This document shows positions 1 through 64,000 of a stretch of 64,000 bases of DNA, piece by piece; position 1 is the first letter of the stretch, and each line of letters opens with the position of its first letter. A model generated the notes under the pieces. It was not told the DNA's origin. It did not search any database and was given only the letters and a program-made list of their open reading frames with translations. The DNA is taken from contig OZ038454.1 in the NCBI GenBank assembly GCA_964036195.1, positions 10,106,001 to 10,170,000 of the forward strand. Reading direction: 5' to 3'. The position numbers and the translations under genes were made by a program. The DNA is from Sphaerolaimus hirsutus. Taxonomy: Eukaryota > Nematoda > Chromadorea > Monhysterida > Sphaerolaimidae.

Positions 1-2152
1 CAGGAAAACTTAATTTCAAAAATCACAAAATAAAATACTCAAATCCCAAAATCCAACCAACTCGGTTTTCTGCCAGGTGGTAGTGGACAAGGGCCTGGAA
101 GTGGACACCACTGGGCCGAAATCCTGTGAAAAAGGGGGTAAAAAAACTGTCAAATATTTATTTGCATTTCCATTTCCAACAAAATATTTACCACCCCCCA
201 CAAATTCAATTTACTATAAAAACCCAAGTACTTTCTCAAAATAACCTTTTTTTTACCAGTAAAATTCACATTCCAACCCCAATTGCCCATCAAAAACACC
301 CATACTCACTTCATGACACATGGTAATCTTCCCAAAGCGGTTCAGCTCAGACAGGGGTGGACAATGGTCACCATGCCAGAGCACCAGGAATGGACCACCA
401 GGAATGTGGCGCGCCCAGGGGACTTTGGCGGCCTGCTGCAACTGCTCGCGAGTGCCATTACACCTTAGGACCAAATCAGCCCGATCCAAGCTGCACAGGC
501 CGCCCAAAAAACCCGACCCAGCCAGATGGATACTGCACAGCAGAACCTGGATATGGAATTGGATACAAGATAAGTTTCAGCATGGGGGGGCGATTTTTAA
601 ATATGAACAGTTTTAGAAAACTAGGTAATCTTGAAATAAATATATTCAATTTCTATTTAGATATTTTGATTCTTGAAGGAATCTACACATTTTACAGACA
701 TTTTACATTTTATAAGTTTTCAAAAGTATTCTCAAAACGATTTCAAACTGTTCAACTCACCAAAACAACTTTCAAAATCATCTCAAAAACTTTCAACTTT
801 CAGAAATTTATCGAATTAAAAACACAGTCAATGAAGCATTTACAAAGCTCCAATTTCGTTAAACTGTTACACATTTAGCAAGGACATTCTTATCGATGTG
901 ATTCACCCATAATAAGCACAGATTTGTCAACACATTTTACAGTGCCTTAAAGTATTCACATCTGTTTATTTCACACTTTATTTGCGATAAGAAATGCAGC
1001 TTCAACCCAGTCAAATAGATTGACAAGATTCTAAAAGTTGGGACCCCCCCATCTTAAACATATCTGTAGCTTATTTCCCCAATTTGAAGCCAGCTTATCT
1101 GGCACCACATTCTAACAAATTTGAACTGTGTCAATAAGGAATGCTTGAATTAACCCCCCATAAATAAAATTCAACTAAAATTGGGTAAATTCCAAACGAT
1201 ATTTTAAACGCGAACTTTTAGCGGGACTTTAACGCAACTCGCACTTTTCTAAAAAACTGACAAAACGTTAAAATTCAATTAACGATAAGTTTAAAACCAT
1301 AAGTCCTATAGGGACACTTAACCACTCATTTTAAACCTAAAAACCCAAGGAATAAGTCTATCGGATCACCTTGATCCTCAGGGTCCCAGAAAAAAAATCG
1401 CGAGAGGGGAGGTGTACACCTTCTTTTGGGACCCACAAAACAAACTCAAAAGAAAAGGAAACCAACCAGTGTGTAACCACCGTTCCAAACAGTCCCAAAA
1501 GCTTTCAACAAACTAAACCAAAAGCTTTTAACACAATGCTATGTTTAGGATTGTAAATGCAAGTAGGTACTTTCTTTCCATTCCACTAAGCCCACAGTTG
1601 TCCTACACACCTCTGCTAAAGGGACCAATTCATCCACTTGGGCACGAAGCCTCAGGGCTGGAAGACCGTACCCAGAGCAGCCAGGACCCAGGGAGAAACC
1701 CTGCGAACCGACCCTCCAGCGTTCGACCAGGCATTTGGCAGATTAGTAGGAACCAGCAGAGATGTCCAACAGGGACTCAATAGACTGGGGAAGAAGTACC
1801 CACCCACACTAATTAAATTAAATAGCATTGCTTAAAAACTTTGGCTTAAACAAAAAACCTTAGAATAATGCCAATTTTAGGATAAGTTTTGAAAGCATGT
1901 GTACATAACCAGACTCAAATTTACTCTCACACACTCTTAGATAACAAAGTTAGGCATTAGACTTCAGCTTTTTGTTCAAACTTGACTTCTGACTACAAAG
2001 TAAAAACCAACCCTCCTTCAACTTTCCATCCGCGCTCAAGCAACAAATCAACAAATAAATGCAAAGGTGTAGATATGCATGTGTCAACTTTTTCAGTTGA
2101 CATACATACAAAAGGTAGGTAGATACAAATAATTCTTTTTATTTCAATGCAG

Positions 2153-2271
2153 AACCACAAGAGAAACAAAAATCACAAAATCGTCCAGCAGAGCCAAGCA
2201 ATGGAATCCAGTCCAGTCCAGAAAACAGGAGTTTTAGCCAGAGAGCCTCAACAACCAGTGTCCAAGGATCT
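2153..2271 (+). other. Candidate exon upstream of the retroelement ORFs
   Basis: A pyrimidine-rich tract ending TTTCAATGCAG precedes position 2153 and a GTGAGT donor follows 2271. The 119 nt between are open in one frame for 39 codons, rich in Gln, Ser, Asn and Pro, with no domain I recognise. The composition resembles the ends of the gag ORF. It could be an upstream exon of a spliced element transcript or of an unrelated gene. Only splice signals and an open frame support it. Confidence 0.3.
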
Positions 2272-4004
2272 GTGAGTGGGTTAAAATTGTGAAGGGATAG
2301 AAAAAAAACCAAAATTTTACCCGGGAAAAGACTATTTTTCTCAAAATCGGCCAAACTTGGCAGAGTGCCAAAGGCACTAAAACAAACAAAAACATAAGTA
2401 AAAACCACCCGAAATTAAACACCTTACACCCACAAACCTGTTGTGTTCGTTTCAGCACCTTTTGGGATCCAAAATTTTCCAACCATTTTTCACTGGGCAG
2501 AGAACAATCTGCGCGGAAACAAATATTTTCAAAAATATTCAAAGTAGTAAAAATGGTTAGGACAGCACTCAAACACACCATAAACACCTCGAACACCCAA
2601 GGCAAACAAAGGAGGCCCCATGTGGAAGAGTTTCCAAGATTTCAGAAACAAGTGAGTTCTGGCTTGACCGGGGATTATTTTTCTTTTTGGGAGAAAATCA
2701 AGTTTTGGATACATCCTGACAAAACATGTTAAACCACTTTTATGGTTTAAATAGGATACTACACTACAATTAAACATCCAGTGATGTAAAATATTCAATA
2801 AATTTAACTCAACTCTAACTTTTTCTCAAAAAAACCTTCAAATCTAAAACTTCGGGATTGGGATTTTTCACTTCAATTTTTATTCTGGTTTAGGTGACTT
2901 TATTTAAATTTATTTTTTTGATTTGATTTCTATATTTTATATTTATTTTCTCATTTTGTATTTTTGTTTTGTTGCATTTTGGATTGATTTCCCTTGGTAT
3001 TTTGGTCTCAAAACTTCCCCCCTCAACCGCTTTTCACCCAGATTACACCCAGACCCAAGTTGGTTTTTCCACTCATTTAGAGACCTTTTCAATTTGACTG
3101 ATTTATTGTTCCTCTATTTGCTTGCCTACACCCTCACTCTGCATACTTACTCTCCTAGGTATTTTATTCTCCCCTTTTGTCCAATTTTCGTACTTTTTTT
3201 TTCCCTACTTTATACCCTGGGGCATGGTATTTCCCTTGGGGGAGGGGATGGATGATGGATGAGATGGAGATTGCTATAGATTGCTATGGATGCCATAAGC
3301 ACATTAGGTAATAAAATTTGCAAACTGGCCTGGTCATTATACAATTTCTATTCAAATATATGCTTGCATTAGGTATAATTTTCCCAAATTGCACAACTTC
3401 TATGCTAGCTTAGGGTTTCACATATCATTTCCATTTAAATTCAATGCAAATTTGCACTCACATAGGAACACATTCTCATAAATTTAGGTAATTTAGGACA
3501 AATTTCATCACATTTTGCGCTGGCTTAAGGCTTACATATGTCAATTTTATATAAATTCGCACTCACCTAACAGCAATATTTCAACAAATTTTATATTTGC
3601 GCCAGCATGCATTTATATTAGTAAGGCTTGCAACATTTTAATTTTATTATTTAAATAAATTGACCTATTTCATACAAAATATTCCATTTTAGGCACTAAA
3701 ATATCTAAAAATCACCTATTTCAAATCAACAATTCCCTAATTTGTCAAATTTCCTGTACTTCAACAACAAATTTATTACAAATCTGTGGTCACTCCAAGA
3801 TGTCTTCTGACCCTACAACAAGTTGGTCACAAAAATACAAAACTTGGTATATGTTTTGCAAAGATATCACTTGCTTTTTATGCATAATCGTAATTGCAAT
3901 CCCAATTATTTATGTTCTATTTAAACTATATAACTTACTGCAAAAACTCCCACATTTTTAATCAATAATACTTAGTGAAATAATTTCAATTTAGCACGCT
4001 TTCC

Positions 4005-4006
4005 AG
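4005..4006 (+). promoter_or_regulatory. Candidate splice acceptor before gag
   Basis: TTTCCAG precedes the gag ATG by 12 bp. Similar AGs precede the other two element ORFs, suggesting that all three are expressed from spliced RNAs with upstream leader exons. Inferred from signal and position only. Confidence 0.3.
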
Positions 4007-4018
4007 TAATCTACTAAT

Positions 4019-5719
4019 ATGTATGCAGATTCAGGTAGTGCCCAGAGGGCACTGGCTGTCCAGCAGCCAGGTGCAATGGCACGGGCTGGCACCAACAGCT
4101 CACAGGGAGATACTGAGACTGAGGCAGTGAAACTAATCACTCAGGCAAACAGGGACAAGGAGAGACATCTGAAACCACTGCAAGAGTCATACAACTCAAT
4201 GGTGGTGCTCCTCGAGACACTCCCATTGACAGATTCAATCAGAGAGGAACTGCAAGAAGTGATGGCAGACATGAAAGTAGATGTGCTGCTGAAAGCGCTG
4301 GAGGTGAATGGACAAGCAGTCAAGGAAACGGCTGAAGACATTGTCAGGGAAATGCAACAGCAGCCGCCAAACCAAGATGGTGATGTCCAGCAGGGCATAA
4401 CCACTTATGCTGTAACCATGCCAGGGCAAGGCCAGCCAATCGATGTGAGTGATGCCCTGCCCACAGGCAATGGGCAGCAGCAGGCTACCCCAAACTTGGC
4501 ACGTGAAATTCGCGCCCAAATAAGGGCGGAGTTTGAATGGCAACGGGCCAATGTGCCAACTGGTGGCCAAAGGGCGCCTGCAGATCCCAGAAAAAATGTT
4601 GTGAACACCATGATGTGGAAAATGCGCCTTGGAAACCTGCAACGCAGGGTGAATGTGTTCACAGGCCAGGCAGATCAATCCTGGGCTATTTTTGTGGAGG
4701 GTTTTGTCACGCTGTCAAAATCCTTGGCCCTGACTGAAGAGGAAATGTGTGACTTTCTGCCACCATTCCTGACAGGGCCAGCGCTGCAGTGCTATGAGGA
4801 ATTGTCCCCAGCACAGCGCACCAGCTGGCATGAACTGCGCCAAGCCATGGAACGCAGGTTCAATAGCCCTGCAAAAAGAAATGCAATGTTGCGGGAACTG
4901 GATGCTGCCAAACAAGGGCATCTACCGATCACTAGGTATGCAGACCATGTGCATCGCATGGTGTGTGCATTGAACCCAAATGCTCCTGCAGAGCAAATTA
5001 CACAGAAAACTGCAGAAAAGATATTCTGCAGCATGTCAGATGAGCTGATGGCTCTGGCATCACTCCAATCCTTGGAGCCACCAAGTGACTTCCAGTTGCT
5101 AATGACTATGCTGGAACGCTTAGAGGAATGTGCGACCAGAATGAGAAGCTCTGGTCTCGGCTGGGCGCCCAGTAACGCGCTGGTAAACAGCTTTGGCACG
5201 TACGGGGATGGTGTGAAGCTGGATGAAACACCAGCACACCAATGGCGCTTCCCTGTACCCAGCAATGTGCAACAAGTCAATTTTGCTGGAAGGCTGATGC
5301 CACCAAAGCCAGAAATGCCTGCCAGACCAGGAAATAATTACAGGGTCAACAACAATAGGCCTCGGGACCAGCGCTTCGGTTACAAGGAGCGCTCTCCACG
5401 ATTTGTGCCAAGGGAAGCACAAAAGGACAAAGCAAAACAGTCCAGTGATGCTGACAAAATGGACAGGCGCCAGAAAGATAAGTATCTGGACAAAGCCACT
5501 GACATGAGCTCCGACCTGACCACTAAACACAAAGCCACGAGAATGGTCCAGCAGGTCAGCCATGAGTGTGCCACTGAATTCACTGAGCCAGAATCTGACT
5601 CTGAAGTGGATGAATACAACCTGACAGTGGCTAAGAGTGACCTACCAACAGTACTGGCAGCCCTGAAAGAAACTAATCCAGGATTGAGTCTGGAGGAGAT
5701 TCCAGATGAAACAGAGTAA
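4019..5719 (+). CDS. gag: Gag-like capsid protein of the retroelement
   Basis: 566 aa. Residues about 40-120 are charged and helical-looking, probably coiled coil. Residues about 205-380 match the retrotransposon Gag core: the stretch around FTGQADQSWAIFVEGF, then LPPFLTGPALQCYEEL, W-H-E-L-R-Q-A-M-E-R-R-F and a helical C-terminal half. The tail is basic, then acidic near the stop (ESDSEVDEYN). I see no CCHC zinc knuckle; the basic stretch at about 435-500 may bind RNA instead. The ATG at 4019 lies 12 bp after a CCAG acceptor-like site. The next gene is 242 bp downstream in another frame, so this Gag is not joined to Pol by simple frameshift or readthrough. Confidence 0.85.
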   Translation: MYADSGSAQRALAVQQPGAMARAGTNSSQGDTETEAVKLITQANRDKERHLKPLQESYNSMVVLLETLPLTDSIREELQEVMADMKVDVLLKALEVNGQAVKETAEDIVREMQQQPPNQDGDVQQGITTYAVTMPGQGQPIDVSDALPTGNGQQQATPNLAREIRAQIRAEFEWQRANVPTGGQRAPADPRKNVVNTMMWKMRLGNLQRRVNVFTGQADQSWAIFVEGFVTLSKSLALTEEEMCDFLPPFLTGPALQCYEELSPAQRTSWHELRQAMERRFNSPAKRNAMLRELDAAKQGHLPITRYADHVHRMVCALNPNAPAEQITQKTAEKIFCSMSDELMALASLQSLEPPSDFQLLMTMLERLEECATRMRSSGLGWAPSNALVNSFGTYGDGVKLDETPAHQWRFPVPSNVQQVNFAGRLMPPKPEMPARPGNNYRVNNNRPRDQRFGYKERSPRFVPREAQKDKAKQSSDADKMDRRQKDKYLDKATDMSSDLTTKHKATRMVQQVSHECATEFTEPESDSEVDEYNLTVAKSDLPTVLAALKETNPGLSLEEIPDETE

Positions 5720-5961
5720 CATGGGAATCAATCTGGTGATGGGCCATTTGTGACCAATGTCACAAAATGGCAAAATGCTTTCTTTTCTCACACAACTCTA
5801 CAAAAATTTACAAAATCAACCAGTATGTCTTCATAAAACATATACCAAGTCTAGTATATTTCAATTTTAAATTCTCACAATAGTAAAATACACCCCACAA
5901 TCAAGCAGACAACCAGCCAGAGACATCAGCATGTGACACATACAGTGGTGAAACCAGACTG
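5720..5961 (+). promoter_or_regulatory. AT-rich spacer between gag and helicase with candidate acceptor
   Basis: 242 bp without an ORF. A T-rich stretch ending CTCACAATAG (AG at 5882-5883) lies 78 bp before the helicase ATG and could be a splice acceptor for a separate helicase message. No frameshift site or readthrough context links the two ORFs. Confidence 0.3.
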
Positions 5962-8900
5962 ATGTATGATTGGGACTTGGGAGAAAATGGTGAATGGAGA
6001 GAAGTACCAGTAGAATCTGACCAGATGGACACAGCAGAAGCAGACAACAGTGAACCGGATAACCCAATGGATATGTTATGCTCCAGTCCGGATGTGCCAA
6101 CAGGAAATGACCAGTTGACTACAGTGGAAAATGATGAATCAGAAATTCCACCAGAAAGAACAGATCCACCAGACCCAGAACAGTTGCAAGTTGCTGAAGA
6201 GCTAATTGAAGGAAAATTGATCATGGCTGGATTTGAGACAGATCTGAGGAGAAGGCAGTTACATCCAAATCCACCAGGCACAAACAAACGACAAATGGCA
6301 CTCATCCCACATGGAAATCCAACAAGAAATGGTGTCATATATGCCCAAGAAATGATGCAAGATGGAAAGATCCACCCAGAATTGCAAATTGTGCACGCTG
6401 ATTACATAGCAACAGCAGACCTGCGATACCTGATGCAGAAGATTGCATGGGAACTATTGATTGGCACTGAGGCAACTGTGACAATAGAACATGGCAAATG
6501 GGTGCAGCTGCAGATCAAAGTGCCTTTGAGAAGGCTGAAAAGGTGGGCAACATATGTGTCCACCTATTATCTGTCTATTGGCAGGTACGCCACAGGCACA
6601 GGATGGAATGGATGTGAAATCCTGATGCTGACAGACATCATTGGCAAAATGAGTATCGATGGAAGAGTAATTCCCATAGTGGATGCCCTGCGCAAAATCA
6701 GAGAGTTGGGTGAAGCCCACCAAGTTGGCAAGGGCAGAGTGATCAGAAAGAAGACACAGGAGGTCTGGATCTGTGACAAGACCATTCCAAGAGTGATTGA
6801 AGACACATTGCAAAGAAACCAGCCATTGTTTTGGATGCCAGGGATCACAGAAAAAGATCAGATATACCCAAGCGTGAAAGGCATTCAAAAATTATGGCAG
6901 ACATCAGATTTGGCATCAACAGCACCAATTGAAATTTGGAGGAATAGCAAAACTGTCCCACCAATCAGAGACACCTTTGTGAGATTCCCCACCAGTGCAC
7001 TGATGCTGCAAGAACAGTTTTTCCTGCCATTCCTGCAGACAACTGAAGGACTCAGGGATTTACAACGCCTAGCATTCTTTGGATATGAACACAATGCTGA
7101 TGGAAAGGTGTTGTCAACCCAGCAACACCAAGAAGCCAGGATAGAATATATGTACTGGCAGGCCTGGCATTGGGCAGATGAACTAGCTGCCATCAAGTCA
7201 TTTGAAGAGCAGATGTTGATTTATGAAGCAATGGGTGCATTGTTTGATGAATTCCATCTAGCCAAAATGACTCAAGAGATGAATCAGCCAAGGAACAGAG
7301 AAACCCCATGGACAAACAAATTCACCATAATGAGGTCAGAGGATTTCTCATACCTGACATTCAGAACTGAAATTCCAATGGACACCCAGATCCCCTGGAC
7401 CAGCCGCACACCAGTGAAAGTAAATTTCAGGCAGCCAAACCTGGAATCATCAGGGACACTGACAGCTGTGGCACCCTGCCATGATGGCAAGAAACAGCAA
7501 TTGAGTGTGGCAGTGCTGGCCAAAACTGCCCTTCACTACCTCAAAAAGCACATCGAAATGGACCAAAGTGAAGTTTGCATCAGAACAGACAACAGAATAG
7601 ATGATGCTCAAGACAAGCAAACATACACATATATAGTGTATGCACTGATGAACCCATGGAAGACAGCGGCAGAGTTGACCATCATGAAAGTGTTGCTGCC
7701 AAATCGCTTGAGAGAAATCAACCAAATTGTGGCAACCAACATTGACCAGACACAATATGACTATCCAACAGAAAGACCTGAAGGCATGAATCAAAAACAG
7801 TATGAAGTGCTGCAGGCATTGAGAGTGAATGTCAACTGCATCACAGTCAGAGCCCCGGCTGGTGCAGGCAAGTCCAGAGTGGCCATACAGGCCATACAGG
7901 AGCACCTGGCAGCTGGCCTCCACAGACACTGGCAAGAACCATATGCCACCAAGGTTCTGATCACAGCCACAGATAATGAGGCAGTGGAGCGGTTAGCTGA
8001 TGACCTGGATGCATGGATCAGGTCAGGCAGTGTCCCATGGTTGCATGCCCGATTGAAGGCAACCTCTCGCAAAATGGAACAGCAGGAACAGGGCCGCAAA
8101 GGCAAAATGCCCACAGGGTGCAGGCTGCACAGAGGTGAGGCAGTTCCACCAGAATGGATAGCAGAAATGAAAAAACACAAAGATGAAAAAGAAGAAGAGA
8201 CTGCCACACTGGACAGAACACTGCACAACCAGTACCAGATTGTCAGTGCAACCACCAGCACGGCATTGAGCAAACTCAGAGAATGCAAATTTTCAATGCT
8301 GGTTGTGGATGAGTCCACAAAAATCACCAAACTGCAGCTGTGTGCACTTCTGACTTTGTTGAGCACCAGTGAAGACAGGATCAGCAGGCGCTTCATTGTC
8401 TTGCTACTTGGCGATGAATATCAACTTGGAAAACCAAATTTGGGGCAGACTCCAATCAGAAGAGTGATGGAATCAGTTTTCAATGAAAGTGGCCTGGAGA
8501 GAGTGAGCTCAATTGTGGGCAGAAGAAGGCGCTTCAGACTGAAGGAAGTGTACCGGGCCTCAGTAGAACATGCAGGCCTGGTGAAATATTTGATTTATAA
8601 TGGGCACCTGGAGGCACCCATTGAATACCAGACCAGAGCAGAATTCCTGGCAGCCAAGCCACCAGGTTTCCCACTGCTGTTCAAGAGAAGGCCAGATGGC
8701 ACAAAGCAGTACCTGGCACCCATCTACTGGCTAGATGTGAACACAGAGGACGTGGTTGTACAGACAACTGATGGAAACAAAGTGACCAGACGCTGTGACC
8801 GCACCAGGGACCAGTTTGTCACTTTCATGAGCGAATGGTACAAGGCCGCTGGCTGGGATGGTGTGGCTGAGACCAGGATCCTGGCATATTACAAAGAACT

Positions 8901-9351
8901 GCAGTCGGACCTCCAAGATGGATGTTGCCTGCTGGCCAAGCACCACAGCCAGGAGGGCATGCCAAATCTGGACTACAGAGTGACCACATGTGACATTGCA
9001 CAAGGGTCTCAAGAATCAGACATCATTCTGGTCCCAGGATGGACAATGAATACCAAATACAACCAATTAACACACCTGACAAACATGATGCGCTTGTGCG
9101 TGGCACTGACAAGGCAGAGAAGATCCATTGTGATCATCACGGACTTCAAACCAATGTTCACATTGACCAAGACTGCAAGGGGATGGAAGCAACTGTTTGA
9201 ACAAGTGGCGAGAACAGGAGCATTCATCATGACACAGGACAGAGTGGCTGAAGCCAAGGCATTGTTGGGCAAGGATGACCTGTCACTGTGTGTGGCTGCA
9301 GAGAATCCAATTGACTTTTTCGAATTAAACAACCAAGAAACCGGCCAGTAG
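5962..9351 (+). CDS. Superfamily 1 (Upf1-like) helicase encoded by the retroelement
   Basis: 1129 aa. The C-terminal half has the SF1 motifs in order: a Q-motif-like MNQKQYEVLQAL, Walker A GAGKS (634-638), Walker B VVDES (Asp783), motif III GDEYQL (817-822), a motif V-like DIAQGSQESD near 1015, and motif VI VALTRQRR (1047-1054). The motif VI form (ALTR-x-R) fits the Upf1-type branch rather than UvrD. Catalytic residues look intact, so RNA- or DNA-dependent ATPase and unwinding activity is plausible; the substrate is unknown. Residues 1-600 match no family I recognise and begin with an acidic, Pro-rich segment. The first ATG of the frame is used. The gene sits between gag and env-pol on the same strand with similar composition, so it belongs to the element rather than to a neighbouring host gene. 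Confidence 0.85.
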   Translation: MYDWDLGENGEWREVPVESDQMDTAEADNSEPDNPMDMLCSSPDVPTGNDQLTTVENDESEIPPERTDPPDPEQLQVAEELIEGKLIMAGFETDLRRRQLHPNPPGTNKRQMALIPHGNPTRNGVIYAQEMMQDGKIHPELQIVHADYIATADLRYLMQKIAWELLIGTEATVTIEHGKWVQLQIKVPLRRLKRWATYVSTYYLSIGRYATGTGWNGCEILMLTDIIGKMSIDGRVIPIVDALRKIRELGEAHQVGKGRVIRKKTQEVWICDKTIPRVIEDTLQRNQPLFWMPGITEKDQIYPSVKGIQKLWQTSDLASTAPIEIWRNSKTVPPIRDTFVRFPTSALMLQEQFFLPFLQTTEGLRDLQRLAFFGYEHNADGKVLSTQQHQEARIEYMYWQAWHWADELAAIKSFEEQMLIYEAMGALFDEFHLAKMTQEMNQPRNRETPWTNKFTIMRSEDFSYLTFRTEIPMDTQIPWTSRTPVKVNFRQPNLESSGTLTAVAPCHDGKKQQLSVAVLAKTALHYLKKHIEMDQSEVCIRTDNRIDDAQDKQTYTYIVYALMNPWKTAAELTIMKVLLPNRLREINQIVATNIDQTQYDYPTERPEGMNQKQYEVLQALRVNVNCITVRAPAGAGKSRVAIQAIQEHLAAGLHRHWQEPYATKVLITATDNEAVERLADDLDAWIRSGSVPWLHARLKATSRKMEQQEQGRKGKMPTGCRLHRGEAVPPEWIAEMKKHKDEKEEETATLDRTLHNQYQIVSATTSTALSKLRECKFSMLVVDESTKITKLQLCALLTLLSTSEDRISRRFIVLLLGDEYQLGKPNLGQTPIRRVMESVFNESGLERVSSIVGRRRRFRLKEVYRASVEHAGLVKYLIYNGHLEAPIEYQTRAEFLAAKPPGFPLLFKRRPDGTKQYLAPIYWLDVNTEDVVVQTTDGNKVTRRCDRTRDQFVTFMSEWYKAAGWDGVAETRILAYYKELQSDLQDGCCLLAKHHSQEGMPNLDYRVTTCDIAQGSQESDIILVPGWTMNTKYNQLTHLTNMMRLCVALTRQRRSIVIITDFKPMFTLTKTARGWKQLFEQVARTGAFIMTQDRVAEAKALLGKDDLSLCVAAENPIDFFELNNQETGQ

Positions 9352-9925
9352 GCACAATAGTGCATACACAAAACTGGGAGAAATATTATTCATAAATATT
9401 ATTCAATACTTTTATATCCTCTCTTATTTCTCCCCAGTTTTGTCCGGCCAAAGATTTAAATTTCTAAGTAATGATCCAATGTGATTCTTTAGAATAGACT
9501 TCACTTGATCAAACAATCAAAATAAAATTTTTAAATACCTTTACAATTCAAACAAAAATCAACTGAAATCTATTCTTACTATAATTCCTTCCATTAGTAA
9601 CCACATAAATATTCTTTATATACTGTGATTAGCACATTTAGCTGCACATTTAGCTAGCAGATAATGTTATTTTAGGTATATTTTAGATTTTATCCCATAG
9701 ATTATATGCCAACTTAATTTAGGAACTTGTAGCTTAAATGTGTATACAATAACTTATTTACTTATTATGTAGACTTAATATAATAAATGTAATAAAATTA
9801 TAAATCTGTATCACTTAATCATGATTGTGTAATGGTAACTTTACCAGGACTCGCCATGAGTCTTAAACTTTATTATTGAACTTTTTCTATCATCATTTCG
9901 TAAATCAGTCGTCGCAGGCTTCGAA
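9352..9925 (+). promoter_or_regulatory. AT-rich spacer before env-pol with candidate splice acceptor
   Basis: 574 bp without coding potential. It ends in TCGTCGCAG (AG at 9916-9917), 8 bp before the env-pol ATG, with a T-rich tract about 35 bp upstream. This suggests the polyprotein is made from a spliced subgenomic RNA, as Env proteins usually are, rather than by frameshifting from gag. Confidence 0.4.
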
Positions 9926-12900
9926 ATGGCATCATGTTTCCTGACAACACTAGCCTTCCTGATCAGCACTCATTGGGCCCGTGCCATGGACCCAATGGTG
10001 TGCCCTGTGGACCAATCACCAACAGTCAGCTATGCGATACCACCAGACATCAATTGCCACTTCTCATCTACGGCAGAGTTTGCAGCACCAAGTCATCTGA
10101 CATTGAAACTTTATCGCAAAAACACATACCAGCATGTGACAAAAGCATATGTGTGCACAAAGTGGAAAGAAAATCACACAAAGTACACAACATTTTTATA
10201 TACCTCATATAAAGATGTGACGTACATACCTGTGGAAGTGTCAGCAATAGAATGCAAAAGAATGATCGATTACCAGCAATGCATGAAAGCAAATGACATG
10301 GAAAGATCGGGAAAAGGCCAGTACCGAACATGGTACCCAGCACCAGAACTACCAACTCATGGAGCATTCAGATGCTGCAAAACAATCAGCCACATTGTGA
10401 CACAATGTGCGCTGCAACAGACAACCGTTTACCAGAGATCAGACAGAAAACAAATGTGGTCCACGTTAGGAACTGATGTTTCTAAGTGCCGCTACATTGA
10501 AAACCAATGTGCATTGCCAGATCATCAACTTTTGATGTGGCAAGCCAACACCACTGTGGAATGCCAATATGAAGCATGGAAAACAGCCCCAGGGATCAGT
10601 TTACAAAGACAGTGGATTGCAGAAGGGGGCACATTGGCGTTGACATTCACAAATCCACAAGAAGTAATGGATTGTGGTCAGCAACTTTACATCAGTGACC
10701 AAGGTTTCGCAGTAGAAACCGTGGTGACCAATGAAACATCAATTGCATCTCTAACAGGCTTGACCATAATACCTGAAGAAAAAGCCTCGTCAGATGTAGT
10801 TGCAGCCCAAGCCACCTTGAGGCAGCTGCATGCTGATCAAGCTCAGAGATTCTACTTTGAGTTTCTGATGGTGAATCACTGCAAAATGATGAAGGCAATT
10901 CATGCAGTCACTGTTAGCCAACTGAAAGCTGACCCAACAGAAACGCTGCAAATGATCTTGGATCACCAGCATCTCACTGCCAAAACAACCGGCAATGTGA
11001 TACATGTTTGGTATTGCAGGCCACTGGCAAATGGTACATATTACATCTTGCCAATGAATGTCACTGATGACAAATGTACTAGGCACATTCCCATTCAGTT
11101 TGCGGCAATGGAAGATGGTCCATTCTTCCTAGACCCAGCAACCCTGATGGTGATCAAATGGACTTTTGAAGTGCCATGTCAAGAAGTTGACAATCAGATA
11201 TTTCACATTCACAACACCACGGTGAAATATGCTGCGAAAACAGGAGAACTGCACCAAGTTCAAAGCCTGCCAAGGCTCCCCCTGGCATATGTTCATCAAC
11301 ATCAAAATGAAAAGGAGCCAGCAACAAACCAAGCAATTGGCTTGCATCCATACAAACAGCATCCACAATGGGGCATGAAAGCACATACCAACGATTTGCT
11401 GCAGACACATCACGAGTTGCTGACAAACCTTGGTTTACAACCTGGGAACACAGCAGATGAGAACACCAGAATTGTAGCCCAGAACATGGTGATAACAGGC
11501 GCTACAGAGGCCAACTCACACAAGTGGCTGAAGATAGCAATCAGTCTAATTGTCATTCCAATAATGGCAATATGGTGCTTTATTGCTGTGAAATGCTGTC
11601 TACCATTGGCCATAAGAGCAAGACTGACACACAATGCTCTTGACATGGCAATGAGGTTCAGTTACTGGTTATGGCAACAAGTAACCACACTAACGAGGTG
11701 CTACCAAGCAGTCCAAAGGTTCCGAAACAGGCACCCGCAACATCAACCAGTGCCAACCACAGCAACTGTGACTGTTGAAACAATGCCAGAAAATGCAGAA
11801 GCTGTGACACGGTCAAATCGCCACCCACGGCCTATTGCCGCTTTGAAAAGAGGAAAAACCATCACAATCAATGGCGAAACCATTGAATTGAGGCCTGTAG
11901 AAACAATCAACATGATTGCGGCCACAGAGGCTGAAGAGAGTGAGAACATGCCAAGCACCACAATGCTTGTCAACAAGCACCAAATCAATGCCATACTAGA
12001 CACTGGAGCCCAATGCAGTGTAATTGGGAAAGGGCTAGCAAGCGCATTGGACTTGCTGCCTGAGCCAGAAAAATCCCAGATACATCTGACATCAGTCACA
12101 GGCCACGAAATTCCTATTGAAGGGATAACAACTGCTGAAATTCAGTTGATGGGATATCATGGAACTCATTCACTGCTCATTTCAAATGAATTGAGTGACC
12201 AAGCCATCATTGGAAATGACATATTGAGGCCTGTTGGGAAATTGACCATCCATTACGACGTGGATAGAACCTGGGCAGAATCATCAGAACAAACTGCCAA
12301 TGGACAATCTTATGAAAAACACATCAATCAAACCAAATCAGTGAAGCTGGTCAACAAACACAATTTATTGTACGTGGCTACAAGCATTGCGAACACAACT
12401 CTGGCAGCATTGCTAGATTCTGGCGCCCAGTGTAGTCTGATTGATGAGAGAATTGTCAATGCATTGGGATTGGGACCAGTGATACCATTAGCGGAAAATG
12501 ACAAATTGGTATCAATCACTGGTCACTCACTGGTCATCTCAGGAAGAATTTATGTGCGTCTGATCATTGGAGGACAATCTTTGCAACATAAATTCTATGT
12601 GGCGCAAAACCTCAATGACGAACTATTGCTGGGAGGTGATTTGCTGCGCCGCTTCAGGCGCCTGACAATCTGTTATGCCACCTGCCGCGTGTGGGTCGGC
12701 TCACGGCAAATTGGACTTGGACCAGCAGGTGATTCAATTTCAACAGAAGGACCACCAGCAGCCAGATGGCCAGTTAAGCTGATAAACCAGGAATTCATCA
12801 GAAGCAACACCAGAAAGAGAATTTCAGTCATGATTGCTGGGCTAACATCAGGTGACCCACAGCAAAATCTGGTGTTTATACCGAAACCAGCAGAAGAAAT

Positions 12901-15900
12901 TCGTGGATTGTCACTGCCATACCTCAGAGTGCCAGGAGGGCATGACATGCTGTGCATTGATATATACAACATGTCACTGCAACATCGATGCCTACCAAAA
13001 GGTGCATGTATTGGTCACATGGAGCTGGCAGGCACAGCAATTCCATTAGCACCACAAATAGTGAGATCCACACATGTGGATACAATCAACAATGTCAATC
13101 AAGAATTCAGAAGCCATGTGCAGAAGCCACACACAGACAAGAAACCAGATGAAATTGACCTGCAACACCTGACAGGTGACCAGTTGGAAGAACGACTGCA
13201 AAAACTGGAGACAGTGTGGGAGTTTGGTGACAAGCTTACTGACAAACAAAAAGAGAAATTGAAGAATCTGTTGAAGCAGTTCCATGACTGTTTTGCACTA
13301 GATTATGGAGAATTGACCACAATCACAGGGAATATTTATCACCAAATCAGAACTGGTGAGAAAGGACCAATCCAGCTGCCTCCACGAAGAACACCACCAC
13401 ATTTGAGGGAGGTGGTTGAGGAACAACTGAATTCAATGTTGAGATCAGGCGTGATTGTGAAATCAAATAGCCCATGGCGTGCTGCGATTGTCATGGTCAA
13501 GAAAAAGGACAATACACACAGATTATGCCAAGACTTCCGCGAATTGAATCTCATCACAGAAGGAGATGCATTTCCAGCACCAGACCAGGCAGAAATATTT
13601 GACCGCATTGCTGAACTGAACCCAAAGTTCTTCAGTAGCCTGGACTGCTTGGGAGCATATTGGCAGCTGCCAATGCACCCTGACGACGCAGAAAAGACGG
13701 CATTTGCAGTAGCCAATGGTCAATTGTACCATTTCACCAGAATGCCATTTGGACTCAGTACAGCTCCAGCATCTTATGCAAGAGCAATCACCACCATTTT
13801 TGAGCCCATTATCAACAAGAGTGTTCTGGCTTACATGGATGATTTGTTAACTGCATCCCCAACATTTGAAAAGCACCTGCAAGATCTGACAGCAGTGCTG
13901 GAACGTGCCAGAATGTACCGCTTGAAATTCAAAGCCAAAAAGTGCATATTTGGAGTTGGAGAATGCATATTTCTCGGCTTCAAATTGTCAGGAGATGGAC
14001 TTGAGCAAGATGAAAGCAAAACAAAGACCATTGAAAATTTCCCACTGCCACAAAATCGCACTGGCGTCAGGTCATTCCTCGGAATGTGCGGATTTTACAG
14101 GCGATTCATAAAGAACTATTCAATAATCGCAAAGCCATTGGTAGAACTGACAAAGGAAAGTGTTGAATTTGAATGGACAGAAGAGAGATTGAATGCATTT
14201 GAAGCACTCAAGAAAGCTATGGTGACAGCTCCTGTGCTGGCTTTTTACAGGCCAGAACTGGAACTGATCATATCAGTTGATGCAGCCTGTCCACCAGTAC
14301 ATGGATATGGCGCAGTACTAGAACAGCGCCAACCTGAAACAGGAGAAATCAGACCAATTGCCTTTGCATCAACACAAGTTGCTGACAACCGCAATGACTT
14401 TCATGCAATGATCAGAGAAGCAGAAGCATTGGCATGGATTTTGGAAAAGTACAAACATTATTGCATGGGCAGGAAAGTGACAGTGTACACTGACAGCAGG
14501 GCACTAGCATATTTGATGCATGCAAAAGGCCATAGTCAGTATATCACGAGGATCTGTCTGACACTGGCAGGATATGATCTGGACGTAAAACACAGACCAG
14601 GGAAAACCAATGTGGTGGCCGATGCTCTATCTAGAGCTCCTACGGGACGAGATAGCGAATTGCTGACCAAAATTGACAATCCACCAATGGAGATTGAGTT
14701 GGATGACAGCAAAATTCCAAAGCCAAGACCATGGTGGAAGAAACTGCCACCATACGTGCCCAATGAAGAAATTCCTGATCCATACAAAGGACCCAGAAAA
14801 ACTACAAATACAGAGCCAGAAGTGGCGCCAATCAGAGTCATGGCAGTGCTGCGCTCACCACAAGACAGTGGAGAATGCACACCAGCTCAGTTGAACAACT
14901 GGCGAGACAGGCTGTCAGCAGCCCAGAAACATGACCAAGAGACACAACGAATTATCCATCAGATGGAACAAGGCGAAAAACCGTGTTTTGGGCCACATTT
15001 TGCCTACCCAGATTTGCTGGCTTATGTGCGCAACCCAACTCACCCAGCTGAAAAAGCCAAACGTACGCGTGTGTTTGTGCCAAAAACATTGCGTATGCAA
15101 ATGATGGCAGAACATCACGATACAGTGGTCGGCGGGCACTTGAATGCGCGTAAGGTACTGTCACTAATGGCACAGCACCTGTACTGGCCTGAGATGCAAC
15201 GAGATGTGTACAATTACATCAAAACATGTACACACTGTCAAACACGCAACTGCCCTGTCCCAAAGACACGATTGCCTATGCCCGAGACACAGCCAAGACT
15301 TCAGCCTTTTGAGTGGATACACATTGACCATTTAGAACTGCCAACCAGTTATTCTGGCCACAGCTATGTATTTCTGGTGGTTGACAGGTGCTCACGTTGG
15401 GCAGATGGCTGGGCAGTTGAAAGGACTGATGCAAAGACAGCAGCCCAGATGCTTGTAGAAAACTGGATTTGCAAATATGGTGCGCCAGCATATATGACAT
15501 CAGATTGCCATGCCTCATTCACAGGTGAAATATTCACAGAAATCACAAAGCTGTTCCAAATTCGGAAAATCACAACAGCCCCATTTCACCCACAAAGCAA
15601 TGGCATTGTGGAAAGAGCCAACCGCAGTTTGCTAGGGCTCTTGGCAGCGTGCATGCGTGATCTAGATCACCATGACTGGCCCACCTGGTTGCCTTTTGCA
15701 CTAATGGCAAACAGAATGGCAGTGCACTCAGCCACTGGAGTGTCTCCATATATGTGTGTGTTTGGACAATTGCCAAGAACAGCACTGGCTGCAGATTTGA
15801 AGCCAAAACAGTTTGAGACTATGATGCAATATCCCACATACATGCATACATTGCTGGTGAATATGCGCCGCATATGGGCTTATACAAATGCCAAGAACCA

Positions 15901-17053
15901 GGAACAAAATGACACCAACAAGGCAATCCATGACAAGAAGTGCGCAGATACGCAGAAAATCCATTTGGGTTGCCTGGTGCTCAAGAAGTCATTTACAATT
16001 CCCAAAGACCAAACTGGAAAAACCAGGGATGTGTGGGTTGGGCCGTACATGGTCACGAAACTCACAGGAGATCCACCAAAAACTGTGTATCTTCAGAAAT
16101 GGAATGAACCGGATTCACCCAGTATCAAGTTTCCAATGATGCTGGTCAAAATGTGGCATCCACGGGAAGATGTCTTTCCAACATTTGGACATGGGGACCC
16201 AGCAGTACAGCAAGATGAACAAGTACCCCAGCAACCTGACCAAATGGCTGGTGCTGTGGCACCACCAAATGATGTCAGTCAGGATGCCACGAAAACAAAT
16301 GAAAATGCAAGAAAACAGGCAGATCCAAGTGTGCCATCACAATCAAAACCATTCATGATGACTGGTGGACTTGAGTCATCTGCATCTGAAGATGAAGAAT
16401 TGCCAGTACTGACCAAATATCCAACTGGCCAGCCAAGGGCAATGCGCTACAATCTGCGACTGAACCCCAAAAAGAAGGTGATCGGAATGATCAGAGCCAA
16501 CAAAAGGCCAGAAAATGATGAAATTGGTGCATTGTACAGTGAATTGCTGGGCCATACTGCATCAAAATGGAAGGCCACACCACTGCCAAGTGGAGGGTCT
16601 ATGGAGTATGAAACAGAAATCCATGAAACACAGGAAACAGCAAATGAACAACAGCCACGACAGAGGACAATGGGACTGGTGCCCACAACACGTCCAGTTG
16701 TGACACCAAACAGACCACAGCAGCTGGCAGTACGGGCATCGACAACATTTGCAGTGTGCGCCAACCACTTCAACAACACATTGCGAATCAAGCCGAGGCG
16801 TCCCATGGTACTGGTGCCACAAGGAAAACAAGTGATCACCACTGGAATTGAGGTTTCAGTGCCACCAGGCATGGCAATTCGAGTGATCAATGGAAAAGAT
16901 GATGTGCATTTTAAGATTTTAGAACATACTTATACAACCGGACAACATGTAGTCAACATTTGGTATTTGATAGACACTCGCAAAGAATTTAGCAATCAAG
17001 ATACAGTAGCATGCTTACAGGCCCATCAAACTTTAAAAATTAGCACAAATTAG
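9926..17053 (+). CDS. pol: Env-like glycoprotein fused to protease-RT-RNase H-integrase-dUTPase-like polyprotein
   Basis: 2375 aa in one frame. Residues 1-20 are a signal peptide, followed by a Cys-rich ectodomain with several N-x-S/T sites and a membrane segment at about 534-562 followed by Cys and basic residues. Two aspartic-protease repeats follow, with active Asp692 (LDTGAQCS) and Asp831 (LDSGAQCS). RT spans about 1150-1340 with YMDD at 1303-1306. RNase H starts near 1448 (VDAA, Asp1452; YTDSRAL). Integrase has an HHCC zinc module near 1729-1775 and a D,D-35-E core at Asp1801, Asp1860 and Glu1896. The last 100 residues look dUTPase-like. In the usual layout env is downstream of pol; here it is N-terminal and continuous with it, predicting Pol on the cytosolic side of a membrane-anchored protein. 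Catalytic residues are all present. The ATG at 9926 is supported by the signal peptide that follows directly. Confidence 0.9.
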   Translation: MASCFLTTLAFLISTHWARAMDPMVCPVDQSPTVSYAIPPDINCHFSSTAEFAAPSHLTLKLYRKNTYQHVTKAYVCTKWKENHTKYTTFLYTSYKDVTYIPVEVSAIECKRMIDYQQCMKANDMERSGKGQYRTWYPAPELPTHGAFRCCKTISHIVTQCALQQTTVYQRSDRKQMWSTLGTDVSKCRYIENQCALPDHQLLMWQANTTVECQYEAWKTAPGISLQRQWIAEGGTLALTFTNPQEVMDCGQQLYISDQGFAVETVVTNETSIASLTGLTIIPEEKASSDVVAAQATLRQLHADQAQRFYFEFLMVNHCKMMKAIHAVTVSQLKADPTETLQMILDHQHLTAKTTGNVIHVWYCRPLANGTYYILPMNVTDDKCTRHIPIQFAAMEDGPFFLDPATLMVIKWTFEVPCQEVDNQIFHIHNTTVKYAAKTGELHQVQSLPRLPLAYVHQHQNEKEPATNQAIGLHPYKQHPQWGMKAHTNDLLQTHHELLTNLGLQPGNTADENTRIVAQNMVITGATEANSHKWLKIAISLIVIPIMAIWCFIAVKCCLPLAIRARLTHNALDMAMRFSYWLWQQVTTLTRCYQAVQRFRNRHPQHQPVPTTATVTVETMPENAEAVTRSNRHPRPIAALKRGKTITINGETIELRPVETINMIAATEAEESENMPSTTMLVNKHQINAILDTGAQCSVIGKGLASALDLLPEPEKSQIHLTSVTGHEIPIEGITTAEIQLMGYHGTHSLLISNELSDQAIIGNDILRPVGKLTIHYDVDRTWAESSEQTANGQSYEKHINQTKSVKLVNKHNLLYVATSIANTTLAALLDSGAQCSLIDERIVNALGLGPVIPLAENDKLVSITGHSLVISGRIYVRLIIGGQSLQHKFYVAQNLNDELLLGGDLLRRFRRLTICYATCRVWVGSRQIGLGPAGDSISTEGPPAARWPVKLINQEFIRSNTRKRISVMIAGLTSGDPQQNLVFIPKPAEEIRGLSLPYLRVPGGHDMLCIDIYNMSLQHRCLPKGACIGHMELAGTAIPLAPQIVRSTHVDTINNVNQEFRSHVQKPHTDKKPDEIDLQHLTGDQLEERLQKLETVWEFGDKLTDKQKEKLKNLLKQFHDCFALDYGELTTITGNIYHQIRTGEKGPIQLPPRRTPPHLREVVEEQLNSMLRSGVIVKSNSPWRAAIVMVKKKDNTHRLCQDFRELNLITEGDAFPAPDQAEIFDRIAELNPKFFSSLDCLGAYWQLPMHPDDAEKTAFAVANGQLYHFTRMPFGLSTAPASYARAITTIFEPIINKSVLAYMDDLLTASPTFEKHLQDLTAVLERARMYRLKFKAKKCIFGVGECIFLGFKLSGDGLEQDESKTKTIENFPLPQNRTGVRSFLGMCGFYRRFIKNYSIIAKPLVELTKESVEFEWTEERLNAFEALKKAMVTAPVLAFYRPELELIISVDAACPPVHGYGAVLEQRQPETGEIRPIAFASTQVADNRNDFHAMIREAEALAWILEKYKHYCMGRKVTVYTDSRALAYLMHAKGHSQYITRICLTLAGYDLDVKHRPGKTNVVADALSRAPTGRDSELLTKIDNPPMEIELDDSKIPKPRPWWKKLPPYVPNEEIPDPYKGPRKTTNTEPEVAPIRVMAVLRSPQDSGECTPAQLNNWRDRLSAAQKHDQETQRIIHQMEQGEKPCFGPHFAYPDLLAYVRNPTHPAEKAKRTRVFVPKTLRMQMMAEHHDTVVGGHLNARKVLSLMAQHLYWPEMQRDVYNYIKTCTHCQTRNCPVPKTRLPMPETQPRLQPFEWIHIDHLELPTSYSGHSYVFLVVDRCSRWADGWAVERTDAKTAAQMLVENWICKYGAPAYMTSDCHASFTGEIFTEITKLFQIRKITTAPFHPQSNGIVERANRSLLGLLAACMRDLDHHDWPTWLPFALMANRMAVHSATGVSPYMCVFGQLPRTALAADLKPKQFETMMQYPTYMHTLLVNMRRIWAYTNAKNQEQNDTNKAIHDKKCADTQKIHLGCLVLKKSFTIPKDQTGKTRDVWVGPYMVTKLTGDPPKTVYLQKWNEPDSPSIKFPMMLVKMWHPREDVFPTFGHGDPAVQQDEQVPQQPDQMAGAVAPPNDVSQDATKTNENARKQADPSVPSQSKPFMMTGGLESSASEDEELPVLTKYPTGQPRAMRYNLRLNPKKKVIGMIRANKRPENDEIGALYSELLGHTASKWKATPLPSGGSMEYETEIHETQETANEQQPRQRTMGLVPTTRPVVTPNRPQQLAVRASTTFAVCANHFNNTLRIKPRRPMVLVPQGKQVITTGIEVSVPPGMAIRVINGKDDVHFKILEHTYTTGQHVVNIWYLIDTRKEFSNQDTVACLQAHQTLKISTN

Positions 17054-17229
17054 CATTATCCCATTATTCTTAGATCATACTCGCTTATTGCTTCATCCTA
17101 TATTGGCTTGTCAGTTTTCTTGTAATTTGGTAATTTGTTAATCTCGCCTGTTCTCTTGTAGTGTAATTATTAGACTCATTCACAATTCACAGTGCTTAAG
17201 TTGACAGGTGAGGCCACCTGTGACAGCAT

Positions 17230-17236
17230 AGGGGGC
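17230..17236 (+). promoter_or_regulatory. Candidate polypurine tract
   Basis: AGGGGGC lies 177 bp after the polyprotein stop, just before a TGTAAGGG start of a candidate LTR. Position and composition fit the plus-strand priming site of an LTR element. Short and unconfirmed without a second LTR. Confidence 0.45.
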
Positions 17237-17240
17237 CGCA

Positions 17241-17752
17241 TGTAAGGGTATAGGCGCACTGAACAAGTGCAAACACCCTAAATATTCATTTTATTTATTT
17301 TTCGCAACACTAGTTCACAAACACTATCTATAAGTAGCAAATATCAGATAGGAATTTCTTAATTATAATCTACGTCATTACCATTACACAAACAGTAGAC
17401 TTTTGTCGCAAACTAGGAGATAGTCTCATTATATTTAGTATTTAGAGACGCTTTTTCGCTCCACATGATTGAGTGTTATGGCATTTTGAAGACGTGCGCG
17501 CCCACAGAACCTTTGTAATCACCAGCAGTATACTCGGCAATACTGCATGTGAATAGGTTTTTACTTAATTGCGCCGACTACCAGAAAACGGCAGTCACTT
17601 GGAGTTTTGCTTTTGGAATAAGAAATACATCGATGAGATAAAAAGGTACCTATCAAAATATCAAGTCTGAGGATGGCGGCTAAGCTCTCAGTGGACTCAC
17701 AACCTGGACATTTGAGCCACTGCTCATGATGTCCGAAATGTCACTTCTCACA
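17241..17752 (+). repeat. Candidate 3' LTR of the retroelement
   Basis: Begins TG just after the polypurine tract. The right end is put at a CA in TTCTCACA, chosen only because LTRs end in CA. It holds an AATAAG-like polyadenylation context near 17617 and no ORF. No matching 5' LTR is in the window, so the boundaries are provisional; the LTR could be shorter or run toward 18000. Confidence 0.4.
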
Positions 17753-18310
17753 TCCAATTTGACTGCCTTTCTTTGGTGGATTTGTTTACGATTTGCTATA
17801 TAAATTTGTTAGTTCTTTTAATAATTTCGACTCAGTAATATAGCTTAACCTAACAACTAAAACCTAAAATCAACTAATCATAAATACCAGAAGTAATTAA
17901 AACACCTCAGTCAAAACTTTATAATTATACCTAATTAAACCATCTAAAGTAAATCTCTTTTTCAAAATAGACTAGGGTTGGGAAGTTGGCACTTCTACCC
18001 TAGGTTGGTACTTTAAAGAATAAGTAATTAATGGAGATATTTTAACGAAGTTTAACACATCAAACGCGGGTTGATAATAAACTCAGCTGTCAGCTTAAAA
18101 AATTGCCAATGCTATATGGGAGAAAATCTACGTAGGTATACTTTGAACTTAGAAACACCTATAAAATACACATAAAAACCTAGCCTTAAAACGTGTTTAC
18201 TGTTTACTTTAGCAGAAATTTTGGTTTTATAAGTCGCCCTAGTCTTAACTGTTAGCAGCGGTTGAAAAAAGAAGTGAAATCGAGTGACTCATTGAGCATT
18301 CAAGTTAAAA
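17753..18310. other. AT-rich intergenic DNA between the retroelement and the Kazal gene
   Basis: About 560 bp with no ORF over 60 codons. Probably the promoter side of the Kazal gene. I see no clear TATA box or repeat. Confidence 0.4.
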
Positions 18311-19681
18311 ATGGTCAGGACTGTACTTTTGACTACCTTCTGCACACTACTGGCCCTACATTTAGCAAAATGTGAGTACCGTGATCGGGATTTTCACGTT
18401 AGATTTTGATTGATCCAGTATCGAATCATCTCAATTTTTGACAATTTTTGTCACGAAGAGGAGCCTATCGCTGTTTCAGTCAAGTGAATTTAATCAAAAT
18501 TCTAGTACACCATTGTCAAAATCCCTGCTTCTCTGCTGACCCCGTAATCTAGCCACGGCAAAATATTTACACACTTAAAAAAATTCCAGCCAGCATTCTG
18601 CTATCAGAAATATGTCAGGTGGCGCCAGGCGGCGAGTGTCTCAACGGCCCGTCAAATTGTGACAGAATTTTCATGCCAGTGTGCGGTGACAATGGTAAAA
18701 ACTACAATAATTTGTGCCTGGCCTGCTGTGCTTTTGCCAGCGGCAGTGATGGTGAACTGAGCAGCGTGAAGCCGGGTGAGCAAACTTTATTTGGCTGTGT
18801 CATTCTGTAGAGAGTTTACACACATACCATATTTCATCGAAATAACCCTGGAGGTTTATTTTTCGCAAGCAAATTTTGAGGAACTTTGTGCGCAAGTCAC
18901 TATACCCTTATACCCTGCTTGACCCCCCCCCCCCACCAATGCTCCAGTACTACGCTGGGGCGGGGTACTTGCAGAGTGAGTGCATTTGCAGAGTTGGTGC
19001 ATTTGCAGAGCAGTCATAATTGCCTGCAGATCGCTACTTCTTGCAGAGCGAGTCTCAGCCTGAGACATGTACTTTTCACCACGTTCAACATTTGTAACCT
19101 ATTTTCACATGCTAAAAGTTTTCCAAAGTGTGTTACCTTCCACAGGCCCCTGCCCCAGGCCAAATAGTGCTATGACCCTACAATTGACAGGACCAACATA
19201 CCAAATGTCGCGTATGTGTCAACCATATGTACACTACAAAAGTACTTGCAAATCAGCTTTGAATCCAGTGGGCGCATGCCCGCAAATTTTTGCACCAGTG
19301 TGCGGACAAAATGACGAAAGTTACTCAAATTTGTGCCTTGCTTGCTGTGCATACGTGAACAAAGAGGGTGGGCCGTTTGAAACAGCTACAGATGGTGGGC
19401 GATTTTCATATTTTTTTAAAGTATTGAACTGAACTGAAAGTGCAGTCACTTGAAAAGTAGCGTGAAAGTAGCGGGACAAAATAAAGCTTTAATAATTGCC
19501 GAGAAACTCGCGCTGGTTAACGGCGATATAGCATTTCAAAAAGTCCACGCTGCAAGCAAGTTTTTCAACATAGCCATCTAAAATCAGGTCATTTTTCAAA
19601 TACGTTCAGTGCCAACAGTACATTTTTGATGTCATATTTTTTATTTGCCTCGCAGGGCTTTGCGGAGCAGTTTCAACCTGA
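18311..19681 (+). CDS. Secreted two-domain Kazal-type protease inhibitor
   Basis: Exons 18311-18371, 18590-18775, 19146-19394 and 19656-19681, all with GT-AG introns and phases that join into one 173-residue frame. Exon 1 encodes a signal peptide (MVRTVLLTTFCTLLALHL). Exons 2 and 3 each carry one Kazal-like module: C-x(6)-PVCG, then Y-x(3)-C-x(2)-CC in NYNNLCLACC and SYSNLCLACC. The shared exon phase suggests exon duplication. Exon 4 adds only a short Cys-containing tail (GLCGAVST). The double Cys after LCLA is not in the classical Kazal pattern, so the target protease cannot be guessed. Kazal proteins block serine proteases outside the cell. The gene ends 66 bp short of a sorbitol dehydrogenase exon on the opposite strand. 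Confidence 0.8.
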
Positions 19682-19747
19682 CCCCAAGCCAAGGCATATA
19701 TGGAGCCACACTGCATAAAATTTAAAACAACTACAAAGCATACTCAC

Positions 19748-22700
19748 CAATTTGCGTATCTGAACACACCCCTGATGTCAACTTCGCGCCAGAGTGCTTC
19801 CACATATGGTATTTCTATTTCTGCTGGCCCCATGCCAACTGCAACCATTGTGCCACCAGAACTCGTTGCCTGTGGCGTTTTTGTATGCGGTTTTGATATT
19901 TTTTATGTTTACATATTTACATACAGTAAATTATACAACCTTCAATTGAAAAAGAAAATATTTTGAAAAACAAAAACCAACAAAAATAGCCGCCTTCACT
20001 GCTAAAGGTGAACCGGAACATTCAATGCTCTTAGAGGCGCGATCACCGCCAAGAGAAGATTTCACTTTTTCAGCAATGCCCTCTGCTGTGTCGCTTTTCT
20101 CAATTAGAATTGTCGCGGTGGCACCAAGTGATTTTGCCCTCTCTAACCGCTTCGCATCGATGTCTGAGCGCTAGATTCTACTTTCCGTCCGGCTTGGCAC
20201 GCTGCCCGCTTGCGCTTGGGAAGGTTTTTAGGCATTGACCCCGCCTTGATGATGAACTCAGGTCGGGGTCGGCGGCGGAATGGATCAAAGGTTGAGTGCC
20301 ATGGGATTAACCCTGGGCCCACTCGGGATTATTGCTCAGATTGGGTGTGGTGGCTTTAATTGGTGTGTGTAAATACTTGTGACCGGTAGAATTTTGATGA
20401 TTTTGATCAGCGATGTGTGGCCATATTTGGTGTGCTCTGCTTTGATGACAATGTTTCAGCACTATAACCTCACCATAGCCCGAGATATAGCTTCCGAAGT
20501 GAAATAAAAAATGGGTGGCTAACTTCACCGGGAAGGTGTTTATGATAAGAACAAGTTTACGTCGTTTTTTACATGCAATTTTAATTCTCACTCTTCAAAT
20601 GTTTTTTTTACATATCCACTTACGTCAAAATTTTGTAGATGTATTTATAAAATGTATTTTTGTAAAAGTCTGAATTCACCACTGTCAACTATCTATTCTG
20701 ATGTAAACAATGATGTAACAAAAAAACGGGAATGATCTACGCTAAATGTACGCTTAATCCGATCGCATTCAGCCTTTGATCCATTCCGCACAAAATTGTT
20801 GGCGTGAAAAGTGTCAATTCAATCGGCGCAATTAAATACGCGTGCAGTGTGGGGGTCGTGTTTTTCATTAGAAGTCAAGCCCATGCGTGCAATTTGGTCA
20901 GCAGACGCGACTCTTTATAAAAAACTTCCCGCGTGCAACCCAAGCCAAGCCATAGGCCGGACGGAAAATACAGTCAATCGTCTGAGCATTTTGGAGGCAA
21001 CTTTGGTAGTTTTTGTCGGAATTTCAACAATCAAAATTTCGAATCAGTGTCTCCTCCACAACTCAACCCAAGCGCAAGTTCGAATATAAGCTGAATCAGT
21101 TGCAGCAGAATATACTATTTATAGACGGTCATAAATCGCTCAAATGAGTTTTCTTTCAATTGGTGAATCCGCAAATCAACTGAACTTTACAGAACAGACT
21201 GCTACCAATCCGTCTAGATTGTTAAGTGTTAAGTGTCAAGTGACACACTTCACACAGATGCACTTTCAAGAGCAAGCAAAGTTCAAATATACTGTAAACA
21301 CTTCAGCAGCTATACAGAAATTACTTGTCACTTGACCGAGAATGTCTGAAACTTAGCCTGAAAGTTTATCTCGTCTGGGCGCACTTCCTGCTGCCGCATG
21401 GCTATTTTGTTTTTACGGATATATTTGGTCATCGGGTACACATCATCGTACACATTTGGTGCAGACCGGGTAGCTCTTGTGCAATATCGTGCGGTAACGC
21501 GACATCGCTCATCGCTTTATCGATTGGTTCAAATTCAGTGCATGTGCAGTGTGAAGGAAGAGCGCGTAGGGCTCGAAACTCGATTTTTTTCAAACTCGAG
21601 TTCGAGTCGCAACCCCAAATTTTTTCCGGTCGAGTCGGCGAGTCGAGTCAGGCAAGCCAGTGAAAAGTCGAGTCGAGTCTGGCAAAAATCTCGAGTCTCG
21701 AGTCGAGTCGGATCCATTACTTTTTGGTATGACCCTTGCAGAAATTTTTGATACTGGTTTCTCTTCCAATGTTTTCACACACACTTTATGAAGTCTAAAT
21801 GCCAACAGTTCATTGAAATATCAAGATAAAGCAAAAATAGAACTTTCTATCACTCATGTTGCTACAAATAAAGTTTCAAAAATAACATCAGCCTACGGAT
21901 AGATAATTAACGTCTTTTACAGCATTTTTTTTTTGGATCAGTGTCAACATTGTGCAATGCATTTGAGGTGGTGTGTATATCATGGATGGTGTGTGTTTTT
22001 CATTATGTCGAATTGTATGGTAACAAGAAATTTGAGTTTTAACACCCACCATTCAATGCATGTGGTATGGAAATGCGCGGTCGCGCGCAAATTTTTCAAA
22101 AAATATGTTAAAAAGTTCATATCCAAATTGATTTTTCAGGACATTATTCAATGGCAACCCTGACTTGAAATTTGCTAAAATTTCGAGTCGAGTCAGGCAA
22201 AAACCTCGAGTCTCGAGTTTGGGCCATATTTTTCCGGTCAAGTCAGACGAGTCGAGTCGGTACCCTGTTTTACCCTCGAGTCACGAGTCGAGTCGAGTCG
22301 AGTCGAGTCGAGTCGAGTTCGAGCCCTAAAGTGCGGGGGTGCTTGACTCATCGTCAGCACACAAGAAAACATAAATACATGCATGGGTATATACAGGGGT
22401 GGGTATCTTCAGTTAACGCTGGAAAATCGCGATAGCTTGAGCTACGGTTGAGCTATCATAATGAAATTTTAACACGATAGAGTAGACTCCATAGGACACC
22501 TTTTCTGAAATTTGCAGCCCAAATGGCCACATTTTGGGTGAGTTATGGCATGCAGACTGTTTATTGCAACATGGCCAGCATAGCTGGCACAGTCACCGGA
22601 TCTGAGCATCTGTGACCACTGGCTATGGGGACATGTCAAGCAGCTTGTCTACAGCAAGAATACAACATTCGACACAGTTGACATGTTGATTGAGGTGATT

Positions 22701-24832
22701 AAGGAGTCATTCAAATAGTTGAGCACTGAGATCAGGGTGAAAGCTCTGTTGTCATTCGAGAACCGTTTGAATATGATATTGGAGAAGGATGGTGGATATA
22801 TCGAGTGATAGTTGTAGTGATTGTGTTGAGTGATATGAAGGTAAAAAAAAACAACTTTTTTGAAACACTTCCACTCAATGAACAACAAGCAATGGGTGAC
22901 ACCAAGTCACAAAATTACACTAAAAACTGTGTGTTCCAAGAAACACAAAAACACAGAAACACAAACACAAAAGTTCCAAAAACTGACCCAAAATGTGGCC
23001 GTTTAGGCTCCAAACTTCAGAATAGGTGTCCTATGGAGTCTACTCTATCGTGTTAAAATTTCATTATGATAGCTCAACCGTAGCTCAAGCTATTGCGATT
23101 TTCCAGCGTTAACTGAAGATGCCCACCCCTGTATTTACATACACAGCATAACAGACCCCTGAAAGGGGTATGAATGGAACAATCGGGCAGTTTTTGAACC
23201 AATCGATAAATCAATCAGCTATGTCGCGTAGCCGCACGATTTTGAACAAAACCGACCGGGTACATACATAGAACTCACCACTAACAACCACAGCCTTTGC
23301 TCCGTATGCAAGTGCGGTCATCAAATTGAGAAGACCTATTGGCCCGCCGCCAGAAACGAACACGGTATCTTGAACGCCGATTTTCGCCCGATTACACGCG
23401 TGAACTGCCACAGATAGCGGCTCGCACATGGCTGCTTCTTCCATAGACATTTCAGGGGGGATCCTATGTTGTTTTTTAGGTTGTTGAAAAAGTGTTGTTT
23501 TTGTGGCAATTGAGTTTGAAGTGTGACGGCAGTGCACTATTCCGCATGTAAACCCATCCCGCATGTTGACCCGGAACACATTTAATTATAACTGGCATCT
23601 TGAAAATAGGTAATAAAACACATGACCTAGTTATTTTGAAGGTGAAAATCTATAAGAAGTATGAAAATTAGGGAATTTTGGTGAAAATTTGGGTAAAATT
23701 GCTCAAAAGCGCTCCAGATAGCTAGATAGCTAGGCAATTTGCGGGTGGGGGGGGGGTGTTCAGGGGAATGTAGCCAAAAAAATTTGCGCCAGGGATAGAT
23801 AGCTGGGCGGTTTGGGGTGGTGTTACCCACCCCCCTTTCTTACCCCTGCAGGCATAATGGGTCTACATGCGGAATGGGCTTAGATGCGGAATGGGCTCTA
23901 GCTAAGTGTGACTAGCTTGAAGCAGAAATCGGCTGGATAGCAGACGTATCTGGCAAGTGTTCCATCAAAGGGGGGCGTAGCGGCGAATTTCATGTCGGCA
24001 CATAAGTTGTAGCGACCAATTTTACAGTAATTGCATGTGCGGCATGGGACACCTGAAATAAGTGTGATTCTGCATTCATCATTACATGCTGAATTAGTGA
24101 ATTTCACCCTTGGCGCCATTGTTTCTGGCGCACTTTGGCTCCCGGTGCCATTTTTTTAGATTGCTCCATGGCGCCATTTTTCCTGACACTCTTCCATCAC
24201 TACCTCAAACTACTTTGCATTTGTCCACTTCTAGAATTGGCATCAGGCCAACTATTATAGAAAATATACAAAGAAAATAAAAACAAACAAACCCGGCTCA
24301 ATCGCCACTCTATCCCCCACTGCCAGATTGGTAACATTCTTCCCACATTTGCTCACGACAGCGGAACTTTCGTGGCCCATAACCATGGGCTGTTTCACGA
24401 TGAAATCGCCAATGCGGCCGTGCGTGAGGTAGTGCACATCGCTGCCGCAGATGCCCACGGAGTGCATGCACAGTTGGACTTCTGTGGGGGTTATTTGAGG
24501 GTGCTACAGTTTTGGGTTGTAATACGTCATCGCTTTTGGGGGTGATTTTTGAATATACCGTATTTAATCGAGATATACCCCGGGGGCTATTCTTGTCAGC
24601 TAATTTTGAGGAGAGATTATTCGAACTGTTTGTTTTGCTTATTCTAACTTGAGTGTAACCCATTGGTTATTCCAAACCCCTTGGGGGGGGCGGGGGGTGT
24701 CATTTTTCCCCATGCTTACACAGACTTGGGGTATTTCAAGGGGGACGTTGATTCGACGGGCTATTTCGACTACATACGGCTATGGCTTTGGTACATACCG
24801 TCTGGTGATGGTTCTGGAATCGGGCGCTCTTC
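19748..24832 (-). CDS. SORD: Sorbitol dehydrogenase (zinc-dependent MDR family), partial
   Basis: Six exons read 5' to 3' on the minus strand: 24832-24799 (34 nt; [11 protein letters not shown]), 24481-24293 ([18 protein letters not shown]), 24052-23913 ([24 protein letters not shown]), 23463-23279 ([25 protein letters not shown]), 20163-19982 ([22 protein letters not shown]) and 19869-19748 ([24 protein letters not shown]). The catalytic zinc ligands (Cys, His, Glu) and the NAD-binding GGGPIG are present, so polyol-to-ketose oxidation is likely. All junctions are in phase except at 23463, where a run of six C shifts the frame by one: an assembly slip or a real lesion. The start exon (above 24832) and the last roughly 90 residues were not found. 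Three TIR elements fill the 2.8-kb intron between 23279 and 20163. Confidence 0.85.
20176..20972. repeat. Foldback element in a sorbitol dehydrogenase intron
   Basis: Two arms pair in inverted orientation: CTTTCCGTCCGGCTTGGC near 20180 with a GCCGGACGGAAAATACAG-like sequence near 20955, and AATGGATCAAAGGTTGAGTG near 20279 with CATTCAGCCTTTGATCCATT near 20767. About 800 bp, no transposase, target duplication not resolved. Confidence 0.55.
21567..22328. repeat. TIR element with GAGTC-repeat arms
   Basis: Ends TAGGGCTCGA and TCGAGCCCTA. The arms are built of the near-palindromic motif CGAGT/GAGTC, including a pure GAGTC tandem near 22275-22315. The middle is unrelated AT-rich DNA without an ORF. 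The TAGGG end resembles hAT-type ends; the flanks agree only partly, so no target duplication is claimed. Intronic in the sorbitol dehydrogenase gene. Confidence 0.6.
22391..23134. repeat. Long TIR element, about 740 bp, arms about 110-120 bp
   Basis: The left arm starts ACAGGGGTGGGTATCTTCAG and the right arm ends CTGAAGATGCCCACCCCTGT. Arms stay paired through AACGCTGGAAAATCGC, TCAACCGTAGCTCAAGC and the ACTCTATCGTGTTAAAA stretch, so this is a recent copy. The middle has no clear transposase. In the intron between sorbitol dehydrogenase exons 23279 and 20163. Confidence 0.75.
24556..24770. repeat. Degenerate CCGTATTT/CGAAATA element in a sorbitol dehydrogenase intron
   Basis: ACCGTATTTAATCGAGATATACCCC on the left and GGTATTTCAAGGGGGACG on the right are diverged relatives of the ends of the CTCGAAATACCCC family seen intact at 46417. 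It sits between sorbitol dehydrogenase exons 1 and 2. Confidence 0.4.
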
Positions 24833-25681
24833 CTGAGATGAAAAGAGACTATATAAGTTGCCTCGTTGAGGAGAAGGGAATAATAAACAAGGAACAAACC
24901 AACTGAAGGTCATTTATTTTATGCAGCACCAGGGAAATATTTGTATCTGCCATTGTCATTGATAACTTAGACACTTTAGTAATAATAACAATTACTTTCG
25001 CTGTTTTGAAAATGGAAACTAAGTCTTGTTACAATTTGAAATGATTAAATATAAAAAAGAAATATGGGAAACAGCGGTTCACTGTATCCAGATCTTGGTC
25101 AAATAATCCAGTACAAAGATAAAAACACCTTTATAGTATTAAGCGATACTTGGAGAGGTTCACACCTATTTATTCGAAGCGAGGAACCGTTTATCCGACA
25201 CTGAATGTTGCACGGCGTGAGACATAATGAGATCGAGCACGCAAAACAGCTACTACTCCGACATAAAGAACTATGCAAAAAGCACCAATTGATAAATAGG
25301 CCGGTTTATTTATTTTGTCCAAACTCCACCCACCTTTGACAGGAATGGCTTCAGTTGCACCGCACTGATAACGAAAATTTCTAGCGTTGGGAATTTAGAG
25401 ATATTCAGATTCGGTATGCTGTCCAAAAAGTACGGGTCGGGTATTGATTCCAAAAAATTTGCGGGTATAGGTATAGGGTTGAAGTTCTCATATTGAGATC
25501 GGCTGGAAAATTATCTTCTCTACATTCTCTGGCGTACCATTTTGTCATACACAAAACCACCCAACTGAACACATTTGGAAGGAAAGTAGAAACCATTGTT
25601 GTTAAAATGCATTTACATTTACTCAAAAAAGTATGTATACTCGAGTACTGAGTAAATACCTTTAGATTTTCTACAAGAAGA
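24833..25681. other. Region upstream of sorbitol dehydrogenase, no gene seen
   Basis: Should contain the 5' exon and promoter of the minus-strand dehydrogenase, but no start exon could be identified. 25600-25680 carries a fragment of the dispersed GTAAATAC / TTTACTCAAAAAAGTAT repeat that recurs at 33.7, 39.8, 41.4, 43.7, 60.8 and 63.3 kb. Confidence 0.35.
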
Positions 25682-26248
25682 AAGTACCGGGTGGCGCATG
25701 TCAGGCGCACAGTTTCAATTGGCTCCCAACACGTCAATTTTGAATGAAAACTGCTCATATTTGGTATGGCAGTAGATAAATGTCTCCCATTTGTTGTGTG
25801 ATGCGCATAATTTCATATCGCCAGATATCATGTCGGAACGTGAAGCACAGTTTCATACATGTTTGAACGTGGTGCACAGTTTAAATCATCTACCAAAGCA
25901 CCAATTCTTCATAAAAATAGTTCAAATTTGGCATGGAAGTTGATAAATGCACCTCATTTAATATGTCAATTTGTCAGCTTGACCGCATCTTGAAAGTTCA
26001 GCATTTTGGTGTTGCTGTTCTACCATTTGCACCGCATGTGCATCCAAACACAATGGCACATGTTCAAACACATATGGAACTGTCCTTCACGTTCCGACAT
26101 GAAATCTTGCAATATGGAATTATGCATTTAACACAACAAATGGGGGACATTTATCTACTCCCATACCATCTTTGAGCAGTTTTCATTCAAAATTGATGCA
26201 TTGGGAGCCAATTGAAACCGTGCGCCTGACGTGCGCTACCCGGTACTT
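25682..26248. repeat. Long inverted-repeat element, arms about 170 bp
   Basis: AAGTACCGGGTGGCGCATG on the left pairs with its near complement ending CCGGTACTT on the right. Pairing continues through GGCGCACAGTTTCAATTGG, TGAATGAAAACTGCTCA and the ATTTATCTACTGCC stretch. The loop has no ORF of note. It interrupts the dispersed GTAAATAC repeat on its left. Confidence 0.7.
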
Positions 26249-27436
26249 ACCTTTACATGCATTTTCTGAAAGCATACAAGTACAGGAAATGTAATTCAGA
26301 AAAATAAACAGGTGCATAAGAAAGTGCCTGCATGGTCACGATCTGCAGTTGCACACAGGTTTTATATTATATATTTGTAGCAGAAATGTTTTTAAAAATA
26401 GAAATGACTCAAACAAATCAAAATGGCAGCAGAAATGATCAAAGTTGAGGTTGAGATGAGCTTTTATGTTTTCCATGTTATAATTGCCATTCTACATTTT
26501 ACCTGAAAAAGTACTCAATTTTATATTTCATCCTGAAAAATACTCACTCTTACATTTATCCTGAAATAATATTTGTTGTTACTTTTCCCTGAAAAAAAAA
26601 GTTTTTATCACTTTTTATGCAGTGAAAAGGTAAAAATGTTCTTTTCATTTCCTGTACAATATTTATTCCTGGGGTGAGTATAAATAATACTTACATTTAC
26701 ATTTACTTTGAAAATGGTTCAGTGCTTTAAACAACTCCACTGAAAACATGCATGTGCAAGCATATATCTGGGAGCCATTTTGAACAAGCAAAAAGCAGCA
26801 TTGCATGGAATTGAATCACATTAATATTGAGCATCTTTACACCATTGACATCAAGCCAAATGTGAAAATATGCAGTAGATAATAAAATCATATTTGAATA
26901 TATTTTCAATATTGAATATATTACATGAATATATTTCATTTTCATTCAAATCATATTTGAATATATTTGCAATGAACATAGCAATTATCCAGTGCCCCAG
27001 TTTGAAGTCTTTTTGTCTTTGAATGCTACAAGTTGTACCAATTTGAGTAAAGTGGCCAAATTTTAACTTTGTACTCACAACACTACTCAACTGCTTGAAA
27101 AATCGAACTGTGTAAATTTTTTGCAGGTGTTTTTAGATATTTATTGAGTGTGGGTGTTTCAATTCAAAACAATGTGTGTGTATCGGTTTCGTTTCGGGTC
27201 GGGTTTTGTACCCTAACTCACATTTATACCTATCGGTTCAGTTTCACAACTCTAATCATAATTCATACGTCTGCATTTACGCGCAGAACGGCGCCAGCGT
27301 ATGGTGGTAATGGTGGCCCCACTATGAATTGACCTTCATAGCAACATCATACAAACTAGGTAAACCCGGCCACACACACACTGAATATTTACATTCGCCT
27401 ATCGATAAACTAGCACAAAGTGCGGAATTGCAGAAA
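26249..27436. other. AT-rich intergenic DNA
   Basis: No gene seen. 26470-26660 repeats the short motif CCTGAAAAAxTACTCA; 26880-26970 is ATATTTGAATATATT low-complexity sequence. The last 100 bp or so is presumably promoter and 5' UTR of the epimerase gene. Confidence 0.4.
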
Positions 27437-28653
27437 ATGGATAAAAATACAAAGCCATTTGTCGAGGATTGTCCCATTGCAGGGCTCAAAGTTATCCATC
27501 CGAAAGTGTTCCCGGATAGTCGGGGCTATTTCAGCGAGGTTTATAATAAAGTGGAGTGGGCCAGGGAAATCGACTTTCACGAGGAGTTTGTGCAGGTATC
27601 TTTTTCTATGGAGCCCCACACACTAGTTGACATTTTGTTTTTCCTATCGAAAACGTCATCTCGATGTCAACTGAGTTCAATGGTCAGATAATTTAATCGT
27701 TTGTGCACACTTACTTTACCAGTAACATTGCTAAAACAACAAGTTACGGCTGTGAAGTGACAAAAGCACACCGAAGCTATATGCCTATAAGTCGTTGTTA
27801 ATGCGCTTAAGTTTTTTAGATCTTCCGGACTAGTGATGTAAAAGCGCCATGGCGATTTTGGCGCTTTTGGCGCTTGGCGCTATCTTGCTGTGGCGCCATA
27901 AGCGCTTGGCGCCAATCCCATGAAAACCGCCATTACGCTTTTGGCGCTTGGCGCTATTTTTCCCCGCGCCAGGAACAAAATGCCTGACGCTGGCGCCAAA
28001 GTCCTGGCGCTTTTTACACCACTATTCAGGACCTTCATGACACTATATGATGTGAAAAAGATTGACAACATCTTCAAAAAATTTAATTCATCCCAGCATT
28101 CAACATTTCAGGACAACCATTCATACTCGCATCATGCCGTACTGCGTGGACTTCACGCCCAACCCAAAATGGGCAAACTTGTGCAAGTAATTTCTGGAGA
28201 AATTTACGACGTGGCAGTGGACATCCGCCCAAATTCCCAAACGTATGGGAAGCATCACGGAATTATTCTGAATGACAAGGAAAAGAAATGTTTTTGGATA
28301 CCTGATGGATTTCTGCATGGATTTGTGGTGTGTTTAATTGTGTATTTTTATACATCATGATTTCTATAGGTATTTGTTTTTTTATATTTACCTAGTTAGC
28401 TGTAATGCATTTTGTGACGTTTATGCGCTTGTGTTTTGCTTTCACAATTCGAATACGATGTTTTTTGCAGGTATTATCACGAGAAGGTGCACACGTTGTC
28501 TACAAATGCAGCGCGGCGTATGACAGCGCTACCGAATTTGGAATCAACGCCTTCGACCCTGCCTTGGCAATAAATTGGCCAATTGCCAAAGAGCAATGTG
28601 TCATAAGTGACAGGGACAAGGCACATTGTTGCCTGAAAGACAGAAGTGCGTGA
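27437..28653 (+). CDS. dTDP-4-dehydrorhamnose 3,5-epimerase (RmlC family)
   Basis: Exons 27437-27595, 28112-28327 and 28471-28653, all phase 0, give 185 aa, the usual family length. Signature segments occur in order: FPDSRGYFSEVYN (28-40), FVQDNHSYS across the first junction, VLRGLH (active-site His), GKLVQVISGEIYDVAVDIRP, WIPDGFLHGFV, then VVYKCSAAY (Tyr) and a late D-P-x-L-x-I-x-WP block with SDRDK near the end. The family epimerises C3 and C5 of a 4-keto-6-deoxy sugar nucleotide on the route to activated rhamnose, in the cytosol. The frame is clean and the catalytic His, Tyr and Asp positions look present. Intron 1 (516 nt) is partly occupied by a hAT-like element. The partner dehydratase and reductase are not in the window. 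Confidence 0.9.
27831..28024. mobile_element. hAT-like non-autonomous element (GCGCCA family) in epimerase intron 1
   Basis: 194 bp, ends TAGTGATGTAAAAGCGCC and GGCGCTTTTTACACCACTA. Flanks TTCCGGAC and TTCAGGAC match at 7 of 8 positions, a slightly decayed 8-bp target duplication as hAT elements leave. The interior is a run of GCGCCA, its complement TGGCGC and GGCGCTTGGCGC modules. Wholly intronic. Confidence 0.8.
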
Positions 28654-28873
28654 CTTCACTTCACTCAGCCACGACAGATGCCAATGCATGCATAATGTTT
28701 GTATTTCTCGCCGTTTTACCTACTCTATCTATTTCAGTTTTGTATTAGTGATGGAAAAGCATTGAAAAAAATGAACATAACTTTTGAGGTAAACATAACC
28801 ATTAGTCACATAAACAATTTGTGTGGACTGCTGTCTAGAGATTCAACAAGTTTCAAGCCTTTTCTTATGTACT

Positions 28874-29242
28874 TACCGTATTTCCGCGAAATACCCCCCC
28901 CCCCCCGGGGGTGATCGTTTCAGAGTGAGAATTTTGAGGGAGGTTAAACGAAGGGGGGCGTATTTCGAGGGGAGGGGTGGTATTTCGAGGGGACGTAGTA
29001 TTTCGCCAGGAAATTTTTGAACTCCCAGTACTAACTTGTTGTTTGTAACGTACGCAGACGGTCAAAACACAGTCATTTTTTTAACGTCTGGTCTGCATTG
29101 CCCGGATGACAAACCGTAGCTTTTGTCGTTTACGTTACCTTTACACTAAAAATTGGGGGTATTTCGAGGGGGGGGGTAATAAATTCACAGTGCCCATTTT
29201 GAGGGGGGTATTTCGAGGGGGGTATTTCGAGGAAATACGGTA
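28874..29242. repeat. CTCGAAATACCCC-family TIR element
   Basis: Starts TACCGTATTTCCGCGAAATA and ends TATTTCGAGGAAATACGGTA, with arms of CCCCC/GGGGG and TATTTCGAGG modules. About 370 bp with a short unique middle. Same family as 46417-46756, 49465-49646 and several fragments. Confidence 0.7.
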
Positions 29243-29826
29243 TTCTATCACATTTTAACAAATAACTCAGTGTTATCCGTGACACTGAAGATGGGGATAC
29301 ATTCGAGCGACTCCAGGTCCAGATTTATCACCCGCGATTTTTCTTCCAACAATAAACAAATTCGATCGGAAACAATACATAACCGGAGTTGTCAATTTCT
29401 ACGCGTTTCTTTTTCGAGCGCATGTCATTGAATTTTATGTCGTGCGTGCCGGACACGGGGTCCCGCGAGGGACCGGTTCAGCTATTCACACTGTAAGACC
29501 TTGGAGTGGAGTTGTAACTTTTATGTAAATGTGACACCACTAGTTTCTGGTGAAGTGCCATTTAGCACTGCGACATGGTGCCAGCGTATCACTATTCACT
29601 ACACTACCATAAGTGCAATTATGTCAGCGTCGTTCGGTTCCGTTCAGCACTCCATTTTTATATTATACATATAACAATTTGCACACACGTTCGGGAATAT
29701 TAGGTTGCATGTGCATTGAAATACCTATAGCTGATACTTGAGCGTTAAGTTTGCATGCTTCAGAGAGCTTATTCAAACAACGTTCTTTGGTGGTATTTAT
29801 GCCTGTCGAAGGCTACGTATCCCGCA
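29243..29826. other. Intergenic DNA, nothing recognised
   Basis: No ORF, no repeat match within the window and no splice-flanked coding block that I can defend. Confidence 0.4.
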
Positions 29827-30060
29827 TAGCGTTCCAAAAGTGGCTGTTTTTCAGAGAATATAATAAGGTAAATATAATCTCAGAAAATCTGTCAAAATAT
29901 TATATATAACTAAATCTCTCTGAAAAAACGCAGAGAAAGAAAGAGAGATATTTTATATTTTCTTATAGTTAAATCTCCCGGGAAAAATTTGAAGAAAATG
30001 TAAATAAATGTAAGATTTTTTATGTTTTCTTCTATGTAAAATAACTATTTTGGAACGCTA
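29827..30060. repeat. TIR element with TAGCGTTCCAAAA ends
   Basis: TAGCGTTCCAAAAGTGG on the left and TTTTGGAACGCTA on the right. The arms hold CTCTCTGAAAA / GAGAGATATTT modules. Similar AAATCTCAGAAAAT repeats recur at 62.9-63.05 and 63.86-64.0 kb. Confidence 0.55.
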
Positions 30061-30520
30061 ACCCCGCAACATCTGTTGAGATGACGTCCGTCAGTGGTGA
30101 ATTCGTCACATTTTGCCGCCCTTTCGAGTCTTGGAGTAATAATGCCTTTCTCATTTTTTTCTGGTGCTATTCCATCATCACTTAAATGCAAAAAATGGGA
30201 AAAATGCAAAAAATTCAGGCAAGAAGTCCACAAGTCCACTGTAGTTTAGTCGACAAGTCCACTGTGGACACCGATTTCTAAAAGTCAACAAGTCCATCAA
30301 TTGCCAATAAGGCAGCCTCGTCGTCCCCGGAGCAAAAATTTTCTCGCGTGCAAGAAGTCGACAAGTCCATTTCCCTCCCCACAACAGTTTTGCTCTGACC
30401 AAATGGAATTTGATGTACACCCAATTTTTCACATATAGGTTGATAGCAGGGGCTGAAAATTTGACACTTTATTGTCAACATATGGAACTTTTCGGTAAGC
30501 ATGAGAGAGCCAAATTGTGG

Positions 30521-30731
30521 CTGCACACACTAGTTTACTAACACAAGTAAACTCATTTTGGGTGCCCATAAATCAGCTTTGAACGTATTTGAGTTTACCA
30601 GAATACGTATTTTTTGATCCTCGTTAACTGTAGTTTACAGATAACTCATTTTGGTAAACTCAAATGTGTTCAAAGCTGATTTATGAGCACCCAAAATGAG
30701 TTTACTTCTGTTAGTAAACTAGTGTGTGCAG
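30521..30731. repeat. Palindromic element with CTGCACACACTAGTTTACT ends
   Basis: Left and right halves are near-perfect complements over about 90 bp, including AGTAAACTCATTTTGGGTGC and CAGCTTTGAACGTATTTGAG. Diverged partial copies lie near 53370-53500 and 60275-60420. No ORF. Confidence 0.7.
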
Positions 30732-30828
30732 CGCCAATGGACACGCACCACGGGCCCGGAATTGGGTCTGAAACTTAAAATGCGATTTACTCAAAATCGC
30801 ATTTTGTGGACTAGTCGACTTTTAAGCG

Positions 30829-31070
30829 GGAATTAGAGCTCAGCGTCGATTCGACGTGAAATGATGACGTGAAATGATAAAAATTGAATTTTTCAATTCG
30901 CTCTAGTTGTGGCTGATAACACTCAGTATTGGACACGATTAAGGTATTGATTCATATATTATCCTTAGAAAATTGTAGACCCGTAGCATGATCCACACTC
31001 GTGTAATTAATTTCACGACAACATTTCACGTCGTCATTTCACGTCGAATCGACGCTGAGCTCTAATTCCG
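30829..31070. repeat. Palindromic element with AATTAGAGCTCAGCGTCGAT ends
   Basis: The right end is the complement (ATCGACGCTGAGCTCTAATT) and arms include repeated GACGTGAAATGA / TCATTTCACGTC. It is inserted in a larger GACTTGTCGACTT-type repeat whose pieces lie at about 30220-30380 and 31070-31095, a relative of 44137-44646. Confidence 0.7.
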
Positions 31071-31099
31071 GCTTTAGAACTAGACGCCTCAATTATATA

Positions 31100-31880
31100 G
31101 GTATGCATAAAAAGTATAAGTTTTTTTGTGTCACGGATATGGAAGTTATTTCCCTAGAAGTATTATCTTTCAACACAGCATAAATCAAATAGGTATTTAT
31201 GTAAATACGGTTTCACTTTACAACTCAAACATCCACACACTTTTTAATGTATGTTTTCACATATATCACGTTCATGTTTGAACATAAATGTCTACATGTT
31301 GGTCTACTTTGTCGTCTGTAACTTTCTATCTTTACCTTGTGCATTCTTAAAGTAGTGAACATTCCATCCTCCACCTTGCCAAGTTTCAAAATGTGTACTT
31401 GTAGACATTTCTCAAGATTACTGGCCAGCCGGGGCTGGGTGGCTCATGTGTGAATGTCAGCTGCCATATTTTTCTGTCTTGTCCAATTTGTGATCAATAA
31501 AACATATCATTGTTAAGCACTTGAAATTCAGTATAAAAATTATACATAAGTGAATGCATATGCGTTCAGTTGACAACACAGCAGTTTAGTACAAATTTTA
31601 CATCTAATGTTTGTGCTTACTGGGTTTCGGCAAGTCACATTCATAATACTGTCAAACAATATTGCATACTTAATTGCAATGTTCTCACACATCATGCTAC
31701 AATCATTTAGTTGACAACAGTGATAAATGCTGTTTCATAAATACTATAATGCAGTTGCGCAATTTCTGTCCATGCATACTGTTTAGTTGACAAACACATT
31801 TAAAAAAGTGTCATTATGCAAATGTTACACTGAAAAACATGCACAAGGACAATGTTTAGTTGAAACAACTGTGTGATGCT
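31100..31880. other. AT-rich DNA with dispersed TTTAGTTGACAA motifs
   Basis: No gene. GTTTAGTTGACAA or close variants occur at about 31565, 31707, 31780 and 31853, irregularly spaced. Meaning unknown; probably a decayed tandem repeat. Confidence 0.35.
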
Positions 31881-31881
31881 A

Positions 31882-32685
31882 CAACGATGGCAAAAACACA
31901 CATATTTAATACGGAAACTCATTGAGTTTCCGTGTTTTTGTTTAACACAGAAACACGGAAACTCAACAATTTTGAAAAACACGGAAACTCAAATGAGTTC
32001 TTTTTTGGACAACACGGAAACACAGAAAATACGGAAATGTTTTTTAGAGTTTTTTATTCAAGCAAATGAAGGCACAAGATTTGAACTGAACAATGTGTGT
32101 ATGTGCATACATAAGGTATGCATGTATGTATAGTGTGTAAATATGTGCATAGTATCCAAGTTTAACGATGAAATAAGTATCCAAAAAAATAATGGTGTCC
32201 ACAGCTCCTGGTGGTTTAGACAATATTATGGACTGTGATCAAAGTGTTGAGTAGTGTCCACCAGGGTCTGCTAGCTCACACAATTGAGCTGAGGGCTCCT
32301 CACCTCCCAAGCTGTCAAAGTGGTCACCCATTTGGAACTACCTCCAGTGAACTAATGAAAATTTTCCAATACCTGACAAAACGTATGCAAAACCAATATT
32401 TGATAAGAGAACCACTGTTTCAACAGTAAAATGCTGTAAAATGCAACTTTTTGTAAGACAATTCGAGTTTTTACCAAAAAAAACTTGAGTTTTTACTAAA
32501 AAAACTTGAGTTTTTTTTAAAAAACTTGAGTTTTTACCAAAAAACTCAAGTTTTTTCAAAAAACACAGAAATAAAACACAGAAACTCAAGTTTTTTTTGT
32601 GAAAAAAACTCAAAACACAGATATTCATTTTTGAAAAACTCAAAATACAGAAAGTGTTTTTATTTTGAGAACTCACCCATCGCTG
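31882..32685. repeat. TIR element with ACTCAAG / GGAAACTCA arms
   Basis: Ends CAACGATGGCAAAA and ACTCACCCATCGCTG; the flanks GATGCTAC and GATGCACA agree at 6 of 8. The left arm is made of ACACGGAAACTCAA units, the right of AAAAACTTGAGTTTTT and ACTCAAAACACAG units. The ends resemble those of the TTCGAA element at 58339. Confidence 0.55.
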
Positions 32686-33772
32686 GATGCACATGCAAAA
32701 TGTTGCACTTTTTTGTGTGTGTTTTTGTTCAGTAAACAATGCTCACCACCATTTAAAGATAGGTTTATTGGATGGAGAATGATAACATTTTATGCTCTTT
32801 GGAGGGTATTCTTCAAGTAGTGAACTAACGTGATTATTCAATGTAGAGTAAATTATTGTTGTTGTTGTTTCGTGGGTTGCACAGCCATTCAATTTGCATA
32901 GGAAATTAAAACATAAAATTTCAAAGAAGTGTACAGTTTACTTGACAACAGTTTTATTGTATTCAAGTGGTGTACACACAATTGATTTTAGGTGTTGTCA
33001 GCAAAAATAGGCTTGTGAATGTTTGCAATATGCAATTGTTACTGTAAAAAGAGTAATGTAAATACAACATAAATAGTAGTTTACGCAAAAAGAGTTCACC
33101 TTACAATTGTAAATAGAAGGATATGTGTCGACATTGGTGAAAAATAAAACAACCTCAGAAATATGAACCCCTAGTCTAGGGGCATGTAAAAAACACGTTC
33201 AAACATTCCTTCCATAAACAATTGTTTGGTAAGTTAAATTTCCCGTCATACGTTTTCAAAAGCCGTATTTCGACTTCAGCTATAACTTCAACTTGACAAT
33301 TTCAAAAGCAACTCATGCTACAGTGATCAATTATTTCGGAATGTGTCAAGCACCTGAATTTTTCACATCCAATTAAGACTTCATTCCTTGTGAGTTGTGA
33401 CTGCCTAGCAACAGAACTGTAACGATGAGATATCATTGTTGGAAACAAATGAACTGTGTAAAATGTAGGTAAACGCGTACTTGTAACAATGAATATTGTA
33501 TTATAAATACCTTACCGAATTTACGACAGACCGTATTTCAATTACATCTAAAAGCATTATGCATGAATTATGGCCTAGGGCTTCCCAGACACCACAAGCA
33601 TCGCATGCTGCACGCTAAATCGTTTGAAAGTCTTGTGGTGTCAAGTAACTGGCTCCAGAGTTGTTAAAACTACTGAACTTTTTTCAAAGTATATGTATAT
33701 ATATATATATGTAAAGCACTATTTTACTCACCGCTGAGCACAGAAAATGTTAAATACTTTTTTCACTCGTAC
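32686..33772. other. AT-rich intergenic DNA
   Basis: No gene. From about 33656 the AGAGTTGTTAAAACTACTGAAC / CAAAGTATATGTA dispersed repeat begins, continues beyond 34043, and is interrupted by the hAT-like element at 33773. Confidence 0.4.
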
Positions 33773-34035
33773 TAGTGATGGAAAAAGCGCCACGGCGCTT
33801 TTCCGAGCCCCAGAGCCAAGTGCCAATGGCGCCAGAGCAAAATGGCGCTAAGCGCCAGAAGCGCCATGCCGCTTTTTGCTTTGGCGCTAGCGCCAAGCGC
33901 AAGCGCCATACGCCAGCGCCAGGCGTTTTGTTCCTGGCGCCACGGAAAAATAGCGCCAAGCGCGAAAGCGCCATGGCGCTTTTTTCCTTTGGCGCTGGCG
34001 GCAGGCACCAGCGCCATGGCGCTTTTCCATTACTA
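33773..34035. mobile_element. hAT-like non-autonomous element (GCGCCA family), exact target duplication
   Basis: 263 bp. Ends TAGTGATGGAAAAAGCGCC and GGCGCTTTTCCATTACTA, flanked on both sides by ACTCGTAC (33765-33772 and 34036-34043), an exact 8-bp target duplication. The interior is GCGCCA modules. It has inserted into another repeat (GTAAATAC / GTGAGTACTTTT family), so that family is older. Confidence 0.9.
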
Positions 34036-34242
34036 ACTCGTACTTAAGAGTAAAATAATACATGTGTGTGAAATACTTTTTCCAGGAACATTTTTTAGTG
34101 AGTACTTTTACCCCGGAAAATGTAAAAGCGAGTAGGTAGGTACTTATCGTCACAGAATATGTAAAAGTGGGTATTTTTCCATGTAACATGTACAAGCGAC
34201 TACTTTTTAAATGTGAAACAATTTTTACACTGGAAGACATAG

Positions 34243-34989
34243 CAGGGGCCAGTTCCGCAAGTAGACAAGTTAAGAGTTAAAAGTTAAGAGTTGAGTTAAA
34301 GGTTAAAAGTTTAGTCAAAAGTTGAGTTAAAAGTTAAGAGTTGAGTTAAAGGTTAAAAGTTTAGTCAAAAGTTGAGTTAAAAGTTAAGAGTTGAGTTAAA
34401 GGTTAAAAGTTTAGTCAAAAGTTGAGTTAAATGTTAAGAGTTGAGTTAAAGGTTAAAAGTTTAGTCAAAAGTTGAGTTAAATGTTAAGAGTTGAGTTAAA
34501 GGTTAAAAGTTGAGTCAAAAGTTGAGTTAAATGTTAAGAGTTGAGTTAAAGTTTAAAAGGTGAGTTAAAAGTTGATTTAAAAGACAAATGGGTCATTCGT
34601 TGCAGAAGCGCGATACGCTGATCTTCAATCATATTTTGTCCCCGCACGGCCATTCTGAAACAACGTTCCGCGATTTTTTTTTTAGCGATAATTTTTTTGG
34701 ATACATTATTTTCAAATGTCGTGCATACAACATTGGCAGCATGCCAGCGAACAGCTGTATCAATACCAATTTCACATTTTTATTTTTTTACCATCATTTT
34801 CCACTTGTCTCTTAACTCTCAACTCTTAACTCAACTGTTAACTCGTAACTCAACTTTTAACCTTTAACTCAACTCTTAAATTTTAACTTTTCTCTTAAAC
34901 TTTAACTTTACTCTTAACTCGCCATTTGTCATTTTACTCAACTCTTAACTTTTAACTCTTAACATGTCCACTTGCGGAACCGGCACCTG
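34243..34989. repeat. TIR element with GTTAAAAGTTAAGAG tandem arms
   Basis: Ends CAGGGGCCAGTTCCGCAAG and CTTGCGGAACCGGCACCTG. The left arm holds about six copies of a roughly 55-bp unit made of GAGTTAAAGGTTAAAAG and GTCAAAAGTTGAGTTAAA; the right arm (34800-34970) carries the complementary ACTCTTAACTCAAC motif, so the whole can fold. The unique middle (34590-34800) has no recognised gene. Same end type as 38016-38586 and 45046-45240. Confidence 0.7.
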
Positions 34990-35377
34990 ATGTCGTTTTT
35001 GATAATTTTTTATTTACCTATTTCTATAGGAAAATGATATGATCTCTTCAAGGTTTCGCTATTATGGCAACAAAAATTGCAATTTGTAATATCTTAAATA
35101 TATTTTCTGTACACGTTTCGAGTAAATGTATCTAAATACATTTAAACAACTGTGACTGGCTCCCGTAAAAAATACTTGCAAGTTGCAACTCTTCATAAAC
35201 CGGTATATACTCGGCGCTGATCGTTCTCCCAAGTGAATATTTATGGGATCCGGATATAGCACATTTCACAGTCGCATTAATTTGAGAGCTAATGAATTTA
35301 TCATACCTCACGAAGGATCATCCGTCAGGTGACATGCTATGTACCTGCACGTTAGCATGTGTGTTGATGCCATTCCA
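34990..35377. other. Intergenic DNA, nothing recognised
   Basis: About 390 bp AT-rich, no ORF or repeat match seen. Confidence 0.4.
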
Positions 35378-35961
35378 AGGGGCAGTCCCAACTCCCAAGT
35401 CCTGTAAAGTGGAAAGTAAAGCATAAAATGTAAAGTCAAATGCAAAGTCAAATGTCATTTTTCATGCAAAGTGTCAAATGTAAAGTAAAGTGTAAAATCA
35501 AGTGTCAAAAGTAAAGTCAAATGCAAAGTCAAGTGTCAATTGTCATGCAAAGTGTCAAATGTAAAGTAAAGTGTCAATTGTGTATCCAAATCTTTTTTGT
35601 ATCCAAATCTTATGTCAAAAAATACTTTGGATACAAAAACATCAGATTTGGATACACAATTGACACTTTACTTTACATTTGACAGTTTGCATGACAATTG
35701 ACACTTGATTTTGCATTTGATTTTATATTTTACAGTTTACTTTACATTTGACACTTGACTTTACATTTGACATTTGACTTTGCATTTGACTTTACATTTG
35801 ACACTTTGCATGACAATTGACACTTGATTTTGCATTTGATTTTACATTTTACAGTTTACTTTACATTTGACACTTCACTTTACATTTGACATTTGACTTT
35901 GCATTTGATTTTACATTTGACACTTTACTTTACACTTTACAGGGCTTGGGATTGCCACCAG
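35378..35961. repeat. Long palindromic relative of the introner-like family
   Basis: Starts GGGGCAGTCCCAACTCCC and ends GGGCTTGGGATTGCCACCAG, close to the ends of the 150-200 bp elements at 52223, 55470, 62153 and 62419. The arms are TAAAGTCAAATG / CATTTGACTTTA modules around an inner hairpin (GTATCCAAATCTT, 35580-35655). Not at an identified exon junction. A larger, possibly older relative. Confidence 0.6.
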
Positions 35962-37022
35962 ACTGGCACGGCCGAAATTCGAACTTGGTCATATGTTTCT
36001 CTAGTTCCTTTTAAGCTGGGCTTCCTAAATATCTGTCGAGCATTTTCCATTACTCGTCCGATCAATTTTGTTTTGTTTCGCCAACAACCCTCCGCATTCC
36101 CAACATCGGCGCTGGAGCGTTCACCAATTAATGAACCTTATGTTTTTTGTGAGTATTTGACTTTGCTGCCGGTGTTCATTGGCGGGCGCGGCCGAGTGAT
36201 GTAAAAAACTACCTCCGGTTGGATATTTATATTAGTGATGAAATCGCGCCATGACATGGGCATGGCGCTGGCGCCCTTTTTATGGTGCCATTGTCGCTTG
36301 GCGCTATAACCTGCCATTTTTCGCAAGCGCAAGTTTGATGTAAGACAATTAGGTAGGTAAGCAGTAATGATGGAACACAAGTCTTTTGTTATTTATCTCG
36401 GTCAAATCAACTCCGCTGCTCGTTTACTAAATGAGACCCCAAAGGAATTCTTCGCCCTTACAAATTGATTCAACTATGCGCTCTGTGCCTTATGTACTAA
36501 ATGTTCAATCCACACAACCACTAGCTTTAATTGTTTATATAATAAGTCTAATAGTTTTTATATCTGTCGACACCCTGCTTTCACCTGTTTAGTACTGAAC
36601 CAAATAGCATAAAAGTGTAAAACCCTGTGACAATCTTGATACGTTCTCCAGTCGGTATACGTAAATTATCAATATTTATGTTCAATCACAAAATCCAGAA
36701 CATTTATGTTTCATTATTTCATTTCATTTTCACTCATATGATGTAAAACTAAAGAAAAGGTTTGCCAAAGCATAAATGCTATAAATACATACTATAACAT
36801 TGTAAATACAGTGCAAAAAAACCATTACAGTGGTCAACGAGAAAATTGCAGGGCAGAAGACTAATAACATAATCATTGTGCCGCGCGCCGAGCTTTTAAT
36901 GAGGTAGCTTAGAACCCCGGACATTATCATTCCATTTACAGACATTGGTTGCCTTCATGAACTATTGATCTTCGTGCCTGTCCCCTCTTCGCGTCACGTA
37001 GTCCCGGCTTTGTAGTCGGGTG
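35962..37022. other. Intergenic DNA with a GCGCC fragment
   Basis: No gene. 36233-36330 is a degraded piece of the GCGCCA hAT-like family (TTAGTGATGAAATCGCGCC). The rest is AT-rich. The short open frame around 35980-36190 has no recognisable content. Confidence 0.4.
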
Positions 37023-38011
37023 TAGTGATGTAAAAGCGCCATGGCGCTGGCGCCTGGCGCTAGCGCCAAAGCAAAAAGCGCCATGGCGCTTTTGGCGCTT
37101 GGCGCCTTTTTGCTCTGGCGCCATTGGCGCTTGGCGCTGTGCTACGTAAAAGCGCCATGGCGCTTTTGGCGCTTGGCGCTATGATGCCGTGGCGCCATTG
37201 GCGCTTGGCGCTAGCATTTTAAAAAGCGCCAAAAAAGCGCCAAGGAGTTCAAAAAATACATCATTATTTTGTGTAAAAAGACCTTGTGTGCAAAATTTAC
37301 ATAAGTAAATGTGTTACTGTAACTGTATTACAGGAAGAACATACCCTCTACTTGCTTTTTTGGTAAACCATGTCCATGCAATTGCAAGGATATTCAAAAC
37401 TTTTATGAAATAATGGGCCTAATGGTTCCCATCCCAATTCAAAGCTTGCTCACGAGCGGAAGAGCGACGTTCAAATGCATAGTGTTGCATTATGTTGAAA
37501 ATGATGTTGTATTGTTGGTATTTAAAATATGTTAATGTGCAGTGTACCAGGCGGGCATAAAAAATGTGCATACAACACTGGGTAGTGTTACTCCTTAGCA
37601 AGCTTTGAATTGACATGGGAAACAGTTGACATCGGGATATGTTCGTGTAGAGCCAATCGGACTTTGGATCTGTGTAATATTTACACAAACAGAAGATGAA
37701 TGTATTTTATCCCTGCGAATCGGGAGGGGGACGTGCTGTAATCTTGCGCCTTACACAAATAGATAGCACTGCATTGCATGGGTGCACTTTATGAGAAGCA
37801 AAAAACTCTGGCGCTGGCGGTATTGGCGCTTGGCGCCAACATGCTCTGGCGCCATTGGCGCTTGGCGCCGTGTTCTAGAAAAGCGCCATCGCGCTTTTGG
37901 CGCTTGGCGCTATTTGGCTGTGGCGCCATTGGCGCTTGGCGCTCGCATGCCAAAAGCGCCATGGCGCTTTTGGCGCTTGGCGCCAAAAGTCTGGCGCTTT
38001 TTACATCACTA
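37023..38011. mobile_element. hAT-like non-autonomous element, 989 bp, exact target duplication
   Basis: Ends TAGTGATGTAAAAGCGCC and GGCGCTTTTTACATCACTA. Exact 8-bp duplication GTCGGGTG at 37015-37022 and 38012-38019. GCGCCA-rich blocks sit at both ends (37034-37240 and 37800-38000) around a 550-bp unique AT-rich middle with no transposase. The largest member of this family here. Confidence 0.9.
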
Positions 38012-38015
38012 GTCG

Positions 38016-38586
38016 GGTGCCGTTCCGCGCAAGTGGCAAAATAAATACCTAGTAATGTGAATGGTTCAGGGTAAAGTTACAAGTAAAGTAAGATTGTGAA
38101 TGGAAGGTAAAGGGTAAAGCCGGAGTTACAGCATAACGATAAATAGAAGGTGAAGCGACAAATAAAACGTCACCGATTAATCCATTATTTTCATGTTTTC
38201 AAGTTTTTTATCGACAATAAATGTTCAATGCTCGAATACGAATGAACAAAATTTCATATGGGAGATGTTAAATTCGAGTTTGAATGAAAAACGTTCGATG
38301 AAAAATGCTCCGCCGACAAATCAATTTCACGTGATGCCCTAAAATCAATTTGTCGGCGGTCATTGCATGAAATTTTTTTTCAATAAAAACTTGAAAACAT
38401 GAAAATAATGAATTTATCAGTGACATTTTATTTGTCGTATCACCTTCTATTTGTCGTTATGCTGTAAATCCGGCTTAAAGTAAAAAGTAAAGAGTAAAGT
38501 TAAGAGAAAAGTTAAGATTAAAGTAAAGAGTATGATAACGAGTAAAATGAAAAGTTAAAACTGCCGCCTTGCGGAACCAGCCCCTG
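38016..38586. repeat. TIR element with GTTCCGC ends holding a nested TIR element
   Basis: Ends GTGCCGTTCCGCGCAAGTGG and CCTTGCGGAACCAGCCCCTG. Inside, 38117-38477 is a second inverted repeat (AAGCCGGAGTTACAGCATAA with its complement TTATGCTGTAAATCCGGCTT), continuing as CATGTTTTCAAGTTTTTTATCG. Outer arms are GTAAAGTAAAG motifs. A fragment of the inner element lies at about 45785. Confidence 0.65.
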
Positions 38587-40810
38587 GTGCTGGTGGCGCT
38601 GCAATATGCATGAGCAATTCGTCACACTGTTTGATTGTTCTAAATTTTCTAGGACAAAACCGACGCTCTGTATCCTCTATTTAACTTGCGGTGCTCATTT
38701 GTCTGCATTTTTAATTGAACGTCGTCCAAAAACGAACAAAAAACTGGCTTCGTTTTGTGGTTAAAATACCCATCTTTTTCCTACGTGCACTGGCCGCCAT
38801 ATTGTGGGCGCCTGGCATTAGCGCTGGTGTCAAATGAATGATTACCACAGATGCCGTTATGAATTATGATGTAGCTACAGCCGTGTATTGACAAAGATAG
38901 CAACCGTGAAGCTCTCAGAATCGCATTTGCTTGCCACTTAGAATTAGCATGACATCTTTCAAGTACGCTAAATTTTGTATAGGTAGGTATTCAATTTCTG
39001 CGAATTCGAATAACTGAAATATTTATAGGAACAATTAACAACACGTATCGAATCGCTTATTTTAATTATCTTTTCATTTAATCCATTTCGTGGAGCTTAT
39101 GGCATACTTCCGTATCTGAATTTTACTGCTTAGGTATTGAATTGCGAACTGAATTTTATATCCTGCCTAAAATAGTTGCACTGAAATATGTCCTACTATG
39201 TTTTTTTCGATCTTGCACATAAAAAACTACGCCATTATGTGCCACAAGGTCATGATGCTAAAGCAATGTTCCCTAAAGCATGACGGAAACGCGGATGCAT
39301 GTTCGCGCATTCGGTACACGAGTAAATAAATACAAGTACGTATTTTACATTGCCATCACTTGCCCTTTTTCCGGTTTCTAGATAAACTCAAATCAAATCC
39401 ATTCTTACATAGTATTCACATGCGCAATTGAGCAAAGGAAAGCAATCACTTTTAAAACCTTAACTACCTATCAGCGGAATCCAATTGAAGGCCATCCTGT
39501 GCACTGCAGAATGACATATTGCGGAATGAGGGTGGAAAAGATGTTTTTTCAATTTTCCTGGTTTTAAAAAAATGTCCAGAAATTCCTTGATTTGCTCATT
39601 TTGCATCCAAACATACTGCACTTTGCAGCACTGCGGCCTGGTGAACATTGTTTGTGACCTTTCTGGATTTTTAACCCCAATATACCCGACTATTTTGGGT
39701 TATACCGTATTTCCTCGAAATACCCCCAGGGGGGTTATTTTTTGAGGGTGAGAATTTTGAGGGGGGGGGCGGTTGTTAGAAGTACTGAACTTTTTTCAAA
39801 GTATACGTAAAAGTAAAGTATTTACGTAAAGTAGTATTTTAAAGTAAAAGTCAAGTAAAGTACTCACCCCCTAGGCACGGAAAACGTAAAATTAATTTTT
39901 TCACTTTTACCTATGAGTAAATGTGAGTAAACGTACTTTTCCCCCAGAAAACGTTAACGTGAGTACTTTTGAGAAATATCGCCAAAATTTTCGCCCGAAA
40001 TCACTCATTTTCAAAACTTTTTGCTTATGTTAAGCGATTTTTGTCTATATATTTATTTGCTTACATACCCATTTTCGACTAATTTCCCTAATTTTAGCAC
40101 ATTTTCTCCCTTTTTCCTTCTATACTCGGCGTACGTGATACTCTACCCTCGCACTGATTTATGTCTCGTGTTGGAAGCGTGCCAATGATTATTAAATCAT
40201 GCGATTTCCGTAAAAATATGAAAAAAATTCATCGATGTGAATATGTTAATGAATAACATTATAACAACAATCAATTTTGTCATCTTTTTATGAAACTCGG
40301 ACGCGTTAACCATCGTTGGCACACTTCCAGCGGGGACCACACGTGCAGGGTGTAAAGTAACCGGAGTATATGCATTTACAAAATCTAGATAAAACACTAT
40401 CTGAAAATACGTTTTCTGTACTCTAGTTTTTCTCTCTACTCTAGTACTTCATTTTTCTGCTTGTAAACAATGACAAATTATATATGTTTCAGCATTCGTT
40501 AATAGTGAGTAGTAATCTGAGGGTAGCTTAGATCCACAAACCATCACCATACCATACCACCACAAAAATAGACAATACCCACAAGCGATCTAACAACCTA
40601 TTTCCATATTCCGGATAAACTTTTTGGCAGTGCTTTAAAAAAAGCGCTGGCCATCCCTAGTCCCTACTGCTGAAATGACAAATTTTGAAAAAATCGACTG
40701 TCTAAAAATTGCAACTCGTACATTAAAGTTCTGTCCATTTATTCTTCTAAATGATTTGATTTATCACGATTACTGCAGGAAGCCAGTACATGTTTTTCTG
40801 TTTATCCAAT
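38587..40810. other. Repeat fragments and AT-rich DNA
   Basis: No gene seen. 39704-39772 is one end of a CTCGAAATACCCC element. 39773-39970 is a GTAAAGTA / GAGTAAATGTGAGTA fragment. 40121-40385 is a dispersed repeat with a diverged second copy at 58830-59080 (shared CTGATTTATGTCTC and ATGCAGGGTGTAA-like blocks). Confidence 0.45.
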
Positions 40811-41267
40811 TACCGTATTTCTTCTAATAGAACGGCATACCTCCAATAGAATGGCACCTCCAATAGAACGGCAGGTTTTGTCACTTTTTTACACCCACGA
40901 AAAGAATAGAACGGCAGCCTCCAATAGAACGGCACCTCCAATAGAACGGCAGTAGAAATTGTGTTGTAGGCGTGCCAAAACACAAATATATTTGAAAAAT
41001 TGGTGATGAGAACATCAAGGGTGTTCAGAACTATGATTCAGGGGTTGTTTTCACATTTGGTTTGTTTAAATTGATGCTCTGATATTAAAATGTTGTTTAT
41101 GTCTCACTAAAAATACCACATTCAAATGAAACTCAATTCAAATGAAAATGTTTGACGAAAAAAATAGTACGGCAGCCTCCAATAGAACGGCACCTCCAAT
41201 AGAATGGCAGGTAAAAAAGTTGACGACAAAAATAGAATGGCGCCGTTCTTTTAGAAGAAATACGGTA
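40811..41267. repeat. TIR element with AATAGAACGGCA arms
   Basis: Starts TACCGTATTTCTTCTAATAG and ends TTTTAGAAGAAATACGGTA. The left arm repeats CTCCAATAGAACGGCA at least four times and the right arm three more, partly in the same orientation, around a unique middle. A short copy is at 61192-61335. Confidence 0.75.
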
Positions 41268-41354
41268 CTTTCTTACTTCAATTTTTTTCATCAACCGAGA
41301 TTCCAGACGACAGCTGCGGATGAAAAAAACTACTTTTTTTCTGACAAACGTTTT

Positions 41355-41565
41355 ACTGCAGAGTTGTTAGAATTACTGAACTTTTTTAAAGTATATGTAA
41401 ACGTAAAGTATTTTTTTTACTCACCACAAAGTGTGGAAAACGTAAAATATCTAATTTTTACTCGTACGCACGCGTAAATGTGAGTACAAACATTTTTCCC
41501 ATTAAAATGCAAAAGTAAGCACTTTTCTTCATAGAATATGTAGAACTGGGTACGTTTTCGAAATA
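41355..41565. repeat. GTAAAGTA / GAGTAAATGTGAGTA dispersed repeat
   Basis: GAGTTGTTAGAATTACTGAAC followed by TTTTTTAAAGTATATGTAAA and ACTCACCACAAAGTGTGGAA. The same order occurs at 33656 and 39775, and in parts at 43690, 60785 and 63245. No ORF. Confidence 0.5.
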
Positions 41566-41731
41566 CAACCCTCAAAATGGCCACTACGAATTACATAATT
41601 GATCCCCTGTCGAACCCCCCCCCCCACCCAAATTGAATGTAAAGGGAATAAAAATATCACAACCTTCGGTTTGTGTTCTGTGAAATGCAGAACACATGTT
41701 TAAACAATGACCAAGTCATTTTAGAACAGAG

Positions 41732-42153
41732 TACCCTAAATCCTCGAATAAGACCCCAGGGGAGTTATTTTTTCGTCAGACGTTTTGGAGGGGGGAGTTA
41801 TTCAAGGGGGGGAGTTATTCGAGGGGGGGAGTTATTATTTCCTCAGGAAACGTGGACTTAATTCATTGTATGGATGCAGTATGTAAACTCGTTTAATTAA
41901 GGTATTTCACCGTCCAATAACAACATAACAATGTGTATACACTGCATACACATTATGTATCTGCTGTCGCTGTCATAGGCTACTATTCTTTTATATTTTT
42001 GCATTGTATCCTTTTCATCATAGGGAGGAGTTTTTGAGAGGGGGGAGTTATTCAAGGGGGGGAGTTATTTTTTCCTCACCCCGCCAGCAGGGGGGACTTA
42101 TTCAAGGGGGGGAGTTATTCGAGGGGGGGGGTCTTATTCGAGGATTTGCGGTA
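41732..42153. repeat. CTCGAATAAGACCCC-family TIR element
   Basis: Starts CCCTAAATCCTCGAATAAG and ends CTTATTCGAGGATTTGCGG. Arms of GGGGGGAGTTATTCGAGG units, repeated in the same orientation on both sides of a unique middle. About 420 bp. A cousin of the CTCGAAATACCCC family. Confidence 0.7.
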
Positions 42154-42423
42154 TATACCATCTATATTTACATACCTACTTTTATATTTAGATCTATGAA
42201 TATACTCTTATACATGGAGCTTGTTGTTGCATTTTTCTACCTCAGCGTATGTTACAAGAACGAATTAGTGCTGAGAGTTCTGAAAAATTCTAGCGAAATA
42301 ATAACCCCCCTCGAAATACCTGCCCTTGTTTAAATCCCCTCAAAATTTTCATACAAAAACAATCACTCCCAGGGGTATTTCGAGGAAATAGAGTAGGTAA
42401 ATTGCAGCGTAGTCACCTTATAA

Positions 42424-43672
42424 ATAAACTGGTGGACAATATAAATGGAAAATTCACAAAATAACATTTTAAAAATCACACAAGCAAACCATCAGGCTGT
42501 CACTTAGTGTGACGGTGCCCCAAAGTATATACTATATATAACCAAAGTGGCACCCCCTCAGGCCACCCTTGTTGCTGAAAATATTTTTTTCTACTTTTTT
42601 TCTGGTAAATATAAATGGAAAACCCATACAAATTTTTGTTCAGGCCAGAATTTGATTTATTTATAAAATGGGTTGGGGATGGTTTAGGCCACTGATTTTT
42701 TGGGACAGATGATGTGGTAACTTCCTGCAACTATTCCACCCCCTCACAACCGACACAATCCCTACACCAAAATTTTGCTGAAGATCAAACCTGAAATATT
42801 TTTTTGAACAAAACATATATTGGAACTAATGTGTCTTACACAGCCCCAGGCTTTTGATACAGCACATGGTGGCCAGGACTGGCTTCCTAAGTGTCATGAG
42901 CAACATGTGGCTGGTCCTGCACCACATTGTTGCACGAAGATTGCATTTATGGCGATCAGTGGAAATACCACTGTTCAAAGACAGCATTTCCGTAAAAGCG
43001 TGACCGGCCTCTGCAGCATCTGCATGCAAATCATTAAATGCTAGTGCCCATTGAATTCAGGCAACAATTATCTGTTAAACATATACCAGGGGACAACTGG
43101 AAATGTGTCCGTTATTTTGTGTAAATGGGCCAGACAGATGAAGAGGTCATTCCCAGAAAGTGTAAATTTGTGGTTTTTGCAATCACAATCAAAATGTTCA
43201 CACTTATAAAGTTCTTAATATGTTTGAATGTCATGAAGTGGCTGATATCTGCAATTTAGGATGGATTTTTGTGAGGCAGCAGCAGTGTGGGGACAGCAGT
43301 GAGTAAAAATCACCCTGCAACCTATGTGCAGCTCTGAGCGAGCCATTAGTGATTTTTTTTACATCAAAAAACTGCCAGCACAAGCGTATCCAATGCTTGT
43401 GTTGGCAGCATGCAAAAAATGGCAGCGCGCTTTCCCGCAGCAATATTCTGTGTGGGATTCCAAAATTTTCCAATTATATCGGCCAGAAAAAAATCGGAAA
43501 AAATATATTGAAGGCTGTCACGGCTGACCAGGTGCCATTTGGGGACAATGTAAAGAAATGTTGGCCCCACATTCACACAAAATTTTAGCTAGATTGGGCT
43601 GATCATTTGCACATGAGAATATTTCGAAAATTTATGTAGTCAATTTTCCATTTAAATTGTCCACCAGTTTAT
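42424..43672. repeat. 1.25-kb TIR element with ATAAACTGGTGGACAAT ends
   Basis: ATAAACTGGTGGACAATATA at the left and its near complement ending ATTGTCCACCAGTTTAT at the right, extended by AAATGGAAAA / TTTTCCATTT. Unlike most repeats here the 1.2-kb interior is not low-complexity. It has open stretches at 42820-43044 (+) and 43324-43588 (+), none recognised as a transposase. Possibly a deletion derivative of an autonomous element. Confidence 0.65.
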
Positions 43673-44136
43673 GTCCCAAATTGAATTCACAGAAATACAT
43701 TTTCTTTACGCGTATGCGTCAAAAATGTACGCGTACGTGTGAGTAAGTTACTTTTTCAAAAAGTATATGTAAACGTATTTACCGCGTACTCGCGTACGCG
43801 TATTAGTCGAGTAAACGTACGTATTTTTTAACAACTCTGTTGTACTGTCTGCCACGCTGTTTAGATTTGTGCTATTAGGGGAAACGTCAACGCCAACGCT
43901 AACGGATCTTTTAAACCAATGTACTTTTTACACTAGCCCTAGGCAAATGACCTATCTGTCTGTTGCTCAGCAAAGACGTTTTGAACGATAAAAATGCGTG
44001 CACTGTAAAAAGCACTTCACTTTCACTAGAAGCGAGACTTCTAGTGAAATGCCACAAACAAGTTTTGCAATAGATAAGTGTTTATATGTCACTTTTATGA
44101 GACTTATTGATCCATCATTTGTTCAATTGAAACAAC

Positions 44137-44646
44137 ATATAATTGAGGCCTCTACTTCTAAAAGTCGACAAGTCCACAAAATGTGATTTTGAGTAAATCG
44201 CATTTTAAGTTTCGGACCCAATTCCAGGCCCGTGGTGCGTGTCCAATTTGGCTCTCTCATGCTTTCCATTAAGTTCCATATGTTGACAATAAAGTGTCTA
44301 AATTTTCAGCCCCTGCTCTCAACCTTTATGTGAAAAATTGGGTGTCCATAGCTTTCCATTCAGTCAGAGAAAAACTGTTTTTTTGGGGGGGGAATTGGAC
44401 TTGTCGACTTCTTGCACTAGAGTACATTTTTGTTCCCGGGGAGGCATTTCTTGCCCGAAATTTTTGAATTTTTCCCAAAAAATGTCAAATTTTGCACTTT
44501 GCCATATGGGCATGTGAGGTCAAAAATTTTATGGAAAATGATAAAAAATGTGCGGAAGTAGCCCCAGATGACGTTTCCACGCCTAACTCGAAATTTTCAT
44601 ATTTTGGACTTGTCGACTTTTAGAAGTAGACGCCTCAATTATATTA
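44137..44646. repeat. TIR element with ACTTCTAAAAGTCGACAAG ends
   Basis: ATATAATTGAGGCCTCTACT on the left and its complement-like AGTAGACGCCTCAATTATAT on the right; inner arms repeat GTCGACAAGTCC / GGACTTGTCGAC. A related, interrupted copy spans about 30220-31095. Confidence 0.7.
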
Positions 44647-44703
44647 GGTAGACAAAATATTTACACAGTGCTAGTTTCTTCAACCGACCCTTCTTCACAT
44701 AAG

Positions 44704-44950
44704 TAGGGTTGGGAAAACGACCCGCCCCGACCCGAACCCGATACCCGCACATTTTTGGAACCGATACCCCATACCTACCCAACTCTACTACCTGAACCCG
44801 AACCCGATGCCTGACCTCAATACCCGAACCACCACTCAATACCTGAAAATATATGCAAAAGTTTAAAACACACTTAAAATACCCAACGCGAACTATTTGG
44901 GAACAGATACCCGATACCCGAATACAAAAATTTTGTATTTCCCAACCCTA
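44704..44950. repeat. TIR element with ACCCGA arms
   Basis: TAGGGTTGGGAAAACGACCC at the left and TTTCCCAACCCTA at the right. The interior is CCCGAACCCGATACCC-type short repeats. About 250 bp. Confidence 0.65.
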
Positions 44951-45045
44951 ACAAGTAGAACACTACCTCAGAAAGGAAATCATGGATACTGTATATCCTC
45001 GAATTACCCCCCCCCCCTTGTAATTGACCCGCCTCGAAATATTCC

Positions 45046-45240
45046 CAGGTGCCATTTCCGTAAAATGAGAAGTGAGAAGTGAAATGGCAAAGGCGAAGTA
45101 AAATCGCAAAGGCGAAGTGAAATGGCAAGTGAAATATTGGCAAGTAAAATGGCAAAAGCGAAGAGAAATTACTTTTTATTTTATTATTTTTTCACTTCGC
45201 TTTTGCCATTTCACTTCTCACTTTGCGGAACCGGCCCCTG
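45046..45240. repeat. Short TIR element with GTTCCGC ends and GAAATGGCAA arms
   Basis: CAGGTGCCATTTCCG to CGGAACCGGCCCCTG; arms repeat GAAGTGAAATGGCAAA and the complement. Same end family as 34243 and 38016. The preceding 44988-45045 is a fragment of the CTCGAAATACCCC family. Confidence 0.6.
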
Positions 45241-45499
45241 GTCTACCTAAGCGAGCTGGGGAAATAATGAACCCCTCGATATACCCACACCCTTAATTTT
45301 TTACAGAGGATTCATATGAAGAAAAAAAAACAGTTTTCGTTTTCTGTGCAATGCCTAACACACATTAAACACATTGACTGAGTTGCATTAGGACAGGGCT
45401 GATACTGTCTACCTATTCACTTATATACCTATAGATGCTTATATTTACATTTTGGTTATTCTTCAGTTTTTCAACATCTAAGTACCTATGTGCAATTTC

Positions 45500-45645
45500 A
45501 CACATTTTCAGGGGAATAATAGACACCACCTCGATTAACCCACCCCCCCCCCCCTTGAAAAAAACTCTCTCATTGAATTCACCCCTCTCAAACTTTCCCT
45601 GCGAAATAATAAACTCTCTGGGGGTACTTCGAGGAAATACGCTAA
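45500..45645. repeat. Degraded CTCGAAATACCCC-family copy
   Basis: ACCACCTCGATTAACCCACC on the left and GGGGGTACTTCGAGGAAATA on the right are recognisable relatives of the 46417 element. Diverged, no flanking duplication resolved. Confidence 0.5.
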
Positions 45646-46416
45646 CTGTTTTTACGCAACCAATTGATCTGAAAATTGGAGTCTTGTTTCCAATTCTGTG
45701 CGTAGTTCTCCTATAGCTCAGGGCGGTCTAGAGTTCTTTAGTTTCAATCTTCATATTTTCGTTCATCTGATCGTATTATGCGTGATTTACAGCATAACGA
45801 TAAAACATAATAGTACTGTGGAACCAGACAGAAGGTCCAGTGTAGGGGGCCGCTAATTGCAAATATTTGCCGCCATTGTCCAAGTGGTAGAATAGAGCTT
45901 TGTAATCGATGCCTTTGTAATCGGTGGGCTTTCTGCTATGCATCCTGTTACCTGTTAGTGTACAAGCGTGTCAAAAAATAGAAAATCTGGCAACGCGTGC
46001 AGCATGTTACACTACCGCTCTTTTGTTTAAAATGCCACTTAAAATGAAAAGCCTTTTCAATTTACAGGTTGAGACATGGGAAATATTAAAAAGTTACCAC
46101 GATACGAAATCGTCTACTCTAACATTTCACATGCCTAATCATTTTTACAGCAGAATGGAATTCATTTGTGCCACATTCTGGGGCTGGAAAAGTGCCTATG
46201 CCAGACAAAGCAATAAATTTATTGACCTAATAATCAATCACTAGCAAGACTATCCACGATGTTGTTGTGAAAATTCTTCTCCAGTTCACTGATGTGAATA
46301 TAACATATGTAGTCTATACATATGCACTGCAGAACATCTGTCATTTTATGGATCAAAACAATACCCTCAATGGTATGTAATTTATATTTTTACAATCATA
46401 GGCAGATATAGGTAGA
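45646..46416. other. AT-rich DNA, no defensible gene
   Basis: The longest open stretch (45924-46244) begins with GTG rather than ATG, has no recognised domain and no splice support. Otherwise unremarkable. Confidence 0.4.
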
Positions 46417-46756
46417 TACCGTATTTCCTCGAAATACCCCCCCCCCTCGAAATACCCCCCCTCGTTTGACCCCCCCCCCCCTCTCGGGACCACTATGAAA
46501 CAATCACCCCCCCCCTCGAAATACCCCCCCCCAAATTGAGTGTAAAGGGAACGTACATGACAATAACTGTAGTTTGTGTTCTGCACTACGTAGAACACAA
46601 ACTGCCGTATTTGTCATGTACGTTCTCTTTACACTCAATTTGGGGGGGGGTATTTCGAGGGGGGGGGGTGATTGTTTCATAGTGGTCTCGAGAGGGGGGG
46701 GGTCAAACGAGGGGGGGGGTATTTCGAGGGGGGGGGTATTTCGAGGAAATACGGTA
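46417..46756. repeat. Near-perfect 340-bp palindrome (CTCGAAATACCCC family)
   Basis: TACCGTATTTCCTCGAAATA on the left and its exact complement on the right. The halves stay almost perfectly complementary to the centre, including CACTATGAAACAATCACCCC and ACACTCAATTTGG. The loop is only a few bases (near 46580-46595). The most intact copy in the window; the poly-C/poly-G tracts differ in length between arms. Confidence 0.85.
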
Positions 46757-46828
46757 TTATTGAAACTTGATAGAAATAAAACCAAACCCGATTTTAAGAT
46801 GAAATTGTGACGAAGATACAGTATATTG

Positions 46829-48300
46829 TAGGGTGTCAAAAAAATTTCACTTTACGGAAAATGGAAAACTGAAAGGTAAATAAAAATTCTGCCGGAAAAC
46901 GGAAAGGTAAAAAAATTTCACTCAGCGGAAAACGTAAAACGGAAAGGTAAAAAAAATTATCAGCCGGAAAACGGAAAACGGAAAAATGAAATGCCGGAAA
47001 ACGGAAAACGGAAAGCAAAATTTTCACGGAAATGGAAAAAATAAAGTGAAATTTGCACGGAAATGGACAAATTTGCATGCAGGTTTGCCTGTTTGGATTT
47101 GATTGTGGTAGCTGTACATTCTGCAACTATGGATCATGCCAGTAACATCACTTGTAGTTCAAGCTTAACTGAACCAACAAAAAATCATCAAAAAGGTAGC
47201 AAAAATACACTACAACAACAATAAAGTTGGAGTAGATGTGGGTCAACATGGGGGCCCACAACCCCAAGACACAGTTGGGAGAGCAAGTTTATTGCACAGT
47301 GCTGAACTGAACATGCATCACAAAAGGTCATAGGTGGTGTGCACTTGAAACATAACAATTGCGGGTTTGGTAATAACCCCATCTACACTACTAATCAACT
47401 CCTTGGGGGGTAACCAGATTATATGACTTTGGATAATCATAAAAAAGTAAGAGATACAACAGAGTTTACAAGTTCCACGTATCTGAAGTTACAAAAACCA
47501 ATGAACAATGTTTGCATGGGAAAACAGAAAAGCTTATACACAAAAGAGTTTCCTCAATCAAATGAACAAATTTCATGTCTTGCATTGACAGCAGGTCTTT
47601 TATCCAACATCCATCGACTTGGACTTCTGCTGCACTTTCCTTGATGTGTTGCATGGGGGCTTGACCATTTGGCAACATTTGCAGAATCAGCAGTCTTCCC
47701 ATATCGATAGGCGGGTGGTCGTAACTTGATGTCGCAGGTTGACAAATCAGCCAAATCAGTTTGTGTGGTGATGTTGCGCAGACTGGCCAGGTAGTTGGGA
47801 TTTCCAAGCAGAATCGAGCCATCGGCAGCAAACATCTTGACTCTGAGTTTTGTGAGCATGTCTCTCTTTTCACGTCTTTGTGGGCATGTCCGATACAGAT
47901 TTGGATACAGATAAAAATTATGAATGACACAAGAACTTGGTAGAAAAAAACACCATAGTGGAAAAAGATAAATTCAGATTGGAAAAATAATGGAAAAATG
48001 TCAAAAAACTGAAAATCGAGCCAGAAAATGGAAAAATGGCCTGGAAAAATGGAAACGGAAAGGTAAAAAAATTTCAGCCGGAAAACGGAAAAATGGGCCA
48101 GAAAAACGGAAACGGAAAGGTTATAAAATTTTCAGCTGCCGGAAAACAGAAAACAGAAAGGTAAACAATTTTCAGCTGCCGGAAAACAGAAAACGAAAGG
48201 TAAAAAAATTTCAGCTGCCGGAAAACGGAAAACGGAAAGGTAAAAATTTTTCCTGCGGAAAGGCGGAAACGGAAAACGGAAACGGAAATTTGACACCCTA
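46829..48300. mobile_element. hAT-like non-autonomous element, TAGGGTGTCAAA family, 1472 bp
   Basis: Ends TAGGGTGTCAAA and TTTGACACCCTA. Exact 8-bp target duplication GTATATTG at 46821-46828 and 48301-48308. Both ends carry GGAAAACGGAAA tandem motifs (46850-47060 and 47980-48295, same orientation). The 0.9-kb middle is unique, with an open stretch on the minus strand (47859-47554) that looks protein-like (AADGSILLGNPNYLASLRN) but is unrecognised; it may be captured host or transposase sequence. Confidence 0.9.
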
Positions 48301-49464
48301 GTATATTGGCGAAAATTGCAATTTCACTGGAATTATTAAAAAAACAGCAAATTCCCATGAAGATCAATACACAAGCTCAACTGTTGAACAAGCGTTGAAC
48401 ACATCAACCACTTATCTCCATCACCCTGCAGATTTACTACGTTCATTTCACACTCAACATTTTACAGGGTATTTTACATGACTTTTGACATTTTGCGTGA
48501 CATTTTACATTTTACAGAGTAAAATGTCATGTAAAATGTTGAATTAAGTTGTTAAGTTTTCTATGAAGTTTGTCAAACTATTTAAATATTCAACAAATTC
48601 AAAATTATCAGTAAAATTTATATAAACATTAAAAAATTACAAAACAGATAAATAGGTATGGGCATTCTGCATCTTATGCACGTACATGACATTCCACTAA
48701 AACCCAGACATAAATGGCAAACCGCCAGATAAAAACTGTCGTATCAAACCGGAATTTTAATCCTTTTTATGCAGTGCTCGAGTACTATGGTATTTCTGTA
48801 ACACGTTCAAGTACCTCAATTCATCTCATTTTTCCAATGCTGTCGTCAAACGGCTTCAGAATAGCGGATCTGTGTAGCAGCTGATAAGTGCGCTGGCTTA
48901 GCATTAGTGCGTTTTTGTATAGTCTACTGACTGCACACCTCACAGTGAAATCTACCATATCCCATCTGAATAAATGAACAAACAAAAAGATTTCTCATCA
49001 GATCACATTGCTCCCATTTTGGGTGGATTTGGTGCACAAATTTTCAGCTATCTTATTCATCAAAATATGGTAGCATTCATTGTAAGCCATTCTGTTTATC
49101 CAGTTTTTTATTTAGATCGGAATGGTTTTATTATCAGCTGAATTTGTGATGCATTCTGAACGAACCTCAAATTGGGTGGTAGCTCATAGCGCCGGCAGCT
49201 ATGAGGTATTGTACCCTATAGCTGTTCATATTTTGGGGTGAACGATGTTTTCGAAGTGAATCGATAATTATAATGTTATGTAAAATAGAATATCATCAAA
49301 ATTCGTAACGCCATTCCGCATTGTTTTACATATCTTAACCAATGTACTTAAACTTGAATTAAAAACATGATGTTTCTGTAATTCCTGGAAGCAACCCTGC
49401 AATGGCTTCGGATATTTCTGAATTGCATATACTCCGCGGACGCCACAGTTTACATTCGCACATA
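48301..49464. other. AT-rich DNA with a decayed introner-like fragment
   Basis: 48445-48545 contains TTTTACAGGGTATTTTACATG and ACATTTTACAGAGTAAAATG, resembling the inner arms of the introner-like family but without the CAGTCCCAGACC ends. No gene seen. Confidence 0.4.
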
Positions 49465-49646
49465 GCGTATTTCCTCGAAATACCCCCTTCAATTGAACCC
49501 CCCCCCCCTCGAAATACCCTCAAGTGTTTTTGAGCTTGGGAAAAAATCCCCCCCCCCTCGAATAAGTTCCCCTCCTCGAAATACCCCCTCAAAATTTCCA
49601 CTCTAAAAAAATAAACCCCCTGGGGGTATTTCGAGGAAATACGGTA
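49465..49646. repeat. Short CTCGAAATACCCC-family element
   Basis: GCGTATTTCCTCGAAATACC to TATTTCGAGGAAATACGGTA, 182 bp. A second diverged copy follows at 49713-49850. Confidence 0.65.
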
Positions 49647-49850
49647 GTTAAGTCTCATCCGTCAACGCCCCAATGCGATACTTTGCACACACAAAAACAA
49701 TAAAAATACACATACTGTATTTCCTTGAAATACCCCGTGGGTGGTATTTTTTCAGAGTGCAAATTTTAAGGGAGGATATTTCGAGGGAGTGGCTTATTCG
49801 AGGTGGTAGAGTTTTTATTTCACCAGAAATTTTCGAAAAAATACCCAAAA

Positions 49851-52099
49851 ACAGATTTTACATTCCCAAAACTGGTAATAACAAATGTGATAAACAGGAT
49901 ATATTTAGACATATCAAAATGTGGATAGCTATGCAAACCTTTGGAACAATTTTTCTTTTATCAATGATGACGTCATGACGGAGTACTTCATTCATAAAAA
50001 TGTAAGGCATACGGTCCGCTGAGTATACGGACCTCGTGAACCAATTGGAGCATTAAATTTACATTTCTGAAGCGTCTTCAGCGCGAACAACGTAGAAAGC
50101 CCACTGAAGTGTCTTTTTCGCATCGCCGTGAATATATTTTGCTCGACATTTCGGTATTTTCTTTCGAAATTATCACTTGCGTGAAATAGTTACCGTAAAT
50201 TCTCTAATAATGACGGCTTTGGCCCGCAGATTTTAATCCATTACTTGCTCATCAATTAGGGGCTCCAAAACATCTGGCCCTGGCACTGCACTGATCTGTA
50301 GTAAATACGCACCGTTCGCTGATAACGGTTTGGCGCTGGGACTAATCATTTAAGTCGGCACGATATACCTAACCCAATAACATTGGTGCTTGACATAGGT
50401 TTCTGTGCTTTTCCATCACTATAAGGCTTTGTTACAGTTACGTATTATATAAAACGTACACAGTAAATAATTCATATTCCTCGGTGGAAGAACGTCCTTC
50501 ATTTTTAAGTAAATTGCCTAGATTTTGTGTTACTAAATGAAGCTAACCTATTTATTTTAAACACTAAGACAATTTTAATTAAACATAAACACTGGTGTAA
50601 AATGAAACACCATGCTGAGGGAGGATTGGAGATAAAAACCACGCATCACGACCCAGAGTACATTATACACGGTAAAGGTTGACATAAAGTCGTGATTTTG
50701 TTTTTATTTTATGTAAAAAACAGTTATTTTTTACCTAAAATACCTAGGTATTTGGGGCAACGGAGATTTCAGAGTAGTAGACTAATTTTTTCTGCGACGA
50801 CTAATTTTTTCTGTTTCGAAAGTGTCGTGCATAAAACAATAGGCACCAGGCTATTGACGCCTGTAGAACGCCAAAGAAAAAAGCGCCATGGCGCTTAAGG
50901 TGCTTGACGCTACTGGTCTGAATGCTGAGAAGGCTATAGTGTTTTCGACTTTCAAAGTTCTGGCGCTTTTTACATTATTTAGGCAATGTTCTGCTATATT
51001 CTTATCACAAAAACTGAATGTTCATCCCAAAAAGTGAATAATTTGGGATACAAGATTCCGGTGTCTGAAAAGCATACGACAAGTAAAGATTAGTTTAACT
51101 CAAACCAAGTGTATGACATATCTACGTATTTATTGTCAGATACGCCCGGAGCCAACGCGACAAATGATTTGGGCTTTTGCGACTTCTACCCGCCTGCAAC
51201 ACCGCGATTGATAATTGTTGGCATTATTGGTGCGTGAACTAAAATGTGCCATGCATACTCGGCGGACAGCACACCTAGTATGAAAACCTACCATAATTGA
51301 ATGAATAAAATCTTGTGATAAATTTCGTAATCAATTATTCCACAGTAAAAACGAAATATTATGATGAAAAAAACTGTATAATTTTTGGTTCAATATTCAG
51401 ATGGGTTACGGTAGGTTTTCATACTAAGTGTGATGTCCGCCGCGTATACCTAAATATGACTTAAAAATTCACTTGAAATAACCACAGGCACGACCACAGC
51501 TTGCTTAAGTTTGGTTTTAAACTCACTTCTTGTTTTCATGTGGGCCGGCAGAAGGGCTAGAAGGAATTCACATTTTGTATACCTATTGGTGCTGGCTATT
51601 CTAGACACGGTTTTAGCAGGTCAGAGATAGTTTCATCATCACTGATTGAGATTTTTTCGTAATCTTTAACAGTTTTTGGCACAAAATCCACCAATTTCAG
51701 TTTGCTATCTGAGCGTGCTATCATTGAACATTGCAATGGATCATTTCAAAATTGCTGCATTGGTTGAGAAATGGTACAAGTGAGTTGAAATATTTACAAC
51801 GGCACTTCTACTCTCATCATAAATCCTACTCTCGAAGCCGCGGAAAGTTAAAACCGTATATGTAACTGCATCCGAAATCGCATCGCGATAGGCATGAAAA
51901 ATAAAATGCTTTAATTCCGCTGCGAACACACGTCACAGTACACTAAATTCATAATCAGAATACGGCCCAGGGCCCAGTCAGTTAAAGTTTTTAGCGCACG
52001 CCAATGTTCCAGCAAAATTGGGTGCCTTCTTTGGGCATTTTCGGTCAAATCCGGAAGCCACCCGAAATGCTGAAAAATACTTCAAATTCACAATCACAG
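49851..52099. other. Intergenic DNA with scattered repeats; expected site of the missing GPCR 5' exons
   Basis: 50872-50980 is a degraded GCGCCA-family copy. 51255-51447 is an inverted repeat (ATACTCGGCGGACA with TGTCCGCCGCGTAT, plus TAGTATGAAAACCTACC). The exons for transmembrane segments 1-2 of the downstream receptor should lie here or beyond, but none could be identified. Confidence 0.4.
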
Positions 52100-54588
52100 G
52101 TACATGGCCGTGCCGCTGACCATCGGCCACGTGGCCACAACTGCATCATCTATCTTGATCGTTCTAGCCACGGCAGAAAGGGCCGTTGTAGTGCGAGCGA
52201 TTTCTCCGGGTACTACGACCAGGTGCCAGTCCCAGACCCTGTAAAATGCCCTGTAAAAAATCAAATGTCATGCAAAGTGTCAAAAGTCTTGGAAAATGCC
52301 CGGTAAAATGGCAAACGTACGTTTGCCATTTTACCGGACATTTTACGTAATTCTTGACTCTTTCAGTGACATTTGACATTTTACAAGGCATTTTACGGGG
52401 TCTGGGACTGCCTCCAGACACAGGCGGCTGAAGGAATTTTTCACCACGAGAAGACTCTTTCTGATAATATTTGCCATGCTCATGGCCCTGTTGTCGAAGG
52501 GCACCATTTTCTGCGAAATCAGAGTTTGTTTTTGGAGCTTGGAAATCTTAATGTTTTTGACGGTGAACTCGCTGAACGCTGGTCAACTGAAGTTGACATT
52601 TCTCAGGTATTCCCAACCGGTTGCGATGATCCAATGACCGCCTTCGGTGCATCACTGTCAGATTTGGTCAAGAGAAATTGGCTGTACGGAGTATTCTTTC
52701 GATTTTGGTACAGAAACGTCATCACAGTATTTTTGCCGTTCGTATTATGCTTCATCTTGAACATTATTATTCTGAATGTGCTGCACGAGCAGCACGCGCA
52801 GCCGAACAAAACTGCGCATCGATCTCATAGATCGGTTAGTTCGCCGATGAAATTACAATCAGGGGGCAGTCCCAAGCCTTGTAAGGTGTGCAAAGTAAAG
52901 TGTCAAATGTCAATCAAAGCAAAAATAGAAGATTTTTGTACTGAAATTTGCATTACAATTGACACATTAGCTTACGTTTGTCATGACGATTGACATTTTG
53001 CATGATGTTTTACATGACATTTGACACTTTACTTTACACTTTACAGGGTCTGGGATTGCCGCCCGGTAAACTGATAATTTTTGGGCACCCCGATTCATCA
53101 TAAATTTATGACAGCCTATAAATGCCAATACCCAATCCCATAAATGGAAAATATGTCGCTCTAAAAAAATTCACGCATCGCGTCCATGCAGCCAGTTTAG
53201 CGCATTCCATTTATCAGACAACGGATGTTTTGAATTTCTGCTCAACGTGCTTCTGCCTGTCCGGTTATGCGGAAATTTATGAGCACAGATGTCTTCTTAT
53301 GCAGGTTCTACATTCTAAATACAAAAATAGATGTATACTAATAAAATACGTACTCACAGTACACAATGGCTCTGCGCACACTAGTTTACTGCCAGATTTT
53401 GATAAACTCAAAGATCCGCTTTGAACGCATTTGAGTTTACTGGAATGAGGTATTCTTAATCCAAACGAATGAGTTGACTAAAATCTCTCAGTGTGTACGC
53501 ACGCGCAATACACAAAACACAGTAGGTAAATTAATAAATTCATCAACAATCATCAATAACATAAATCAATAAATGCCGCTCGCACACAGGAAGCGATCCG
53601 GGCTGCCACCAGAATGTTAGCAACCATTGTCACAACATATTTGATAGCCAATGCCGTTGACGTCATAGTCACCGTGTGGGAATTCATCGACTTCGATAGT
53701 CTTTATAGCCTTGGGCCAATTTATACCTATGCCAGCGACATTGTGGGTTTGCGGGTTTCAATTTTTTCAATTTGGAAGTTGGAATTTTTGGGGGAGTTTT
53801 GAAGGTTACTCGCCTGATCCGTGATTCCGGTGGCAATTTTTTTGGCCATACCTAGCAGTAACTTTGTTCGGAATAACCATCCGGGTCGCCAGATTTTTTC
53901 ATCAACATTTTCGCGGTGTTTCACTGTAATTTTATAACGTGGTAAAAATACTAAATAGTTAACCACTTTCTGACTGGCATTGTGGGATTAGTTATTGAAA
54001 TAAGACTGTATGCAACATCGGGCCAGATTTGTGGCGCAAAGCCACTCAATGGCGTCAGCGCCGGCACAAAAATCGCCGTCTAATCTCGCATGATTCTCCT
54101 AATTCAGTCTGAAATCCATGATACAAAGAAGCCAATCGCATTAACGAAAGATCAAACGCAATTTTCCTTCCGGGTGCCTGCCCCAAACCCTGTAAAATGT
54201 AAAATGTCATGTTAAAGCACTGTAAAATGCCAAAAGTCACGCAAAGTGTAAAAATTCATGTAAAATACCCTGTAAATTGGCAAACGTATGTTTTCCAGTG
54301 TCATTTACAAGACATTTGCCATTTGACAGGAAATTTTACAGGGTCTGGGACTGCCTCCGCCTGTCATCAAACCTTACATTTCAATCCAACCCTCACCCCA
54401 GGTGTCCGTGCTGCGCGTGATGGTGTCCGCCCTGCGCCTGCCCATCTACTGCGCGTGCAGCGCCGAGGTGCGCACCGACCTGCGCTACTTGTGCACCGGG
54501 CAGCGGCCGGTCGAGTTGGCCATGTCCGAAACTACCAGAGACTATACTTCCGAGGCGCTGAGCATCGTGCACGATTGCAGGGTGAATG
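52100..54588 (+). CDS. Peptide GPCR, FMRFamide/myosuppressin-receptor type, TM3 to TM7
   Basis: Exons 52100-52222 (TM3: GHVATTASSILIVLATAER, with ERA in place of the usual E/DRY), 52418-52834 (TM4 RLFLIIFAMLMALLSKG; TM5 FRFWYRNVITVFLPFVL and FILNIIILNVL), 53590-53742 (TM6 AATRMLATIVTTYLIAN then TVWEFIDFD; start of TM7) and 54402-54588 (end of TM7 SALRLPIYCAC then AEVR). Junctions fit in phase. Within the second exon the frame shifts by one base between the TM4 end (IFCEIRV) and the second extracellular loop, near 52520-52550: a sequencing slip in a T-run, or a real lesion. TM1-2 are not found. The WEF-I-D and F-x-F-W-x-x-N-I-x-T-V-F-x-P-F style segments are typical of this invertebrate neuropeptide receptor group; the ligand is unknown. 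Intron 52223-52417 is an introner-like element, in intracellular loop 2. Confidence 0.8.
52223..52417 (+). repeat. Introner-like element forming an intron in the GPCR
   Basis: 195 bp. Begins GTGCCAGTCCCAGACCCTG and ends GGGTCTGGGACTGCCTCCAG. The first two bases are the donor and the last two the acceptor, and removal joins ..ACC-AG to A-CAC-AGG.. in frame (phase 2). The arms (AAATGTCATGC, CATTTTACAGGG) are complementary, so the intron can fold end to end. No ORF. Confidence 0.85.
52860..53065 (-). repeat. Introner-like element copy, inverted, inside a GPCR intron
   Basis: Starts CAGGGGGCAGTCCCAAGCC, the complement of the usual right end, and ends GGGTCTGGGATTGCCGCCC. In this orientation its termini do not coincide with an exon boundary; it lies within the intron between TM5 and TM6. 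About 205 bp, with arms of GTAAAGTGTCAAATG. Confidence 0.65.
54172..54358 (+). repeat. Introner-like element copy inside a larger GPCR intron
   Basis: GGTGCCTGCCCCAAACCCTG to GGGTCTGGGACTGCCTCC, about 187 bp. The terminal AG has been lost (CTCCG), and the true acceptor is 43 bp downstream at 54400-54401. Either a decayed introner whose acceptor was replaced, or a later insertion into an existing intron. Confidence 0.7.
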
Positions 54589-54801
54589 GTTGGTGGATGA
54601 TTAAATGTGTTCACGGTGGAATTCTAATTAGAAGAGAAAATGATGAGTGAAGTGGGAAGAGACTTGTAAAAAGCAACGGCAATCCAAGCAGTGACCAAGT
54701 GGAAAAATTTATGGTGTGGGTAGATTTGGCGTCACGGTGGCACCATTCCATGTGTAAACATTTATTACGTAAATACCTTCGCCGTTCTCAAAAAAACCCA
54801 G

Positions 54802-56631
54802 ACGAGGCATCGCGCAATTCGAAACGCCGACAGATGGTTGCGAAGCGTTCCGTGCCGGCCATGAAGTTACTCCACGAATCGTTCGATCGTGCCAGGTATT
54901 TAAAAAAATATTATATCTTAAAAGGTTTCGTCAGGAGGTTTTGGTGCAAAATCTACTCGGGAACATTTATTATTCGAGAAATTTTCCATAAAATTTCCCA
55001 TTCGAAGTGTGAAAGAATTGACATTTCATTACAGTTCAGTATTTATCAAGTACTAATCAAAATCTTAGTGGGACTTGGCATCTTTCTGAATATTATGCAA
55101 AGCATAGCGACATTATAATAGGCATCATTCCTCCCAACACGTTCGAGTGCGCCCCCCCCCCCCCAGGCGGCGCTGTTCATCCGCCTCCGGAAAAGACAAG
55201 CGCCCATCCGTGGGCGAGAACGCTGCCGCTGCCCCGGACGCGGCCGCGACAGGGACCGACCCCGGCGGCATCGTGGCGCACGCGTCGCACCACCAGCCGG
55301 CCGTGCGCCGGTCGCTGCTGCAGCGCATCCGCTCCACCGGCCAGTTCTACACGACCGCCGACGAGTCGCCGCCGCGGCAGAACAATTTCCAGCAGATGAG
55401 CGCGCGGTGCGGCCGCGCCGCCCGCAAGAAGCACGGCAAGTGCAAGCGCGCCCGCCGGTTGGCCTACAGGTGCCAGTTCCGGACCCTGTAAAATGCCCTG
55501 TAAAATGTCAAAAGTCATGCAAAGTGTCAAAAGTCGTTTGCCGTTTGCCATTTTACATGCCTTTTGACACTTAGCATGACTTTTGACATTTTACAGGGCA
55601 TTTTACAGGGTCTAGGACTGCCCCCAGGCAGCACTCGAACAGCCAGCTCACGTTCACGCCCTGCGAGGAGCTCAGCATGGAGGAGGTGCGTGAATACTAC
55701 CAGAAAAGAAAATACCGTATTTACTCGAATCAATTCCCGGTGAATCGTTTTTCGTGAGAGCTTTTCGAGGGGGACTATTCTAGCGAGGAACTATTCGAGT
55801 GGGGGAATTATTATTTCATCAAAAAGTTGAAGCATGCATGTATCACATTAAACACGCATTATGTCCTGTTTCCGTTGAAAATGCACGTTCCATTGCATCT
55901 TTGCACACCGGATGTGCTGCATTTACATTCGATGAATCAAAGCGGACAGAGCCCGTGTGCTTTGTCTCGCTTCAGCGATTGTTTTTTTCAATATATGTGC
56001 ATTATTTCACTTCGGGAAGGGGGACCTATCCAAGGGAGAACTATTCGAGTAAATACTGCAGATGAGAAAGTTTTGGAATATTCGAACGCCCCCACCCATG
56101 CAGACGGCGCTGCGGAAATTCGAGACAACCGACACGGTGGTGCGCAACGGGCAGGCGCAGGTGCTGCACGAAGACAACAACAGCGCCAACGACAAACACC
56201 TAGACATGACCCAAGTCGTCTACTCGCCCGACTCGGCCGAGGTCTACGCCAATGAAGGTGCCATTTACGGGGCGGCACCGATCAAAGGCAGCCCCTCGGT
56301 GCGGCCGGGTTGCAGCGGCGCGCACTACGCGGCGCGGCTCGACGACGGTTACGACGCGACGTCGCCCAGTGCGTCGGCCAACTGCACGCCTAGGTTGACC
56401 ATGCGGCGCTTGGTGGCACAGGTCAGGCCCGGCGACAGCTGCAGCGTGAACAGCGCGGCCGCTGCGGCGCCGGGGCCGTTTTTCGGACTCAGCTTTGACA
56501 CGATCGACGCGTCCACGCCAGGTCTGCGTTTGGCCTTTTCGCTCCGACATTCTCTTGAGAGGAATTTCTATTTTGTAAAAAGACCCTGCAAAACAAAACT
56601 ATACCAGACAATGAATGATACCATATTTTGA
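54802..56631 (+). CDS. Probable cytoplasmic tail exons of the GPCR gene
   Basis: Exons 54802-54895, 55167-55469, 55628-55685 and 56104-56631 join in one frame and follow 54588 in phase. They encode a basic stretch (NSKRRQMVAK, CKRARRLAYR), Ala/Ser/Gly-rich low-complexity sequence and no membrane segment, ending at a TGA/TAA-type stop near 56631 with a possible earlier donor after CCACGCCAG (about 56520). GC content is much higher than surroundings, as expected for coding DNA here. No domain recognised. It fits a long intracellular receptor tail; it could instead be a separate downstream gene. An introner-like element forms the intron 55470-55627, and a CGAGTAAATAC element fills 55713-56067. 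Confidence 0.55.
55470..55627 (+). repeat. Introner-like element forming an intron in the tail region
   Basis: 158 bp, GTGCCAGTTCCGGACCCTG to GGGTCTAGGACTGCCCCCAG. Donor and acceptor are the element ends; splicing joins GCC-TAC-AG to G-CAG-CAC in frame (phase 2, as in the copy at 52223). The arms pair (AAAATGTCAAAAGTCATGC with GCATGACTTTTGACATTTT). Confidence 0.85.
55713..56067. repeat. CCGTATTTACTCGAAT-family TIR element in an intron
   Basis: Starts ACCGTATTTACTCGAATCAA and ends ACTATTCGAGTAAATACTGC. Wholly within the intron 55686-56103. The middle has GC-poor unique sequence without a recognised ORF. Confidence 0.6.
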
Positions 56632-56744
56632 TGAATAAGGTCACGTGAAAAAATTTTATGCAAAATTAACCAACAGTGGGAGCAACCGAGCAATGTGATG
56701 TGATGAGAAAAAAGTTAATGTCTGTTCGTTTATTCAGATGGAAT

Positions 56745-57372
56745 TAGGGTGTCAAATTTCCGTTTTCCATTTTCCGTTTCCGTTTTCCGCAGGCATTTTT
56801 TTTCCGTTTTCCGTTCCGTTTTCCGGCCGCTGAAATTTTTTTTCTGTTTTCCGTTCCGTTTTCCGGCCACTTTTTTTCCGTTTCTGTTTTCCAGCTCATT
56901 TTCCGTTTTCCGGTTAAATTTTCAGTTTTTCCGCCTTTTTTCCGTTTTCCGGCTCAATTTCCAGTTTTTCCGCCTTTTTTTTGTTTTCCGCCTCAATTTC
57001 CTGCTTTCCGCATCATTTTACCCTTTTCTGGCTCAACTTTCTGTTTTCTGTTCCAGCCAAACTGGTAAACAGTCATGCAGATTGTCAATTATGTGAAAAA
57101 AATTCCGTTTCCAGCAAAATTTAAGCAAATTTTATCGTTTTTTTGGCAAAATTTCAGCAAATTTTTCCATTTCCATGCAAATTCCATTTTTCCGTTTCCG
57201 TTTTTCCGGCCCCTTTTTCCGTTTTCCGGCCACTGAATTTTTTTTTCCGTTTCCGTTTCCGTTTTCCGCCAAGTGCAAATTTTTTTCCGTTTTCCGTTCC
57301 GTTTTCCGGCCGCTGAAATTTTTTTTCCGTTTCCGTTTCCGTTTTCCGTCAAAAATGTTTTTTGACACCCTA
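56745..57372. mobile_element. hAT-like non-autonomous element, TAGGGTGTCAAA family, 628 bp
   Basis: Ends TAGGGTGTCAAA and TTTGACACCCTA, exact 8-bp duplication GATGGAAT at 56737-56744 and 57373-57380. The interior is almost entirely TTTCCGTTTTCCG repeats, which create long open frames of Phe, Arg, Pro and Ser that are not genes. Confidence 0.92.
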
Positions 57373-57380
57373 GATGGAAT

Positions 57381-58338
57381 ATGGTAGATTTCAATGTGTG
57401 CTGTTGGGTTTTTCAAATAGACTAGTCGCATTTTCTTTTCTTCCGAAATTTCATGGAAGGTGGAACCCTGACATCGTAAAATATCTAAAAATACCTACAA
57501 TACGACGCGCAACTGAAAAAATTTGGAAAAAATTCGCTACGCCGCAGGGAGCGACATTGCGGTGGCTATCAACGATATGAAGAGAATTTTGCGGGCCCCC
57601 GTGCAGGCAGCTTATGAGTGGTTGCTATAACATATAAATATTTAACCTGAATGTGACATTCACATACCGTATTACAGCGATCGCTAGGATTTATGACTTT
57701 AGTGGGGGTTCAGGTAAATTTGTTGCGGGGAGGGGGGGGGGGGGGTTGGCGGGGTTCATAGGTACGTATGTATTTCTTTCTGGCCGACTTAGGCAACCGG
57801 GTAAAAATTGCTGAAAAGTGCCCAAAAATAGGTAGGTAAAATATACAAATACATTTATGGCTAAAAATTATTGAAAAAAACAAGTACCTAGGTATTATAT
57901 AAAATAATATATAGGTAAATACCTAGGTATGTGTGAGGAAAATCGATTTTATAGATGAAGATTTTAAAGATAAACTAAAATTGGCAGCTTTTTGTGAAAA
58001 TTCGTGTATTTAAATCAATTCGAAATAGCCTCCGCATAGGTGGATATTGATAGCTGGTTGACTTGGGAAGGGAGGGAGTAGGTAGCCAAACAATTCACCT
58101 CAGAATGTATAGGAATATAGCTGAACGGGGTCTGGGAAAAACAGATAGCTGGAGCGTTTGAGGGGCCTTTAATGGCAATCCCCCATTGACTGCCCCTACC
58201 ATCCCACTTTGAATAACTCCCTAGTAGCCACCAAATTGGGGAAAAAGTCTTCCTGTGGAGGTGGTTGAATTCTGAAAAAATGAAACTCCCCAGAACCCAC
58301 TCCGATCAAAAAAGTATGGAGGAAAAATGACTACCAGG
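57381..58338. other. AT-rich intergenic DNA
   Basis: No gene seen. 57720-57760 is a G-rich tract. Includes several ATACCTAGGTA short palindromes near 57885-57930. Confidence 0.4.
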
Positions 58339-59667
58339 TAACGATGGCAAAAAAAGATTCGAAAATTCGAAAACATTTTCGAATTTTCGAATTTTTTCAT
58401 AATTTTCGAATTTTTATTTCACCCCTAGAAAAAAACACTTAAAAATCGATTTATTTTTCAAAAAATTCGAAAATTCGAAAATTCAAAAATTCGAAAATAC
58501 TTTTCGAATTTTTCAGGGAATTCAAGGCAACAAAACAAACTCTTAAGTTCAACGTGCTCAATAAACTGTCAATTGGTACGCGGTGCGTATGAAAAAGCGA
58601 AACAAAACAAAAAAACGTCCAAAAACGTTGAAATGTAAAATGCCCTGTAAAATGTGGAATGTCATGCAAGTGTCAAAAGTTATGAAAATGCCCGGGAAAA
58701 TGGTTAACATATTTGCAATTTTCCACAGCATTTCCATGACTTTAGACACTTTGCATAACATTTGACATTTCACAGAGCATTTTACAGGTGTCTGGGATGG
58801 CCCATAGGAACTGCACATATTTATAAGTATACTCGGTGAACATGATACTCTGCCGTCGTACTGATTTATGTCTCACGTTGGAAGTGTGCCAATAATCATA
58901 AAGCCTGCTTTTTTGTATAAAATATGAAAAAATCCTTGTTGTGAATAAGTTAACGTATCACGTTATAACTGAGATGAATTCTTTCAACTTTTTATAAAAA
59001 TCACATGCATAGAAAAATATTTGGCATGCTTTCAGCAGGAACCACACATGCAGGGTGTAATGTTACTGGAGTATAAAAAAGATGTGATCAAAGATATTAT
59101 CAAAGAAGAGTGGTTTGTAAAGTATTTACCTGTATCTTGTGAAGTTAGCACTGTATGCACTGAGTACGCTCAGTGCACTATACTCAGGCGACATTACACT
59201 GTACATTTTTCTGGAGGTAACACTCCATCATGACATCATAACCACAGTTGGCAGTGAACTTACAGCTCACTGAACCGGTTCAGAGTTGGGATGAAGTGGA
59301 GTGGAGTGGGGAGTCGGTTCACAAGTTTTCGGTTGGCTGTCTGCCAGCCAAAGACATAAATCATATCTATTTGTAGAGTATCACATCTGCCGAGTATAGC
59401 CACTTCCAAAACAGTCCAAATTCTTCATTCAAAACTTCAGATTCAATATTTTTACAAAAAAATTCGAAAATTATTTGAAAAAATTCGAAAAATAGCCAAA
59501 AAAATTCGAAAATTGCCAAAAAAGATTCGAAAATTCAAAAATTCGAAAATTAAATTCGAAATTCGAAAATTCATTTCAGGAAAAATTCGAAAATTCGAAA
59601 ATTCATTTCGGAAAAAACACTTAAAAATTACTACTAATACTTTTTTTTGGAGCGTTTGCCATCGTTA
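58339..59667. mobile_element. hAT-like TIR element with TTCGAA arms and nested insertions, 1329 bp
   Basis: Ends TAACGATGGCAAAAAA and TTTGCCATCGTTA; flanks CTACCAGG and CTATCAGG match 7 of 8, a likely target duplication. The arms (58355-58510 and 59455-59630) are AAAATTCGAA repeats. Inside lie an introner-like fragment (58632-58804) and an inverted-repeat element bounded by TATACTCGG / CCGAGTATA (58830-59398). Confidence 0.75.
58632..58804. repeat. Introner-like element relative, not at an exon
   Basis: AAATGCCCTGTAAAATG-type left arm and CATTTTACAGGTGTCTGGGAT right end. The left CAGTCCCAGACC terminus is missing. Sits inside the TTCGAA element. Confidence 0.55.
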
Positions 59668-61191
59668 CTATCAGGGGGAGTTATTCAGAGTAATATGGTA
59701 GCCTGACAGCTGTTTTTAACAATTAAAATATGTTGGCTACTTTAGGATAGGTAAATTATGTATTGAATAGGTTATGCTTTTGATCGTTGAGATAGTCAAG
59801 GATATTATAGCTGCCTGGAATCTCGGGCGGGCCTAGTTGGCAAACGTCACTGTTGGATCTTTATGATACTTATATCATACTGTATTTCCTAAAATTGGCC
59901 CCCTACTCAAAATACACTCGGATACAGGTAAACTGAAGAAAAACGTTGTTTGAACCCCCCCCCCCCCCCCGCCACCCACTTCTGAATATTGGGCCCGCTG
60001 GGAATGATAAATACAAGATGGGAAAATGCAATCAGGCGCTCAGCCACTAGGCACCATCTAGAATCCCTTATAATAAGTCTAACGAACAGTAAAAAAAACA
60101 AAATGAAATTTGATGGAAAAATGACGACAGGACATAAAAACGACATGACTTTTGAGAATTTTCATGACACTCGACATTTTATTTGCGTGGTGGGATAAAA
60201 AAACGACAACAGAATTACGGCAAAAAAACATAACTGGACGCGCCGATTTCGAGGAAATACAGTATTTACATAGGCGATGCGCACACTAGTAAAATATGAT
60301 ACACCACCATAATTTGGGAAACTCGTAAATCTATTTCTAATTTTCCACAATGAGGAGTCTGTCAACTTGTTGACGGCGATCAGTAATCATTCATTCTGGT
60401 GAACTCAAATGTGCTCAAAAGTTTGCCAAATGTTAGTGGAGTGCTAGGTATGTCATCAGTGTGCTCCACATGTGTGTGTATGTAGATGAAGCAAATCATT
60501 CAATATTCTTGTCAGGTAAATTTTGTTAAAAGCACCTCAATACATTGTTCCGCATTTGTATACTCATCGGACTGAACGCTTTACGAAGAGTATTACCGTA
60601 CTTTACTGATTAAAATCATCTGACAAATTGTGCACCAAATAAACCAATAGTGATGGGTTGTCATGTTACGAGTAAATATATAAAAAACTACCTGATGTGT
60701 CGTGGCAGATCAATTAAACCGTACGGCCGATGAACTGCGTCCGAACGTTTTTAGTTGCCTTTTTTCCTTTATACATTGAAAAAGCCTATAAAAAGCCTGT
60801 TTGAAATACGTTTTCTGTACTCGCGTACTTTCAAATAGTATGCGAGTAAGTGAGTACCGGAATTTTTTTCCGGAGGAAACGTAAACGTGTTTACGCAGTA
60901 CTTGAGTATCCGTATTTATCGAGTAAACGTAAAAACGTTTTAACAACTATGATTCGGACTTCCAATTTTTGTGCTGTGTGTGGTGCGCCTACAACTATTG
61001 AGGTATTTTTGAAAAAACTAACTGTAGGTACAATACCCTTGTTGTTCTACTAGCAATCACGGATTTTCGTTGTAACTTTTAAAGTTTTTCCGCTCAAAAT
61101 GGCCTCTTTGATTGAATCTGTTTACAATCAACTTCAATTCACACATCACGGCGGGGAAAGTGGAAAACATAACAAAAACATATTTCGTGAG

Positions 61192-61335
61192 TACCCTATT
61201 TCTTCAATAGAACCTCCAATAGAACGGTACCTCCGTAGTAATTCAATCAAATACTACAAAAAGAACGGTTTTGACACGTTTTTGCACTCATGAAAAAAAA
61301 TAGGACGACGCTCTTCTATTAGAAGAAATGCGGTA
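61192..61335. repeat. Small AATAGAACGG-family TIR element
   Basis: TACCCTATTTCTTCAATAG to CTATTAGAAGAAATGCGGTA, 144 bp, with two CCAATAGAACGG units. A short relative of 40811-41267. Confidence 0.65.
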
Positions 61336-61630
61336 GTTCGAATTGGAAACTCAAACATAAACTGTTTACAGCAAAAACACAGCTCTCGGTGCAAAACTAG
61401 CACTGGCGTCAGATTACATGCAGCGAGGAATGTGAACACAACGTTTTTAAACGATTCCAGGTATTCTTCCCTTCATGGACATCTTACCATGGAAGATGTC
61501 CAAGAAGGGAAGGTTTCCGGGGTCCTTTTTAAACACATCATTTGCATTTTTCTAGTTAGGGCTTGCAAGTAGACACCCCAGAGGGGAGTGAGTAGAGGAA
61601 TAACGTTTTCATTTTTCAGTTAGCAGCAGG

Positions 61631-61723
61631 TAGGGTGTCAAATTTCCGTTTTCGTTTCCGCTTTTCCGCAGGGAAATTTTTTACCTTTCCGTTTTCCGTA
61701 AAAAAATTTTTTTTGACACCCTA
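61631..61723. mobile_element. Minimal hAT-like element, TAGGGTGTCAAA family, 93 bp
   Basis: Ends TAGGGTGTCAAA and TTTGACACCCTA with only TTTCCG motifs between. Exact 8-bp duplication GCAGCAGG at 61623-61630 and 61724-61731. The smallest mobile copy here. Confidence 0.92.
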
Positions 61724-62041
61724 GCAGCAGGTATAAAAACAAAGATCGTATTTGTGTGTTATTATTTGTACTTCAGAAATACGCGTACACTGCACAACTT
61801 TGCTTTTTTGTATACATATCTTATTTATACCACAATCACATGAAAGTATAAATTATCCCGTGTTGAAAGCAATGTATAGTAGAAAAGCATTCATTATTTA
61901 GTGGGAATATGGTAGAATTCGGTGCAAAGTGTGCAGTCAGCAAGTAGACTCAAAATTTTTTCTTGCATCAGACGACTATCCAACCACTGACAAAAGGTGA
62001 GCACTACAAGCGTACTTCCACATACTCGAAGCGGTGAAAAG

Positions 62042-62630
62042 ATGGCCATAAAGCATGCCATGATGTGGGCCATAGCCGTGGCACTGCTGCCGCTGGCAAA
62101 CGGCAACATTGAAATGCTGGGCTTGTCGCTGCCAGTGAAAGAGTAGGCCCAGGTGGCATTCCCAGACCCTGTAAAATGTCTAATGTCATGCAAAGTGTCT
62201 AAAGTCATGCAAAATGTCTCGAAGATGCCCTACGTTTGCCGTTTTGCAGGGCATTTTACCTGACGTTAGACATTTTACAGGCTCTGGGATTGGCACCAGA
62301 CAGGAATGCTGGGCTTGTGCCCCAACGCGTCTGCGTGCATCGGGCGGAGCATCAACAACTTAGATGAACGCATGAACTATCGCACCGCTAAGAAAGACGG
62401 CAAGAGAACTGTACCCAGGTGCCAGTACCAGACCCTGTAAATGCCATGTAAAATGTCAATTGTCGTGCAAAGTGTCAAAAGTCATGGAAAATGCCCTGCA
62501 AAATGGCAATCTAGTTGCCATTTTGCAGGGCATTTTCCATGACTTTTGACGTTTTGCATGACAGTCGACATTTTATAGGGCATTTTACAGGGTCTGGGAC
62601 TGCCCCCAGATATGTGGATGATGTCTGCCA
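62042..62630 (+). CDS. Small possibly secreted peptide gene with two introner-like introns
   Basis: The ATG at 62042 opens a hydrophobic, signal-like N-terminus (MWAIAVALLPLANG). Exon 62300-62418 is open in one frame (CPNASACIGRSINNLDERMN) and runs in phase into 62610-62630, which ends at a GTAAGT donor, so more exons must follow outside my view. The first exon has an in-frame TAG at 62144 just before the element at 62153. However, ATGCTGGGCTTGT occurs both before (62114-62126) and after (62306-62318) that element, and the second copy continues the frame. Two Cys in the mature part; no family recognised. Could be a broken gene. Confidence 0.4.
62153..62299 (+). repeat. Introner-like element, 147 bp
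   Basis: GTGGCATTCCCAGACCCTG to GGCTCTGGGATTGGCACCAG. The right end (GGCACC) is the exact complement of the GGTGCC start of other copies, showing the full TIR. Preceded by CCCAG, followed by ACAGG. Flanked at a distance by a repeat of ATGCTGGGCTTGT. Confidence 0.75.
62419..62609 (+). repeat. Introner-like element, 191 bp
   Basis: GTGCCAGTACCAGACCCTG to GGGTCTGGGACTGCCCCCAG between exons 62300-62418 and 62610-62630; phase 2 again (CCC-AG joined to A-TAT). Arms GCAAAATGGCAA / TTGCCATTTTGC pair at the centre. Confidence 0.8.
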
Positions 62631-64000
62631 GTAAGTGCTGGGGTCGAGTTGGCGATAGCGATCCTATTGACAGGTTTTGCTTTTTTATTATCATTTTTTA
62701 AATCAATTGTGTGACTACGAGGGATCAAAAAGCGATTTTTTCAACGACCCGGTTTAACAATTTTTTGTCAAAAGCACCCAAATACGGTTGAGTGACACAT
62801 GCCGTATTTCCTTGAAATACCCCCAGATGTATCGCTAAATATTTCCGTTGAATGTCCGTGACTTCAAGTTGGGCATGGAATAGTGGTAATAGCATTGAAA
62901 AAATCTCTGGGAGAGTTATATTTAAAAAATCTCAGAAAATCTCAGAAAATCTCAGAAAATATAAGATTTTCTGAGATTGATATTTTTTCCTTGATTTTCC
63001 AGAGAGATTTAATTACATTTCTTGTGGTTGAGAAAATTTCTTGAGAAAATCTCTCTATATTTGCCCATTTTCGCCTTCAAATTCACTAGTGCATGTGCTT
63101 TTTTAGCCAATTTCCATCTATTTTTAACGATAAATATATGTGCTTATATGCACATTTTTGCCTATTTTTCCACTATTTTTATTTTTTGCTCTCCCCTTTT
63201 TCTATTCTATGGCATGAAAGAGGCAAAAAAGTCAATCCAAAATAAATTTTCTGTACTCAAGTACTTTCAAAAAGCATACATAAAAGAGAGTACTGGTACT
63301 TTTTCAGCGGAAATTGAAATGTATTTACTTAGTACTCAAGTATATGTATATATATGTATATATATGTATTTTTGAGTAAACATATATATCGTATTTACTT
63401 GAATAATTCCCCCAGGGGGATTATTTTTTTGTCAAACATTTTTGAGGGGGAACTATTCGAGGGAGGACTTCAGGATTCAAGTGGGGAAATTATTTTTTCC
63501 TCACTCGTCTAACAGGGGGAACTATCCAAGTAAGTACAGTATGTTTTAACAACTATAGAGTTGATTGCATGCTTTGGAAATACAGTTACCAAATTTTGGT
63601 GAAAAAGTCATCTGATAAATTCTGTGGAATCACATCACATATGAAAGTAATGTATTCTATTATGAGGAAAAATGTACATCAATTTTTGTATTTTTATTCA
63701 TTATTCAGATAGTACATGGTAGTACAAGGTGTGCTGTCAGTAGACAATATGCCTGTTATCACTTGAAATTGTGAATGAAAAGGTTAAACAACACATAATG
63801 TGCTTCATATCTATTCTCGATCATTCAAACACTTTGAAATATCGATTGAATCATACTTTAAGTTGAGAGATTTTCCGAGACTTTTTTAAATGCAAGAGAT
63901 TTTTTCAGAGATTTAATTATATTTACGAAAATGACCCAAGTGATTTAATTATATTTTTGTCTTGAGAGATTTTCTGAGATTATATTTAATTATATTTTCT
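62631..64000. other. Repeat-rich end of the window
   Basis: 62935-63050 and 63860-64000 carry AAATCTCAGAAAAT / GAGAGATTT motifs. 63390-63541 is a CGAATAATTCCCCC element (GTATTTACTTGAATAATTCC to AACTATCCAAGTAAGTAC) inserted in a GTACTTTCAAAAAG repeat. No gene recognised. Confidence 0.45.

Follow-up and report, generated by a model that had tools for sequence, protein, structure and literature searches.

Introners with terminal inverted repeats (TIRs) and target-site duplications (TSDs) have been described by Gozashti et al. (2022, PMC9860276) as short elements, mostly consistent with DNA transposition and present in many copies, as is the family presented here. In the sections of that work on splice sites, some families take one site from the element and the other from the TSD, and the reading frame is usually restored, which would also be the case here. 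Chrysochromulina introners (PMC9860276) bring their own 5' site and recruit the 3' site, like this family, but their TSD is 4 bp long and they have no TIRs, whereas the present elements have a CWG TSD and TIRs. The main text of that paper contains neither of the words "nematod" and "harbinger". The 5'-CWG-3' TSD is shared with the NuwaI transposons of the PHIS superfamily (PMC4482050), which are found in animals only and whose TIRs usually start with GGG. Their hosts are given in the passages on NuwaI as fish, a coleopteran, a crustacean, a mollusc and an anthozoan, with no mention of nematodes; the same passages describe no intron formation, and one end of the present family reads GTGC.

Two further systems share features with the present one. 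According to the relevant parts of PMC7789003, the introner elements of Amoebophrya are hairpins with non-canonical ends, and direct repeats of 3-5 nt overlie their exon boundaries; in this dinoflagellate the boundaries are of many types and over 60% of introns are non-canonical, whereas the present family is found in an animal, with a GT donor and, probably, two acceptor types. Fritillaria borealis (PMC13326754) is an animal with relaxed recognition of the 3' end, in which 95% of introns escape GT/AG and the U2AF subunits are duplicated; in contrast, the few ordinary boundaries that we could place read GT or AG.

The element family

The mobile family postulated from one locus by a sequence-only reading is borne out by 5,113 exact TIR-core matches across the 348-Mb genome of the nematode Sphaerolaimus hirsutus. 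By protein comparison a nematode would be likely: 12 of the first 13 ALKBH7 matches are nematodes (the other carries no name), the named OSCP1 matches start with Plectus and a GPCR matches Srx, but COI has about 70% identity to many arthropods and to Halicryptus. The same sequence-only reading had called the family active, which a median identity of 85.6% to the nearest full-length neighbour (within the sample, for 75 of its 85 entries) does not show. The element is a hairpin MITE flanked by a 3-bp CWG TSD, and its two termini differ, one reading GTGC and the other GGGG (GTGCCAGTCCC at one end and GGGGCAGTCCC at the other, compared with TIRs expected to begin with GGG); it is the GTGC end that supplies the GT donor. 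In the 165-195 bp class, 430 copies genome-wide have exact GTGC/GGGG ends; two GGGG termini are present in 23 copies and two GTGC termini in 9.

Left and right target copies of these 430 read CAG/CAG in 232 (obtained by difference), CTG/CTG in 116, CTG/CAG in 60 and CAG/CTG in 22; the CWG duplication is thus concordant in 348. CAG is commoner at the right end (292 copies) than at the left (254), and left-CTG/right-CAG exceeds its reverse (P = 3e-5). Two lists for C1 gave 28 copies with both ends, 15 CAG/CAG, 11 CTG/CTG and 2 CTG/CAG (26 concordant). An autonomous partner in the NuwaI group would encode a DDE transposase, along with a Myb/SANT protein, and share the TIRs. The genome has at least 163 matches to PF13359 (DDE_Tnp_4). 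None of the exact TIR cores listed falls within 20 kb of the three PF13359 matches listed on C1 below 6.33 Mb, and no transposase partner was found, the abundant DDE_Tnp_4 copies not being tied to the TIR of the element.

Copies in the window

The window, that is, the whole stretch of 64,000 nt analysed, contains 11 left-end-like and 7 right-end-like matches (up to three mismatches; 0 expected from 100 shuffles). The four copies with shared ends claimed earlier are real, all four exonic ones being bounded by CAG/CAG (Table 1), and the further copies said to lie in introns and between genes are all present, two of them degenerate. The ends of the element had been thought to supply both GT and AG: the GT is indeed carried by the element, but the AG belongs to the 3-bp target site in its second, duplicated copy. 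The open frames described on either side continue across copies 1, 2 and 4 and fail at copy 3, where the frame that starts with the ATG at 62042 hits a TAG shortly upstream of the GT of the copy and would stay open only with a different donor, the one at 62135. Since copy 3 has GT at both ends, its orientation is uninformative.

Table 1. Positions of element copies and neighbouring features in the window.
Feature	Positions	Strand	Basis or remark
CAG target-site copy to the left of copy 1, at the exon end	52220..52222	+	sequence; genome-wide CWG duplication
Copy 1, putative introner MITE, 195 bp, GTGCCAGTCCC...GGGACTGCCTC + right TSD CAG	52223..52417	+	predicted single RNA hairpin
Open frames 3' of copy 1; membrane-protein-like stretches, two frames	52418..52834	+	receptor-like by eye
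Reverse-orientation passenger copy, diverged ends, in apparent ordinary intron	52860..53065	-	end matches
Passenger copy in apparent ordinary intron, ends CGG / CCG	54174..54360	+	end matches
CAG target-site copy to the left of copy 2	55467..55469	+	sequence
Copy 2, putative introner, 158 bp, CAG/CAG	55470..55627	+	joins RRLAYR/QHSNSQ, phase 2, codon AG/G
Degenerate copy, apparently intergenic	58632..58806	+	sequence
Putative short first exon	62042..62152	+	in-frame TAG 62144-62146 ahead of copy 3; alternative donor GTGAAAG at 62135
Copy 3, 147 bp, CAG/CAG, GT-type ends both sides (GTGGCATTCCC ... GGGATTGGCAC)	62153..62299	+	sequence
Putative middle exon separating copies 3 and 4	62300..62418	+	sequence
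Copy 4, putative introner, 191 bp, CAG/CAG	62419..62609	+	phase 2, VP/RYVDDVCQ stop
Degenerate long relative (GGGGCAGTCCCAACTCCC...)	35378..35700	+	right end not delimited, 35700 arbitrary

Copy 1 is spanned by two open frames, in phase 0 and phase 2; its phase-0 read-through contains three stops, and the phase-2 frame looks like a TM3-TM4 segment. A Pfam search of the window gene products gave no significant match, so that the term receptor for this gene rests on appearance and the peptide gene of the earlier reading is a putative one; an Rfam search of the window gave nothing useful. The predicted fold has -113.7 kcal/mol (z -16.7) for copy 1 and -137.4 kcal/mol (z -20.6) for copy 4.

Insertions in conserved genes

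The claim that insertions of a TIR transposon family become introns finds its support in conserved genes, where the protein is restored once the element and one TSD copy are taken out. Profile support exists for twelve exonic copies, and in nine of them a single alignment stretch spans the junction: it is gap-free in all five PDB alignments (BCKDHA, SLC23A1, ALKBH7, cyclin-Y and STRADA) and is crossed by four Pfam stretches (OSCP1 twice, PAN and an Srx GPCR). In the other three (loci L022, L053 and L068) the best Pfam stretch stops short of crossing it, and L053 and L068 score under Pfam's own cut-off. Unspliced read-through meets 1 to 6 in-frame stops per copy in all 16 copies checked. The ordinary exon boundaries of the supported genes that could be placed by eye, 8 of the 18 printed, are all GT or AG. 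A chimera search of unassigned exons gave nothing at E <= 0.001, a PDB search for L041 nothing useful, and the best 120 of 484 matches in the protein search include no same-species transcript.

It could be argued that the copies are passengers in older introns and lie near splice sites by chance, as the window copies at 52860 and 54174 do sit in larger introns as read. In the conserved genes, however, the whole intron consists of the element plus one TSD copy, which makes this explanation highly implausible. The introner reading of the family is supported by these sequence comparisons, and from the TSDs and the extent of the element within the intron we infer intron gain at these sites.

Orientation of the insertions

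Every one of the 11 profile-supported copies that have GT at one end only is oriented with this end in sense (two-sided P = 0.001). The open reading frames searched were chosen by eye, 34 sense and 31 antisense, the copies not always being the same; the antisense set comprises 30 of 70 listed plus one of L077 searched earlier. Among the antisense searches the only match at E <= 1e-3 is TRM6 (Gcd10p) at L068; this copy has two GT ends and, read in the sense of the gene, is CAG/CAG. A codon-usage classifier for the coding strand was discarded, as it called L083 antisense against sense by homology. By eye, L077 resembles a LITAF-type gene with an antisense CTG/CTG copy, a possible exception to the sense orientation; a Pfam search of L077 gave no LITAF match.

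Precise removal at the DNA level occurs with the IESs of ciliates. Such a process would be indifferent to CAG or CTG and would account for exact restoration with one TSD copy left at both target types, but it gives no reason for an orientation preference or for CAG being favoured at the right end, and its probability appears to us very low.

CTG targets and possible TG acceptors

The use of CTG targets as well as CAG is new. CTG/CTG flanks 5 of the 12 supported copies (BCKDHA, SLC23A1, ALKBH7, OSCP1 and a GPCR), and the continuity of these proteins points to GT..TG splicing. For C. elegans, non-AG acceptors have been reported (Aroian et al. 1993). In-frame exonization of the CTG copies was rejected, as stops are present in all 12 supported copies. 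Lengths that are multiples of 3 occur in 17 of 31 CTG/CTG sample entries (P = 0.02) and in 13 of 32 CAG/CAG entries, the difference between the classes having P = 0.3.

The CAG copies might be ordinary introners and the CTG copies use another acceptor, either, for the most part, with a GC donor two bases in (GT/GCCAGT) and TTTTACAG 19 nt before the end, which adds 21 nt (7 residues), or at a nearby exonic AG. In-frame, stop-free solutions of the first kind exist for the phase-0 copies L032, L074 and L083; as to the second, ALKBH7 (L073) has a GAG giving GT..AG 3 nt downstream at the cost of one residue, and for OSCP1 (L032) there are GT..AG solutions in which some few residues are exchanged. 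We take TTTTACAG to resemble a nematode acceptor, and the context of the GC donor to be poor relative to consensus. Codon-adding introners are described for Aureococcus in the relevant part of PMC9860276. However, the AG at -19 is equally common in CAG/CAG (29 of 32) and CTG/CTG (28 of 31) entries and is therefore uninformative, the genome-wide preference for CAG at the right end would serve no purpose with -19 as the usual acceptor, and a seven-residue insert would fall within conserved segments. Thus we consider another acceptor unlikely, though it deserves to be taken seriously.

It is decidedly improbable that the CTG copies in exons inserted recently, are damaging and are seen because one haplotype was assembled, only CAG copies being spliced. 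CAG/CAG being twice as frequent as CTG/CTG in the counted size class would fit, but damage should occur in either orientation, and the five supported CTG/CTG copies are all donor-sense (taken alone a weak result, two-sided P = 0.06). Nor does damage explain the excess of left-CTG/right-CAG, which suggests that a single mutation matures TG acceptors to AG.

Discussion

Taken together, the data make it very probable that a transposon with a GT-bearing terminus inserts at CCWGG, duplicates CWG and becomes an intron, the CTG copies probably being GT..TG introns that may mature later. The element would be a NuwaI-like (PIF/Harbinger-related) non-autonomous hairpin transposon, of which the ancestral terminus was presumably GGGG and one terminus changed to GTGC. 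With one terminus GTGC, nearly every insertion starts with a GT donor on one strand. Where the coding strand reads CAG, the AG acceptor would come from the second TSD copy; removing everything from GT to the end of the duplicated CAG would restore the original frame exactly, and in conserved genes the proteins show this. By prediction, the complete intron folds as one long hairpin, which would bring donor and acceptor side by side.

As the duplicated target is CWG, only half of the targets give AG; about half of the target sites would be CTG and need a TG acceptor. There, removal from that GT up to the duplicated CTG likewise gives back the conserved proteins and would amount to a GT..TG intron. 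A spliceosome tolerant of non-AG acceptors may remove such introns, less well, until the T of the right TSD copy mutates to A and TG becomes AG. We give about even chances to the full proposal that one family makes both GT..AG (CAG) and GT..TG (CTG) introns, that the latter are intermediates maturing by T-to-A, and that a tolerant spliceosome doubles the survivable sites. If non-AG acceptors are tolerated and survivable insertion sites thereby doubled, the genome would be permissive to introners.

The origin of introns is a long-standing question for which, to our knowledge, few animal cases exist. This family offers thousands of TSD-marked insertions in one animal genome; its target site ties introners to a named transposon group, and it points to a base change at one terminus as the source of the donor. 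If the CTG copies are spliced, tolerance of a non-canonical acceptor, followed by repair to AG, would be observable copy by copy.

Element ends, target site and copy number

Motif searches covered the 348 Mb, 762-contig genome to which the window belongs. The 13-base core of the terminal inverted repeat (TIR), CAGTCCCAGACCC, occurs 2,599 times on the forward and 2,514 times on the reverse strand, against 5 + 5 for its reversed control, and the end motifs that the sequence-only reading had placed in the window were confirmed at their positions, far above chance (0 expected). Read inward, one terminus is GTGCCAGTCCC and the other GGGGCAGTCCC. The left end CNGGTGCCAGTCCCAGACC gave 847 + 824 matches, with CAG at 47, CTG at 43, CGG at 7 and CCG at 3 of the first 100 listed; the right end GGTCTGGGACTGCCCCCNG gave 900 + 900, and the 76 of 100 listed matches in the range compared carried CAG (46), CTG (27), CGG (2) or CCG (1). 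As the triplet is identical on both sides in 26 of the 28 copies having both ends in these two lists, the target duplication is a 3-bp CWG. In the sample described below, the CAG/CAG and CTG/CTG entries (left/right triplet) have C before the duplication in 40/63 and G after it in 41/63, that is, CCWGG.

Genome-wide pattern counts for the 165-195 bp class gave 430 GTGC/GGGG, 23 GGGG/GGGG and 9 GTGC/GTGC copies, the symmetric patterns, which match both strands, being counted once per copy. Window copies 62419 and 52223, named by start position, are each predicted to fold into a single hairpin (-137.4 kcal/mol, z -20.6, and -113.7 kcal/mol, z -16.7, respectively) that leaves four bases unpaired at the start and seven at the end. 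An extra left-end-like match in the window, CTG followed by GTGGCAAT at 28043 (minus-strand scan coordinate), has no recognised right end.

Insertions were sampled in the window, in 60 loci 1 kb long and in 28 larger ones (3-9.9 kb); this sample represents contig C1 below 9 Mb plus the window, whereas the pattern counts are genome-wide. The scan found 121 GT-type left ends, and removal of 18 without a right end in range and 18 with unresolved duplication or duplicate flanks left 85 entries, equal to 80 elements, since five symmetric ones (L031, L061, L068, L075 and L077) were entered once per strand. Their triplets were CAG/CAG (32), CTG/CTG (31), CTG/CAG (6), CAG/CTG (3) and others (13). Window copy 55470, too diverged for the scan, lies outside the sample and was described from direct reading. 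Sampled copies L013/L014 and L063/L066 resemble duplicates of one insertion each. In the pairs L035/L037, L013/L015, L014/L016 and L063/L066, the two copies match fully or almost fully, have similar flanks and occupy separate C1 positions, so that recent segmental duplication of introner-bearing DNA is their probable origin. Lengths divisible by 3 were seen in 17/31 CTG/CTG versus 13/32 CAG/CAG entries, which may be chance.

Insertions in conserved genes

Sense ORFs were picked by eye from joined flanks, and 29 were searched in Pfam and five in PDB sequences. Twelve exonic copies had profile support (E <= 1e-3), and in nine of them one alignment stretch spans the junction; the PDB alignments (5/5) show no gap there.

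Exonic copies of the element with profile support
Copy	Host gene	Triplets (left/right)	Locus	Support
L022	LRR	CAG/CAG		profile
L033	OSCP1	CAG/CAG	C1:3591465-3593330 (with L032)	spans junction
L044	PAN	CAG/CAG		spans junction
L053	zinc finger	CAG/CAG		profile, under Pfam's own cut-off
L072	STRADA	CAG/CAG		spans junction
L068	TRM6	CAG/CAG in gene sense		antisense-ORF search; under Pfam's own cut-off
L032	OSCP1	CTG/CTG	C1:3591465-3593330 (with L033)	spans junction
L073	ALKBH7	CTG/CTG		spans junction
L074	Srx-type GPCR	CTG/CTG		spans junction
L081	BCKDHA	CTG/CTG		spans junction
L083	SLC23A1	CTG/CTG		spans junction
L082	cyclin-Y	CTG/CAG		spans junction

The two OSCP1 introners lie 0.8 kb apart in one OSCP1-like gene. 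Unspliced read-through met stops in all 16 copies examined. Ordinary exon boundaries were placed by eye in 8 of 18 cases, as an AG upstream (L032, L072, L073, L081) or a GT downstream (L032, L033, L073, L082). That the family consists of introners, whose insertions would become introns, is strongly supported by these genomic data. The five profile-supported CTG/CTG copies all have lengths divisible by 3, yet contain stops.

Both splice sites had been ascribed to the element ends; this holds for the GT donor, whereas the AG acceptor, as seen in the sequence, belongs to the target copy. The receptor and peptide genes proposed for the window are weakly supported, with receptor-like and peptide-like products lacking significant Pfam matches, and the frame said to be open ahead of copy 62153, which lies in the putative peptide gene, is closed by an in-frame TAG at 62144-62146. 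GTGAAAG at 62135, upstream of that copy, would remove this TAG if used as donor. Imperfect TTTTCCGTTTTCCG repeat arrays occupy 56764-57373 and 61643-61724.

Regarding the host, nematodes make up 12 of the 13 first-listed matches of the ALKBH7 protein, the closest named match of OSCP1 is Plectus sambesii, behind two other contigs among the matches listed, and one receptor matches the Srx profile. Mitochondrial COI (C762:1905-3239) gives a single reading frame when TGA is translated as W and AGA as S, and its identity to named species, most of them arthropods, is only ~70%. Its nearest relatives, at 91% and 82%, are found in 'lgn' contigs only. Overall, the host is probably a nematode.

Orientation

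The GT end is on the sense strand in all 11 profile-supported copies having one GT end (two-sided P = 0.001); L068, with GT at both ends, is uninformative. As a control, 30 of 70 antisense ORFs were searched, not always from the same copies as the sense ORFs, and the one match at E <= 1e-3 was TRM6 at L068. A genuine antisense insertion may be present at L077, where a CTG/CTG copy lies antisense in a gene that looks LITAF-like by eye. The Pfam search, which included one antisense ORF of L077, gave no LITAF match. At L077 another copy uses what resembles an upstream GTGAGAAG donor.

Possible acceptors at CTG targets

Because the duplication repeats three bases, at a CTG target the sole GT-starting equivalent of exact excision ends in TG. 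GT/GC..AG alternatives were sought near copy ends, the six smallest changes being listed per copy. In ALKBH7 the exon itself offers an AG after three bases, at the cost of one residue, and in OSCP1 (L032), the GPCR and SLC23A1 a GC donor at +2 could pair with an AG at -19, adding seven residues; OSCP1 also has GT..AG solutions with residues replaced. Among the alternatives listed, L074, L081 and L083 lack any GT..AG solution whose net change is < 18 nt.

The 430 copies genome-wide comprise 232 CAG/CAG (by difference), 116 CTG/CTG, 60 CTG/CAG and 22 CAG/CTG, so that CAG is commoner at the right end (292) than at the left (254), and mixed pairs are unequal (60 vs 22, P = 3e-5). This excess is expected if the right triplet is the acceptor and TG works but is inferior, T-to-A changes being favoured; it is also compatible with rescue by other means. 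We give GT..TG introns, with maturation of TG to AG acceptors, about even odds. L082, L067 and L052 have CTG/CAG in coding-looking exons, with profile support for cyclin-Y only, and are candidate repaired acceptors. According to its title, Aroian et al. 1993 deals with C. elegans splicing that lacks a 3' AG, and an annotation of a root-knot nematode is reported to contain 5.34% non-canonical splice sites.

Relationship to known elements

The CWG duplication matches that of the NuwaI group (PMC4482050), and the GGGG terminus, one of the two, would fit the GGG terminus of that group. No partner transposase sharing the TIR could be tied to the element, although PF13359 copies are abundant in the genome. 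DDE_Tnp_4 matches exceed 100 (e.g. C47:89409-90041), with nearly equal scores; most have exactly four in-frame TGA and seldom TAA/TAG in a frame of ~300 codons, and these TGA might represent an intron or something odder. Searches of mainly non-subscription literature, covered mostly as listings, turned up neither a nematode introner family nor one placed in PIF/Harbinger; a single paper, PMC8476143, on fungi, contains both words 'introners' and 'harbinger'. The element fits the introner class in which one splice site is carried and the other co-opted from the target-site duplication (PMC9860276).
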